Assembly (NCBI RefSeq): GCF_025602895.1
Contig: NW_026516323.1
Span: forward strand, 1-64,000
DNA: 64,000 nucleotides
Direction of reading: 5' to 3'
DNA from: Polychytrium aggregatum
Lineage: Eukaryota > Chytridiomycota > Chytridiomycetes > Polychytriales
This document shows, piece after piece, positions 1 through 64,000 of the stretch. The position numbers and the translations under genes were made by a program. Below the pieces are notes generated by a model. That model was not told the origin of the DNA, did no database searches, and saw only the letters and a list, made by a program, of their open reading frames with translations. Numbering within the stretch: the stretch's first letter is position 1; every line of letters begins with the position of its first letter.

Positions 1-848
1 GAGGGGACGAGTCCTCGTTCAAAAGGAAAGCAAAGACAGAAAGCAAAGGTATAGGCAAGAGAGCGGAGGAGAGGGGAAAAGGACAGATTCCTTGGCCGAC
101 TGAGGGCGTTACTGCGTTTCATTTTGAACGGAATTTGAGGCAATGAGGTCATACGGTATTGCGGATCGGACAAAAGGGCCTCGAACAAACAAGGTCGCAA
201 AGATATTTGCATGGAGAGAGAGCCAAGGGTCGGGGAAGGGGCGAGAAGGACGGGGACTACAGAGTAACGATGTGGCATCCCATCGTCGCAGCTCGAAGGA
301 GAAAGAGGGTGAGGGCGAGGGGGGACACGCAGCGGATCTGCAGCACCTGGACGACCGCTGCGGCAAAGGGATGCCGGTGTTTGCCGACTGAATATGAGGT
401 ATTTGCGGCGAGCCGGGTTCAGGCTTGGATGGCCTCGACTTGGGTGGTCTCGACTTGGGTGGTCTCGGCCGCTCACAGGGGTCGACAAAGATTGGCATTT
501 GACATGACATGTTCGTTTATTTGGACCACATCTGCAACGCCGGCGTGTGATTATTTGTTAGTGGATCGACAGCGCCTCGCCTCAGATGGTGTTTGCATTG
601 GAGGTAACTCGGCATCGAAAGCATAGAGTCCAGGTCCCTCCGGAGAGCAACCTCGAGCGGGAGCAGGCATGGCCGACTCCTCAACGACGGTGCCGAGTCG
701 CCGTGATAGCGCTTACGTTATTTTGTTCCTTCCTATTTCTGCTCCTTCCCGACAGCATGGACATTGCATTTTTTTGTTCGAGAGAGCCGGAGAGAGGGGA
801 GGGGGGTATGGTGTCTGTCGGGAGAAGGGCAAGAGAAGGCCGAGGCCT
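1..848. other. no gene recognised
   Basis: No open frame here shows a recognisable domain, and frames on both strands have low-complexity, Pro/Arg/Ser-rich composition typical of non-coding GC-rich DNA. A short direct repeat of about 15 bases (gacttgggtggtctc, two full copies and a partial one) lies near 436-470. The segment is the 3' flank of the leucine-rich-repeat gene on the minus strand and probably contains its 3' UTR. Confidence 0.5.
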
Positions 849-2345
849 TCAGGCATCCGCCGCTATCCACTGCTCGGGCCTGGGCATCAGCACGATTCCC
901 TTGGGCAGATTGGCGACGACATGTCCATCGGCAGTGAGGTGCAGCGGCTCGGGCAGTGCTGCCAGAGAGTCCGGGAGCGTGCGAAGGGGATTGCCGACGA
1001 TGCTGAGCTCCCGCAGCGCCGAGCAGTCGCCCAGAACGGCGGGCAGGTGCGACAGCAGATTGTGGTCGAGGTTGAGGGAGTGCAGGTTCGGCAGCCGGCC
1101 GAGCGAGGGCGGCAGGGTCGTCAGCAGGTTGCCGCCGACATCGAACTGGCAGAGAGCGGTGAGGCCGCCCAGGCTCTCGGGAAGGAGCCGCAGCTGGTTG
1201 TTGGCAACATACAGCTCCCTCAGCCGCGGCAGTCTCGTGAGCGACTCTGGCAGGCGCTCGAGCTTGTTGTTCTGCACGACCAGCTCCTCCAAGCGAACCA
1301 GCCCCGCCAGGGTATCGGGCAGTCGCGTCAGTCGGTTCTGGTCCATGTGGAGCGACTCGAGCGATCCGAGGCGGCCGATCGAGGCCGGCAGGGTCTCGAG
1401 CTCGTTCTCGTACAGCATCAGCATCTGCAGGGCGGCGAGGCGGCCAAGGTCGTCGGGAAGGGAGCGGAGGCGGTTGCAGTCCAGGGCCAGGTGCCGGAGG
1501 GCCGAGAGTGCGCAGAGCGATTGCGGCACATGGGTGATTCTGTTGGCGGAGACGTCCAGGGACCGCAGGCTGGCCATGAAGCCGATGGAGTCGGGCAGGT
1601 CCGTGAGCTCGTTGCTGGAGATTTCGAGGCGCTTGAGGGCCGTGAGATTGCCGATGGTGTCCGGCAGCCGCTTCAGGCCGTTGCCGTGCAGACACAGCTC
1701 GGAGAGCCATGTCCAGTGGCCGATAGAATCAGGCAGAGTCTCGATTTTGACGGATGGGTGGTGGGGCGGGTTCGGGCGGATGGCGGGCTGTTGCTGCTTG
1801 CGGTAGTTGTCGAACAGGTCGGCAGTAGGCTTGGGGACACTCTCGGCCCACCGTCGGAAGAGCCGGTCGTCGTGCTGCCGGGACAGCCTTACGGCCGAGT
1901 CGAACAATGTGCTGTCGGTGTCGACAAAGCGCCAAAAGGCCTGTTGGCAGGCCTGTTGCTCGCGCAGCGATCGCAGCGCCGACGGCGATTCCTGCATGTA
2001 AAAGTGGCAGCCAAGCAGCACGGTCTTGTAGTCGTCGCTGGGCATCTGGCTGGCCGGGACATTGAGGGCAAAGGCCACCAGCTTCCGCCAAAAGTAGCTG
2101 CTGCTCTCCGGCGAGCCCGACAAGAGCACTGCCGAGCCGCCACCATTGATGTAGCTGTAGTACCCACGGCTCAGCTGCGAGAGCTTTGCGACAACGGCGG
2201 GGTCGATGTGGTTGGAGTGGAGCAGGATTTCCAGCACCAGATGCCGCTCGGCGGCCGGGTTTGGTGCCGTGGTCCGCATGGCTGGGGTGCTGCGGGGATG
2301 GCAAGACGAAGACCGGCTCTGACGGCGGCGGATACCCAGGAGCAT
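849..2345 (-). CDS. leucine-rich repeat protein (SHOC2/Ras-suppressor-like repeats)
   Basis: An intronless frame of about 498 residues. The C-terminal part holds twelve consecutive 23-residue leucine-rich repeats of the pattern LxxLxxLxLxxNxLxxLPxx, the class found in SHOC2, Rsu1 and plant PIRL proteins, which act as protein-binding scaffolds in the cytosol. The N-terminal ~195 residues (beginning MLLGIRRR) are not recognised; they include a conserved-looking stretch, HLVLEILLHSNHIDP and YYSYINGGGSAVLL, that may be a small helical domain. No signal peptide or membrane segment precedes the repeats. The start is uncertain: ATGs at 2345 and 2279 are both in frame, and the frame stays open upstream to 2786, but that part is histidine-run and Cys-Leu repeat sequence made by microsatellites and is unlikely to be translated. 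The partner is unknown. Confidence 0.75.
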   Translation of the reverse strand: MLLGIRRRQSRSSSCHPRSTPAMRTTAPNPAAERHLVLEILLHSNHIDPAVVAKLSQLSRGYYSYINGGGSAVLLSGSPESSSYFWRKLVAFALNVPASQMPSDDYKTVLLGCHFYMQESPSALRSLREQQACQQAFWRFVDTDSTLFDSAVRLSRQHDDRLFRRWAESVPKPTADLFDNYRKQQQPAIRPNPPHHPSVKIETLPDSIGHWTWLSELCLHGNGLKRLPDTIGNLTALKRLEISSNELTDLPDSIGFMASLRSLDVSANRITHVPQSLCALSALRHLALDCNRLRSLPDDLGRLAALQMLMLYENELETLPASIGRLGSLESLHMDQNRLTRLPDTLAGLVRLEELVVQNNKLERLPESLTRLPRLRELYVANNQLRLLPESLGGLTALCQFDVGGNLLTTLPPSLGRLPNLHSLNLDHNLLSHLPAVLGDCSALRELSIVGNPLRTLPDSLAALPEPLHLTADGHVVANLPKGIVLMPRPEQWIAADA

Positions 2346-2544
2346 TCTCAACCCAAAGCGGGGGAGGAGCCGGGAGTTTGAGTCTGGGCGGGACTTGGAG
2401 ACCACCAAAATCTGGTTGGCAAAGCGAGCCAAGACGAGAAGGGCCGAGAACAGATGGGGAAGAGGCGGTGGCCGCCACTCCAGTTGTACGCCAGCACAGA
2501 TGCCTGCTGAGGCCATGCAGAAAGTGTGATGGACAGGCCGACGG

Positions 2545-2572
2545 CGGTGGTGGTGGTGGTGGTGGTGGTGGA
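2545..2572. repeat. GGT trinucleotide microsatellite
   Basis: About nine GGT units run in the divergent intergenic region between the leucine-rich-repeat gene and the RPAP2 gene. Confidence 0.85.
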
Positions 2573-2664
2573 GGGGCGTGGGCGAGTACGGGGCCATGAT
2601 CAGATGGAAACAGACGCGACGGAAGGCAGGGCACCCGAACAACACAATACACCCGGCGCCGTCT

Positions 2665-2715
2665 GAGCAACCGAGCAAGCAGCCGAGCAAGCAGCCGAGC
2701 AAGCAACCGAGCAAG
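2665..2715. repeat. 12-bp tandem repeat (gagcaagcagcc)
   Basis: About four imperfect copies of gagcaagcagcc stand in the upstream flank of the leucine-rich-repeat gene. Translated on the minus strand they give Cys-Leu-Leu-Gly runs, which is why an artificially long frame extends to 2786. Confidence 0.85.
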
Positions 2716-3141
2716 GGGGCGGGGCGGCCAGCGAGATCGATGCTGCAGTTTGCGGATGGAGCGATGGAGGTGTTTCGCAATCGCACAGCTTAGAACGGGC
2801 GAGTAACAACTGCGACGGAGACAGTTGCAATGGCAGCCGATCCATCTGTTGTCGTTGCGGCTGGGACTGTTACAATTGCAGCCTATTGACTTGCTGCAGG
2901 CGGACCTTTTGCATTCGGCCAGCAGCGGCTCTTGTCGCCATCGGCAGCGGTTGTTGCAGCAAGGCTTTTCACACTTGGTGGTCGTCTTGGTGGTCGTCTT
3001 GGTGGTCGTCTGGATACAACGATGCAGGGCCGCTGTTCTCGCCCACCCCCCCTCCTCGCGAGAACGCCCAGTGCCAGTGCGCGCCGAGAACGCCACCGAG
3101 AGCACCAGCGAGAGCCACCCGCACACACACACGCGCGCAGC

Positions 3142-6100
3142 ATGTCGGCCAACACAAAAGCCGGCTGTGGCCTCATGGCCGCGGGTCTGGTTTTGCCGAT
3201 CGTCTTTTACATTTTTTGCATCAGCCGCTTTCCCCCTTCTCTCTCTCTCAGACGCAGGAATGGCCGGCGCAGCTGCATTGGCCAACACAGCCGGCTCGGT
3301 CACCCCGTCCACAGCATCGACAGCATCAACAGCATCAACAGCAACGGCCCGCCGTGCCAGGCCAGCAACCGCCCCAAGAAAGGTGGTCGGACAGAGACGC
3401 AGCAGACCATCCGCCAGTCGGCCTTGACCAAGAAGCACTGGGACAGCGTCGTGTTTGACTGGCAGCAGCGGCTCTTTGACGATGCCGTCGGGATCCACGT
3501 TTTGCACGAGGCCGTAAGTCTGCGAGCAGGTTGGGGCGAGCGGCTGGCTCCTCGGGAGAGAGAGGGTCCTTTAGATCGCCCGAGCAGCCGGACGCTGGAT
3601 CGGCTGGCTGGATCGGCTGGTTGGCTCGCTGGCTGCGGTGCTCTGGCCTGCTCTTGGTCTTGCACCAGCCGAATCGGCACAATCCTGACACTTGGTTTCG
3701 CTGCTCGCCATCGACCCGCCAGTGCAGCTTTTCACTCCCGAGACCTACGATGCCGTCGTCGTCGAGCGAAGCACCGAGAAGCTCTGTGGCTACTCGCTCT
3801 GCGACCGGCCCTGCCAAGTATGTCAATGCAGCAGCAGTGTACTGCCGATCCGGCTGCAGCGGACGGAATCGCATCCAACAGGATCGCATCGCTGCAGTGT
3901 ATTGAAGATTAGATCGGCTCCTGTGGATGGCGGATGGATCCCTTCTGGTCGTGGTCCGGCTGTGGATGAGCTCTGCAGCAGATCCACCACCCGGCCACTG
4001 ATGGCATGTCGGCTGTGGGAGGAGGCTCGGTCCCCAAGGGTATCACTGCCCTCGAATCGACAAGCTAACCCAGGTGTATTGTCCCGTGCTGTTGCTGCTT
4101 TCGTCAAATGGCTTCCCACGCCCTGTCTCCGTCTCCGTCAACCCACACAATGACAGAGCCTCAAGGGACGATACCGCATCTCGACCAAGGAGGCCCGCGT
4201 CTATGACATAACCGAGCTCAAAATGTTCTGCTCGTCGCAGTGCCTTGTGGCCTCCAATTACCTCAAGGCTCAGCTCCATGCCGACCCGCCCTACATGCGC
4301 AACATGTCCATGTTGGTATCTTCTCGCTTCTGGCTTGATGTTGCAGACGCTGCGCTAAACTGCACGGCGAGGAGGGACGTTGATGTCAGTCACATCAGGG
4401 CCCTTGGCCCAACGAGGATGCAGCGACTCACGCCGGCTTGGACAAACCGCTCACTGGTTCTGCTCCCGGCTCAGACCCATGACCTTTGACATCATCCCCA
4501 AGGATACTGATCCGCGGTAAGATTCGTGACGAGTTGTTTCATGATCGCAATCCGGCAGGCCAGAGGTGTTTGTCGCTGTCGTCAAAATGCACACGATCCA
4601 AAGTGCGGGGTCAACCTGGCTGGTCTGCTGGCCGCATGGCTGCGCCTCCAATCTAACAATTGACCCACGACCGCAATTGACCCACAACGACTGACAATTG
4701 ATCCACAACGACTGACAATCGACCCACGACGACCGCGCTTGCGACATCGATTCAACAGCCATCACCATTTTCCGACAGCGAGCGCTTCCACCACCCAATC
4801 CGGCAGCGGGTCAGGCGAGGCCCTGTCGGCATTCGTGCGGGACATGATGGAGGCTCTGCCGGGGTTTGACGGCGGCCTGGCGATCCGAGAAAACGACCCC
4901 TCTGCCTCCAAAATCTCGGACCCACTACCGATCGCCCATTTCGATGCGATCGAGGGCTACCGGAGCCAATATCTCGACAAGAAATCCACAGAACCTGATG
5001 CTGGCGACTCAGCCCATCAGCAGAAAGACGTGGATCGGTCTGGAAGCCAGACGGAATCGCAGCCCGTCGACCAGTCAGCCGGAAGCACCGCAAATGGACC
5101 AGCGGCTCGTCCAGACAGCGAACAAGTCCTCGGTATCGGAGACAAGCCACCAAGGAATCGGCAAGCCCCAGCTGCTGAGCGGAGCGTGCGCTTTGCATCC
5201 GACAATCAGGTCATTGAAATCCCTGCCTCTGGCAAGTCCAAGCCCCTCAAGACCTCCAAGTGGCAGTCCCAAGTGCTGGATCGATCCTTGGCTGATGAGC
5301 TGATTCCCGATCGCGGCCAGGTGACAGTGGCGGACACCACGGTCCGGCCTGAAGAGGCTCAGCTCATCGAGCGTGCTGACACAGCCCTGCCCAAGGTACT
5401 GCGGGGCCGAGCTGTGCTGAAACAGAGGCCACCGCACGAACCCGACAGCGACGACGACGACGACGACGACGAAAGCGACAACGAAGGCGATGGCGATAGT
5501 GCCCACAGTGTCGCGAGTGACCCTGGACCTGACGGCAACGACAGGAAAGGGGCAGTTGTTGTGCAGGAGCACGGCGACGGGGACAAAAGTGAGAGCGGTG
5601 ATGGCAGAAGCCGGACCAAGGTCGCAAACGACGACGACTGCGATGACGAGGACAAACATAGCAGAGGCAAGCATGGCGACGACAGTCATGGCGATCATGA
5701 TGACGATGACAAAGTCGACCAAGACGAGGGCAGGGACAGAGACAAGAATGATGAGGATGAGGACGACGACCAAGACGATGACGGCCGTATGCCCTTGAAC
5801 CTCGATGTGTTGATGCGGCCGTCCAAGATCCAGGTGCCGCAGCTGACGCTCTTTGGAAAGATATGGATCCTGATGGACGAGATGATCACACCGGACACAC
5901 GCACATGGCTGCAGACCGACGAGGAGCTGGTCCACTTTGAGACGGACCAGAACGAGCTGCTGCGGAAGGACCTGTTCAGCGAGAAGATGATGAAGATGTG
6001 AGTGTTCAGACATGGGGGTGGGTGGGTGTCGATGCAGACACGGCGATGCTGGGTCCCAATGATGATGTGGGGAAGGACCTATCTCTGCTTGGCTTGCTTG

Positions 6101-6789
6101 GGTTGGCGTGCTTGGGCTTGAGCCGGAGGCCCTGTCGATGCTTGTCTGGGTGTTGCCCTGGGGCAAGCGACATCTCGGAGGCGTAACCGGGACAAGATCG
6201 ATTAACACTCGGAAACCACAGACTGCCACTACTGCTCCGGCAGTGCCATGTGTCTGTCGTCGTCCAGGACGACCTGCTCTCCCTCATCAAAACCATGTCG
6301 ATCAACCAGACGGTCAGTGGCCTGACCTTCACCGAAGAATACGCCGTCTGTGCGATTCTTGCGATGCTGTGAGTAGCCGCGCCGATGTGTCGCCCTGGCA
6401 GCTGTTACTTGCGAGGACTGATACTTGGGGGACATGTCGTTCTCGTCGCCACTGCCCCTCCCGGGCGATTCCCCAAGGCCCTACATGCATGTATGCCTCC
6501 CCCCAGCACCGAACCCTGTCGTGCCTCCTCGTCGACGGCACCGGGGGGGGGCACCTTCCGCCAGCGAGAGTCGCCTTGACCCCCTCGCAGGACAGCTGAC
6601 CCGTGGTCACCGTTATATTCCCGTTCCATTCCCGGCCCATTCCCGTCGCCTCTTTCTCACCGCAGGCTCTGCAGAAAGGTCGCTGCCCTCAAAGACCAGC
6701 TCGATCGACCGGCGCACTGGAAGGCCATCGCCGAAAAATGCGGTCTCACCGTCGAGCATCTGCACACATTTGCCGCCCTGGTCAAATGA
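3142..6789 (+). CDS. RPAP2: RPAP2/Rtr1-type RNA polymerase II CTD Ser5 phosphatase
   Basis: RPAP2/Rtr1 proteins remove Ser5 phosphates from the polymerase II C-terminal domain and help import the polymerase into the nucleus. Exons deduced: ~3142-3513, 3728-3817, 4157-~4311, ~4475-4516, 4759-5997, 6222-6368, 6666-6789, joining in phase to about 722 residues. The family core is clear: KKHWDSVVFDWQQRLF, then FTPETYDAVVVERS, then the zinc-finger half KLCGYSLC, then YRISTKEARVYDITE followed by FCSSQC, the second Cys pair. After it comes a long, very acidic linker (Asp/Glu runs coded near 5446-5790) and a helical C-terminal part ending LHTFAALVK. The linker makes this longer than yeast Rtr1 and closer to animal RPAP2 in plan. 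The N-terminal exon is the weak point: the frame upstream of KKHWDS is Ser/Ile repeat sequence and the ATG at 3142 is tentative; the donor near 4311 is also unsure. Confidence 0.85.
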
Positions 6790-8640
6790 GCACCGCCGTC
6801 CCCACGCAGATCCGCTCCATTCCGCCCCGCTCCGTCTCACCTGTCTGCAGTGCCCCCCCCCGTCTCTTGTGCTCCTTCCTGCTGATGGTCCAATCCGTCC
6901 GGCCAGGGTCGGTAATGAACACATGTGTTTTGCCCCATTCCCTCTGACATGCGTGCGTGGCTCCTGTGTCCGCCGGGTTGCTTCGGCGTGTCTGCGGGTG
7001 GTTTCGCCATCCGGGCCATTGCATGGCGATCGCAAGGCCGTCGGTACCGATGGTGGTGCCCCCTCGGCAGCGGCGCGGCCTTGGCCGTCGACGGGGTCAT
7101 TTCTTCGGCGTGCCGTTTCCTGAATGAACCACCGTCGTTTGTGCGTGTTCTGGCTCGGACAAAGCGCCTCGCTTGAGTGCTTGGGTCCATGCAGACCACT
7201 TGCCCTGCATCGGATGAACCCCCCTCCTCTTGCTCGAGTGACTTTTAGTCGCGCTGAACCGAACCAAACCACCCGCATGACGCCTGGCTTCCAGGCCGAC
7301 CTGGCCAAGAGCAGTCCCCACGCCGCTGCCAGTCGCCTCGACCAGCGACCCAGTGACCGCCCACCCCCCGCGATATCTCTTTCCCGTTCGCTCTTCCGGG
7401 TGGGCCTGACGCCGCTCCTCGCCGCTCGCAGGCGATAGCACAGCGCCCCGGAAATGAATCACACCACCACACGTTTCTGCCGATGCCCGCATGCAGGCAG
7501 ACAGACAGACAGACAGACAGACAGGCAGCGCCTGTGCAATCGACCTCCCGACGCCTCCCAGGCGACCAAACACGGCACCCTTCTCCCCACTTGCCTTTTT
7601 TCTCCCCAGTCCGCGTCGAGCAGGTTGGTGGACTGACTTGCCCAGCAACGGTCTCCCTCGTGCAGATGACCACGGCAAGTTACACCGGTATTCTGGTGCC
7701 AGCACAACTGAACAGAACAGAGATGAACTGGACAGAGATGAACTGGACAGAGCTACAGACTGTAACGCAGCACCAGCGGCCTGGCTGCTGCTGTTGCAGA
7801 TCCGCGTGATGCCAGCAAAGGAATCGACCAGTGCCCAGGGCCAAGGCAGGCGACCCCCGCGTCGCCAGCAAAGCGCATGGCCGTGCATGGCCCCGTCAGA
7901 TGATGTCCCTAGCATTCGACCCGGGGCAAGGGTGACTGCCATGGGCCCGTCGTGGGCGGCTGGGGATGCCCTGTCATCACCCTCGGTTGAACCTGCGACG
8001 GAGCACAGAGGCGCCGGTGCCGGCCTCCTTGTCCTGGCCTTTCTTTTATTTTGCCGATGGGGGGGGGGTACATGACCTTGCTTCCCGGGTCTGCTTCCCT
8101 CCAGCATACCCAATACCACCCGCCATTGCGCTAGAATCGGCTGACTGATGCCATTCTTCACGCGCGGCCTGCACCCTTGATCTGGACACTCGATCTGCGC
8201 ACTCGATCTGCATCGGCTGCTCCGCTGGAAGTAACCTGGCTATTGTTGGCCATTCCGCTGCGAGCATCTGGACTGCAATTCCAATGCCTATGTCCTCCCC
8301 CCCCCTCGGTACTCGATCTTTCCCCAGACACCGCAATTCCGGACGATTCATCCGGCTGCAACGGTGGGCATCGAGAGCGGCTGCACAGCAGATCGAGAGC
8401 GAAAGGCAGCGGCCCGCCTGACAGCTCCATGCTCGTTTGTCTCCCCCGTCCACCCTTTCCCCGTCCTCGCTCTGCGAAGGCGTGATCAGCGACTGAGGGA
8501 AAGAACGCAAAGAATAGGGGGGGGCGGATCTGTGCTGGTGACCGACTGGCAGCCGAGCAAGCACATGGGAAGCAGGTTTCGCTGGAGGCGTCCATGGGAA
8601 CAGCAACCGCACACCCGTCGACGAGGGTGGGGTGGTCGGT
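6790..8640. other. long intergenic stretch, no gene recognised
   Basis: About 1.9 kb between the RPAP2 stop and the ferric-reductase promoter. No frame shows a domain or splice-compatible coding pattern. It holds an (ACAG)n microsatellite at about 7498-7524 and two copies of a 15-base unit (acagagatgaactgg) at about 7719-7750. Confidence 0.5.
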
Positions 8641-8646
8641 CGGGGA

Positions 8647-8653
8647 TATAAAA
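8647..8653 (+). promoter_or_regulatory. TATA box of the ferric reductase-like gene
   Basis: The sequence TATAAAA stands about 160 bases before the ATG, followed by a pyrimidine-rich leader of TCCCTCC units, a common layout for fungal promoters. Confidence 0.6.
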
Positions 8654-8810
8654 CCCGGTCTATGGCACCCAGACGCATTCCCTCGCCAGCAGCCTTCCCT
8701 CCCTCCCCTCCTCACTTCCTCCCTCACTTCCTCCTAACTCCATCGACGCTCCCTCCTTGGTCCCTCCTCTCACACACACCCCCCGTCGCCGAATCACCCT
8801 TCCTCCCACC

Positions 8811-11265
8811 ATGTTCCACCCGTCCCGGGTCGTCATCGGCCTCGTGGCCCTCATTCCTCTCGGATGGGCGCTGTACATGAGCCAGGGCGACTTTCCCGAC
8901 ACCACCGACGCCGTCCTCGAGTCCGTCGACATTTACTACATCCTCTTTGCCATCGCCCCGTTGGCCGTCATCAGCGTGGCCTCTGCCCTGATCGACGACT
9001 CGGTTCTCGTTGGCCTGCGTCGCCCCTCGGTCGAGTCGCCCACCACCTTCCACTGGTCGCTGCTCAAGCTGTGGCATCCCAGGTGGCAAGTCTTGAAGGC
9101 CACGGCGCCCCGCCCCTCATTCTTTGGCAACGCCTGGTCCCTCGGCGAGGTCCTGATTGTTGCGCTTCTGGTCATCAGCAACCTCGCCTGGGTCTTTGTG
9201 CCCATCATCCAGTCCCCGCCATCGTCGGTTCCGGCCTCTGCCGCCTTGTACAACTGGGTCCAGCAGATCACCACCCAGACAGGTGAGAGACGGTTGTGCC
9301 ACTGGTCTGGGAATCGCCGTGAGGCACCGCGCACATCCACCTGTGCTGAGCACATCCATGCAACCAGCCAGCGACTCCGCTCCTCACGCCATCCACTGTC
9401 TCTGTTCGTGCTCCTGGATGTACCTCCCCCCCCCCAACTCGCGCAGCCTGGGCCGGTCTCTGGGATGCCGGACTGTGCATTCTGTTTGTCGTTCGCGAGA
9501 ATCTCATCACCAAGAAGGCGCTCGGCCACAACGCCGGCCAGTACCACAGATCCAACCGCTTCCACATCGGCCTCGGATACACCAGCTTCCTCTTGATCAC
9601 GGCGCATGCCATCTTCAACATCGTTGACTTTATCAACAAGGGCCGAGTGCCAAAGAGCTTCTTCCCGTGGGCGTCGAACTATGGCTATGGCAACCTGGGT
9701 GGCCTGCTTGCCTGGCTGTCGCTGCTGGGGATTGCCGCCACATCGGTCTACAAGGTGAGGCCCCGACCACTGCACTCAGAATACCATACGGCACCCAGAA
9801 TACCATACAGCACAGCATACCATACGGCACCCTCAGTCGCTCTGACACTCTCCGGCCTCTCGTTCCACAGGTTCGACGCAGCAACTACAGGGTCTTCTAC
9901 TGGACGCACCAGCTCTACGTCACCTTCTTCCTCTTCGCCCTCATCCACAAAGGCACCAACCTGGCCTATCCCTTCATTTTCCCCTGTTTGTACTTTGTAT
10001 ACGACCGTCTCCGTGCCCGTGTCTACTTCCGCCGTTTCAATGCCACTGCCTCGGTTCAAAAGACCCTGTCCGACACCATCATCAAGGTCGACATCCCCAT
10101 CGCCGATGCCTGGCAGGGTGCGAGCACCTATGCCCCCGGCGACTGGGTCAACATTTGTGTGCCGCAAATCTCGGCGCTCCACTGGCACCCCTTCAGCATC
10201 GCCTCGTACTGCCACGACACCCCCGACCGCATCACCCTGCTCATCAAGGTGGGCGGCAAGTGGACGACAAAGCTGGCCAAGCTCTGCGAGCATCAGGACA
10301 AAGTCCATGTCCCCATCAAGGTCGACGGTCCCTTTGGCTCCCGCAGCGTCTCCTATCTGCATCACGAGCGACTGCTGATGCTCGTCGGCGGAAGCGGCAT
10401 CTCTGCCGTCCTCCCCTTCATCTACCACTATACCATCGCCGGCCCGGCGTCTGGAAAGATGCGCTTGATCTGGACTGTCAAGGACGAGTCCACGGCGCTC
10501 GCCTACTCGAGCTTCTTGCTTGACTATGTCAACAAATCGACTCTTCTGAGCAGCAAACTGACGCTGGATCTCCACATCACTGGATCCATGAAGACCGACC
10601 CCGATACCGACAGCCCCGACCACATCGACAGCGCCAAGGACATGGACGCCGACCATGCCAAGGCCGTCAAGGACAATGTCATTCTCGACGACAAGATTGC
10701 CAACATCACCAAGCGCAAGGCCCACTGGAAAGCACGCCTGACCGACTTGGCTCTGGCTTGTGTCGTCTTTGGCTTTGGCATCGCTGGGTTTGTGATCGGC
10801 ATCTTGGTCAGACCCGCTGGCGCAGAGGCCGACAAGTGCGACTCCAACACCGCCTTCAAGCTCGTGGGACTGGACCACTTCCTCTGCTGGTATCTGGAGC
10901 CCCTCTCCAGCAGCGTGCTCTCGATTGCCTTTGCGACCATTGCCGGGCTCCTGTTCCTGCGTCTGTTTGTTACCGGCGGCAGCTCGAGCGCGCCGAATGC
11001 CGCTTTGAGCGCTGCCGATGACTCCGACTCTGCCTCTCACCTCTCCGAGGGCGGCGTGCTCCACAATCTCATCCTCAAGCTCAACGTCAACCGTGCCCGC
11101 CCCGACTTCAAGGTCGTCACCGAGGAAATGGACAAATACGCCGGCGAGAAGGGCACCAATGTGGCCGTGCTCGGTGCCGGGCCCGAACGACTGATGAGGA
11201 CCCTTCAGCACATTGTCGTGGGATGCAAGCACCTCGACTGGTACCGAGAATCGTGGAAGGTGTAA
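8811..11265 (+). CDS. ferric reductase / NADPH oxidase-family flavocytochrome
   Basis: Three exons (8811-9282, 9447-9754, 9871-11265) give 724 residues. Proteins of this superfamily pass electrons from NADPH through FAD and two haems across a membrane, to ferric/cupric ions or to oxygen. The haem-binding membrane domain includes NRFHIGLGY, LLITAHAIFN and VFYWTHQLYVTFFLFALIHKG, which supply paired histidines. The FAD-binding motif is HWHPFSIAS (about residue 363) and the NADPH-lobe motif is VGGSGIS (about 432). Two features are odd. Two extra hydrophobic segments (around ALACVVFGFGIAGFVIGIL and VLSIAFATIAGLLFLRLF) interrupt the NADPH lobe, and the usual C-terminal Cys-Gly-Pro is Ala-Gly-Pro. 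The start follows a good leader and yields a hydrophobic first helix. Whether it is a metalloreductase or a NOX cannot be settled here; the absence of EF hands and the inserted helices favour a FRE/AIM14-like protein. Confidence 0.85.
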
Positions 11266-11872
11266 TGTTGGTGGTCTGACCATGTTGCTGCGGCCCTGAT
11301 CCGAACCACCCCACCTCCCTCCTGTCTATGTCACTGTTCCCGCCGCTCTATCGAATAGCTTCTGTGTATCTCTCTTCAACTGTCGTCCTCTTTCGTTCGA
11401 TTCCTCCCTTTCTCCCTCGTTGCTCACCGTCCGGCCGTCCAAGCGGCGCGTCTGGATTCGTGTATTTGATTTGGAAATGCGTATGGCTCCTATTGGCCTT
11501 GCAAACAATATAATCCTTAGTTTTCTGTGCTCATCACAGCTCCTGATTCCTGACAGCCAGTGTCCATGCGTGCAATCATCAGGCGGACCTCACTGATGCG
11601 GATTGGTAGTGCAGTGAGCAAGCGGGATGCGAATGCTGTGTGCTGCACTCCACAAAACAGCCGGTGATCCGCGAGGCCGGTTTTCCTCGGCTGTTGGAGC
11701 CATGTTTCACTGCCGATCGGCGGGGCAGCTGCTTCTGGGAAGACCCGACGTGACAGGGCAGAGAAAATACGCGTATATCATGTGCAACAACAAGCGTGTT
11801 TGTGGCGCGTTTGGCACCCGATTTTGAATCTTGACCTTTGGCCGCTGGCACAAGGAACTGGCGCTGCGCAAA
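11266..11872. other. intergenic: 3' UTR of ferric reductase gene and promoter of kinase gene
   Basis: No coding signal. A T-rich stretch at 11320-11420 and the sequence caatataatcc near 11505 could serve the 3' end of the upstream transcript. Confidence 0.4.
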
Positions 11873-11878
11873 TATATA
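11873..11878 (+). promoter_or_regulatory. TATA box of the kinase-Sel1 gene
   Basis: TATATA lies about 55 bases before the ATG at 11932. It makes the downstream ATG, rather than the in-frame codons upstream, the likely start. Confidence 0.6.
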
Positions 11879-11931
11879 CCCGGCTTTCCCCCCCCCGGAC
11901 TTTCCCCGGCGCTGCTTGCTGCCTCATCGCA

Positions 11932-14667
11932 ATGTTTTTGGACATCCCTATCGTCATCCAAGGCTTGACCTCCACCACCCGCAGGACCCCCGATGGCCCT
12001 CTCAAGAACCTCCAGAGCCTGGCCCTGAGGATCTTCTCGGCCCTGGACCTGTTCGACGAGAACCAGAAATCCTGGGCGGCCTTTGTCAACCTCTCGTACG
12101 AGGTCATCGAGGCCCTCGCCCAGTCGTCTTCCCAGAGCCCGGTCTTTGTCCAGCAAGTCGACTGCATCGAGCGCTTCCACAGCGACCTCTTTGACTATGT
12201 CCGGGAGCTCCAGACCTTCGTCAAGGTCGAGCGCCTGGCCAGGGGCATCCGAATCCGCAAGAAGGTCAAGGAGCTCTGCAAGGGGCTCGCGTCGCTCTGG
12301 CAGACGTGCGCTGCGACGTTGTCCATCCCCCAGCCCATCATCCTGGACGAGGCTGAGCTCCAGCAGATCGTCCGCGGAGATGAGGAGGAGGAACAGGTTC
12401 TCATCGCCAACATCACTGCACTCCTCCGCCAAGGCGACGACAAGGCGCTCGATCGGGCCGGCATCCGCCTCGATGCGCTTCCATGGCAGATTCGCCAAGC
12501 CACCCATGCCCTCCTCAACCTCGCCAGCGACGCTTCTGTTTCCAAGCCCATCATCGACGACACCATCGTGCCGCTTCTCGAGCTGCTCCGCAGGCGCTCG
12601 CCCGTGGCAAAGTCGATGAAGAAGGAGAACTGGCGCATCCATCCGAGCGAAATCGCGGACCAGTCGAGTACCCCGATAGCCACAGGCAGCTTTGGCGAGG
12701 TCTACTTTGCCCGCTACTACGGCACCGAGGTGGCCATCAAGCAGCTCATGACCAGCTACAACGAAACCGAGATTGCAGACTTTCGCCACGAGGTCGATTT
12801 CTGGCATCAGCTTGTCAATCCCCACATCCTCCCGCTCCTTGCTGCGTGCGACGCCGTCAACCGGCCCTTTGTCGTGTCGCCGTTCATGAAGAACGGCAAC
12901 CTCCGCACCTACGTCTCCGACGCCTCCAACGTTCGCCCCATTGAAGACAAGCTTCGATTGATGTACCAGGTTTCCTTGGGCATGTGCTATCTGCACGGCA
13001 AGAACGTCGTCCACGGCGACCTCAAGCCCCAGAACATCCTCCTGGACTCCTTCTTCCAGGCCATCATCTCCGACTTTGGCATGGCTCGCACCCGGTTCAC
13101 GTCGGCGGCCGCCACTGTCGGAAGGGCCCGTCAGATGAGAGGAGGTGCCGTTAGCTACATGGCTCCGGAGATGCTGGACGACGAGAACCCGATGGGCACC
13201 TCGAAGCGCACAGATGTCTTTGCCTTTGGGGTCACCCTCTACGAAGTCCTCAACAATGGAAAGCCTGTGTGGGTCACGACCGACGGCAGACCAATGGGTC
13301 CCAGCGCCATCGAGCGAAAGATCAGCAGCGCCAGTCGCCCCCTGAGAATCGACGGTATTCCTGATCCGGTCTGGGATCTGATCGAGCGATGCTGGCACCA
13401 AGACTACAACGCACGCCCCAAGTTTAGCGACATCCTGCGCTCCCTCGAACCGTACAAGGAGGCCGCTGGCCCTGTGCCGGTCGTCATCAGCCCAGTTCCA
13501 TCAAAGAGCCAGACCGGCACTCCGAGGCTGTATCCCAGTATCAGCAATGACGCCCGACCCCTCAGCACCGACAGCGGCAGCAGCTTCACAGGCTTTACCG
13601 ACTCGCCGTCGATCGCACCCAGCCAGAGCATCACCGAATCGCAGCTGGGCAACCTGCCCAGCATCGTCTCGCCCAGCGATCCTTATGCGGCAAGGCCGTA
13701 CGCTCCCGGTAACTTCCAGCACTGGCAGGTTCCCGTCGGAAATTCCGCCAGGGTATCCAGAGCCCCCGTCGCTCCGCATTTGCACGACGACATTGCAAAG
13801 GCGCATCCGGACGTGACCCGGCTGCTGCTGAACCGAGCCCGGAGCGGGGATGTCGAGGCGTGCCTTCAAGTCGCCAAGATCATCACAGACAACAAGCCCT
13901 CCACCGATCCAATGTGGGGCGTGGCCGCGCAGCTCTTCCAGATCAGCGCAGATCAAGAAAGCGTCGAGGCTTACTTCTACCTCGGGTGGTTGTACTTTGC
14001 CGGCGTCGGTGTGGACCAAAGGGATGCCGACGCCATGTCGTACTGGAACGAGGTCTATCAAAAGTCCTACGATCCCATCCTCAAGCCGATTGCCACCCTG
14101 ATGCTTGGCATGATGCACTACTTTGGTCGCGGTGGACATCGCGATAAGCGCAAGGGTATTGCTCTGGCTCGCGAAAGCAAAACAGGCAACTTCAGCCTTG
14201 GCGAGAACTGCCTGGCTCCTGACCATCTCATCGCCCTGGTCACCCCGATGACGCTCAAGTTCTTCCGGCTGTGCCAGCTTGGCTCGAGCACGGACAGCGT
14301 TTGCCGGTTCCTTGAAGCCGTATGCCTCGTCAACGGATTCGGCACCGCTCGAGACGCAACCAAGGCCGTCGGCATCTTCCAGCAGCTCGCCGATGATGGC
14401 CAGGACACCAGCCAGCACTGGCTCGGGCGGTGCTATGGCTTCGAGTGGGGCGTGCCCAAGAGCACCGAACGATTCTTCCGCTGGTGCAACCAGGCTGCAT
14501 ACCAGGAGGACCCGTTCGCCCAGTACACCGTCGCTCAGTGCTATATAGATGGCACCGGGGTTCCCAGAGACAAGAAGAAGGCCGTCGAGTGGTTTGAGAA
14601 GGCCGCCAACCAGGGCCACACCGGCGCCAGGAACAAACTGAGGCTCAACATGATCGGCTTCCTCTAA
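11932..14667 (+). CDS. TKL-type protein kinase with N-terminal helical domain and C-terminal Sel1 repeats
   Basis: Intronless, 911 residues. Residues ~1-200 are predicted from sequence pattern to be long amphipathic helices (LKNLQSLALRIFSALDLF, then IRKKVKELCKGLASLW), comparable in plan to the MLKL/HeLo-like bundle that often precedes fungal TKL kinases; this assignment is inference. Residues ~245-505 form a complete kinase: glycine loop ATGSFGEV, VAIK lysine, catalytic loop HGDLKPQN, DFG, and the APE-type motif MAPEM. HGD instead of HRD is common in tyrosine-kinase-like kinases of these fungi. A Ser/Pro-rich linker leads to Sel1-type repeats (~637-911) with the LGxxYxxGxGVxxDxxKAxxW pattern, a helical scaffold. 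The Sel1 block is closely related to the separate Sel1 protein at 58.7 kb. The next gene downstream is the SAM-TIR-NACHT-WD40 gene, on the same strand and 356 bases away. Confidence 0.88.
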   Translation: MFLDIPIVIQGLTSTTRRTPDGPLKNLQSLALRIFSALDLFDENQKSWAAFVNLSYEVIEALAQSSSQSPVFVQQVDCIERFHSDLFDYVRELQTFVKVERLARGIRIRKKVKELCKGLASLWQTCAATLSIPQPIILDEAELQQIVRGDEEEEQVLIANITALLRQGDDKALDRAGIRLDALPWQIRQATHALLNLASDASVSKPIIDDTIVPLLELLRRRSPVAKSMKKENWRIHPSEIADQSSTPIATGSFGEVYFARYYGTEVAIKQLMTSYNETEIADFRHEVDFWHQLVNPHILPLLAACDAVNRPFVVSPFMKNGNLRTYVSDASNVRPIEDKLRLMYQVSLGMCYLHGKNVVHGDLKPQNILLDSFFQAIISDFGMARTRFTSAAATVGRARQMRGGAVSYMAPEMLDDENPMGTSKRTDVFAFGVTLYEVLNNGKPVWVTTDGRPMGPSAIERKISSASRPLRIDGIPDPVWDLIERCWHQDYNARPKFSDILRSLEPYKEAAGPVPVVISPVPSKSQTGTPRLYPSISNDARPLSTDSGSSFTGFTDSPSIAPSQSITESQLGNLPSIVSPSDPYAARPYAPGNFQHWQVPVGNSARVSRAPVAPHLHDDIAKAHPDVTRLLLNRARSGDVEACLQVAKIITDNKPSTDPMWGVAAQLFQISADQESVEAYFYLGWLYFAGVGVDQRDADAMSYWNEVYQKSYDPILKPIATLMLGMMHYFGRGGHRDKRKGIALARESKTGNFSLGENCLAPDHLIALVTPMTLKFFRLCQLGSSTDSVCRFLEAVCLVNGFGTARDATKAVGIFQQLADDGQDTSQHWLGRCYGFEWGVPKSTERFFRWCNQAAYQEDPFAQYTVAQCYIDGTGVPRDKKKAVEWFEKAANQGHTGARNKLRLNMIGFL

Positions 14668-15023
14668 CGCCAGCATCACGTCACCAGGTCGCCGATGTCA
14701 CTGCCATGGATGTACTTGACAAATACAGGCAATGCCGTAAACAGCGACATCTGGCTACTTGATCAAGGGCGCGCTGATGGCAGCCCACGTCGCCCAGCCA
14801 CAGAGTCTGTGACAGCCACTTGTCCTCCGGCACCCAGACACGTGCCCTGTCTCAAGTCCATATTTGTCGTGAGAGGGCAGAACGCCCATTGCCTCGGCTT
14901 GATTCCAAGTCGAGCAGCAACTCCAGGATGGCCGATGGTATGGGGGCAGACTGGGAAGGCGAGTTGGGCGTGGGACTGCGGCCTCGCCGTCTGCCTGATC
15001 CTCACTTGATTGCTGACCCACAA
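14668..15023. other. intergenic between kinase-Sel1 and SAM-TIR-NACHT genes
   Basis: Short spacer with no clear TATA box. Its last ~100 bases stay open in the frame of the next gene, with an ATG at 14928, so part of it may be coding. A donor-like GTATGG at 14938 and an acceptor-like CAG before 15052 would also join in phase to the SAM domain as a tiny first exon. Confidence 0.4.
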
Positions 15024-18000
15024 ATGCTGATCCACGAACGCCGCGCACCAGCATCCTTCGACCTGTTCCTGAAGCATCATGGCCTGGAGCGCAACAGGGA
15101 GCTGCTGCTGCAGCACGAGTACGACACCATCGACCTGGTGGGTCTGGCACTTTGCCCGCTGCCACTGCCGCCCCTGGCCCAACCCGCATCGCTAACATGC
15201 ACAGGCTCCGACAGGTGCTGGAGCTGACAGAAGCGGAAATGAAGGCCATCGGAATGGTGGGCGGAGCCATCCGCAAAGTCCAACGGGCCCAGCGACAAAG
15301 CCGGGACAATCGGGACAGCCTATTTCTGCCGTCAGCGAAGGGCCTCTCGACACAGGAGAAGCAGTGCGGCAGCACCGCCGCGGAGGTGGTTGTCTTTGAG
15401 CCGGAATACTACGAGCCAGCTACGGTAATCCACGACTGGAGGTGCCAGCTCGACAGCAGCGAACACGATATCTTCGTGAGGTAGGATGTCCTCCAACTCG
15501 TACCGGACTTGTCTCGCTTGGTTGTCTCTGCCTCTTTGCCTCGCTTGAGAGCAGCAGCGCTCACCCTTATTCATCCCCGCCAGCTATCGCAGCTCGAGCG
15601 AGAGCGACAGCGCCAACATGCTGGTGGCGTCCCTGGTCTCTGGCAAACGGAAGGATCTCTCCATCCATCCCTTTCTCGACCACCTCTGCCTGCACGACAG
15701 CCAAGACTGGGAATGCGGCTTCATCAATGCACTGCACAACTCGCCGGTGATTGTGCTGCTCCTCTCGGAGCGGGGCCTGGAGCGTGTGCGCCAGGCTCAC
15801 ACAACCCCAGACAACCTGCTGCTCGAGGTGGGCTGCGTCCCTGCACCGCCTTTGACAAATCCTCTCGCACGTTAGCCATATTGCGGCGCATTTGCGCCAT
15901 GCCCGTCCATCTCTCGAGCCTGCCTCCCGATTCTGCTCCTCCGGGCTGTGCCTCTCCCATCTGATGCCCGATCCACGCCCGATCCACGCCCAATCCACGC
16001 CCAATCCCAACAGATCCAGCACGCCCTCAAGTTGGCGAAGGATTCTGTTCTCTTGAACATCTCGGTCGTCATCCAGCCCATATTCATGTGGTCCAACAAG
16101 ACCATCGACAACAAAAAGTACTCGTGCAAATACCTTCCCGATCCCGAGCACTTCCCAAACTTTCCACCGGCCCACAAGAAGAGCCCCCTCTTTGACGACC
16201 GGCCCATGACCGTGCGCCAGACGATCAGGGAGATCCTAAAGCTCCAGGCCCTTGATGCGGTCGATGGAAATGCCCTGAAGCGGTGAGTTCACATAGCCCT
16301 CGGTGAGCATGAGCGTACAACGGGCTCATCTGCGCCGGATCGGTCCCTGATGGATTGGCATCGTTTGCAGACTCGTCCCCAACCTTCGCGAGCTGTGTGC
16401 CAAGACAACCAAGTTCAAGGAGATTGCAACACGCCAGTTCGAGTCGATTGTTCTCTCTGCCCACGAAGACTGCGACCTCGTCGCCTTGCTCGACCCCATC
16501 GACTTTGACCAGGACAGGAGGGCTCTCGAGGATCTCTTCATGAAGGGAACACGCCAGTGGCTCTTGACCGACATTACCTCCTGGGTCAACGCCGACAACG
16601 ACGACCCGGTCCTGTGGGTCAACGCCGTCGCCGGCACCGGCAAGTCTGTGTCCGCCGCCCAAATCGCAAGTCTTCTGACCGCCAGCAGCCAACTGGTGGC
16701 ATCCATCTTTCTCAAGTACAACGATACCCGCAAGAGCAATCCCCGCATGGTGCTGACCACTATCGCCTACGGCCTGTGTCGCTGGTATGCCCCCATCGGT
16801 CGGCGACTGCTGGCGACTGTGGCAAGGTCGGATGGCGAACGAACTATCACAAAGGACGATCTTGACAAGATGAGCATCCCCGAGCTGTTCAAAACTGTGA
16901 TTGCCGATCCACTCGAAGCCATCGGCGACTACAGACCCAAGGGATCGGTGATGATCCTGGTGGATGCACTCGACGAGTGCTCTCCGCGCGACCAGCTGCT
17001 CAGCCTGCTCGCCGGGCGGTTCGTCGAACTGAACAAGACCCGTCCGTGGCTCAAGTTGCTGCTGACATCCCGTCCCGAGGCCGACATCAAGGCAGCATTC
17101 GATGGAGTCCCAACCAAGACGATCGAGCCCTCGAGCGGCAACAACGTTGACGACTTGAGCATATACATTGGCTCTCGGCTCAAAAAATACAATCTCCCAA
17201 AGGCAGAGAGGGACAGTATAGTAAGCTCGATCATCTTCAACTCTGCCCACGAGAGCCACGGACTCGAGGACCATGGTGCAAGAGGCGATCAGTCCAAGAC
17301 ATTCGTGTGGATCAACCTGATCCTCAATACCCTCTCCGATATCGCTAGGGACGGCCCAGTGACGCTCGCCGCGATCAAGGACATCAACGACAGCGTCGCG
17401 AATGTCGATCAGCTCTACCAAAAGACATTCGACAAGATCTACTCGCAGGCGAGCCACCCGGCCGAGCTGGTCACCGTGATCTCGGCCATGGCCACGGCAC
17501 AATCGGTCCTGACGCCCCGGATAATCTCCGGGATCTTCAAAATCGATCTTCGTGTCGTGCAGGATGGTCTCGCCAGACTCGCGCTTGTCCTCGACCCCGG
17601 CGTCAATGGATCGACGGCCGACAGCCACGTCGAGTTTAACCACAAGTCCGTGGCCGACTACCTCCTTGACTACTCGTTCGGCGAGCCGTTCCATGTGTCA
17701 AGCCAGTTCCATCTGGTCTTTGCCAAGGGCTGCCTCGACGTGATCCTCGCGCACGATCCAGTGATCAACATCTGCGACATCTATGACCTCCACACCGAGA
17801 TACCCGACTTTGACGACAGAGTCAGCGACAAGATTGCCCCGTCGCTCCGATACAGCGTCGCCCACTGGATTACGCACTTTGTATGGCGTCTCGATACGGC
17901 GCCAACGCTGGCATTGACAATTCATCAGCTCTGGTCGACGGGAGCCACGTCGCTCCTTTCCAAACTGCTTTCAACCCACGTGTTCTTCTGGCTCGAGTGC

Positions 18001-19963
18001 GCATCGCTGATGAACGTCATCAAGCCAGTCATCGAGCAACTGGCCGTCCTCCGGCGCGTCGTCACCAACGACGACCGCAATTTCGGCCAAGTTGCCAAAG
18101 CCCTCGTGGTCGATGTCTATCGGTTCATCCGAGAGTTTGCCGACCCCGTCATCAAGAGTGCGCCGCAGGTGTACAACTCTGGATTTGTGTTTACGCCCAA
18201 GGAGACACTTCTCTACAAGACATATGCTCCTCAGATCGAGGACAGGGTTCCGTTTAGGGTGGCTGCTGGACCGCCGTCTTCCTGGGATCCGTGCGTCGCT
18301 ACTCTCTCGGGCCATACCGCCGAAGTAATCGCCGCAGCAATCTCTCCGGATACGAAAATGGTTGTGGCGGGCTCCCGAGATGGAGCCATTCGGGTTTGGG
18401 ACGCCGTTTCGGCCCAGTCCAAGTTCTCGATCGAGGGACATGCCTATCCCGTCAATGCCGTTGCGGTATCACCAGATGGCAACATGATCGTCTCTGGCTC
18501 GGGTGATCGAACAATCAAGATCTGGGATGTGGTCATGGGCCATCTGATCGACGTTATCGAAGGCCATACCGATGCCGTGTCCTCGGTCGCCATATCTCCA
18601 GATGGCAAGTCATTGGTGTCGGGCTCATACGACACGACCGTCCGGATCTGGAATCTCGAGACCTTGGAGCTGGAGGCAAGGTTAGTCGGGCACACAGACT
18701 CGGTACTGGCCGTTGCCTATTCCTCGGATGGCAAGCAGATCCTGTCCAGCTCGGGAGACGCAACCGTGAATATCTGGGACGCCGTGACCAGAAGATGGAA
18801 GATTGTGCTCGTGGGCCACAGAGACTCGGTCTCGTCCGTGACGATCTCGCCCGATAGCAAGTGGATTGTGTCCGGCTCCTATGACAAAACGGTCCGAGTG
18901 TGGGACGCCGAGACAGGCCAGGCAAGGTTGATGCTGGAAGGACACACAAGCTGGGTCACCCAGGTTGCCATCGTGCCTCACGGGCAGTCGATTGTTTCCG
19001 GGTCGTCGGACCATTCCATCAAGGTTTGGGATCTCGCAACCGGCCAGTTACGGACAACTCTCAAGGGACATTCCAGCCATGTGAACTCGATTGCTGTGTC
19101 ACCGTACGAAAGGTGGATTGTATCGGTCTCGGATGACAAGACTCTGAAGGTCTGGGATCCCGATACAAGCGGCGTCGAGCAGTCTGCAGATGGGCACACC
19201 GGCCCCGTTACCACGGCAGCGGTTTGCCAAACTGGAACTGTGATGGTGTCGGGATCCTACGACCAGTCGCTGAAGCTCTGGGACACCGGAACTGGTCGTC
19301 TCTTGCAGACGCTGAAACAGCACAGCCAATGTGTGCGCTCGGTCTCCATCTCTGCCGACGGAGAGTCGATCGAATCGCTGGACTATGACGGCAACCAAAT
19401 TCTCTGGAGTAACACCGAGGATGGGTTTGTACCATTCAGTCAGCATCGCCAGAATCGCGACTGGACAGATACACCGCTGCCGCCGTCGACTTGGTCGCAA
19501 GTTGTCGATGAAGCCCAGTGGATCCGCCATGGCCCGCATATGATCAAGGTCCCGCATGCCTTTTTCAACTGGGACGGGCAGAACTCGTTTCAGGGCGACC
19601 GGCACCGATGTACTGCAAGCGAGAGTATCATATTCTGGGGTATCGCCGCCCCTTACTTTCCGCTGGTGATTCACGTACGTTGCATCTGTGTACCAAGCAT
19701 GGACTGCATGGACTGCATGGGCTGCAGTGCTCGATCGGGCTGTCACTAATACTTTATCACAACAGCCAAGCTATCGAAACAGCACGGAAGCCGGCCAAGA
19801 CGTGCCCACCTCGCCAGATCAAAGTCTGCAGCAAGACTCTCCAGGAAGCAGCTCCCACGCATCAACCAGCTACGGTCCTCAAACAAGCACACCTCCCCCG
19901 CTGCAAAAGACCCCGTCGAAACTGAGCCTGCGATTTCCCAAATTATTCAGGAGTGGTCGTTGA
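15024..19963 (+). CDS. SAM-TIR-NACHT-WD40 protein (NLR/STAND-type signalling receptor)
   Basis: Six exons (15024-15137, 15215-15480, 15584-15827, 16014-16282, 16371-19674, 19766-19963), all joining in phase, give 1464 residues. In order: a SAM domain (FDLFLKHHGL to LELTEAEMKAIGM); a TIR domain that starts HDIFVSYR and continues FLDHLCLHDSQDWECGF and SPVIVLLLSE, with E170 in the position expected for the NADase glutamate; a NACHT NTPase with P-loop NAVAGTGKS (~382) and Walker B ILVDALDE (~492); a winged-helix-like and helical region; nine WD40 repeats (~938-1311); and a basic, Ser/Pro-rich tail. STAND proteins of this plan sense a ligand with the repeats, oligomerise through the NTPase and switch on the N-terminal effector. 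TIR effectors cleave NAD+ or signal; SAM next to TIR recalls SARM1. The start is uncertain (see upstream spacer). Enzyme activity is inferred, not shown. Confidence 0.88.
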
Positions 19964-20340
19964 CGCATGATTCATCACAACAGCCTAGATGCGGCTCTGG
20001 GGCGACCGGTGTGGGAGGAAACTGTGCGAGCACACAATACGACTACGTATCCAAACCGGGACTCCGCTCCCATCCAAACTCATCCAAAAGTAAACGACCC
20101 ACCAACCGCACATGTCCATGCTGGTATTCAGGTCAAGCCCCCTACCATATGCACCGCTCATTGGTCCAGCGAGCGGGCTCTCTGGGGCAGTCGAGGTCCA
20201 GCCAGAGCGCCCGCCGAAAGTCGCAAGCCAAATCGCCCGCCAAACCCAACATGGAACGCGGCCGGCTCCATGAAACCTTGCCGCGAGCACGGACAGGATC
20301 TCCCGCCATGTTTGTTTGTTGCGGACGGTCCACCAGCGCA
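19964..20340. other. intergenic, promoter of secreted hydrolase
   Basis: No coding signal; open frames here are arginine/proline-rich and lack domains. Confidence 0.45.
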
Positions 20341-20346
20341 TATAAA
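20341..20346 (+). promoter_or_regulatory. TATA box of secreted hydrolase gene
   Basis: TATAAA lies about 120 bases before the ATG at 20467. Confidence 0.6.
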
Positions 20347-20466
20347 CCGGTGCAGACCAACCGAGACCATGTCCGGCTGCAACTAGGGCTGCTGGTGCAT
20401 TCTTCTCCCTCACCAACCGAATCTCTCACTATCGATATCGATACCATTCCCCCCCCCGCTCTTCCA

Positions 20467-22016
20467 ATGCGATCCTCGTCCTCGCACGCCCATCAGTGGA
20501 TGGTTCTGCCCAACATCCTCGTGTTCGTCCTTCTGGCTTTGACCAAAACCGCCATCGGCGATCCATTCCCGCCAGCTACGCTCGACTCTGGACCCAACCT
20601 TCCCACGGCGCCGATCCAGCCCTGCACCACCGATGGATCCTGTGCCGGAGTCCTTCGTCTCAGCAGCTTTGGAGGCAATGGTGGAGCAACCGACATGATC
20701 GTAAGCATCTGTGCTTTGAGATGGCAGCACCTCATCGTTGACACTCAGCTCAGCCCTGGCTAACACCGACATATCACTGTCCGCCGCAGTATGTCGGATC
20801 GCATGACCTCTCTCCATCAAATGTCTACCACAATGTCACCACCGTCGTCCTGACATTCCACGGAGCAGCGTGCGATGCCTACAACTACTACTCGATCCTC
20901 GTTGACGTCGCTCAGAACACCACCGGCGTCGACCTGAACACCCATGCCTTCTTTGTGCCGCTGTTCCCGGTCAAGAGCACCACTCAAGCATATACATGGG
21001 GAGTGCCCCAAGGCGGCCTCAACCTGGCTGTCTTCTCGGCCAGTACAAAGTGGTCGACAGGCGACGTTGCAGACAACAACAATGCCATGACATCGTTTGA
21101 CATGGTCGACGCCTTCCTGGCAACCATCGCTCAGGCCTTTCCGTCAGCCAAGATTGTCTTGGTGAGTAAGCTCACTGGCTGCATGACGGTTGCTTGACAA
21201 AGCACAGACTCGGATTTGCAGACGATGGCCACGACTGACTTTGGTTCCTCCAGGCAAGCCACAGCGCCGGCGCTCAGCTCGTTCATCGATACTCGCTCTT
21301 CACGGATCCACAAACATTCTCAAAAGTGAGTGCACATGATTCCGGCCACGCTCCAGCAGAGTCTCGGCGTGCGACTGAACCTTGGCAGGCTATCACCGAT
21401 TGCCATGCACTCTTGGGCTGAGGAGCCCATCGCTCATTAACACTTTGCACTATGGGCCGCGATGCTGCCGCTTCGCTTGTCGTTTGCAATCCTTCCTCCC
21501 CTCGCCTTCCAGTACCAAGTCATCCTGGCCAACTCTGGGACCTACACCTACCAGTCCAACCACCGTCTGACCCAGGCTGCGCTGCTTTCCTGCCAAGACC
21601 AGTCCTGCCTCGGCACCCTCAATGCCTCGTCGTTTGAGCCGTACTCCAACTCGGCCTGTTCCGATGCCAACTCGTTCCCGTATGGTCTCGACAACTTGTC
21701 CGGGCCATATGTGACGTCACACCTGGGCAACGCTCACCAGGGACCCAGTCTGCGTTGTCTCAAGCAGACGATGCTCTTGGGATCCAAGGACACGCTGAGG
21801 ACGACCGCAAATCCGCCGCTGGATATGACCTGCGGGGCAGATGCCGAGGGATACGTCCGCATCGAGCGAGGACTGGCATATGCCGCCTACTTTGACTACA
21901 TCGTCGGCTGCAACACCATGGACGTGCACATCGTCGACGGCTGCTACCATGACGCCTGGTGCATGCTCAGCAGCCCGATCGCCAAGAGCCTCACCTTTGG
22001 AGTCCCACTTGCTTGA
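20467..22016 (+). CDS. secreted alpha/beta-hydrolase-like protein
   Basis: Four exons (20467-20700, 20790-21161, 21254-21325, 21513-22016) give 393 residues. A hydrophobic segment, LPNILVFVLLALTKTAIG, in the first 31 residues is a signal peptide, so the protein should enter the secretory pathway. The body has alpha/beta-hydrolase landmarks: a strand followed by LTFHGAACDAYNYY (an HGA oxyanion-type turn) and the nucleophile elbow ASHSAGAQ, which exactly opens exon 3. A later VDGCYHDAW could supply the catalytic His. Several Cys residues near the C-terminus (LLSCQDQSCLG, DMTCGAD, GCNTMD) suggest disulphides. The closest family is unknown to me; fungal serine-esterase or lipase-like function is an inference. 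The elbow has SHSAG rather than the consensus GHSAG. Confidence 0.7.
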
Positions 22017-22238
22017 AAGTCGATGCATGTATCGGCGAGCTTGCCAATGGATGGTTTGATCAGTGTCTTTTATGCAAGAGAGGGTCGAATGGAGGCCCAC
22101 CGGACGTGAACTTCAGCGAATATATTGATATTGGATTTTACCCCATCCTCCAAGTCCATCAGGGCAGAGCTCTGAACGGCTGCCCTGGCTAGATCGAGCA
22201 CGATCGGTGCATCGTCCTTGGCGGCCGATCCGACTGCT

Positions 22239-23930
22239 TCAACTGAATCCGCCCGAGATAGCGCACTGCAGAACGCCGGTGAGGGCGCCGACAAGGACGG
22301 CAGAATACGAAGGCATCTTCAAGAACCCGACGCCCAAGAACGCAAATCCAACGACGGTGACGTAAAGCGGGAACTGGGAGATACTCAGAGCCGTGCCAGA
22401 CTGGCCGTCGGTAATGGCCTTGGACCAGAGCAAATAGACGGCCGCAAAGACCAGCCCGACGGCCGAGGCGCTCATGCCCCCGAGGATCACCTGGATATAG
22501 GTCCGCCGACGGAACTGCGTCCACAGGGGGATCAAGGCCGACATCAGAAGCAGCCCTGGCAAGAAGATGCCAAAGAAGGCCAGGAACGAGCCGATGATCG
22601 AGCCGCTGACGCCGATGCCCAGGCTGCGAAGCGCCAGGCCACCAAGGAAGGCAGAAAAGTTGAATTGCGGGCCTGCATGCATCATGTGGAAGCAGGATGA
22701 GCGCACTTTGGCTGTGGGTCAAGAGCATGGATGGATGGAGATGGATAGAGCATCATCCGGGTACCCCAGTGTCGCTCACTCACCGGGAGTCGAGTTGATG
22801 AGGGCGAATCCGATCAGAAACTCGCGCTCGTTGAGCCAGCCGACAGAGACGGTATAGTCCTTGAGCAGCGGCACAACGACAGGGCCTCCGCCAAAGATGA
22901 GCGAGCCCACAAAGTAGAACGTTCCAAAGACGTTCAGGAACAGAGGCACTCCTGCAACCGTCTTGAAGATAATGGCCACCACCAGGAGCAGGATCCACAC
23001 GGCCAGCACCAGCAGCCCGACCCGGCTCGAATACGAGCATTTGACGTTGTTGGAGGAGCCCGAGTCCTGGCCAGAGTTCTGGGTCGAGACGGGGGCCGAC
23101 GGAGATGGACCGGGGGATGAAGATTCCTCATCTGCTGGAGTGCGAGGCTGCGTCGAGCTGGCTGCGTCCTGCGGCATATCGTCGAGATGGAGGCCGTCGC
23201 CGGCTGCCTGGGATCGGGGCTGTGTCCGGCGCTCGGTCCAGAGCTTGTAGCGGTATTCGCAGTATGCCGATACGCTGCCAAGAACCATCAGAGCCGGAAA
23301 CAGCCAGGGGGCGCTGTAGTTGATTGCCGCTGCCGCCGAGGCAAATGCCGAGAGCTGCGTCATGCGGTTGGTGCAGACCCTAGTGCCGAGCTTGTAGGCA
23401 GCCAGTGCCGTGAGGCCGATTGCTGACGAGGTCAAGCCGTTCTCGATCTGGATGACGACTGGGGGCAGCTTCTCAGGCAAGGAAGCGACGACGATGGCTG
23501 CGATGGTCATGAAGAGGGTGACGGGCAGGCTTGGTGCATGCCAGGATGGAGCCGGGGAGCCGGGGAGCCGAGAAGATGGTGCAGCATAAGAGGATGTTTC
23601 GAAGCAGCTTCTCGCCACCGAAATGGAGAGTGGGCAGACGGTTTATACTCACGTCCATGTCAGAAACCCGACCACTCCGGCCAGCGGGCCGCCCCGAAGC
23701 AGGGCAAAGGCAAACGACATCTGGATGCTGGGCGGCCCAGGAAGCACCGAGGCGATGGAAAACAGCTCCGAAAACACATCGGTGCTGACCCACTGATACT
23801 TGTCGATGAAGTAGTCATGGAAGAGGGCGACGTTGGCCTGGGGTCCGCCAAAGGTGATGAAGCCAAGCGGGAGGTACGTCAAGAAGACGTCGGCGAGCTT
23901 TGGTTTTGCGGATGGGGCGGTCTCGACCAT
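22239..23930 (-). CDS. CHR-family chromate ion transporter (two-domain)
   Basis: Three exons on the minus strand (23930-23653, 23529-22784, 22672-22239) join in phase to 485 residues. CHR proteins export chromate, probably in exchange with or in place of sulphate, across the plasma membrane. Both halves of the long-chain form are present: the N-terminal copy has LGFITFGGPQANVAL and SVLPGPPSIQM; the C-terminal copy has LIFGGGPVVVPLL and INSTPGGPQFNFSAF, the second signature split by an intron. Many hydrophobic helices follow the family pattern. A Ser/Pro-rich hydrophilic loop separates the two halves. The start MVETAPSAKPK sits shortly downstream of a TATATT-like element on the minus strand near 24015. 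Length and duplicated plan match fungal and bacterial ChrA. Confidence 0.87.
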
Positions 23931-24395
23931 GGTGTGGGCGTCTCGAGCGTCTGCGAGTGCAAGTGCGATGCAGGCGTGCAGGGCGGCATCGAGCGAGGGC
24001 TGGGATATGGAATATATGGGGATTGGACCTGAGATCTTGCCACCATGGGATGCGAGAAAAAGTGATATCAAGGTGGGATTGCAGAGAGATTTCTGGCCAC
24101 GTTGCCAGAGACGACATCCATGAACCTGATGGCGCGATCAGGGGACAAGGTGAGCGGGTGTTGGGCATTGCACCGACCATCCACCACGACTGCAGCACAT
24201 TGGTGCCCACGACGGCGCTCCGATGTGCGTGGAGGAGCATGGCGGTGCAGGGATTGGTGCGGTGTGTCTGAAGGTATGCGTGTTGTTCATCATTATCATC
24301 AACAACATCCAGTCGCATTCGCAAAACCGGCAGACGACACTGGCGAGTCAAATGTGGAGAAGAAAGGTGTGGGAAGGGGCAAAGATACAGCGCAA
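23931..24395. other. intergenic between PEP synthase-like 3' end and chromate transporter promoter
   Basis: About 465 bases without a coding signal. Both neighbours are on the minus strand, so it holds the 3' UTR of one and the promoter of the other, with a minus-strand TATATT near 24015. Confidence 0.45.
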
Positions 24396-27300
24396 TCATG
24401 CAGCGGAGGGCTCGTCGCCGTCATCCAGGATCGTGACAATGCCCTGGTTGCCGTCAACCCGGACCCGGACCGAGTCCTTGAGCTTGTCATTCTTGAGCAG
24501 GCCGAGGATGCCGGCGACACAGGGAATGCCGTATTCGCGGGCGACCAGTGCTCCGTGCTGGAGGACGCCGCCGACCTCGAGCACCACGGCAGCGGCGTTG
24601 ATGAACAGGGGTGTCCAGCCTACGATCAGAAACGATGTTGTCAGAACCAAGCATATACCCGACACTCGCCCCCCCCTCCCCGACACCAGACACGGAAGGC
24701 TGGAGCCAAACCTGGGTTGGTGCATCGAGCCACCAGAATCTCGCCTGGCAGCAGAGGCTTCTCGTCGGGCGACTCAAGGATCTTGATTCGGCCCTCGACC
24801 ACGCCGGCACTCATCGGATAGCCCACCAGGCAGTTCTCGCCGAGATCGGTGCGCTGGAGAGGGATCTCGCGGTAGATGGTGCCGTAGGAGTCCATCACCC
24901 TCGGAAGTTCGTTGCCCGAGAGCGCAGCCTTGGTCCATTGATTCCAGAGAGCAAGGCGTCGCTCCCGGACCTTGGCCAGATCGATCTCGCCGTCATGGGG
25001 CGACGACTGCAGCAGCCGGGACGATTCGCTTGGCGCGGCATGTATGCGACGCTCGATTTGCTGGACAACGCCGTCGAGATCGAGGATCTCAAAGTCAAAC
25101 ACCTGCTGGACTGACTCGATCTTGCCGTGCTCGACCAGGAGCTTGCCGACCGCCAAAGCCTCCTGGCGAACACGAGCCACGGCCTTGACGATGTTGAACT
25201 TGTGGGTCTCGCGCAGACCACCAAGCTCCACAATGCGGGTGTAGATGCGGTCGAAGCGGGCCACGTTCCCATTGTGTTTCTTGAGCTCGGCAGCAAAGTA
25301 CTCGTATGCCTCCTGACGCTCGGTTTGGCACTGGTTGAACTGCGCGATCGGGTCCTTGCGGGTCGAGTTCATTTGCTGGAACAGCTGGTTGATCAGGGTG
25401 TGTGAGGATTCGCGGTAACTGTGAACGAGAGCGGCCGGGACCAAGAGACAGAGGAGTCAGTGCTGATGTCCAACAAGAGCGAAGCAAAGGGTGTTGACGA
25501 CATGAATCGACGATCAAGTGAGCGAGGATCAACGTGGGGGATGGAGTCCCACAAACGGACACATGCGATGCTATGCCGAGATCGATCATTCAGCAATGAG
25601 GCCATGCCAACAGACGCGCGAATCTTACCGTGGAGTGGAGGCATCCAGCTCCGTGTCGCCGCGATGGCCATAGGTATCCATGAAGGTCTTCCACTTCTGG
25701 GCAAACTTGGGACCGAGGGCATCTGATCGGCCGGCGAGCGCCTCCTCGAGTTCTGCGGGCTGCATAGACTTGACACGGTCGCCCTCGGCCGCCAGATCGT
25801 GTGCTAGCTGTGCGAGCGACAATCCCATTTCGATGGTGACGTTGCCGGGCAAGCTGCGATCGATTCGCTCGAGATAGGCCTCTGCCATCTCTTTAGTTTG
25901 CTCATCCTCAAGCACGGGCTTCAGGATGGCTCTGAGATCCACCAGGGACTTGCGCCAGATGATCATGGTTGGACCCGAGCTTTGGAGGATCGTGGTGAAG
26001 CCATCGTGCATGATCTGGACGGTCCAGTCGAAGAGAGAGTCTCCGGGCTTGCGTGGCTCGGCCAGTCGATCGCTCAGCTGGGTGCTGATAGTCGTGCTGA
26101 TCTCGTGTCTTCGGATGCGTGGAAAGTTGTAGGACCGAACCAGACTGTACATGACTGAGAGCAGTGGCGCATGCAACACGACTCTCAAAGCAATCCACAG
26201 CTTTGACAAGAGCGTCAGGGGCTCCAAAGCAAGGGCATTTGCATCGAGCGACTGGAAAACCTTGGCGGAAAGCGGGTCGATGATGGCTATGTCGCGGCTC
26301 ATGTTTGGGTTGAGGTAACTGTGAACCAAGGAGACATCACCGTAGATACGTCCCGTTTTCGCGTCAAAGATCAATGGAAACGAGTGGAACGGTTGTGTCC
26401 TGGACTCGAGCTGGCCGAGCTTGGCTTTGAGGCAGTTGAAGGCCATCTCAAGCACATTCGTTCCAAAGACGGACATGGGCAGAGGCAGACCCTGAACAGC
26501 CAGAGTGATATCTGTAGTCGATGATTGCAGTGACGATGAGAAAACAACTCATCATCACCCGCTCACGCACAGGAGTAGGCCGCAGTTCTATCGATAGCGG
26601 ACAACACCTACCCCAGAGGAAATGCTGTTTAGGGTTGTTCAAGGATGTGATCATGGGGGAGAGGTCCAACGAGGTCGTCACCGGTCTCGCTTGCAGGATA
26701 TACAAGTTATCAGCTTCGATTCCATACTCGATATCCATAGGCCGGCCGTAGAGGCTCTCGATACGCTGGACCTGGGATGCAATCTCAACGACCTGCAGAT
26801 GATCGGAACAGAGAGTCAGCGTCGCAGTGGATGCACGACCGTCGAGCACACAGCGCAAGCTTGTGACCGTCTTGACCCCAGACACAGCGGGGCACACAGC
26901 CACATGATGATTCTACGATAGGATGACAGCGCCGCTGGGCCACAAGCACCATGCCCAATGCAGCACGACCAAGTCTCGGTCATCCTTTGGCAGACTCACG
27001 ACACTCCACCTCGACCACTGCACATCAACGCACGTGGTGATCGGAGAGCGAGAAGGTTTGGGCAGCTTCGGCATCAACAGCGGACTCGGCGGTTCCGCCG
27101 CCCTGCAGTAGCTTGATGACAACGTTCTTGGCGCCGAGAGTTTTCTTGATGATGCGCTTGGTTGATTTGTCGACCACAAACTCGTCTGGGCTGGCCAATC
27201 CTGCGACCACAGTCTCACCCAGACCAAAGTTTGAGTTGATAAAGACCTCGTTGTGCGAGTTGGTCAAGGGGTTGACACTGAAGGCCACGCCGGCGACGGC

Positions 27301-28547
27301 ACTGTCGACCTGTTGCTGAACCACGATGGCGATTGAGGGCGAGAGTGCCGAGAAGCCATGTGCCAGTTTGTAAAGCACGACACGAACATCAAGACAGGAA
27401 ACAAAGGCCTGGAGGATGGCGCTCTCGAGGTTCTCTCGGTTGACTCCCAGAACAGTCTCGTATCCACCGGCAAAGGAGGCGCCTGCAAGACCAGCACAGA
27501 TTCGCGAGTTAGCGTATACTGCAACGAAGGCGCAAGTAGTGTTGCTCGGCGGACGAGATGATCGACGGGTGGTGCAGCAGTATGATGATGACTGCAAGCG
27601 ATATGATGATGACTACAAGTGATATTATGGTGACTGTAAGTGATATGTGGTGACTATCGGACATACCTCCCAGGTCTTCGTCCGGCGAGCTTGAACGGAC
27701 AGCGACGAGGGTGAGACTCAGCCGAGACCAGGTCTGATCGGTGACGGTCTTCATCTCGGGTGAGAAGGTGAGATGGGCGGCAGCATAGGCTTTGAGAGCA
27801 TCGGTGGCCGCTCTCATGCCCCCGTCGGACTCGGAGTGGGACTGCGAGAGCTCGGCGGCACTGTGGCTCGAGAGTCTTTCCTGAAAGTCGGACCATTCGC
27901 TCGTTCGCCGGAGCTGGTCGATCCAGGGCTTGAAAAAGCTTGTGGTCAGAACAAAGCCAGGAGGTACACGGATACCCCTGAACCAAGAAAGCGAAAGGCG
28001 GTCAGGCTCGGCAGAGCATGTTACAACCCGCCCGGACGGTGATTGGGATGAGCGACGACGCCACCAGATGGATTTGATACTGCGCTTGCCAGCGGAGATA
28101 CTGACGAGTTGGCCATGTAGACGAGCGAGAAGCCTTTGCCGCCAACCAGCGGAATCGGCGGGGTCTTTGCGTTGCTTGGATCGGCATTTGGAAACTCAAA
28201 TACGGGCCCTGCAAACGCACATAGGCAATAGCGAGAGCCGAGGCGGATGGGAATGGGTGTTACGGCGGGACCATGACGGGCAACGGGGATGCTCATGGAG
28301 ATGCTTGCGGTGGTGCTCATGGAGGTGCTCGTGGGGAGCACTGGCGAACAAGTTATGCACCAGCAAGGAGGCTTGCTGATTCCGCAACGTGCAATGAACA
28401 GAGGCGCGCCGAACGCATACTGGGATCATCGGGAGAGAGAAAACGCGGAGTGGTGGAGCCGCGGGCGGCTTGATCCAGGGCCTCACGGCCAGCAGCGATC
28501 TCGCGGAGACGAGAAGCGATCGCTTTTGGGGACCAAACGGGCAACAT
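24396..28547 (-). CDS. phosphoenolpyruvate synthase-like / rifampicin-phosphotransferase-like protein
   Basis: Eight exons (28547-28421, 28208-28106, 27977-27667, 27482-27034, 26792-26612, 26511-25629, 25418-24712, 24619-24396) join in phase to about 994 residues. The ATP-grasp nucleotide-binding domain opens LVGGKGFSLVYM, then RVPPGFVLT, then DLGGASFAGGYETVL and VAGVAFSVNPLT, and ends with DIEYGIEADNLYILQARPVT. A long helical middle region follows. The C-terminal PEP-utilising mobile domain has TNPGWTPLF and the phosphohistidine motif GGVLQHGALVAREYGIP, with His942 as the carrier. Such enzymes move a phosphate from ATP via histidine to pyruvate (PEP synthase, PPDK) or to another substrate. 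The helical insert between the two domains is the plan of the rifampicin phosphotransferase/PEP synthase group rather than plant-type PPDK. The substrate cannot be told. The first exon and its donor (GTATGC) and the second donor (GTCAGT) are the least certain. Confidence 0.85.
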
Positions 28548-28984
28548 TGAGGATAGAGGATTGTAGCTAAGGAATGAAGGCTGGAAGATGCAGACGAACA
28601 GGAAGCGAAGGGAGCGGGGGAGAAAAGACAAGGGCGGTCCGATGATGTGTCATGACTGGATCGAGTGCGTCATGGGTGGCTGGACTGGATCGAGTGCGTC
28701 ATGGCTGGCTGGATTGGATCGAGTGCTCCATGGGTGGCTGGATTGGTGGCAAAGCACAAGTCCAAAGCACGAGTCCAAAGCACGAGTCCAAAGCACGAGC
28801 CCAAAGCAGAACGCCGAGCGCGACTGCTTCGCTTTGCACGCCCGGCCCGAATAAATACCCTCGTCGCCGCCATGTCCCAGCAACACCATCAGCATCAGCA
28901 ACACCAGCAACACCAGCAGCAACACCAGCAGCAACACCAGCAACAGCAACAGCTCTTCCAATCCCCCTGAATCCTCAGCCAGCC
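28548..28984. other. divergent promoter region with tandem repeats
   Basis: This segment lies between two divergent genes (PEP synthase-like, -; H1-vWA, +). It holds about three copies of a ~29-base unit (ggctggattggatcgagtg core) at 28652-28745, then four copies of a 13-base unit (aaagcacgagtcc) at about 28749-28805, then a possible TATA-like aataaatacc at 28850. Confidence 0.7.
28872..28970 (+). other. upstream open frame of Gln/His codons in the leader of the H1-vWA gene
   Basis: An ATG at 28872 opens a 32-codon frame made almost wholly of CAG/CAA/CAC units (Gln and His) and stops at 28968-28970, 14 bases before the main ATG and in a different frame. If the transcript starts upstream it would act as a uORF; it may equally be just a CAG microsatellite. 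Confidence 0.5.
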
Positions 28985-30696
28985 ATGTCCAACTCGTACA
29001 CCCAGCTCATTGTCAAGGCCATCCGCAAAGGTTCGCATCCCTGCTCGCAACAACTCACATTCCCCTTCTGCTGCACCGAGTGTCCACGACTCACCCCCTG
29101 CTCTTGCTTCCCTCGCTTGCAGCCTCCGACATCTATCCCAGAACCTCCCTCCATCACTATCTCCGCATCCGCGCCATCTTCAAGGACCTGCGCACCGAAG
29201 CCTCCCGTGAGTGTCCCCTGCCTTCTGCCGTCCTCGGCCAGGTCTTTTGCACCGCAACAGCCTTGCTCACTCCTGCATCGGTCTTGTCCTTGAAACCCTT
29301 CTCTCCGGAACAGTCTCTCTCTCCGCTGGCTGGTCGCGCATCTTCCACAGCCGCATCCTCGCTCTTGTCTCCGATGGCACCCTGCGCCGCGATGGCATGT
29401 TCTTTGGTCTTTCGCCGGCCACGCTCAACAAGCTGAAGAAGCAGGCAAAGGCATCAGTCGCTCCCTCTTCCCCTGCCAAGGCCGCCACTCCCACCACCAA
29501 GGCGAAGGTCGTCAAGAAGACCACGAAGGCTGCCGCCAAAGTCGCCAAGAAGGCCGCCGCCGCCAAAGTCGCCAAGAAGACCACCCGCGCTTCCTCTGGC
29601 TATGGCCGAGCCAAATCCGCTGCCGGCGGTCGACGTGCTGCTCCGGCCTTTGGCAGGGCGACTCCAGCCACCCTTGCAACCAGCCGAACCGATAGCTTCC
29701 TCGACATGGACATGGACACCAGCGTTGAGAAGCTGCTTGACCGGGACTTTTCTGGCAGCGACAAGCCCGACATTGCTTTCAGGTAAGGCAGCAGCCCGCA
29801 CTCCTCAGTCTAGCATCCCTGCAACGTCACTCCCCAGCCCACCATCTTGCGACAGCCTCGACTCATCGTGCTTTCCCGTCTTGCCTCTCCTCAAACTTTC
29901 GTCGCTCGCTCCACAGCTTCGACACCACTGGTAGCATGTACGGCTGCATTGCCAAGGTCCGCGAGACCATCAAGGACACCGCCAACCGCCTGATCGCCGC
30001 CGTCCCCAACATCCGCATCGCCGTCATTGCCCACGGCGACTACTGCGACGAGCGCAGCTCCTATGTCACCAGCATCCTGGACTTTACCGACGACCGCGAT
30101 GCCATCGTCAAGTTTGTCGAGGATGTCAAGCCCACCGGCGGCGGCGACTTTGAAGAGTGCTACGAGCTCGTTCTGCGCGAAGCCCGCACCAAGCTCAGCT
30201 GGCGTGCCCCCGGCGAGTCGGCCCGCTCGCTGGTCATGATCGGCGACGCCATTCCACATCCCCTGGGCCGCGGCAACCCGCACAACATTGACTGGAAGGT
30301 CGAGGCCAAGGAGTGCGCAAAGGAAGGCATCCGCTGCTACGCCGTCCAGTGCCAGAACAACGCCGCCTCCACAAAGTTCTTCAAGGGGCTTGCTTTCCTC
30401 ACCAAGGGCGTGCGGCTGTCGCTGACCCAGTTCGAGGTAATTATCGCTTGCAGTAGTTGCCCTTGCCGAGGCGGGTTTTACAAACTCTCAAAAAGCCGAT
30501 AGCTGACTCTTTCTGCCTCTCGCATCCTCCCTCGCTCCCATCATCACAGAGCATGCCGGACACCCTGATTGCGATCTGCATGCGCGAGGGCCCGATGCCC
30601 CTTGCCCAGCTCGAAAAGTTCCGCGACGAGCTCATTGGCAGCGGACGGATCACCCAGAGTCTGCACAACATGTTTGCTGTGCTGACAGCCGTCTAA
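28985..30696 (+). CDS. linker-histone-like domain fused to von Willebrand factor A domain
   Basis: Five exons (28985-29030, 29123-29206, 29314-29782, 29917-30436, 30550-30696) give 421 residues. Residues 1-~80 match the winged-helix H15 domain of histone H1 in plan: SYTQLIVKAIRKASD, then SRILALVSDGTLRRDGMFFGLS. A Lys/Ala-rich tail (KAKVVKKTTKAAAKVAKK and repeats) follows, as in H1. A vWA domain begins with the MIDAS motif DTTGSM (D202) and continues IAVIAHGDYCD, PTGGGDFEECYELVL and ARSLVMIGDAIPH, so it should bind a metal ion and a protein ligand. Together the parts suggest a chromatin- or DNA-bound adaptor, which is an inference. A second vWA protein lies at 40.4 kb, without the histone-like part. 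The vWA half is certain; the H15 call is good but rests on pattern only. Confidence 0.8.
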
Positions 30697-31149
30697 GGCT
30701 CTGTCGATCCACTCTGACCCCGGCGGTTTTGGACCATCGAAGCCGTCCCTCCTCTCTTGCACCTTCTCTTGACATTGTCTCTCCTTCAACTCTCACCTTT
30801 CCATCCCTTGGCACTTGTCAAAAACATGTCTATATCTGTATCATTATCGAAATACAAGTCGTTTTACAAATCACATGCGAAATGAGCACATCGATTTCTC
30901 CCCCCCCCACCGGACACAGGCGTATGAGTACTCGTGATCGGACGATATTGGATCCAGGCGGGAGTTTTGGCCCTGGCCGAGCCAATCGGGCTTGGCTTGG
31001 CTTGGCATCGATCTTCTGCTGCGATTCAATCATGTGTTCGAAAGCCCCGTGCTCTCAGAGGCCCCTCAGCCAGGACCATTCCCACCTCCTCTCCTTTCGC
31101 CTTTCGACGCATCGAAGCGACTGTCCTCCGCCTCTGTCTCGCCTTGGCC
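30697..31149. other. intergenic, no gene recognised
   Basis: About 450 bases between two plus-strand genes. The polypyrimidine tract before 31150 fits a leader; nothing else stands out. Confidence 0.4.
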
Positions 31150-33679
31150 ATGAAACAAAACTACGAGCACATCATTGAGACGCCGCAGCAGTCTCTGGCA
31201 TCGATCGGAGCATCGACTGGCGTATCAACCAACGCGCTCGTCTCATCGCGGTCGCTGTTAGCATCGGCACCGCCGCGACCTCCTGCTGTCGAGTTCATCG
31301 AGAAGAAGCGGCGGTGCCACGATGTCTTCTTCCTGCTCCTCTACCTGGTCTTTTGGATCGGGCTCGTGTGGCTCACGACCATCAGCATCCGAAACGGGAA
31401 TCCGGCGCAGCTGCTGTAAGGACCAAGCAGTGAGTCGAGGAGCACGACGCACTGTATCTGGCTTCGAGGACACTAGTTTCCATTGCTGTATCGTCCGCGG
31501 CTCGTTTGTGAGAGGAGGTTGACGCATGAAGCGATGCGGCTGCGGGCATCAAATCAGACCCGACGCGGACAATTGCTGTGGTTCCTGGACGAATCGTCGA
31601 CGAACCACTGGTTGATAGGGCTCGCAATCCATTCACATCCACCCCCCACAGCATTCCCACGGACTACCTCGGCCAGAGCTGCGGCGTCAACAACACTGCT
31701 CAAAACGCCAGCAAGGCCGATTTCACACACTATCCGTATGCGTACTTTCTCGATCCGCTCGATATCCTCAACTTCCCACAGATCTGCGTCAAGACCTGCC
31801 CGGACCAGGACGTGCTCGCCAACCTGTCGAATGCCATCTGCGTCTACGGATACCCTCGGCCAACGACACAAAACGAGCTCTCCTTTGCAATCCAGCAGCG
31901 CTTGTGCGCGCCGTATATCTATGCAGGCGAGCCTCTGCTTGGGCGATGCGTCCCGAGCCAGCCCATCCCCAGCCAGGTGCTGCAGAGCGCCAGCCAAAAC
32001 ATCACCGTGGGCAGCACAGTCGTCGACTTTGACGTCGGCAAGCTCCTGGCCCAGGGCAAAACCCTGCTGGCGCAGGTCATGGCGGACGTGTCGCAGACCT
32101 GGTCCTGGCTGGTCGGCGGCGTCTTTATCGCCGTGCTGGTGTCGGGGCTCTGGCTCGTGGGCATGCGTTGGTTTGCGGGCCCGTTCGTGTGGCTCTCGGT
32201 CGTGATCAGCAACCTGGCCGTCGCCTCGGGTGCCGTTGTGCTGGCCGTTTCCGTCAAGATGAAGAACGATGATGCCGTCGCAGAGGATCCCACGCTCTCG
32301 GGGCTCGATCCCAGTCTCCGAGGCCTCCTCGCAGCCACAATCGTTGTGGCCATCATTGCCCTTATCCTCATGGCCATTTCGCTGGCCCTGCGCAAAGAGA
32401 TATCCTTGGCGATCGAAGTCATCAAGGAGGCGGCGCTGGCAATCCAGCGAATGCCGTCGCTTGGTAAGGCGGTGCGTGCAGCGTTGGTGCACTACCATCG
32501 GTGGCTTGGATGCACCAGGGAACGGGAGCAGCGCATCCGAGCTCTCGCTCTAACTGCACACTATATCTCCATCTCCATCTCCATCTCCATCTCCATCTCC
32601 ATCTCCATCTCCATCTCCATCTCCATCTCCATCTCCATCTCCATCTCCATCTCCATCTCCATCTCCATCTCCATCTCCATCTCCATCTCCATCTCCATCT
32701 CCATCTCCATCTCCATCTCCATCCTCAACACTCAGTCGTGTTCCCGTTCATGACCTGGGCTATTGGGATAGCGCTGATTGCACACTGCCTCATCGTGTTT
32801 GCGTATCTGGCCTCGCTCGGCAGCACCTTCAAGATCACCGACTTTGGCCTCAGCCTCCAGAACCCAAGTCTCCCGTTTTACCTCGAGATCTACCACTTTT
32901 TCGGCTTCCTCTGGAACTGGGCCTTTCTCAGCGGCTTCCACATGGTCTCGCTGGCGGGTGCCTTTGGCGAGTACTACTGGGCCCGAAACAAGTCTAACCT
33001 CCGGTACCCGCTCGCTGCCTCCGTCGGGCGAGCGCTGCGGTACCACCTGGGCAGCATCGCAATCGGATCACTGCAGATTGCCGTGATCCAGGTCCTCAGC
33101 TTGATCATGTTCTTTCTCCACAAACGAGCGACCGAGTCGCGATTCCCGGTAACCAACTTTTGCATGGCGTGCCTCGACTCGTTCCTCAAGACGATCCGGC
33201 GCATCCTGCAGTACATCGACAAGAAGGTGTACATCCACATTGCCACGAAGGGCAAATCGTTCTGCCGGTCGACCGACTCGGTTCTGGGGCTGCTCGTGCG
33301 CAACGCCAGCCACACTGTCCCCGTCGGCTTCGTGACAGAGTTCATGCTGCTGCTCGGGGCCATCAACGTCACGTTCATCAGCGGGCTGATTGCCTGGGGA
33401 CTGCTCTCGTGGCAGGCCGACAATGTCCATGTGGTCAGCATCTTGACGCCGACGGTGCTGATCGGACTGGAGGCCCTGATGATATCGTATCTGTTCCTGT
33501 CGGTCTATCACATGGGCATCGACACGCTGTTCCTTTGCTTTCTGGAGGACTTTGAGGTCAACGACGGGTCCGAGGCACGGCCGTATTCCATGTCGAAACG
33601 CCTGATGCGCATTGGCCACGTCGTCCAGAGGCCGAGCAAGGAGGAGGAGGCGGCGTGCAGATCGCAGAGCCGGCTCTAG
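31150..33679 (+). CDS. SLC44/CTL choline-transporter-like membrane protein
   Basis: Three exons (31150-31415, 31652-32463, 32736-33679) give 673 residues. CTL proteins (yeast Pns1, animal SLC44) are multi-pass plasma-membrane proteins linked to choline or ethanolamine transport. A cytosolic N-terminus precedes the first helix (DVFFLLLYLVFWIGLVWL). A large Cys-containing external loop (CGVNN, ICVKTCPDQD, AICVYG, RLCAPYIY) follows, then a series of helices. The C-terminal half carries the family signature region, with HMVSLAGAFGEYYWA, LRYHLGSIAIGSLQI and KKVYIHIATKGKSFCRS. The last helices are followed by FEVNDGSEARPYSMSKRL, matching the end of the family. The second intron contains a long hexanucleotide repeat. 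Substrate specificity is not predictable from sequence. Confidence 0.88.
32565..32720. repeat. 26 perfect copies of ATCTCC inside an intron
   Basis: A 156-base uninterrupted hexanucleotide array lies within the second intron (32464-32735) of the SLC44 gene. The donor GTAAGG is just before exon end 32463 and the acceptor CAG is at 32733-32735. The array is open in two frames, reading Ile-Ser or His-Leu, and so mimics coding sequence. Confidence 0.92.
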
Positions 33680-34435
33680 CGAGCAGCATGCGGCTGGATG
33701 GCTTGCCGTCTGGGATCGATCATGAACATGGTCTGTTGCGTCACTTGGTATGCTACTTGGTGCGTCACTTGGTATGCTACTTGGTGCGTCACTTGGTATG
33801 CTACTTGGTGCATCACTGGGCGTATCCTTTGGTTTGTCGCCCAGAGTATCACTTGCGCTGTTCACAGCGGCACCCATGGGATCGGCTCGGGGTGCTGTGG
33901 CGGTGCAGTCTTGGCGCTCCGCCCAAGTGCGCCAATCGGGCACGCCGCACATGATTGGCGGAAGCCTCCATGGATCTGTGGCGGTGTGTTTGGCTTTGGT
34001 CGTTTGGCTTTGGTCTTGTTGTTGGCTTTGGTCTTGCTGTTGGCTTTGGTCTTGGTCGTTTGTCATTCCTCCTATCGATTCGCTCTTGTTGTGTCTTGGC
34101 TCGCTTTCGGTAGGTTGCCTGGGTGGGGCGGCTGCTCCGGTTGCGGATCCTGCATCTGCCGGCGCCAAGACCCTGCCATGGCTCCGTTTGCGGATGCACC
34201 AAGTGTTATCCGCCGTTGATCAAAGTATCGCCATTGATATCCGTCGCTGACGAAGCATCATCCACCGCCGCACAAGGGTGCAGCCCGCAGTCCCCCGAAT
34301 CGCATTTGAAGCCGTCGATCCCCCTCTCGGCTGCACTTCTCCTGCCACATCCTGCCCTCCAACTCGCCCTCCAACTCTCCCTCGATCTATCTGCCTCATA
34401 CGCCGCCTGTCAAACCACCCTCTGCCGCTTCACAG
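33680..34435. other. intergenic region with two tandem-repeat blocks
   Basis: No gene seen. A 24-base unit (gcgtcacttggtatgctacttggt) occurs about three times, with partial copies, at 33738-33815. A degenerate unit based on ttggctttggtc occurs four to five times at 33990-34055. The rest is the promoter and leader of the chitosanase gene. Confidence 0.7.
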
Positions 34436-36099
34436 ATGCGCTTCACCAGCTGCATCCTCCTTCTCCAGGCGCTGCTCCTGGCCAATACGGCTCAGGCTCA
34501 AAGCAACAACAGCACCAACAACGGCACCAACGCCCTGACACAGTGCCAGCAGAGTATTGTCCAGCAACTGACCAAGTGGGTGTCGCATTGCCATCGCTGC
34601 TGTCTGCTTGATGCCCAGTCCCTCGCACTCGTAGTTCGTCATGGCCTCTCCCCTGGCTCTTCCCAGCCAGCTTGCCTGCATTCCACTCAGCTCCGGCTCT
34701 CAAATGGGCTTCTGATGCTCTGCTCCTTGGCTGCCGATACCGGCCTTGTCCCGCAATCGCTTGGGCCGTCCGCTCGCCAATCCCAGCATCTTTGAAAACT
34801 CTGTCAAGTATTTCCCCTGGGACTACTGCGAGAACATTGGCGATGGCCGAGGATACACATGCGGCATTGTGGGATTCACAACGTAAGTTTGGCTGGGTGA
34901 TGCATATCCGAGACCAGATGCCTCTGTCGCTGGCCTGCATTTGATCTGAGCCTCGGCCTCCGTTTCTTGCTGGCGTCTCAACTCGGCCAAATCTTTGTCG
35001 TGCTGCAGCGGCACCCACGATGCTCTCCAGGTTATCTCGGCATATGCCGCCCAGCTCAACTCGAGCACCCCCAATCCGTTCGGCCCGTATATGAGTCGGC
35101 TCATCCAGCTGAACCAGTCCACGATCGATGGCTCCACCAGCGGTCTGGACGGCTTCTGCAACGTCTGGAGCACGACGGCCCGCAGCGACCAGCTCTTCCG
35201 GACGGTCCAAGTCGACATGGTCAACCAACTCTACTACAACCCAGCGATGGCCTATGCCGCACGCAACGGACTGCAGTTCGAGCTGTCCAAGGGGCAGGTG
35301 AGTTTGCCGGCGTACCCTGGATGGCGCTACTGCTGCTGCTGCTGCTGCTGCTCAGTCCCGGTTCAGATGCCAGTCGTCGCATGGCGCTTGCAGCTCATCG
35401 CTCCCAATCCCTCAAATTCCCTCAGATGTATGATGCGGCGATCCAGCACGGAACAGCCTTGAGTGAGGCCGATAGCCTCCCGTCCATGATCGACCGCACG
35501 ACCGCCAGCTTCAAGTCGGGGCCCAACAGCGTTCCCGGCGGCCTGAGCGAGGTCGACTGGCTGACAGCCTTCATGAACGTCAGAATAGAAACGCTGCAGA
35601 ACCCTGCCTACAAGCCGTCGCAGGCCGGATGGTCCCAAAGCATATACCGGGTCAAGTCCGTGAGTACCATTCGCTTGGAGACGGCGGCGACATGGATCGC
35701 CCCCGCCGACGATCGCAGCATGCGAGCAGCCGGTCCTGAACTCGGGGCATTTGTGTTTGCCCTGATCGTCCTGCTAACCACCATATCGCCCTCGACGCAC
35801 TCCAGTACCAATATGCCCTCAGCCAGGGCTCGGTCCATTTCAACGATTCCCTGACGGCCCTCGACAACGACGGCAACACCGTCTCCATCGGCTGCGACTT
35901 GACCCTGTGGAACTATGTCGGCCCGCCGCTGCCGATACAGACTCCCAAGAAGGGCATTCTCATCGGCGTCTTGATCGGCGTCGGCGTCCTGGTTCTGCTC
36001 ATCGTGACCTTCTGTATCATCAAACGCCGACTTGTCGCCGAATGGGTTTCGGAGCTGTCGTACCGGTCCAAGAGAGCCATCTCTCGGATGTCACGATAG
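34436..36099 (+). CDS. family 46 chitosanase, predicted membrane-anchored
   Basis: Five exons (34436-34575, 34787-34882, 35009-35297, 35426-35659, 35806-36099) give 350 residues. GH46 enzymes hydrolyse beta-1,4 links in chitosan by an inverting mechanism. After a signal peptide (CILLLQALLLANTAQA) comes the family signature: IFENSVKYFPWDYCENIGDGRGYT, here split at 20 residues as IFENSVKYFPWDY and CENIGDGRGYT, then GIVGFTTGTHDALQVI. E50 (FENS) and D66 (DGRG) are the likely acid and base by comparison with the family. Downstream, QVDMVNQLYYNPAM, YDAAIQHG and EVDWLTAFMNVR also fit. A C-terminal hydrophobic helix (ILIGVLIGVGVLVLLIVTF) with a basic tail would anchor it in the plasma membrane with the enzyme outside, which is unusual for secreted GH46. 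Role in cell-wall remodelling is inferred. Confidence 0.85.
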
Positions 36100-36366
36100 G
36101 CCCTGACGAAGGCCGAGAGGACCGATCGATGCTTCCTGTGAACCATCGCCGGGGCTTAGTGTTCGTATCGCCGGGGCTTGGTGTTCCTATATCCTCGGTC
36201 TCGATTATGTAACTATCATGTCGCCACTGGGCAATGCAATCTGGAATATCCCATAAGCGATCGCTTGAGCCGCTCGACGAACCACATCCAGAGAGATTCA
36301 GGTCCGGCTCGACTGGCCAGAGACGCACGGCGCTGCTGGCCCACCACCGAGTACACTTTATTCAGA
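36100..36366. other. 3' flank of chitosanase up to the mobile element
   Basis: No coding signal. If the element at 36367 uses its left end as template for a guide RNA, the bases just below 36367 would be the current guide region. Confidence 0.4.
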
Positions 36367-36379
36367 AAAAAACGGGACA
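36367..36379 (+). repeat. left terminal inverted repeat of the element
   Basis: AAAAAACGGGACA, identical to the complement of 39825-39837. It lies 72 bases beyond the Fanzor stop codon. Confidence 0.7.
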
Positions 36380-36520
36380 ATATAGCCGTTTCCATGAACA
36401 TGTAGTATGTGCTGTGCTTGCGTCAAGCAAAGCCACAAGAAATAAAACAGATCACTTTGGCAGCCTCCGAGTGAAGACCGCCGGTCGCTCTCCGATCTCC
36501 ACAATCGACCTGCATACTGT
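36367..36520 (-). ncRNA. predicted place of the Fanzor omega-RNA (hypothesis)
   Basis: In TnpB and characterised Fanzor systems the guide-bearing RNA overlaps the 3' end of the nuclease gene and runs to the transposon end, with the guide taken from the DNA just outside. Here the Fanzor 3' end, its stop (36452) and the left inverted repeat fall within 90 bases, which is the same arrangement. The segment itself shows no proven structure; this entry marks the expected location only. Confidence 0.3.
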
Positions 36521-38824
36521 GATCATGTTGCGCGCCGCATTGACGTCGCGATTCCACACTGTCCGGCAGCTGGGATTCTTGCAGCTCCTGACAAAGTGGG
36601 AATTCGCAACACTGGGCGCATCGAGTCCTTCCAACCGAACTGGCTCCAGGCACTTGGAGCACACTTGCGAGGTGTTGAACTCGTTCGTTGAGGCCACCTT
36701 GACGCTTCCATGATGGTGATTGGGACGGCGTCGGTGGTGCTCGAATTGCTCAAAGTACCGAGCAAACCGCTGCCTCCGAGGGCTGGATGCATAGCCCTTG
36801 CCCTGTCGCCATGATGCATTGCCAAAGGCGATCACCACATCGGTCCGTATCGGGGCGTGCTTCAGGACGGCCTTGCACATCCTGTCGACGGCCACTTGGC
36901 GCCTCTTGTGGCCCGTGAAGCGATGGTGACGGGCCTTCTTGCCAAGGTGGAAGTCGAGCTGCACTCGTAGCTCCGGTCGCAGGACATGGGTGAGATGGAC
37001 AAGGAAGGCCTCCGAGGACGACACCTTGGGCGAGGGAGTGGTCGACATCCAGGTCTCGATATCGAGTCGATACTTCATGGTGTTGTGCCACTTGGTGTTG
37101 GACGTATGGCCACACATGTGCTGGTAGTGGCCATTGGAGAATGAGACCACCTCGTCTTGGTGGCCCGGTGCTTGGATGACCGCCGTGAAGATGGAGCCGA
37201 CTCCAGGATCGATGCCAATCCAAGTGGTGCGATCGGGGTCTGGGTCGCCGATGTGGGCCTGGATGCGCTGCTCGGCAGTCGGAGGAGGCTCGATGGTCTC
37301 GGTGCGATCGGTTCGACGCACAAACTTGACGAGGCCGATGGTGCAGCCGATGCCATCGGTGCTGATCTCGTAGTTGAACAGCTTCTTGTTCCCGTCCCGC
37401 TCTTGGAAGAGGGAACTACGCAGCTTGAAGCAACTGCGCCAGAGACGATCCTGGTTGTTGATGCCGTCATCACCTTCTTCCTTGAGCATGTCCCGGGTGA
37501 GTCCAAGGCGTTTCTTTGGACCAAGGAGTTCCCAGAGAGGGACGGTGTCGATCTTGACATACTTGGCCTTGGCTGTGCACAGAGGGACCATCGTGCACAC
37601 GGCCGGAGGAGTGTCGAGAGCGAGCTGCTTGAGTGCCCAGTTGATCCTGGCGGCCAGCTTGTTGATCTTGGACTTGGTGGTGCCGAGCTCAGACTTGGCC
37701 TTGGTGAACCTCTTGTCGTCGGAGGGAATGCCTTGGGTAGTGAGCTCGTCCAGCTTGGCCTGGCGCTGCAGCTCGGTGACTCGGAGGGCGGGCATGTCAC
37801 AGTCGATCCACTTGTGGACATTGTCGACCATCTTGTCTCGGGCGAGGATTCCCACATGGTGCGAGAGGCGGTGGAGGGCCCGGAAGCGGTCCTGGTCGTT
37901 GCTGTACCGAAACTCGTCCAGGATGTGGCCAAAGTCTGGATAGAGGAACTCGAGATCGGCCTTGGGTGGAGTCGAGTCTGGTTTCTCGAAGAGCTCGAGA
38001 CAGGCCTCGATGGCTTCGTGCTTATGCTTGTTGGCTGGGAAGACGGCAGCGCAGAAGCGGCGAAGGAGTCGCCAGTAGGCCAGGTCGAGGTGGGTGGTGC
38101 AGTTGGTGGCATAGGCATTGACAGCCAGTGTGAGAAGCTGACTGTGAGCACCATCAGGCAGACGAGGGGCCGGAGGCAGGTCTGCGTGCCGAGTGGTCTG
38201 GTAGTCGCGAAAGGAAGCGACCAGATGCTCGTTGTATTTCTCATTGTCCCCTGTCGGGGAGAGGGCACCGGCCTCGACAATCGTGAAGCATTGGCGGATG
38301 AAAGCAGGGGTGGCCCTGGAGATGACGGGGACGGGAAGATCCTGCTCGATGCACCGGAGGATGTGCAGGTTGAGCAGCCTGGATGCCTCGAACTGGATCT
38401 GGGTCATGGCCTCGACGGTGGCCTGGATCTTGTCGCGGAGAGCGGGATTGAGACAACAGCCATCCATGGTCTGCTTGAAGCAGCTGAACTGAGGGGCGGA
38501 TGACCTTCCATCCACGAGTGGGACGACAGAACTCTTGAGGGGCCGGTATTTGGGACACTTGTTGGTGTTGCAGCGTTCGTGATCGGTGCCATCGCACTTG
38601 GGACATCGCTTGCCAGTACTCGAGGAAGTAGATGGACCAGGCTCGGTGGGATCGACATCCATTGGATCTGTAGAAGCAGTGGTGGTGAGCGACGGAGCAA
38701 CAGACGACCAAGCATGCGTGGGGTCAGAATACGAACCAGAGACAGGCTCCGACTGTGACTTGGCTTTCTTGGGCCTGGGTGGCCGAGGCTGGCCATCACC
38801 GGCACCCTTACGCTTCGGAGGCAT
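36452..38824 (-). CDS. Fanzor (TnpB-like RNA-guided nuclease), intronless
   Basis: 790 residues, uninterrupted. The C-terminal third is a RuvC-like nuclease: RuvC-I WIGIDPGVGS (D539); a helical insert with RHHRFTGHKRRQVAVDRM; a RuvC-II-like strand DVVIAFGNASW; then STNEFNTSQVCSKC, a zinc ribbon with C722, C725, C748 and C753; and RuvC-III WNRDVNAARNM (D760). This order, with the zinc ribbon and the NRDVNAA motif, defines the TnpB/Fanzor family. The RuvC-II acidic residue is not obvious, which fits the Fanzor1 group with its rearranged site, but it needs an alignment. The N-terminus (PPKRKGAG, PRPPRPKKAKS) is a probable nuclear-localisation signal followed by a low-complexity region with CPKCDGTDHERC, a small zinc-knuckle-like motif. 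Expected role: cutting DNA next to a target-adjacent motif under RNA guidance, favouring retention or spread of the element. A TATA box lies 130 bases upstream. Confidence 0.88.
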   Translation of the reverse strand: MPPKRKGAGDGQPRPPRPKKAKSQSEPVSGSYSDPTHAWSSVAPSLTTTASTDPMDVDPTEPGPSTSSSTGKRCPKCDGTDHERCNTNKCPKYRPLKSSVVPLVDGRSSAPQFSCFKQTMDGCCLNPALRDKIQATVEAMTQIQFEASRLLNLHILRCIEQDLPVPVISRATPAFIRQCFTIVEAGALSPTGDNEKYNEHLVASFRDYQTTRHADLPPAPRLPDGAHSQLLTLAVNAYATNCTTHLDLAYWRLLRRFCAAVFPANKHKHEAIEACLELFEKPDSTPPKADLEFLYPDFGHILDEFRYSNDQDRFRALHRLSHHVGILARDKMVDNVHKWIDCDMPALRVTELQRQAKLDELTTQGIPSDDKRFTKAKSELGTTKSKINKLAARINWALKQLALDTPPAVCTMVPLCTAKAKYVKIDTVPLWELLGPKKRLGLTRDMLKEEGDDGINNQDRLWRSCFKLRSSLFQERDGNKKLFNYEISTDGIGCTIGLVKFVRRTDRTETIEPPPTAEQRIQAHIGDPDPDRTTWIGIDPGVGSIFTAVIQAPGHQDEVVSFSNGHYQHMCGHTSNTKWHNTMKYRLDIETWMSTTPSPKVSSSEAFLVHLTHVLRPELRVQLDFHLGKKARHHRFTGHKRRQVAVDRMCKAVLKHAPIRTDVVIAFGNASWRQGKGYASSPRRQRFARYFEQFEHHRRRPNHHHGSVKVASTNEFNTSQVCSKCLEPVRLEGLDAPSVANSHFVRSCKNPSCRTVWNRDVNAARNMITVCRSIVEIGERPAVFTRRLPK

Positions 38825-38953
38825 GGGGGCAGAGGATGCTGGATGCCTGCCAGTGGTACTGGTCAGAACAGAGACTTCTCTTTATCGTACAATGGCGCAA
38901 TGATCCGATCAAGGCGAGATGAGGGAAGAAAGCAGCAGGACGAAGGTGTGGCA

Positions 38954-38959
38954 TTTATA
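38954..38959 (-). promoter_or_regulatory. TATA box of the Fanzor gene
   Basis: TATAAA on the minus strand, about 130 bases before the Fanzor ATG and after the transposase stop at 39077. It suggests that the nuclease has its own promoter. Confidence 0.55.
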
Positions 38960-39076
38960 CCCGAGAGCAGGAACCCGTCTTTGCGGGCTGGTTGGGGAAG
39001 TGACCCTGTTCAAAAATCGCCGAGAGGTTCAAGCCAGGGATGTGAACGCGAAAACGGCGGCTTGATTGGAGGGAAC

Positions 39077-39766
39077 TCAACCCCAGAAGCGCATCGCTCG
39101 CTCAATCAGCCGTGGGAAGACATCTGGAAGCACCCTCCGAACGGCAGACTCAAACAGGGTCACCATCCCGACCCTGAACCCCTCGGACGCATTCAGCGCT
39201 GCCACCTTCCTGTACTGATGCTTCACAATCCCAAAGAAGTTCTCGATGGGATTGAAGTCGGGCGAGGCAGGTGGGGTGAAGATCACTGACCATTCTCGGC
39301 GCTCGATGCAGTCCAGGACAGCCATTGTCTTGTGCATGCTGACATTGTCCATCACAATCACAGAGTCGTCTGGGAAGCTCGCTCGCTCAAAGAACTCGAC
39401 CATCGAGTGTGTCTTGAATGATGTGGGGATGTACATGCGATGCAGCACACCAGAGTGGTTGATGGCAAATGCAGCCGAGACAGACTTGTGTTTCATGTGA
39501 TTGCGCTGGCGAAGCGGAGCACCCTTCGGCGAGTATCCGTAAAGAGGGAAAATGGATCTCCTGATCCCCGTCTCATCGACAAAAACGAGCCGTCGTGGGT
39601 CGATGGAGCGGACCTGGTCCCTGAACTGTGCCACTCGCTCATCCAGTCGCTTGGACTTGTAGAGGTGTGTTGCCCTCTTGTGTGAGAGACCTGCTCGGTG
39701 GATGGCAGTGTGGCAGAGTGAGAGTGAAACTTTCCTCTGGAGAGTGGTTGTGTGGCGAATGGTCAT
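39077..39766 (-). CDS. IS630/Tc1-mariner DDE transposase, N-terminally short
   Basis: 229 residues. The catalytic triad is clear: LVFVDETGIR (first Asp), VIVMDNVSMHK (second Asp) and SPDFNPIENFFG (Glu), with the spacing of the IS630 group. Upstream, TAIHRAGLSHKRATHLYKS is the last helix of the usual paired helix-turn-helix domain. A complete family member has about 100 more residues before that. Only ~60 bases remain between this start and the inverted repeat at 39825, so the missing part is not inside the element. Either the copy was truncated and the repeat placed next to it, or the true terminal repeat lies further out. Confidence 0.85.
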   Translation of the reverse strand: MTIRHTTTLQRKVSLSLCHTAIHRAGLSHKRATHLYKSKRLDERVAQFRDQVRSIDPRRLVFVDETGIRRSIFPLYGYSPKGAPLRQRNHMKHKSVSAAFAINHSGVLHRMYIPTSFKTHSMVEFFERASFPDDSVIVMDNVSMHKTMAVLDCIERREWSVIFTPPASPDFNPIENFFGIVKHQYRKVAALNASEGFRVGMVTLFESAVRRVLPDVFPRLIERAMRFWG

Positions 39767-39824
39767 GGCCAGCGCGCGATAACATTGGGTAACAAAATAT
39801 TCGATGAATGGTCAAAATCCCGGG

Positions 39825-39837
39825 TGTCCCGTTTTTT
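39825..39837 (-). repeat. right terminal inverted repeat of the element
   Basis: TGTCCCGTTTTTT on the plus strand, the exact complement of 36367-36379. Confidence 0.7.
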
Positions 39838-39851
39838 ATTGGATTGCCTGT

Positions 39852-40014
39852 AAGTAAGCAATCGAACAAGCAAGTAAGCAATCGAACAAGCAAGTAAGCA
39901 ATCGAACAAGCAAGTAAGCATTCGAACAAGCAAGTAAGCAATCGAACAAGCAAGTAAGCAATCGAACAAGCAAGTAAGCATTCGAACAAGCAAGTAGGCG
40001 TTCGAACAAGCAAC
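39852..40014. repeat. 20-bp minisatellite (aagcaagtaagcaatcgaac), about eight copies
   Basis: Nearly perfect head-to-tail copies with one variable base (cgaac preceded by aat or att). The array begins about 15 bases outside the right inverted repeat. It has no unique spacers between copies. Confidence 0.92.
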
Positions 40015-40350
40015 TCGATGATGGACACAGCAGCCGCCCGTCCTGCGATCAGGGCACATCTTTGATTGACGGCCAAATCGGGTGCGCCAACGAGCCCTCG
40101 CTTCTTCCCAGCCCGGTCCTTCGACTCTGGCCGCCGTCCTTGCTCGCCCATCGCCCTGCGTCCTTGCCCTTCCATCTGTCGCCCTCGTCCGAGCGCCTGT
40201 CCACCTGTTTGCCCGAGACACCCCGTCCGCAAGCGTCGCATCGCCCACCTGTCCGCCGGGGATCAGCCCGTCGCTCACGCCTGCATCCCTCGCCCTCAAT
40301 CTCACTCCCTCCTCATCGATACTTGCTGCCTACTCTCCAGCTACTCCACA
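40015..40350. other. intergenic leader of the second vWA gene
   Basis: C- and T-rich sequence without a domain-bearing frame; consistent with a promoter and a long leader. Confidence 0.4.
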
Positions 40351-42491
40351 ATGTCTCGCCGCTCGCTGCTCGACCTCCTGTTCTTGCTTGACTGCACGGC
40401 CTCGATGGGGCCCTACATCGGTGCGTACCGGCTGGGCTATCTGCGTCGCTATTGCCGTTTCCTTTTCTTCTTCTTCTCTCGTTCTCCTAGCCGTCTGTCG
40501 GTTGCTGGAACTGGCGGCGGTCTCGGAAATCGCACATAGCGGCATCCTCATCCTGGTCGTCTTACTTCCTGCTCCTCCGATTCGTTCCTTGGCTTCTGTA
40601 CGGCCGCCTATGCCGCCGATTCAAATGTCCTGGTCCGATCCCGCCGACTTCTGGCTCGCCTGCCTCTCTCTCGCTGGACTGCCCAACGACTCCCTGTTGT
40701 CTCGACAGCCAAGGCCACCGAGTCGATCAACACCATCGTCGAAACCATTGCGAATGCCGAACAGGTATCGTCCTCGTTCCTGCTCCCCCTGTCTCCGGAT
40801 CGATGGCAGAGGGTGCAGCGGGAGCGGGCCATCGTCTCGCTCGAGCCGCCTGCTCGCCTGGGACTTGGGGAGTGCCGCCACCAACGGGAGAGTCGCATGC
40901 CGACCCACTTCTTGCTCGTCGAGCTGACGGCCCGGTTGCCTCTGTTGCTTTGGATGCTCGGCATTCACATCCTCTGGGCTATGTGGGACCTCGGTCGCAT
41001 CCGTCGGCTGCCTCAACTGCGAAACGTGCGAAACGCCCGCTCGGCCACCAACTCGGCCACCAACTTGGACGACAACTTGGACGACGACTGAACGGATATG
41101 CCGATCTGACGCCCAACCTCCACACGCAATCGCTGAACCTACGCTCGACCGCAACCTGCCTCTTCGCTGGCGCACATCATTCGTGTCGCCGCTGAAACCT
41201 GTGCGCACCAGTCTGATGTTATTGTTGGGCTGATTTCGTACCGCGACCACCCGCCGCAAGACCTCAGCTATGTCACTCGCTGCTACCCGTTCACCAGCAG
41301 CATCCCCGAGATGAAGACCCATCTGGCGATGCAGCGGCCCCAGGGTGGTGGCGACGGGCCTGAGGCCGTCACGGCTGCCCTCAACGACGCCCTGAAAATG
41401 AACTGGCGACCCAACTCGACCAAGGTCCTGGTAAGTTGCAGAAGAGGCAGTGCTCTCCACACACATATGGCCCCGGTCTGCGGTGCGGCAACGATCGGTA
41501 GCGATGCGATCAACGCTGTCGTCTCGGTGGAATCGCGTATTGCTGCTCTCTTGACAGACCGCTTACCCTGCACTGTCGTTGGTGACCGGGGCGGTGCTTT
41601 GCGAACCAGGTGTTGATTGCCGATGCCCCGCCTCACGGCATTGGCGAGCGCCACGATGGCTTCCCGGATGGCGACCCCCACAAGGTCGATCCCCTCGTCG
41701 TTGCCCGGCAGCTGCAGCAGCTGGGTGTCTGCATCTACTCGGTCGTCTGCGAGCCAGCCATCTCGCAAAAGTACCAGTACGCCGTGGACTTTTACAAGGG
41801 CCTGAGTCGGATTACTGGCGGCAGCATGGTGCCGCTGACCTCGGCCGAGCTGCTGCCGGACGTCATCGTCGGTGGCGCACAAGAGCAGATGAATCTGGCC
41901 CGGCTCTCGAACCAGGTCGAGATGGCCGTCCGCACCGAAGTCAACGACGGCGTCATGACCGAGGACGACCTGATCGACCGACTGTTCTCCAAGATGAGCA
42001 TCAGCAACGTCGTCACCAAACAGCTCAAGGTCGACGATCCGTACGTCAACATTCCCGAGGCCGAGCACAACGCCACCGTCTTTGCAAACTCGTTTGATCT
42101 GGCTGCGGCCCGGTCACATCTCAAGGCCGTCTCCACCAACCGCCTGCGCGAGTCGTACACCTACAGCGCCACCTCGGGCGGCTATGACTACAAGCGCTCG
42201 ACTGACCCGGCCTACAAACATCACGGCTCCGGCGTCTTTGGTGGCTACTTTGGCAGCTACGAGCCCCGAACGGTAGTGCCGCCGCCCATCTCCCGAAAGG
42301 ACGACAGTGGCGCCGACGTCACCTTTGGCGAGATGGAGACGGATGCGGAGCGGACACAGTCTGTCCGCCTCGCCGAGGAGGCCATCTCCTACGAACAAGT
42401 TCGCCGTCTTGTGCGTCAGGTGGGTGTCACCAGCACCGCCATTCCGGCCTCATCGACCGGCGAGGAAATGTCGATGGACATGGATTCGTGA
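40351..42491 (+). CDS. von Willebrand factor A domain protein
   Basis: Exons deduced: 40351-40420, 40709-40764, ~41161/41170-41430, 41610-42491, about 425 residues. The vWA domain starts at the N-terminus with LDCTASM (MIDAS, D14), then HQSDVIVGLISYRDHP, RPQGGGDGPEAVTAAL and TKVLVLIADAPPHG, so it should coordinate a divalent metal and bind a protein ligand in the cytosol. The C-terminal ~220 residues are not recognised; they contain GGYDYKRST, GGYFGSYEPRT and a region with DDLIDRLFSKM. There is no signal peptide or membrane helix. It is related in its vWA domain to the H1-vWA protein at 29 kb (both have the GGGD segment and a DAxPH turn). The third exon's start is odd: no AG dinucleotide precedes it for about 280 bases, so its splice site is unresolved. 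Confidence 0.78.
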
Positions 42492-43747
42492 GCCATCGGC
42501 TCCGTCGCGCAACTAGGAGTCCCAAACAGAAGAGCCCGCAATCACTCCAAGAAAAGGAAGAAAAAATGCAATCTCGAGCATGTCTGCAACATCCAAAACC
42601 CAGACCCCCCCTCCAGCGGCGCTGCTCTCCCTCCGACGCTCGTCGATGCTTCCCTGCTCGTTCAAGACTGTTGCGATCACGGTTGTACGTCTCTTCTTCG
42701 GCTGTGTCTGCAGTGCCGGCTTTGGCGATGCGTTTTGCTTTTATAGATTGGCTCAGGTGCTGGCAGTGGACAGGGGCTGTGTTTTTATCGTTGCTTCTTC
42801 TCGTTCCTCTTCTCTCGGTCTTGCGTATGCGGTGGTTGACATGTTTGAGAGAGGGGAGACGAAGTCATTTCTTTGGCATCGCACTCGATCACAGGTCCGA
42901 CTGCCTTGGCCGCTCTGTCTATCGGGGGGGGGAGTGGTTGATAGCTTCCTCTTGCTTCTTGTTCTGTGCCCTCATCCCCGGTCTGCTGGTCTCCGTTGCT
43001 TTGCTTACTCCTCTTCCTCATAGCTGCACCCTTGACCTCTTTCTCGCGCACTCTTCTATTTCTACTTGCGCCCTTTTGCTGCGTTCGAGTTTCTTCCGCT
43101 TGTGTCAAGCCGGATTGCTGCTGTGACGCCCATGTCTGTTCCCACCCTGCCTTTTACGCTTCCATCCCCGATACACCGTCGTTTGCAAATAATTGGACCG
43201 TATATCACTTTGCATCGAGGCACGGATGGATACAGAAGAGTGTCTCGCCGAGCAGATTTGGTCGAGATGTTGGGAGTGTGGCTGTGCTGACTGTGGCTAT
43301 AGTGGAAGGGAACAGCCGTTGAGTCAACACAGCAAGTCCGGACGTGCATTCTCATCGCGGGGACGGGAAGAGGGCAGATCGCATCAAAGCAGAGCGGCAT
43401 GGCCGTGAGAAACCAGGATCGGCAGGACAGGGAAAGGTGCGTGTGGACCTCCGGATTGCGAGCGACGAATACACATCCGCCCGTCAATGCGTTCAAGCGG
43501 CGTGTTGGGCGACCGCAGACAATGCACCACAAGTCGATCACTGCATCGGAGGTCAACGCCATGTATTCAAGATGGCGCATTCCAAGACAGGGCTGGCGAT
43601 GACTTTGCTACAGCCATGGTAGTGGGATACATTCTTGAAGCCAAAGAATGCACTCTGTTTGTTTCTTACACGGGTTGGACTGGCGCCCTCTGGCTGCGAT
43701 GCCATGATATCGCTGGCAGGCGATTCGGTCCCTTGCTAAGCTGATTG
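42492..43747. other. intergenic between convergent genes, no gene recognised
   Basis: About 1.25 kb of T-rich then mixed sequence between the stops of the vWA gene (+) and VPS39 (-). It probably contains both 3' UTRs. Short frames such as the one at 43066-43290 have no recognisable domain. Confidence 0.45.
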
Positions 43748-46700
43748 TCACTCCGAGACGGCTTCGCGGGCACAGTAGACATGCACCACAAGCCCGTCTG
43801 GATACCGCGCGAATACCGAGCCCGAGATCTTCTTCAGACACGACTGGCACATCTTATCGTCATCAATGTACACTTTTCCGGACTGGTAGTACGACAACTG
43901 CTCCTGGATCTGCGCAGACAGAGAAAGGCAGCGCAGATGATGGCGTGTGCAATGCATAAGAAGACACAGCAAATGGGCTGCGTGATGCCCCCGCCGCAAA
44001 GCTATCAACATCTTTGCAGGGGTATGTATGTGTACCTGAAGGCGATCGGCCAGATGCACGTTTTTCACAATTTGGCTGGCATGGCAGGCCTCGTAGACAC
44101 TCTGGAGGGCCTTGGAGAAGTAGCCCATCATCTCCGCCAGGTTGAGCGACTCGGGAAGCACCTTGAGAACCTGCCAGTCGCATTGGTTGGTATGAGCGGG
44201 TCGCTCGAGGGTCACGGCGAGCCACCGCCCTCTGGTCGGGATTGTAACGGGAGCAACGACAGATCGCCACTGGCGCTTACCTCCTCGACGTGCAGATAGG
44301 GTGCGTATTTCTTCACATACTGGACAACGTCCTCCATGTCCATCTCGCCGCGGCTGGTCAGGCCAATGTAGAGCATCATCAGGTGATGGAAGACCTCTCT
44401 GCTGTGCTCGTCGTGGGAGTTGTAGTACTTTTCACAAAACCTGGATGCCCAGCCCCCGTGGCGTGAGGCGTGGCACATGGTGATAGGAAGGGCAGTGTTA
44501 TGAGTGAGAACATTGGGTGCGGATCAGAAAGTGCCATCGTGTGATGACAGCCGAAGCCGAGGCCATTCTCGGGGTCAGGAAGGCAATTGCAGATTGGCTC
44601 GGAGGTGTGCCGGGCAACAGAGACTTACGCTTCGGCAGCAGAGTACTTCTTCAGCTTTTCGACATAGATCTTCAGGACCTCTGGGTATCTCTTGAGCTTG
44701 CGGAACAAGATGGCGCGCTCCTCAAAGAAATCTGGTGCGCGGGATCACAGCACAGGTGAGTCGACAGCGTCGGCACCAGCCAGCGAGGCAAGTGCGAGGT
44801 TTTGTGGAGAGCGCTGCTTACCGTCGTCTGGGATCCGTCGGAGGATGAGCTCGGGTGCGTATAGGTCGGACTTTTCCAGGAATTCGACGAGATCCTTTTC
44901 GCATTCATTCGACTCGCTCGCGGCAAGTGTCTGGTCATGATTCTCCTGGTCTGCAACGGGGTGTCATTGGGAACGGCATCGGAGCGTGAGCCGATGCTCC
45001 AGGCTACACTGATCCTGCAACCGCAAACGGTGACGAAGGAGGTACTGAAACTGACCTGCCGCTCGCTTTCGAAGTAAAGCAAGCTGGTTGAAATATCCCA
45101 GCGCCAGACGATTGTGCAAGTCTTTGGACCGCATGTCCATGTCGGTAACAATGTGCTTCAGGAACGGCAGCGATGACTCGGGCGAGTGGTGGTCGAGGTG
45201 GATCAGGATTTTGGACGCCTGGGCTAGGGTGACCTGTTCAGCCAGAGAGAGAGAGAGAGACCAAGTCAGTCCAAAGGGCGACAGCTGCTGTGGCCGGACT
45301 CATCCCAAGAGCAGCAACCGCAAAATATCTGGGGATGTAGCTGCAGCGGACAAGTACCTCATCGAACCGATCGACGAATATCTAGACATCAAAGTAGGAA
45401 CAAGAATGGGAGGAATGGTACTATGAGATGCAAAGCGTCAAGTCTGCAGAGCAAGCCGATTTTGAGTCGGCTGTGGTATGTGGCCATAGCGGCTGAAACG
45501 AACACGGCATTTGCATGCCAAGATTGAAAGCAGCAGCACCAGGCAGTGGCATCGTACACTGGCCACCAGCGCGGGGGCGTTCTGGATCACCAGAAGGGAG
45601 TATTCGAGGATCAGATCCAGTTGATCGAACTTGATGCGCTGCAGGTACTCGACAAGCTCTGAACACATGCGCAGTTTGACTTGAGGGTCGTCGGACTGGA
45701 TTTCGCTGATGCAGGATGGCGGAATGTCCAAGGAAGAAGGCCGGGGTTACGGTTTAGTACCGGTGGGTCACATATGTATGGCGCCTCGCAAGCCATCGTT
45801 GGCTTGAGAGTGGGGAGTCATGAAGGAGGACGAAACGAGAGCGTACACGGGATGCTGTTATAGTGGCAAAACTCACGCAGTGAGGTACTCCATAGCTCTT
45901 TGGTGCATCCCTCGAGACCGATAAAAATCCAACAGCGCTTTGAGTTTCTGTGGGGCCATTGCAACCATTGCAATCATTGCAGTCAGTAGCAACGTGCATC
46001 CAATAGGGTCAATCAAGGGTTGATGCCGCAATAACGATGCAGCATCGGCGGAGAGGATCGTGTCGGCAAGACCATGCCAACACATCAACAGCGCAAGACA
46101 CAGCATCGATGCACCAAGATACGCAGCGACCTGCGTCAGTGCTGCCCCATTCCAGACATGTCTACAAGTGTCCACGCAGAAGCCCCCGGCTGACGCCTCA
46201 CCTTTGCATCACGCAGGAGCGTCTCGGTGATCTCGACATCGCAGCTGTTTGTCACGTTCATGAGGGGACCAACCATGCCGTCGTTGATGGCCAGATACAC
46301 TTTCAGCAGCGTCGTGTCGACCAGCTGCATCAGATACAGGGTCTCCTCCAGCTCGGCCCGGAGCGAGTCTTTGCGGCGGGGCTCTGACACGACGGCATAT
46401 CGGCCCTCGAGATTGTTCTTGAGCTCGGACAGAATGTTTCGTTGACCGGTGAGGTAGATGACCAGGATCTCGAGAGCTTTGGGGTCTGTGCGGTGATGGT
46501 GCAAAGCAGCGTACCGTCAGCGGGATGACGTTGGCCAGGCACAGGTCGTGGAGCTTGGGTCATGTCAGTTGGGCAGCCTGGTAGGATGGAATTTGTCCAC
46601 GGCGACCCCGGAATAGCCAGGAAGCAAGGGTGCATGATCAAACCAGAGCGCAGACGGACCGGACTCGGGCGCAGTTTCGGTTGGCTCATCGTCAGGGTCG

Positions 46701-48876
46701 ACGACGGCGAGGTCAGGGAACAGGTTGATGACGTCGATGGGCGAGGCATCCAGCTGCTCCAAGATCTCGATCGCCTCCTTGTACTTTTTCTCGACAGCGA
46801 ACATGTGGTAGGCATGCAGCGCCCTCACCCGGACGATGTTTGCTTTCTGTGGACAGCAATGGCGGATCCCCCATACGAGCGCCATCAAGCCGTTAGCCGA
46901 GCTGCCTGTCTCAACCGTAACCCTCCCACAAGCAAGCTCGGACATATGCGCGGCACACCTTTTCTTCCGGAGAGGCAAACTCCAGATCCTCGATCAGCTG
47001 CTCGGCGGCCTGGTGCTTGCCAAGCACGATCAGGTCCTCGATCTGATCCTCGAAGTCGACCATGAAGAGTCTCCACACCGAAGTCGAGCTGGCGACGTAG
47101 ATGGAGTCGCCGATGGCGAGGTGTCGACAGCCGGTTGATGAATCGAGCGTCTGCACGGCGCGCCCTGACTTTGTGCTCTTGACTTCGATGCCGACAGAGG
47201 TGAGTGCGACCGCATAAGGAGACGAAAAGACTGCAGGCAGCTTGGGTGTGAGTAGCAAGATCTGGTTGTGGACTCGGACGACATACTCTGGGCAGACAAC
47301 GCGGAAGGCCGGGCGGATTCGGGGCTAAACGAAGGCAGCTGGGCTTCAACAGCGACGGTATGACTTACAGAGCTCCTCGGGATATGCAGACCACTCCAGG
47401 AAGCTGATCGGCGGACCTGTTCCGTCCAGATTGATGAATATTGTCTTGGAACCTGATACACACAAGGTTCGCTGTTAGACGGAGAAGAAGCAGGCAGTCG
47501 TGCGCTTTCGATGATTCACAGATCTCGAGGTCATGTCGAGGATGCATCGGGCCCTTGGGCTCGATCGAGGCGCTTGAAGCCACCGGCCATCACAGCGTCG
47601 GAGAGATCCGGTCCGTCATACCTTCTGAGTTGTATGCCAGGATGGTGTTGTCGGAGATGCGAACCATCGCAGGGCGGTTGTTGCGGCCGGCCGTGCCGAC
47701 CTGCAACGAGATGTCGGCCGTGGCACCCGTTTGGAGATTGATGAAGACGAAGGATTTGGGCAGGGCCGCTACGATCTTGTCTCCGTCGATCCACATCATC
47801 GAGCGCACTCGGTCGGCCGTGGCGAGCGACTGTGCCAGGTGCAATGATTATTGAGGGTAGTGAAAGGTGAAATCGCCGATGCGACCGGCACAAGATGCAA
47901 TCGTCGTTGAAGGCCGAATGACAGGACCTTAGTTAGCCCCAGATACGGACGACCCATCTCGGGCTGGAATGCCGAAATCAGCGGCCAACGACCCTGGCAC
48001 AACAGCCCTCGTTGGCGGACGTTGCGTCGCTCTTACCTGAACCTCGAGCCACGATCTTGACCTGCGATCGTATTCCATCAGAATCAGCCTCTTTTTCACG
48101 ACGACACAAGCCTTGAACCGTCCGGGCTCGCTCGTCGACGGGGGAGCAAAGGAGGCTTCCTCCAGCCCGACTGAAGCAAGGTCTCGCGGCGATTGCACCA
48201 GGCCGGTTGAGAGCCGGGACAGTGGCTCGCTGGTTCCTCGATCGACCGTTGGGGGGCTCCATATCGAAACGAGACTACATCCGCGAGCTGACGGGAGCGG
48301 AGCAATGAGCGAGAGGGTGCCCAGCTCGTAGACCGATGCGGCGCCGTCTGCACCATTCAAAGGGAGATGGGGCTCGGTTGGTCAGTGCCGAAGTTCAGCC
48401 CAAAGCATTCTTGGCCAGAGCGAGAATGGCATGTGGGCTCCAGCAGCGACGCCGGCGCCGTCATCCATCCCGCTCTGGCCGTGCAGTCAAGACGGTCGAG
48501 TTGGATGGAGAGCGGTTGGCAGGGCAATGGGACTGGTTTGGGTGGAAGGGCGGCGCTGCAAGCATGGCCCTGGACTCGCCTGAGCCAGGGTATCGCAGGA
48601 TAGACCGACGAGCACACCTGAGAGCACCCAGCAGCAGCCGAGCTCTGGAATGGGGACGATTTGGTCGATGGACTTTTTGGCGAACCCCTGCAGGACCTGG
48701 ACGAGATTGATGCTGAACTCGGGCTCGTCCTCGATGGTGTAGACGAGGATGGAGCCATCGTCCGAGCCCACGAGCAGACGATTGTGGTAGGTGGCCAGGG
48801 ACTCGATCCTGAGAGGGAGGCTGTCGATGACGGTCTGTGCTCGAAAGACCTCATAGGCCTGCGGGCTGCTGGCCAT
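43748..48876 (-). CDS. VPS39: VPS39/Vam6, HOPS complex subunit
   Basis: A gene of about 14 exons. VPS39 is the HOPS tethering subunit that binds Rab7/Ypt7 and drives vacuole or late-endosome fusion. The N-terminus has AYEVFRAQTVIDSLPLRIES and LLVGSDDGSILVYTIEDE, the first blades of the citron-homology beta-propeller; further blades are coded at 48347-48037, 47829-47629 and 47324-46959 (for example SVYELGTLSLIAPLPS and YVASSTSVWRLFMVDFED). The clathrin-repeat-like solenoid follows: ALEILVIYLTGQRNILSEL, KLKALLDFYRSRGMHQRAMEYL, LDLILEYSLLVIQNAP, FFEERAILFRKLKRYPEVLKIY and VVQYVKKYAPYLHVEE. The last exon carries the terminal zinc-binding motif CQSCLKKISGSVFARYPDG, ending VVHVYC. The start at 48876 matches the family's N-terminus. 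Exon limits around 46500-46600 could not be settled. Confidence 0.88.
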
Positions 48877-49250
48877 GTTGGAGGAGGGCCGACGGGCGGA
48901 GCAGATGAAGGGAGTGGCGGCAGCTTGCGAGATGGATGGATGCGAGAGCAGGAATCCAGGGCGTGCGAGCACCGACCCTCGACTTGGCCATCCCTGATCC
49001 AAGCTGAGACCGACATGGACACCCCCAGACATGCATCGACATGCCGAGGGCAGCCCCAATGGATCAGCGCAGCATCGAGCTATTCTATTTGGACCTGTGC
49101 TGCCGTCACTCATTGAGAAACCAGGTTTGGAATATCGCCAGCACTACATCACGAACAGTTGAGGAGATCATCGGAGGCTAGAACAAAACGCTGAACAGCT
49201 GTGCTGATTTACGATGATGCAGGAAGCGCCAGCGGCTCGATTCCGCCCGA
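48877..49250. other. intergenic between VPS39 promoter and GT31 3' end
   Basis: No coding signal; contains the upstream region of VPS39 and the 3' UTR of the glycosyltransferase gene. Confidence 0.4.
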
Positions 49251-50234
49251 TCAAATGAAGGGCAGGACAAACCGGGCGGCGGCGTTCATGAACCACTTGT
49301 CGTCCTTGAGTCTGTGAATCAGGATGGTGCCGCTGGTATAAGGATGTGACCAGCCCTGCTTGAACTCGGGGGCGTCGTAGTGCTCGGAGTCTTCCGAGAT
49401 CCAATGGATCCTCTTGCCAGAGTGGATCATCCATTTGGCAACCATAAAGTCCTCCTGCCCGACCTTGTTCTCGGCGCAATACTCGCACTCTTGGCTGATC
49501 CAGCGGACGAGGTCGTAGGAGAGAGCATAGCCCATGCCGGTCATGAAGCCGCTGAACTGGCGCCCGTAGTAAGCGAGATTGCGTGGGATCCCGGCAAGGC
49601 GGGCCTCGAGGTTGGGCAGGTGCAGGAAGACGTCGTCGTCAGTCTTCATGACGTAGTCGTAGGCCGGCAGCTGGAGGGTACCGACGACAGACGGGCTGTG
49701 GGGGCGGCCGACAAACTCAAAATACGAGTAGGTCTTGCCCATGTCCATGTTCTCGGTGCAGGAGTCGAGGATGATGATGTCGCGATGGTTGATGGCCTCG
49801 AAGTGGACCATCGAGGCATACCAGCCCGCATTTTCCTGATCGATCGAGCACATGACAAAGTACACATCGGTGTGTTCGGGCTTGAGGCGCATGTACGTCG
49901 ACCTGATCATCATCCGGCGCTGGAACTTGGCTGGCACCGTCAGGATTCCCACCAGGATGCGGGGCGAACCCAAAGCAATATCCGGATAGTCGATGGACGC
50001 CAGATCGCCTTCGGGACGTGGTGCGAGAGCAGAGTCAGGATCCGGTTCATGGATGGACGCGGATGAATTGGAGAAACCGCCGGTCGAATCGCCGGTCTGG
50101 CTGATGCGGCTGTTGCTGAATACTTGCTCTGGGCGACGTGGGCTCCCAAGCTGCTGCCAGCCGATGACGAGCAAGAACAGCAGAACCACAGTGGCAAGGA
50201 GAACAAGTCTTCGCCGCATCTTTGGATGGATCAT
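49251..50234 (-). CDS. GT31 beta-1,3-galactosyltransferase-like type II membrane enzyme
   Basis: Intronless, 327 residues. A short basic N-terminus (MIHPKMRRR) and one hydrophobic segment (LVLLATVVLLFLLVIGW) make a type II Golgi-membrane protein. The luminal domain has the GT31 motifs in order: RRMMIRSTYMR, VYFVMCSID, NHRDIIILD followed by MGKTYSYFEF, DYVMKTDDDVFLHLPNL with the metal-binding DDD, and GQEDFMVAKWM with the ED of the acceptor site. The enzyme should add galactose or N-acetylglucosamine in beta-1,3 linkage to glycans; donor and acceptor cannot be told. The in-frame extension to 50453 upstream of MIHPKM lacks a signal and is probably leader. Confidence 0.85.
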   Translation of the reverse strand: MIHPKMRRRLVLLATVVLLFLLVIGWQQLGSPRRPEQVFSNSRISQTGDSTGGFSNSSASIHEPDPDSALAPRPEGDLASIDYPDIALGSPRILVGILTVPAKFQRRMMIRSTYMRLKPEHTDVYFVMCSIDQENAGWYASMVHFEAINHRDIIILDSCTENMDMGKTYSYFEFVGRPHSPSVVGTLQLPAYDYVMKTDDDVFLHLPNLEARLAGIPRNLAYYGRQFSGFMTGMGYALSYDLVRWISQECEYCAENKVGQEDFMVAKWMIHSGKRIHWISEDSEHYDAPEFKQGWSHPYTSGTILIHRLKDDKWFMNAAARFVLPFI

Positions 50235-51458
50235 TCCGGCGCGGGGCAGATAGATTGAGTGCTTGGAGACAATCAAAGAGACCAGGAACAGCCAAGGGCG
50301 AGGATTCGCTCGGCACCGCAGAACGACAGACACCAGCAAGGTGGAAACAGCCGCGACGGGAAAGAATACTGAGACCGTCGACGTCGAGCCGCGCAGAATC
50401 GAAGCGACGGAGCCAATGCCGGAGGAAACCAAGTGGAATGGCGGCGTCGGCAATCAGGCGTTGGGAGTGTGCTTGCGATGCGCCCGCCATTTCAGGGACC
50501 AAGCCTGGCGGTTGTTTGGGCATTGCAGTGCAACACGCGGATTGAGGAAAGTTGATCGACGCTGCCCTTGCTGGGACGAACTCGGCTGATGGGATAGACC
50601 GAACCTGATCTTGACCCTGCGTCTTCCTCATTCATTCGAGATGTGTGCTCTTTCCCTGACTTGCAGCGACTGCATCTGCAGCAACTGGCTGGTCCACTTT
50701 GTGCCCGCTCGCTCAATGCGTGTCTTGGCTCACACTGGGAATCACCACAGGCCAAGCATTGCCAGCCCAAGTCCCACAGAAGAATCGCCAGGATCCCGCC
50801 TCGGATCCACGGCAGCGAGGATCGCCATCCCGCTTTTGGAAGAGGTCTCGGATCCAGCAACATATCGGGTGCATGGATGAATTACTCGCCGAGTGGCTCC
50901 GTAACATTGATGCCTTCTTTGGTGAGATCGGTCCAGCCAAGAGATGTGGCTATCACCAAAGCACAATGGTACGTATTTTTCTTCAATGGCTGTGGAGTCG
51001 ACTTGATCAAGAGGCGAACGTTACCAAGCATAATCTGCTAAATACACTTGGCACGAGGCTAGGCAATAGTTGAAACTTGGATTTATGGAGCGAGAGCGAG
51101 AGTGGGTGTTTGAGGCGACAGACAATGGGCGAGATCAGAAAACAGCCAAGCACACAGTGGCAGACTGGAGTGGTCAATGCCATTCGTCAAATCTCCCTGA
51201 TGAGGCGGGATCTGTCCAAATTCGAATCATCTCTTATCACAGAGTGTTTCAGAGTCGCGTCAACAACATGAAACAATCAAAGTAGTGTTTTCTGCGATTT
51301 CCGCTTTTGATCAAATGAAACACCCATTTCTGCCATCAACTGATGACCGAAATCGGGAGATAAAAACCAAGAATTGTCGCCCTCCCAAGGCGGTTCGGTC
51401 CTCATCCCGTTTGGTTTCGCCAGCAGCTGTCCTCATTCAAACTTCCTTCTGTCGAACC
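50235..51458. other. intergenic, one possible short exon
   Basis: About 1.2 kb between divergent genes. One frame at 50874-50969 reads MDELLAEWLRNIDAFFG and on to a GTACGT donor-like site, with helical character, but no partner exon or domain was found. The region before 51459 is the promoter and leader of the kinase-WD40 gene. Confidence 0.4.
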
Positions 51459-54400
51459 ATGTCCGATAAACCCTGGTACATCCCCGAGGAAGCCATCACC
51501 GACAGGTCTGCCAATCCACTCGCAGCCGGCGGGTTCGGTGAGGTTTTCACTGCCTCATACTACGGTGCCCCTGTCGCCGTCAAGCAGCTCTATCGAGGCT
51601 ACAACCAGAACGAGCTCGCCGACTTTGGCCGCGAGATTGGCATCTGGCACAGACTCAGTCATCCTCATGTCCTCCAGCTCCTCGGTGCATGCGACACCAC
51701 CGCCAAGCCCTTCATGGTCTCGCCGTTCATGCCCAACGGTACTCTCCACAACCACTTTACCACCGCACCCAATCCCCGACCCCTTGGCGAGAAGATCCGC
51801 CTCCTCTACGAAATCTCCTCTGGCATGGCCTATCTCCACGGCAACAACATTGTCCACGGCGACCTCAAGTCCCTCAATGTGCTGCTGGATGGCTCATCCA
51901 ATGCCGTCGTGACCGACTTTGGCATGTCCCGCACCAAGCACACCTCGGCCACGGCCAACCGCACCCGCCGCGACCAGCCGATGGGCGGCACCCTTGACTA
52001 CATGGCTCCAGAGATGCTCGATGATGACGACCCAGCTGGATCTTCAAAGGCCACCGATGTCTATGCATTCGGCGTCACCATGTACGAGGTCCTCAACGAC
52101 TGTAATCCCATTTGGTCAACCAACGACGGTCAGCCAATGCGACCCACGGCTATCGAGCGCCAAGTCGTTAAAGGAAATCGACCCAAGCAGTTCGATGGCA
52201 TCCCCGACGACATCCGGGCCCTCATCGAGCGCTGCTGGCACCAAGATCCCACTCAGCGACCCAAGTTTCCCGAGATCCTTGCCATCCTCCGCCAGTCCAC
52301 TGAGATCTACCACATTCAAGACCGAGAGCACAGACCGGCTCTAGTTGCTCCTCGCCGTTTGGAGTCGTTCCAGGCAATCCAACAAGCTCTCACTCCTCGT
52401 ATGTCCTTACTTGCTCCTCTCACTCCGGAGGCCCCTTCCTCCCCTGCAATCCTGACATCCAAGCCAGTCCCTGTCAGGAACCTGGCAGACGCACAGCATC
52501 TGCTCCATGTCGGCGGCGATGCTGAGTTTGATTCGGACGAAGACGATGACGATGAATTCGATCTCTGGTTTGCGGTCTCCGATGGAAACGACTCTATCAG
52601 CTACCAACGAACCTTCACCAACGTCTATGCCCAGTCCCGCAATCAGCAGCAGCTCACTCTGTTGATCTCGGCCATCGCCACATCGCAGTCTCCTCTGACC
52701 ATCCGAATGATTGCTGACCTCTTTGGCATCGAGATCCGAATCGTCCGTCGGTGCATCAAGGAACTCGGATCCGTTCTCGATCCCGGAAAACTGAACCGCG
52801 ACAAGCAAAGCGGCACAGAGACCAAATCCCAGAAACACAAGTCGATAGTCGCCTACCTGCTCGGAGACGAATCTGCCGACGAGATCTTTCATGCTCTCCC
52901 AAGTTTCCACATCACATTCGCCTCACGGTGCCTCTCTGTGATCTTATCCCTCGAGCCTGTAGTCAACGTTTGCGATATCTACGACTTTCATGACAATATT
53001 CACAACTTTGAAGACCGAATCAGAGCCAAGATCACACCGACTCTCCGATATAGTGTTGCCCATTGGATCACCCACTTTGTGTGGTGCATTAACGAAGAAT
53101 CGTTTGACCGACAAATCTGGAAGCAGTATCGCATCTCAGGCTCGGGCGATTTGCTTGGCCGTCTTTTCGCGAGCCATGTGTTTTTCTGGCTTGAGGTGGG
53201 CTCCCTTATCGGCATGATTCCGGAACTGATAACCCAGCTCCACTCGCTGGGGGAGACACTCGCCCTGGCCCCTAGCACGGTGGCCGATGACATCACCAAG
53301 GAGCTGGTCAAGGACGGGTATCGATTCATCCGCGAGTTTGCCGATCCGATCATCAAGAGTGCACCACAGGTGTACAACTCGGGGTATGCATTCACACCGA
53401 AGGAGACGGCGATCTACAGGGCATACGCTGCCCGACTTGAAGTCAAAATCCCCTTCCTGGTTACACTTGGATCCAAGAACCACTGGGATAGCCCAGCGCA
53501 ATCGACTGAGGGACACTTGGAGCCAGTTAGCTGGGTTGGTGTCTCCTCAGATGGTACCTGGTTCGCATCGAAGGCGAAGGAAAACATTAAAATTTGGGAT
53601 GTCGCCACCGGCGGGGTGAATTTACACCCTTCTGTATATGGAAGCGTTGCCGCATTAACGATCTCGCCAGATGGCAAAACGTTCGTGATTGTCGGAGAAG
53701 ATTGTACCATCAAACATATTGACGCGCGAACAGGGAAGCTCAAGAAAACGTTTACTAATCATCTCGACGACAAAAAGCCCTCGGCCCTTTCTCCCGATGG
53801 CAAGTTTGTGGCTATTGTGAGTAACAATCCTTATGATCGTCCTTATTACATCAAATTATGGGATACTATCACCTGCAGTTCAAAGGTTACCCTCAAGGGA
53901 CACACAAACGATGTGAACTCCGTGGCCATCTCCCCTGATGGCAAGTGGATTGTCTCTGGTTCGAGTGACAACACTGTCAGGATCTGGGACGCCACCACAG
54001 GTCAGGTGAAGCAAACTCTCGAGGGACATATAAGCTTGGTGATGTACGTGGCCATCTCACCCGATGGCAAGTGGATTGTCTCTGGCTCTTGGGACAAGAC
54101 CATCAAAGTATGGGATGCCGCCACTGGCCAGTTGAAACATACCCTCGCTGGACACACAAATCCTGTCCGCTCAGTAGCTATCTCGGCCGACGGCAACACA
54201 ATTCTCTCTCGTCAATTTAGCGACGACCATCAAATCGTCTGGGTTCATAGTGGTGATGATTTTGTTTGTTCCTCCGATCACCCATCAACTTTTTCGGCAG
54301 CAATCATTTCTCCAGTCACCCTTACCTCGAATGAATGGGTCGAAATTGACAATCAAGCCCAATGGATCCGCCACGGAATTCATGCAGCCAAATTACCTAT

Positions 54401-54734
54401 ATCATATGGTCGTCGCGATTTTGCCCCACGATTGGCCATCCTTTGGACAACTGAGTCCCCGCACTTGCCCACTACTATTCTGGTAAGTTCAATCGCTACC
54501 CATCCCTCGCTTGAAACCTTCTTTCTAACACTTCAATAATTACAGCCCGTGTATCTCAAAACGCCGGAGATCAAGGCGGCCATCACCAAATATCTTCGAA
54601 ATTCGACTGACCCCGAGATTCAAGCGCGCGCTCCCTCTACTCAAGCCAATTCGACGACGAAAGTCGAGGAAGCCAAACAGATTGAAGTTGAAAAGCTCAA
54701 GGGATTATCCAAGTGGCTTCGCAAGCTAGCCTAA
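51459..54734 (+). CDS. TKL-type kinase fused to a STAND-like C-terminal half with WD40 repeats
   Basis: Two exons (51459-54482, 54546-54734) give 1070 residues. The kinase occupies residues ~15-285: AAGGFGEV, VAVK lysine, HGDLKSLN, DFG and MAPEM; it is complete and close in sequence to the kinase at 12 kb. A Ser/Pro linker and an acidic run lead to a region (~381-674) that matches, block by block, the part after the NACHT of the SAM-TIR-NACHT gene: INVCDIYD-type VVNVCDIYDFHDNI, TLRYSVAHWITHFVW, HVFFWLE, YRFIREFADPIIKSAPQVYN and FTPKET. Six to seven WD40 repeats follow (~683-934), then AQWIRHGIHAAKLP and a Lys-rich tail. There is no P-loop, so the NTPase has been replaced by a kinase. Its single intron lies at the same place as the last intron of the SAM-TIR-NACHT gene. 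Likely role: kinase output controlled by a WD40 sensor, by inference. Confidence 0.87.
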
Positions 54735-54952
54735 CCAACCAAATTTAAGTGTTCGTCGTGTCAAAATTATGGGGTATTCCCACGTATTTCGTTTATTCAA
54801 TAGAGCATATACTTGCTTCATGAACTCGGATATATGCCCACAGTGTGGGCTGATTTGTGTCCATATGCATAGCGAGAGGATCAAGTTCGGTGCCTTGTGC
54901 TGCGAGCAAAGCTCGAGAAAATCAGAGGAGACAGGAATGATCTCGTCAGTGC

Positions 54953-55468
54953 ATGCTGGACATTTGCGAGGGCTACAGGATCGAGAACCCATACCAGTTC
55001 TCGCTCCCGAAGTGCGAGGTGATGTTTACAGAACAGCATCCGGAGAAGGATGCCAAGGTACACCTGTACGGCAAGGAGCTGTCAGTCGCCAAGGAGTTCC
55101 GATACCTCGGAGCCATCGTCGACATCAACGGCTTCAGGATGGACCGCCAGATCCAGAACCTCACACACAAGGCTCGAGGTGCCGCCGACAAGTTGGTGAA
55201 GCACGGAATGAGCCTGGGCCGATACTCGGCCAAGACGGTGACGAGGGTGTTCAAGACCTTTGTTCGGCCCATGCTCTGGTATGAACTGACCCTCGAAGTG
55301 CTCCAGAAGCAGCAAGCGGTGACACTCAGACGAGCACAGATGCACTGTCTGACCCGACTCTTCAGAGTGGTGCGGAGCAACAAAAGAATGGGCTTGTACA
55401 GCCGGTTGTTGTCAGCCCGAGCGTTCCATTCAGCCAGGCCATGCCACAACCGATGGGTACGCCCCTGA
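54953..55468 (+). pseudogene. relic of a non-LTR retrotransposon reverse transcriptase
   Basis: The 172-codon open frame reads LPKCEVMFTEQHP, then LYGKELSVAKEFRYLGAIVD and GFRMDRQIQNLTHKARGAAD, the segment after the catalytic core in LINE-type reverse transcriptases (thumb region). The catalytic YxDD part is absent, and the sequence upstream to 54735 has no matching frame, so only a 5'-truncated or decayed piece remains. It sits directly behind the kinase-WD40 gene. Confidence 0.7.
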
Positions 55469-55731
55469 AGGCGTGACCACTCTTGATGAGCGAGGAGGCA
55501 GCTGGTGCGGGCTCTGGTGTAGTAAACTATTCCAGCAAATTATATTCATCAAAGGAGCCATTATATTCTGCAAGGCTGACTACAACTGCCTGTGGCAATC
55601 GCGGGGGAGGGACGATGTCCGTTGATACAAATACTATTTTGAGGACTTGGAAGGGGATTGACTCACAGTACCGCGTTCGCGCTGCGGGTCAGGACAATCA
55701 ATTGGTTCGGATCAAGGTCATAGCCAAGAAT

Positions 55732-56853
55732 TCAAACATTCGAAGGATTGATATGAGTTTTGGGTACATAGCAGCCGTTGTGGGAGTTGGACCACTGCTT
55801 CTGGACGACATAGGTCTTGCCATCGGTGCCGTAGACGGTGGCCTGCTGGGCAGTGCACAGATCACCGATCTCGCCGTTGGCCTCATTGTACCAGGCTAAG
55901 GTGTTGCCAGTGGTAATACCGACAGCGGCATCGGTCAGAGCCTCGACGAGTTCGTGGGACGAGACGGACTGGAGGTTGTTGAGGGTCGAGGGGTTGCTGC
56001 CGCAGCCGCCAGCGCAAGAGCCACCCTGGTCGGGCATGATGCCGTAGTAGAGGTACTTGGTCGAGCTGATGTCGGAGACATCGATGGTGCCGTGGTATGC
56101 GCAGAAAGTGGAGCAAGAGGCATCGTTGCCCTTGGTGATGGTGTATCCAGGGGCAAAGTGGATGGGGTAGTAGGTGTTGGCAGTGGGCTTGAGGGTGCCG
56201 CTCTGGACAAGGCCGCGGAGCCAGGTCTGCAATGAACAGAGGTATATGCAAGCCAGTTAGTAACAGCGTGTGAGATGTCGCTGGAACAGACACACAAGCA
56301 GAGCAAGCAGTTCGGATCGAGTAACGTAGTGAATCGAGGGTGCCCGAGCGAGTGGGAATCATCGCTCAATTGGGTGCAGTACAAGTCAACACAGCGCGAA
56401 CAGGAAGCATACCTTGATGTTGTCATCGGTGGTGGAGGTGCTGAGGCCAGAGTTCTGGGTGATCGAGCCCGAGAAGGTGCCGGTGCCGATGTTCTGGGTG
56501 GGGGTGTTGTACTCGGAGAGCCAGCTGATGTAGGGAGAGCCAACGATGGCACCGTAGAAGGTATCCATCTCGTTCTGGTAGTTGACGTTGCCGCCGTAGT
56601 AGATGGGATGGACGTCGATGTTGGCGATGACCGGGCCGCCGTAGTAGGTCAGGCCGTTGGACGAGGCAGCGGCAATCTCCTCGACCTTGGGAGCAGGGAA
56701 GATGCCGTCCTTGTAGTGGATGCCCTTCTGGCGAATGGCAGGCTTGGTGGGAGCAACGACGGGCTTGTGTGTAGTGGTCTTGCGCTTGGGAGCAGCCGAG
56801 GCAGCTCCGGCGAGGGCAAGGAGCAGGACAACAGAGGACTTGAGCGAGAGCAT
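55732..56853 (-). CDS. secreted protein with HELVE motif (EXORDIUM/phosphate-induced-protein-like)
   Basis: Two exons (56853-56413, 56226-55732) give 311 residues. A signal peptide (SSVVLLLALAGAASAA) is followed by a basic Thr/Pro-rich stretch and then VIANIDVHPIYYGGNVNY, MDTFYGAIVGSPYISWLSEYNTP (given here in part) and IGTGTFSGSITQ, the pattern of the EXO/PHI-1 family. The C-terminal half has HFAPGYTI, a Cys-rich SCSTFCAYHG, and SSHELVEALTDAAVG. HELVE with a following TDA resembles a zinc-peptidase helix of HExxH type, and CGG/CAGGCGS could form disulphides. Secreted location is certain; peptidase activity is only suggested by the motif. Confidence 0.72.
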
Positions 56854-58747
56854 GGCTGGAGGAGGGTTGGTGAGAGTAGTGAAGAGGCGGGTGTTGCTCC
56901 AAGAGGCGACTGGTCGAGCTCGGTGGATGTGGTGCTGGTCGAAGGAGGCTGGGAACTGCATCGGTATTTATGGCCCTCGGAACCCCATGCGGCACGCAGG
57001 ATGCGAGGTGGATCCAGTTGGTCATGCGGGAGTGCAGCGGAGTGGAGGGATCACGCCCCAAATGGAGATGGTGCCGCCGAGGAAGCATCCGAATGAATGA
57101 ACGCAAAGGACGGGACCCGGCGCGAGAAGCAGCAAAGTGTTTTGCCGACGGGGAGGGGTGGGCGGTCTGCCAGTGCGCATTGTGGAAAGCGACCGAAGGC
57201 TCGGAGGCGAGTATGTGCATGTTGGCGGACGATGCAATACGCCCCCAATGGAAAGCATCGATGGTGCAGGAGTCTAGCTGTTCCGTGATGCACGAGCTTA
57301 TATGCACTCGACTCTCGACGACAATGCATGCAAGACAGCAACCTCGCTGCATGGTGTGCTGACAACCGTTGGGTATGGGTTCGCTTACTCGATCAATGTA
57401 CCAGCCCCGCAAAGATACTTACAACTGGGGATGGAATGCTGACTGGGCTGGTGAGTGTGGGGGCGGTGGAAGTGCCGCATCGATCATGTGCCAGCGTGAG
57501 AACGCGGGTGCATCTGTTCTGTCAGGCAAATGCTTCTTGGACCCGCATCCTTGAGCCGACCGAACATGGGCACACACGCCGCCGAGCACCAGCAGCTGAC
57601 GCAGGTGCTTCCCGGAAATCGCAAGCGTCCTTGACAATTTCGTTGACGGGTTGGATATCCAATGGCACCCGTGATGAAAAAGGAAAGCCCTGTGGTCATG
57701 GGCACAGCGATATGGCTTCTGCTGAGGAATACCAATTCCGCTGGTAACGCTGTGGTGGGGGTGGCCTGCCACGGAGCCTCCCGGAGGACGACGAGCCATG
57801 CCCAAGGCAAGGGTGGGTCGACAGCGATTGTCGACGGGCGTTCTGGACATGCACCATGGGCACCTGCCACGATGCGAGTGGTCCATTGGGGGCACAGTTA
57901 TCTTTGAGAAGCGAGTTGTATTAAGCTGTTTCAAAGAGGCCAGTTGCTCCACCGCGACGCATGACGGATGACTGGGGCTCGTCGGATTGGCATTGCCTCG
58001 GGTCCGCGCTCGCAGCCATGTCTTCAGAGAGCATACCGAACCGCCTCTGATTTGAGCGCGCGGGATTGATGGGCAGATTGAACCGACGCTGAGGCTGTCG
58101 ACCGGTATCATGGCGATGCGTCGTCCAGCTCCGGCGCTCCTCAATCGATGCATGGATATGCGTGTCGGTGGGTCCCAGACTTGTACCAGGCGAGCTCCCA
58201 GTTGTCACGATCCATCAGGTACCATTCCCATTTGAAACGGCTCCATCAGGCGGAGTCTCCTCCTTTCCCTATTACAGTCATTTCGGAAAGAAACGGACAG
58301 TGTCCCTTTCTGGTATGAGCGGCCTGATGCCTGGCGATCTTCAGTGGGCTCAAGTGGGTCTGGCGTGCTGCGAGATGCAAGGGAATGAGGATGCAAGGTA
58401 ATGAGGATGCCTGAAGGGTCTGGGCTGGTCAAGGTTGTGGATCGCCGATTGTGAGGTGCATCTGGCCTTGGATGGCGAGCCTGCAGGACTCGATTTCAGG
58501 ACCGATTCCGTGTTCGACTTCATGATTGGTTCCAATTTTAGTGCATGTGGCAGTACATATGGCAATGCAGGTACAACAACGAATCCGGCCAGCAAACCAA
58601 CGGATCGAGCCAGGCTTGTGTGTGTGTTTTCAATGTCCAGTGTTTGGCTTGCCAGGGTTTGGCTTGCTTCGCCACAACCTGCCTCTGTCTCCTGTCCATC
58701 TCCATCACCATCTGCCTCCAATCCCGCTGCCTCCTGTCTCCGTCAAC
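56854..58747. other. long intergenic stretch, no gene recognised
   Basis: About 1.9 kb between divergent genes (secreted HELVE protein, -; Sel1 protein, +). Frames on both strands are short, lack domains and show no exon-like junctions. Confidence 0.45.
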
Positions 58748-60325
58748 ATGGCCAGCATGAAGGAGCCTGCTCCAAACACAGCATCATCTGCCACTCAGCA
58801 ATCACAAGCTGAAGCCACCACAGCCTCGTCGATGCCCGATATCACCCAGCTCTCCCTCGAACACATCCTAGACATCTTCACCATCATCTGTTGCAACGAC
58901 AGCTTCCAGCTTGCCCTCGACCACAACACCATCAAGATCCTGCTCCGAGTGTGCAGGCGTGCCCGTCCTCTCCTGAGCTCCAAACTGCCTCGCTTCCACA
59001 ACTGGTGCCAGAATGCAGGACTGTGTCATACAGACGGCCAGATGCGGATTGGCCTCACACCGAGCGACAAGATCGCCCTCTCTCTGCACTGCGACGATCA
59101 AGCCACAGCCAACCGATCCTGGCTGGAAGATCAAGCCGACCAGGGCAATGCTGCTGCCTCGTATCTCTTGGCTCGAATGTTGCAATCTGAGATCGACTTA
59201 CAAACAGACGATTACGATGAGCCTGAAGAAAACACCAAGCATCAGCAGATATTCCAGCATCTGGAGAAGGCAACCTACGCAAACCACACGATGGCACACT
59301 TCTACCTGGCTCACTGTTATCGCGACGGACTTGGAGTCGACCAAGACCACACCAAGGCTGTCGAGTTGTACCGCAGTCTTGCAGATCGTGGAATCCCTCA
59401 GGCCCAAATCGCCCTCGGTCGATGCTATGAGAATGGCGATGGTGTCGATCAAAGTTACAACAGAGCCATCGAGTGGTATTCCATGGCAGCTGACCAAGGC
59501 AGTGAAGACGGCCGACTCCACATCGTGTTCCTCCGTGGATGGCTCTCATTCGTTGGCCACAATATCGAACAGAGCGACGTCGATTCCTTCAACCGCTGGC
59601 AGGAAGTCAGCGCCAACTCCACCGATTCAGTAATCCAACCCATCGCCACTCACATGGTCGGCTGGATGCACTATCTCGGCCGGGGTATCACGCAGGACAA
59701 GCAGGAAGGCGTCAGGATCATCCGAGACAACAAATCGGATGAGTTCCCTCTCGGAGAGGATGAGTGTCTGGCAGCAAATTGGGCTTCATCCGGCTCACCC
59801 ACAGCCCGAAAGTTCTTCAATCTCTGCAAGCTCGGATCGGACCAAGACTGGCTCTGCAGGCATCTCATGGCTGTGTGTGTGTTCTTTGGATTCGGATCCA
59901 CTAAGGATCAAACCAAGGCAGTGAGCATCTTTGAGCAACTTGCCAACGAGGGCCACAGCGACAGCCAGTTTTGGATCGCAGAATGCTACTGTCGTGGTAA
60001 GGGAGTATCGGAGGACAACGAGAAGGCATTCGAATGGTTCATCAAGTCTGCTGATCAAGGCAACTCGTACGGGCAGTACTGGGTTGGTTTGTGCTACTTT
60101 TGTGGATACAGAGTCACCAAGGACCACACCAAGGCGGTCGAGTGGTATCGCAAGTCGGCCGAGCAGGGCAATCGATACGGGCAAAAGTGTCTCGGCAACT
60201 GCTATCAAAATGGGCATGGTGTCCCCCAGAACACCGACACCGCCGTCTTCTGGTGGCGCAAATCCGCCGACCAGGGTCACCAATACTCCATCAACCAACT
60301 CAAGGAACTCGGCAAGTGGCCGTGA
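58748..60325 (+). CDS. Sel1-repeat protein with F-box-like N-terminus
   Basis: Intronless, 525 residues. The first ~100 residues (PDITQLSLEHILDIFTIICC and LRVCRRARPLLSSKLPRF) resemble an F-box-type helical motif; this is weak. The rest is Sel1-type TPR-like repeats: AAASYLLARML, MAHFYLAHCYRDGLGVDQD, AQIALGRCYENGDGVDQS, then a longer atypical unit, PIATHMVGWMHYLGRGITQD, then SQFWIAECYCRGKGVSED, GQYWVGLCYFCGYRVTKD and GQKCLGNCYQNGHGVPQN. Such repeats form helical scaffolds in signalling or ER quality control. The atypical unit, the PLGEDECLAANW segment and LCRHLMAVCVFFGFGSTKDQ closely match the Sel1 part of the kinase at 12 kb, so the two share a recent common module. No signal peptide, so a cytosolic adaptor is likely. 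An upstream in-frame extension to 58526 lacks Sel1 or other pattern. Confidence 0.85.
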   Translation: MASMKEPAPNTASSATQQSQAEATTASSMPDITQLSLEHILDIFTIICCNDSFQLALDHNTIKILLRVCRRARPLLSSKLPRFHNWCQNAGLCHTDGQMRIGLTPSDKIALSLHCDDQATANRSWLEDQADQGNAAASYLLARMLQSEIDLQTDDYDEPEENTKHQQIFQHLEKATYANHTMAHFYLAHCYRDGLGVDQDHTKAVELYRSLADRGIPQAQIALGRCYENGDGVDQSYNRAIEWYSMAADQGSEDGRLHIVFLRGWLSFVGHNIEQSDVDSFNRWQEVSANSTDSVIQPIATHMVGWMHYLGRGITQDKQEGVRIIRDNKSDEFPLGEDECLAANWASSGSPTARKFFNLCKLGSDQDWLCRHLMAVCVFFGFGSTKDQTKAVSIFEQLANEGHSDSQFWIAECYCRGKGVSEDNEKAFEWFIKSADQGNSYGQYWVGLCYFCGYRVTKDHTKAVEWYRKSAEQGNRYGQKCLGNCYQNGHGVPQNTDTAVFWWRKSADQGHQYSINQLKELGKWP

Positions 60326-61401
60326 TCCCGAGCCCCCGAGTTCCACTGCCAATCAACCAAATCATGACGTTGAACATCCTATCAGAGTAACCAAGCAGTC
60401 CCGCCGTCCACACACATCTCAGACAACACGATACCAGTGAGAGGACTTGACAAGTGGTTCCGATAAAGCGGCATTGGCAGAGTGATGTTGTATTTGGCAT
60501 TCAATCCATCCAATACATCCGATATACAAACCAGCACTCTCCCCTGAGCAATAGCCGAATGGCTCATCTTTCCTGCCGAGCCCGATGGCTGATCACACAG
60601 GACTGGGTCAACCAGCACACAGCGACGACCCCGTTACCCACGCGATCTCTGCCAAATCTTGGACGACTCACCAGCACAACCGACACAGTCTCTGGTGATT
60701 TCCATCACTCCATGAAGACACATTGGGTATCCTTGTCTGTAGACTACCATGTCAGGGTATCATCTGCCTGTCGTAGGACCTCACAAGCTCCTCCAGACAC
60801 TCGGCCATTCTCCCTCAACAACCACCAACTGCCCTCGTACTTTCGCTCTCCCCTCTGATCTATCGTTTCTCTGACTCTGACTCTGTCATTGGCAGCCTCC
60901 CCCCACAGGCTATGCCTCTCACTCAGCAGCATGGCCCATGTCCAACCTGGTCATCGCCTGGTCCCACCCGCTCGTCTGCCCGACATATTCCCCAAGGTGG
61001 AAAACCGATTCGATCACTTCATCCATTCTCAATGTCACCTCGGACCACGACACTGTTCCATCGTGCCTCTAAGCAAGCGATTGCCTTGTTCGAAACGCTG
61101 AGGACCTGGAGGTACGCCTCCTGGAGGTACGCCTCATGGAGCACTGACTGATCGCTTTTGATGTGGATGGCTGTGTATTCAGGACCCAGGAACGGATATC
61201 CTGCTTCGCTCTGACCAAGTTGTATTAGAATCATAGTCACTTGCACTCACATATCCATTAGAAAGTGCGCTTCATAGAGAGTCTAAACCAATAGAAATAG
61301 CGCCCCGCTGAGAGACTCGCCCAATGCCAGACACAGGGTCGCATGCATCGACGCTGCAAGACAGGAACCAGAAACTCCATCCCCCCGAACACGGGAAGCT
61401 T
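60326..61401. other. intergenic between convergent genes, no gene recognised
   Basis: About 1.1 kb with no domain-bearing frame. Two copies of a 12-base unit (ctggaggtacgc) lie near 61110-61135. Confidence 0.45.
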
Positions 61402-64000
61402 TTAAGCAGCAACGATCTTGAGGGACTTGACTTCGACACCGCTGGCATCGACACCTCCGTCCGAGAAGAAGACCAGCTGGATCTCCTTGGCATCAGCAGG
61501 GACGGCGCCCGAGACGTTGACAAAGCCTCCACTGTTGCCCGTCCACTGGCCAAAGGTGGTCGAGTCTCCAGCGGCGTTGACGGACTTGAGATAGACAAAG
61601 TCGTAGTTGGGCTCGGTGTCATAGGAGATCTCGAGCTGGACGGTGTACTTCTTGGCAGCGTTGAGGTTGACAAAGAACGAGAGGGTGGACTGGACATTGT
61701 CGACGTAAGGGTGGCCGACGACCAGGCGGCTGTCCTTGATGTACCAGCCGTGCTCGGGCGAGTTGTGGCGGTTGTAGAGGGCCAAGTACGGCTTGTTCAG
61801 GTCATAGTCAAAGGTGTAGTTGTCGGGCAAGGTCAGGTAGCTGCTGAGGGCAGGGGTCAAGCGCACGAGACGCTTGGTGACGAGGGCGGGAGCATCGTCG
61901 GTGCCCCAGTAGTCAGAAACACCCTTGATGGTGACGGTGTAGAAGCCCAGCTGGGCAGGGGGAGTGATCTTGACGGTGAAGTTGGACTTTGCACTGGTGC
62001 CGGCGACGGACGACGTCTGGTTGGTGCCGTCGAGCTCGGCAGTGAGAGTGCGGAAGCCACCGACGACACCCGAGATGTCGATCGATTCTCCGGCCTTGCG
62101 CTCAAAGTAGAATGGCTCAGAGTTGAAGTAGAGCTTGTTCCGGCCGGTCTGCTCGCCCTGACCCTTGAGGTACGAAGCAATGCGGTCAAACTGGCTCGAG
62201 ACATTGGCGGTGAGAACGTCCTTGACGGTCGGGCGGATGGGGGTCTCGTCCGAGGCAACACCGTCGTCCTCGACACTCTTGCCGGCGTTGGGGCCAGAGC
62301 GGATGAGCTCTCGCCAGCCAACACGCATGTTGGGCTGGTACGAAGGGTTGGGGTAGTCGGAATACGGGAGCAGCTTGAAGGCCAGAGAGGCATTCTGGCT
62401 GCCGGCAGACCAGGGAACCAAGTTGGCGGTGTGCTCGACGACGTTAGCGCCGCCACCGCCAGTCTGGCCGTCCTCGCCAAAGATGGTGGCGATCTCAAAG
62501 TCCTGGAAGTTGGCCGAGGTCAGCTCGCAGGCCGAGAAGCACTTGGCGTCGTTGAGAATGGCCACGGGCTTGAGGTAGGCGACACCGATGGTGTTGACGT
62601 CCTTGGGGAGGTCAAAGGGATGCAAGTCGCTGTACTTGTTACCGGCCGCCAAGCCAGCGTTGTAGGGAGCAGTCCAGTCGCGCTCCGAGATACTGGCGCT
62701 GTTGAAGAGGTTGGTGTTGGTCTTGGAGACCAGGGCACGAGCAGAGTAGGGAACCCAGCCGTACTTGAAGAGCTGGGGCAGCGAGTCGGCATAAGTGATG
62801 GAGCCTCCGCCGTTGCTGCGGAGATCGATGATCAGACCGTCGGTGTCCTTGAACTCGTTCACGAGGAGGTTGCGGATGGTCTGGATGGCGCCGTCGTCGC
62901 CGGTGGTGGCCTGGAAGGAAGTAATGCGGATGACACCGACATTGGCGCCGTTGTTGGTATACTTTGAGTACAGGACGGTGCCTTCGCCAGTGGGGGTGTA
63001 AGGGATGTAGTTGTCGGGGAAGAGTTCGCGGTACTCGTCGTTAGTGGGGTCGTACATCTGAGGAGGCAGCTTCTTGGGGGGAGGGACAGGGTCCGACAGG
63101 AGCGAGGATTCTTCGGCCTGGAGTCCGTTTGACTGGAGGAGAGGGGCAATGCAGCCGCCGTCGACTCGCTGGATGTAGGGCACGGAGACAGTGTACTGTC
63201 TGCCGTTCTCGTCGGCAAAGACAAGCTTGAGGTTGTCCTCCTCGGGGAGCGGGAGCGGGCCCGAGCGGCCGTTGAAGGCCGAGAGCTTGGCAGCGTAGCG
63301 CTGCATGCCGCCCTGGTCGTTGGCTCCGGCAGCGCCGTAGGTCTGGTAGTTGTGGGGGTCTTCAAAGTAACGCTCTCCAAACTCGAGACCGTTGATGCTG
63401 ACGAGAGTGTGGCCGAGCTTGACGTTGGCGACGGCGGCACGGACCTCGGGGGTGTAGAACTGCGAGAGCGGGAAGCCGGCGTTGATAAAGCCGGCGACGG
63501 CAAGGGTGGGTTGCCAGTAGTCGGGGCCGTCGACGAACTGGAAGCCCCAGGGCAGGAAGGCGCGGTTGCAGGCATAAGGGGGAGGCAGGTCTGTGGGAAT
63601 CAATGGCAAGGCAGGGGTGAGATGACAGCCGTGGGAACGGACAGAGGGTGTCGCTGACGGCAGTATCAGACACGAGCGAATCAGCATGCACAGCCACAAC
63701 TTGCAGCATGTGCCACCGGGGCGAGTGTGCACCGCACTTACAGTAGTTGGTGTGGAGATCGCGGATGGAGAGGAAGAGACGGGAGATGGAGAGATGGAAG
63801 CTCAGGTCGTCGGTGGTTCTGGCGTTGCCAACAATGTCGCCCAAGACGGCGAGGGGATCGGAGCCGTAGTGGTCGATCTTGGACTGGCGGTTGACCCAGA
63901 TGTCAAAGAGCTTGGAGACCTCATCGGCAACAGCCTGGCGCTTGTCGGGTCCTGGAGGCAGCCGACGGCACAGATGAGCGCCAGGCAGCAAAGCGAAGGA
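61402..64000 (-). CDS. S41-type (tail-specific protease-like) secreted peptidase, 5' end outside the window
   Basis: Two exons are visible: 64000 (cut) to 63742, and 63590 to 61402, joining in phase as HTNYYLPPPYACNRAF. At least ~815 residues are present. The core has VGVIRITSF, a hallmark of S41 peptidases, LIIDLRSNGGGSITYADSLPQ (given in part), VAILNDAKCFSACELTS, where the Ser in FSAC is the likely nucleophile, and IFGEDGQTGGGGANVV. A PDZ-like segment (HTLVSINGLEFGERYF) precedes it. A C-terminal beta-rich domain (LGFYTVTIKGVSDYW, NAAKKYTVQLEISYD, KEIQLVFFSDGG) resembles a carbohydrate- or protein-binding jelly roll. Fungal members are secreted; the signal peptide would lie beyond 64000. A 547-codon frame opposite this gene is a shadow. 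Confidence 0.83.

Follow-up and report, generated by a model that had tools for sequence, protein, structure and literature searches.

Does a single fungal gene join a SARM1-like SAM-TIR effector to a NACHT-WD40 receptor, and if so, does that gene stand alone in its genome? The question is raised by the locus at 15024..19963 of the window, the 64,000-base stretch of DNA analysed here (contig C26:1-64000 of a 64.68-Mb assembly in 418 contigs). SARM1, or TIR-1, is an animal NAD+ hydrolase with the architecture ARM-SAM-SAM-TIR. SARM1 homologues with the conserved glutamate are described for choanoflagellates in passages of PMC6040629, and NLRs with NACHT and WD repeats are treated as established in fungi in passages of PMC4986451. 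Passages of PMC9815663 report TIR in NLRs of Chytridiomycota, TIR-like effectors in NLRs of Pezizomycotina and SAM_Ste50p among the listed NLR N-termini. TIR on chytrid NLRs is previously mentioned in print, and these NLRs have in common with the window protein a TIR effector on a fungal NLR, but SAM beside TIR, the size of the family and WD40 diversification are not described in those passages of PMC9815663. Excerpts of a review (PMC10197012) call fungal TIR-NLRs a small group, give Dikarya as the main basis of work on fungal NLRs, and describe allorecognition NLRs as using HET, with enzymology unproven. No title on fungal SAM-TIR NLRs was found in open-licence PMC texts.

Six exons encode a SAM-TIR-NACHT-WD40 protein

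Splicing of the locus in silico joins six exons into a stop-free frame of 1464 aa, in agreement with the preliminary description, which had proposed five in-phase junctions and a single protein. The features are as follows.

15024..19963, + strand: whole SAM-TIR-NACHT-WD40 gene, six exons, joined frame of 1464 aa
15024-15137, 15215-15480, 15584-15827, 16014-16282, 16371-19674 and 19766-19963, + strand: exons
15138-15214, 15481-15583, 15828-16013, 16283-16370 and 19675-19765, + strand: introns, all GT..AG
15057..15292, + strand: SAM domain, residues 12-64, broken by intron 1 at residue 38 (phase 0)
15461..16094, + strand: TIR domain by family profile, about residues 121-235, broken by introns 2 and 3 (residues 127 and 208)
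15711..15713, + strand: E170, the candidate NADase glutamate of the preliminary description
15825..15827, + strand: E208 at the very end of exon 3, aligned with the SARM1 glutamate and candidate for the NADase residue
16546..17073, + strand: NACHT (NPHP3_N) core by Pfam, residues 357-532, with a GTGKS P-loop at 386 and DECS at 499
17074..18309, + strand: NACHT-to-WD40 region, residues 533-944, in the open frame of exon 5, helical according to the preliminary description
18310..19443, + strand: nine 42-aa WD40 repeats by eye from residue 945, with eight stretches found by Pfam and eight by repeat scan

In a Pfam search with the window protein, an NPHP3_N-type NACHT is matched at residues 357-532 with 94 bits, WD40 is matched far above its cut-off, and SAM_2 reaches 22.2 bits against a cut-off of 20.5. 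In contrast, SAM_1 (22.3 bits, cut-off 23) and TIR_2 (13.6 bits, cut-off 28) fall below their cut-offs. The HMM support expected for the individual domains was thus obtained for SAM, through SAM_2, and for NACHT, but not for TIR in this protein. For the WD40 array, nine starts with 42-aa spacing can be seen by eye, eight stretches pass Pfam, and eight units are found by our own scan. No ARM repeats are found in the top 25 of 60 Pfam families for the whole protein or in the four for residues 1-299. With a P-loop NACHT, C-terminal WD40 repeats and an N-terminal SAM/TIR effector, the protein has the make-up of a fungal NLR. Gene structure, Pfam, the family profile and the recurring introns described below confirm the order SAM-TIR-NACHT-helical-WD40(9) for the 1464-aa protein, with SAM, TIR, NACHT and WD40 within one gene as originally proposed.

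The two ends of the gene are less firmly placed. The start codon at 15024 is provisional: the frame upstream of it is still open and contains more ATGs. At four of nine paralogue loci examined (L017, L041, L042 and L046), a stop lies near upstream with no ATG behind it, and a 5′ exon seems to be required at these loci. At the other end, the similar C-termini of L044, L045 and L048, compared by eye, are suggestive of intron 5 and exon 6.

Shared introns point to one gene

Intron positions were compared by using our own spliced aligner with the window protein as query, its intron positions not being supplied. The comparison comprises 24 distinct loci, including the window locus, after removal of rows with identical products; L030 and L049 were not scorable. 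The introns at residue 127 (phase 2) and residue 208 (phase 0) are present in all 24 distinct loci at which both can be aligned, and the intron at residue 38 (phase 0, within the SAM) is present, along with the SAM itself, in 20 of them. No SAM was found at the remaining four, namely L035 and L040, where more than 1 kb upstream was read, L044 (311 bases read) and L048 (734 bases read). Furthermore, at intron 4, the TIR match stops at R298 and the NACHT match begins at 299 or 300 in most paralogues. That intron residues and phases are common to the paralogues indicates, at the level of genomic sequence, that SAM-TIR-NACHT is a single gene.

The TIR is spread over three small exons, as might be the case if SAM-TIR and NACHT-WD40 were encoded by two adjacent genes that had been wrongly joined. 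Such an error is very improbable, given that intron positions and phases recur in paralogues, that most of them share the residue at which intron 4 lies, and that the same order and spacing, with a NACHT no more than 1.5 kb after the TIR on the same strand, is found at 82 of 87 TIR loci among the matches listed.

SARM1 is the closest solved relative of the SAM-TIR half

A profile was built from ten SAM-TIRs of the family, 40-55% identical to the SAM-TIR of the window protein and excluding L021. When PDB sequences are searched with this profile (A1), the first 17 rows list SARM1 chains, with E values from 7.2e-8 to 1e-5, and in the alignments inspected the TIR is matched and the SAM is weakly matched; Caskin and Eph-type SAM chains rank below SARM1. 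An alignment of five TIRs of a separate, intronless type (A2) also ranks SARM1 first, with an E value of 4.4e-4. Plant TIRs are not among the A1 matches and are weak in the A2 results. The similarity of the window protein itself to SARM1 is low, as a single query with it finds SARM1 at E ~0.3; one SAM-SAM-TIR paralogue, also used as a single query, did not reach SARM1 at E ≤ 0.1 and gave one chance match at E 0.075.

For the window protein, membership of the TIR family is established through its relatives only. Specifically, Pfam at E ≤ 0.1 finds TIR_2 in ten of the ten A1 members (best E 1.3e-8), SAM_1 in six and SAM_2 in six. Two complete SAMs precede the TIR in five of the 24 distinct loci, and stop-free spliced paths for SAM-SAM-TIR were obtained in three of three loci tried, the best path at L024 trimming the start of the second SAM. 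The suggestion that an NLR carries a SARM1-like effector half is accordingly upheld, SARM1 being the best solved relative of the A1 profile and SAM-SAM-TIR occurring in some paralogues.

The likeness to SARM1 is partial. A SAM followed by a TIR is common to both, and the two SAMs of some paralogues are as in SARM1, chains of which carry the name SAM-SAM-TIR among the PDB matches, whereas the window gene has a single SAM, with no tandem SAM ahead of its TIR. In addition, SARM1 has ARM repeats before the TIR, whereas the window protein instead has NACHT and WD40 after it. Plant TIR-NLRs likewise have a TIR on a STAND ATPase, but combine it with NB-ARC and LRR rather than with NACHT and WD40. Prokaryotic relatives of SAM-TIR were sought in a contig scan with the SAM-TIR alignment; 30 pattern matches were obtained, none of them a relative by tblastn. 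The scan was seeded with a pair of short peptide patterns and therefore argues only weakly for absence.

A conserved glutamate aligns with the SARM1 glutamate

E208, within NLLLEIQHAL, pairs with the glutamate of SARM1 HKEI, which we take to be the catalytic E642, in both phmmer and family-profile alignments. E208 is conserved in all 27 rows, two of which are from the intronless TIR type, the rows being mostly paralogues of one genome and several of them near-copies. The count leaves out L009, L010 and L049, and keeps L021, whose spliced product contains one stop, with an X. By sequence alignment, the glutamate at the SARM1 position is thus E208.

The preliminary description had instead put forward E170. 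This residue is E in only 22 of the 27 rows, and E170 was discarded as the catalytic residue because A, K, R or Q stands in its place in the other five.

Most NLR loci of this genome have a TIR effector

With the TIR segment as query, 187 exon matches were obtained across the genome; 150 of these were listed and merged by hand into 87 loci, so that the number of TIR loci is at least 87. The NACHT segment gives 101 rows, corresponding to 97 loci in the 64.7-Mb assembly, and the SAM segment gives 69 rows, every one of which has a TIR or NACHT locus downstream of it. Fifteen of the 97 NACHT loci have no TIR among the matches listed; TIR exons were later aligned at two of these fifteen (L043 and L048), and three adjoin PF13676 matches. 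TIR thus accompanies at least 87 of the 97 NACHT loci and is the usual effector of NLRs here, for which reason the picture of the SAM-TIR-NLR as a rare oddity, drawn when the locus was first described, is not supported.

Near-full-length NACHT rows number 90 and give 75 distinct score tuples, which serve as a rough guide to the number of distinct genes. From a general search for NPHP3_N, 106 rows were obtained, all but five of which, by eye, lie at loci found with the NACHT segment. In a NACHT tree of 25 pieces, the window gene has no settled position, and its nearest row is 80% identical. No match to the HET domain was found in the genome, in a search that had no positive control.

Three paralogues show WD40 variation at HNWD positions

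The HNWD proteins of Podospora (HET-E, HET-D and HET-R) and the window protein have in common an N-terminal effector, a NACHT and 42-aa WD40 units, but the effector is HET in the former and SAM-TIR in the latter. According to passages of PMC1805685 and PMC2873952, HNWD codons 7, 9, 25 and 27 are under strong positive selection and form two pairs, around conserved codons 8 and 26. At an offset of two, these codons correspond to family positions 5, 7, 23 and 25, around V6 and D24. The four positions were set from the papers by matching the two residue-flanking pairs, after the entropies had already been seen.

The WD40 units of HNWD are near-identical, whereas those of the window gene are diverged (mean identity 0.41), and the HNWD-like variation pattern is not seen in the window gene's own WD40 repeats. 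The three paralogues L056-L058 contain 8-10 regular 42-aa WD40 units that are near-identical save for a few positions, and their SAM-TIR products (L036-L038) differ by at most one residue. Across 79 units from eight arrays, the most variable positions are 23, 5, 4, 7 and 25, with 63 residue combinations at positions 5/7/23/25; position 4 is as variable as the four, yet lies outside the HNWD four.

By a Nei-Gojobori count, made over non-independent unit pairs and with few synonymous sites at the four codons, pN/pS at the four positions is 1.83 in L056 (0.19 elsewhere) and 2.12 in L057 (0.27 elsewhere), while L058 has a pN of 0.34 and a pS of 0.00 at the four positions and a ratio of 0.22 elsewhere. 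The arrays of L041-L043, L046-L048 and L059 give 0.74-1.43 at the four positions and 0.27-0.37 elsewhere. Pooled over 298 unit pairs from ten arrays, with the near-copies L041 and L059 both counted, and L040 and the window gene excluded for too few similar pairs, pN/pS is 1.13 at the four positions versus 0.31 elsewhere. The WD40 arrays of L056-L058 thus vary at the same four positions that are positively selected in HNWD.

A proposed mechanism and its alternatives

We favour, with some reserve, the reading that the window gene is a diverged member of a large NLR family with the architecture SAM(1-2)-TIR-NACHT-helical-WD40, in which WD40 and NACHT would serve to cluster a SARM1-like TIR NADase. 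The members of the family are probably nonself sensors. In the proposed mechanism, the WD40 propeller would read a foreign or changed-self cue, upon which the NACHT ATPase would oligomerise and gather the SAM-TIR units, with SAM contacts potentially assisting as they do in SARM1. Once clustered, the TIRs would cleave NAD+ using E208, and the loss of NAD+, or a nucleotide product, would lead to cell death or arrest.

Adaptor roles are common among animal TIRs, and the genome contains further TIR proteins (L001, L006, L039 and L050-L052) that are possible partners, so the TIR might be a scaffold that recruits partner TIR proteins and cleaves no NAD+ of its own. We regard a scaffold role as unlikely, since E208 is invariant even when the two rows of the other TIR type are included, and the closest solved relative is an NAD+ hydrolase. 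Less likely still is a family of developmental, stress or self-recognition regulators that act via NAD+ signalling, the variety of the WD40 units reflecting different endogenous partners. The hypervariable pattern is missing from the WD40 of the window gene, which would suit such regulators, but the high copy number and the near-copies with differing WD40 units are the pattern of recognition genes.

A broader generalisation can be offered only tentatively: most NLRs of this early-diverging flagellated fungus may use a SARM1-type SAM(-SAM)-TIR NADase together with HNWD-like diversifying WD40 sensors, in dozens of copies. If so, the SARM1 executor and the HNWD sensor would be united in one molecule. 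Within opisthokonts, the SAM-TIR death module would then either predate animal SARM1 or be parallel to it, and in fungi it would be tied to nonself recognition. The 97 NACHT loci, with TIR at no fewer than 87, would place TIR-based NLR signalling near the base of fungi. The family would also supply a natural SAM-TIR-NLR for testing how NACHT and SAM assembly activates a TIR and, as a second lineage, would allow predictions of WD40 specificity positions to be made and put to the test.

Genome assembly

A second copy of the window gene is carried by contig C201, with one difference in 3324 compared bases. This copy suggests partial assembly of both haplotypes, or of duplicates; the 64.7-Mb assembly is apparently partly two-haplotype. 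Radial-spoke and chitin-synthase N-terminal families were detected in the same genome, and their presence indicates a flagellated fungus.

Variation within the SAM-TIR-NACHT-WD40 family

Among the paralogues of the window gene, five loci elsewhere in the assembly (L013, L014, L024, L036 and L037) carry two complete SAM domains ahead of the TIR, each SAM of the pair being interrupted by the same intron; L021 carries an additional second half of a SAM. Stop codons interrupt the match to the TIR segment of the window gene in L021 and in several others of the 150 matches listed out of 187, which may reflect pseudogenes or else further introns. The near-copies L056, L057 and L058 have WD40 arrays with unlike numbers of units, and the differences among these units are confined to a few positions; besides the regular 42-aa unit, units of 47 and 49 aa are present in two of the three loci.

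Other TIR proteins in the genome

L001 is a different TIR protein, encoded in a single 402-aa frame, and has the highest PF13676 score in the genome (63.9 bits). The NACHT search of the genome did not place L001 in the SAM-TIR-NACHT-WD40 family.

A second type of TIR receptor, with an intronless TIR, is found at five further loci, and its P-loop resembles that of NB-ARC.

Intronless-TIR receptors (coordinates local to each locus)
L006, 379-2214, - strand
L039, 304-2037, + strand
L051, 358-1599, + strand
L050 and L052

In a Pfam scan of L006, L039 and L051, NB-ARC passes the cut-off in L039 only, falls slightly below it in L051, and has no match in L006. TIR_2 passes the cut-off in L006, falls below it in L051, and has no match in L039.

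Open frame upstream of the window gene

Directly 5′ of the window gene, on the same strand, lies a frame encoding a Tyr/Ser-Thr-type protein kinase with Sel1 repeats.

11668-14667 of the window, + strand, kinase and Sel1-repeat ORF (single open frame, 999 aa)
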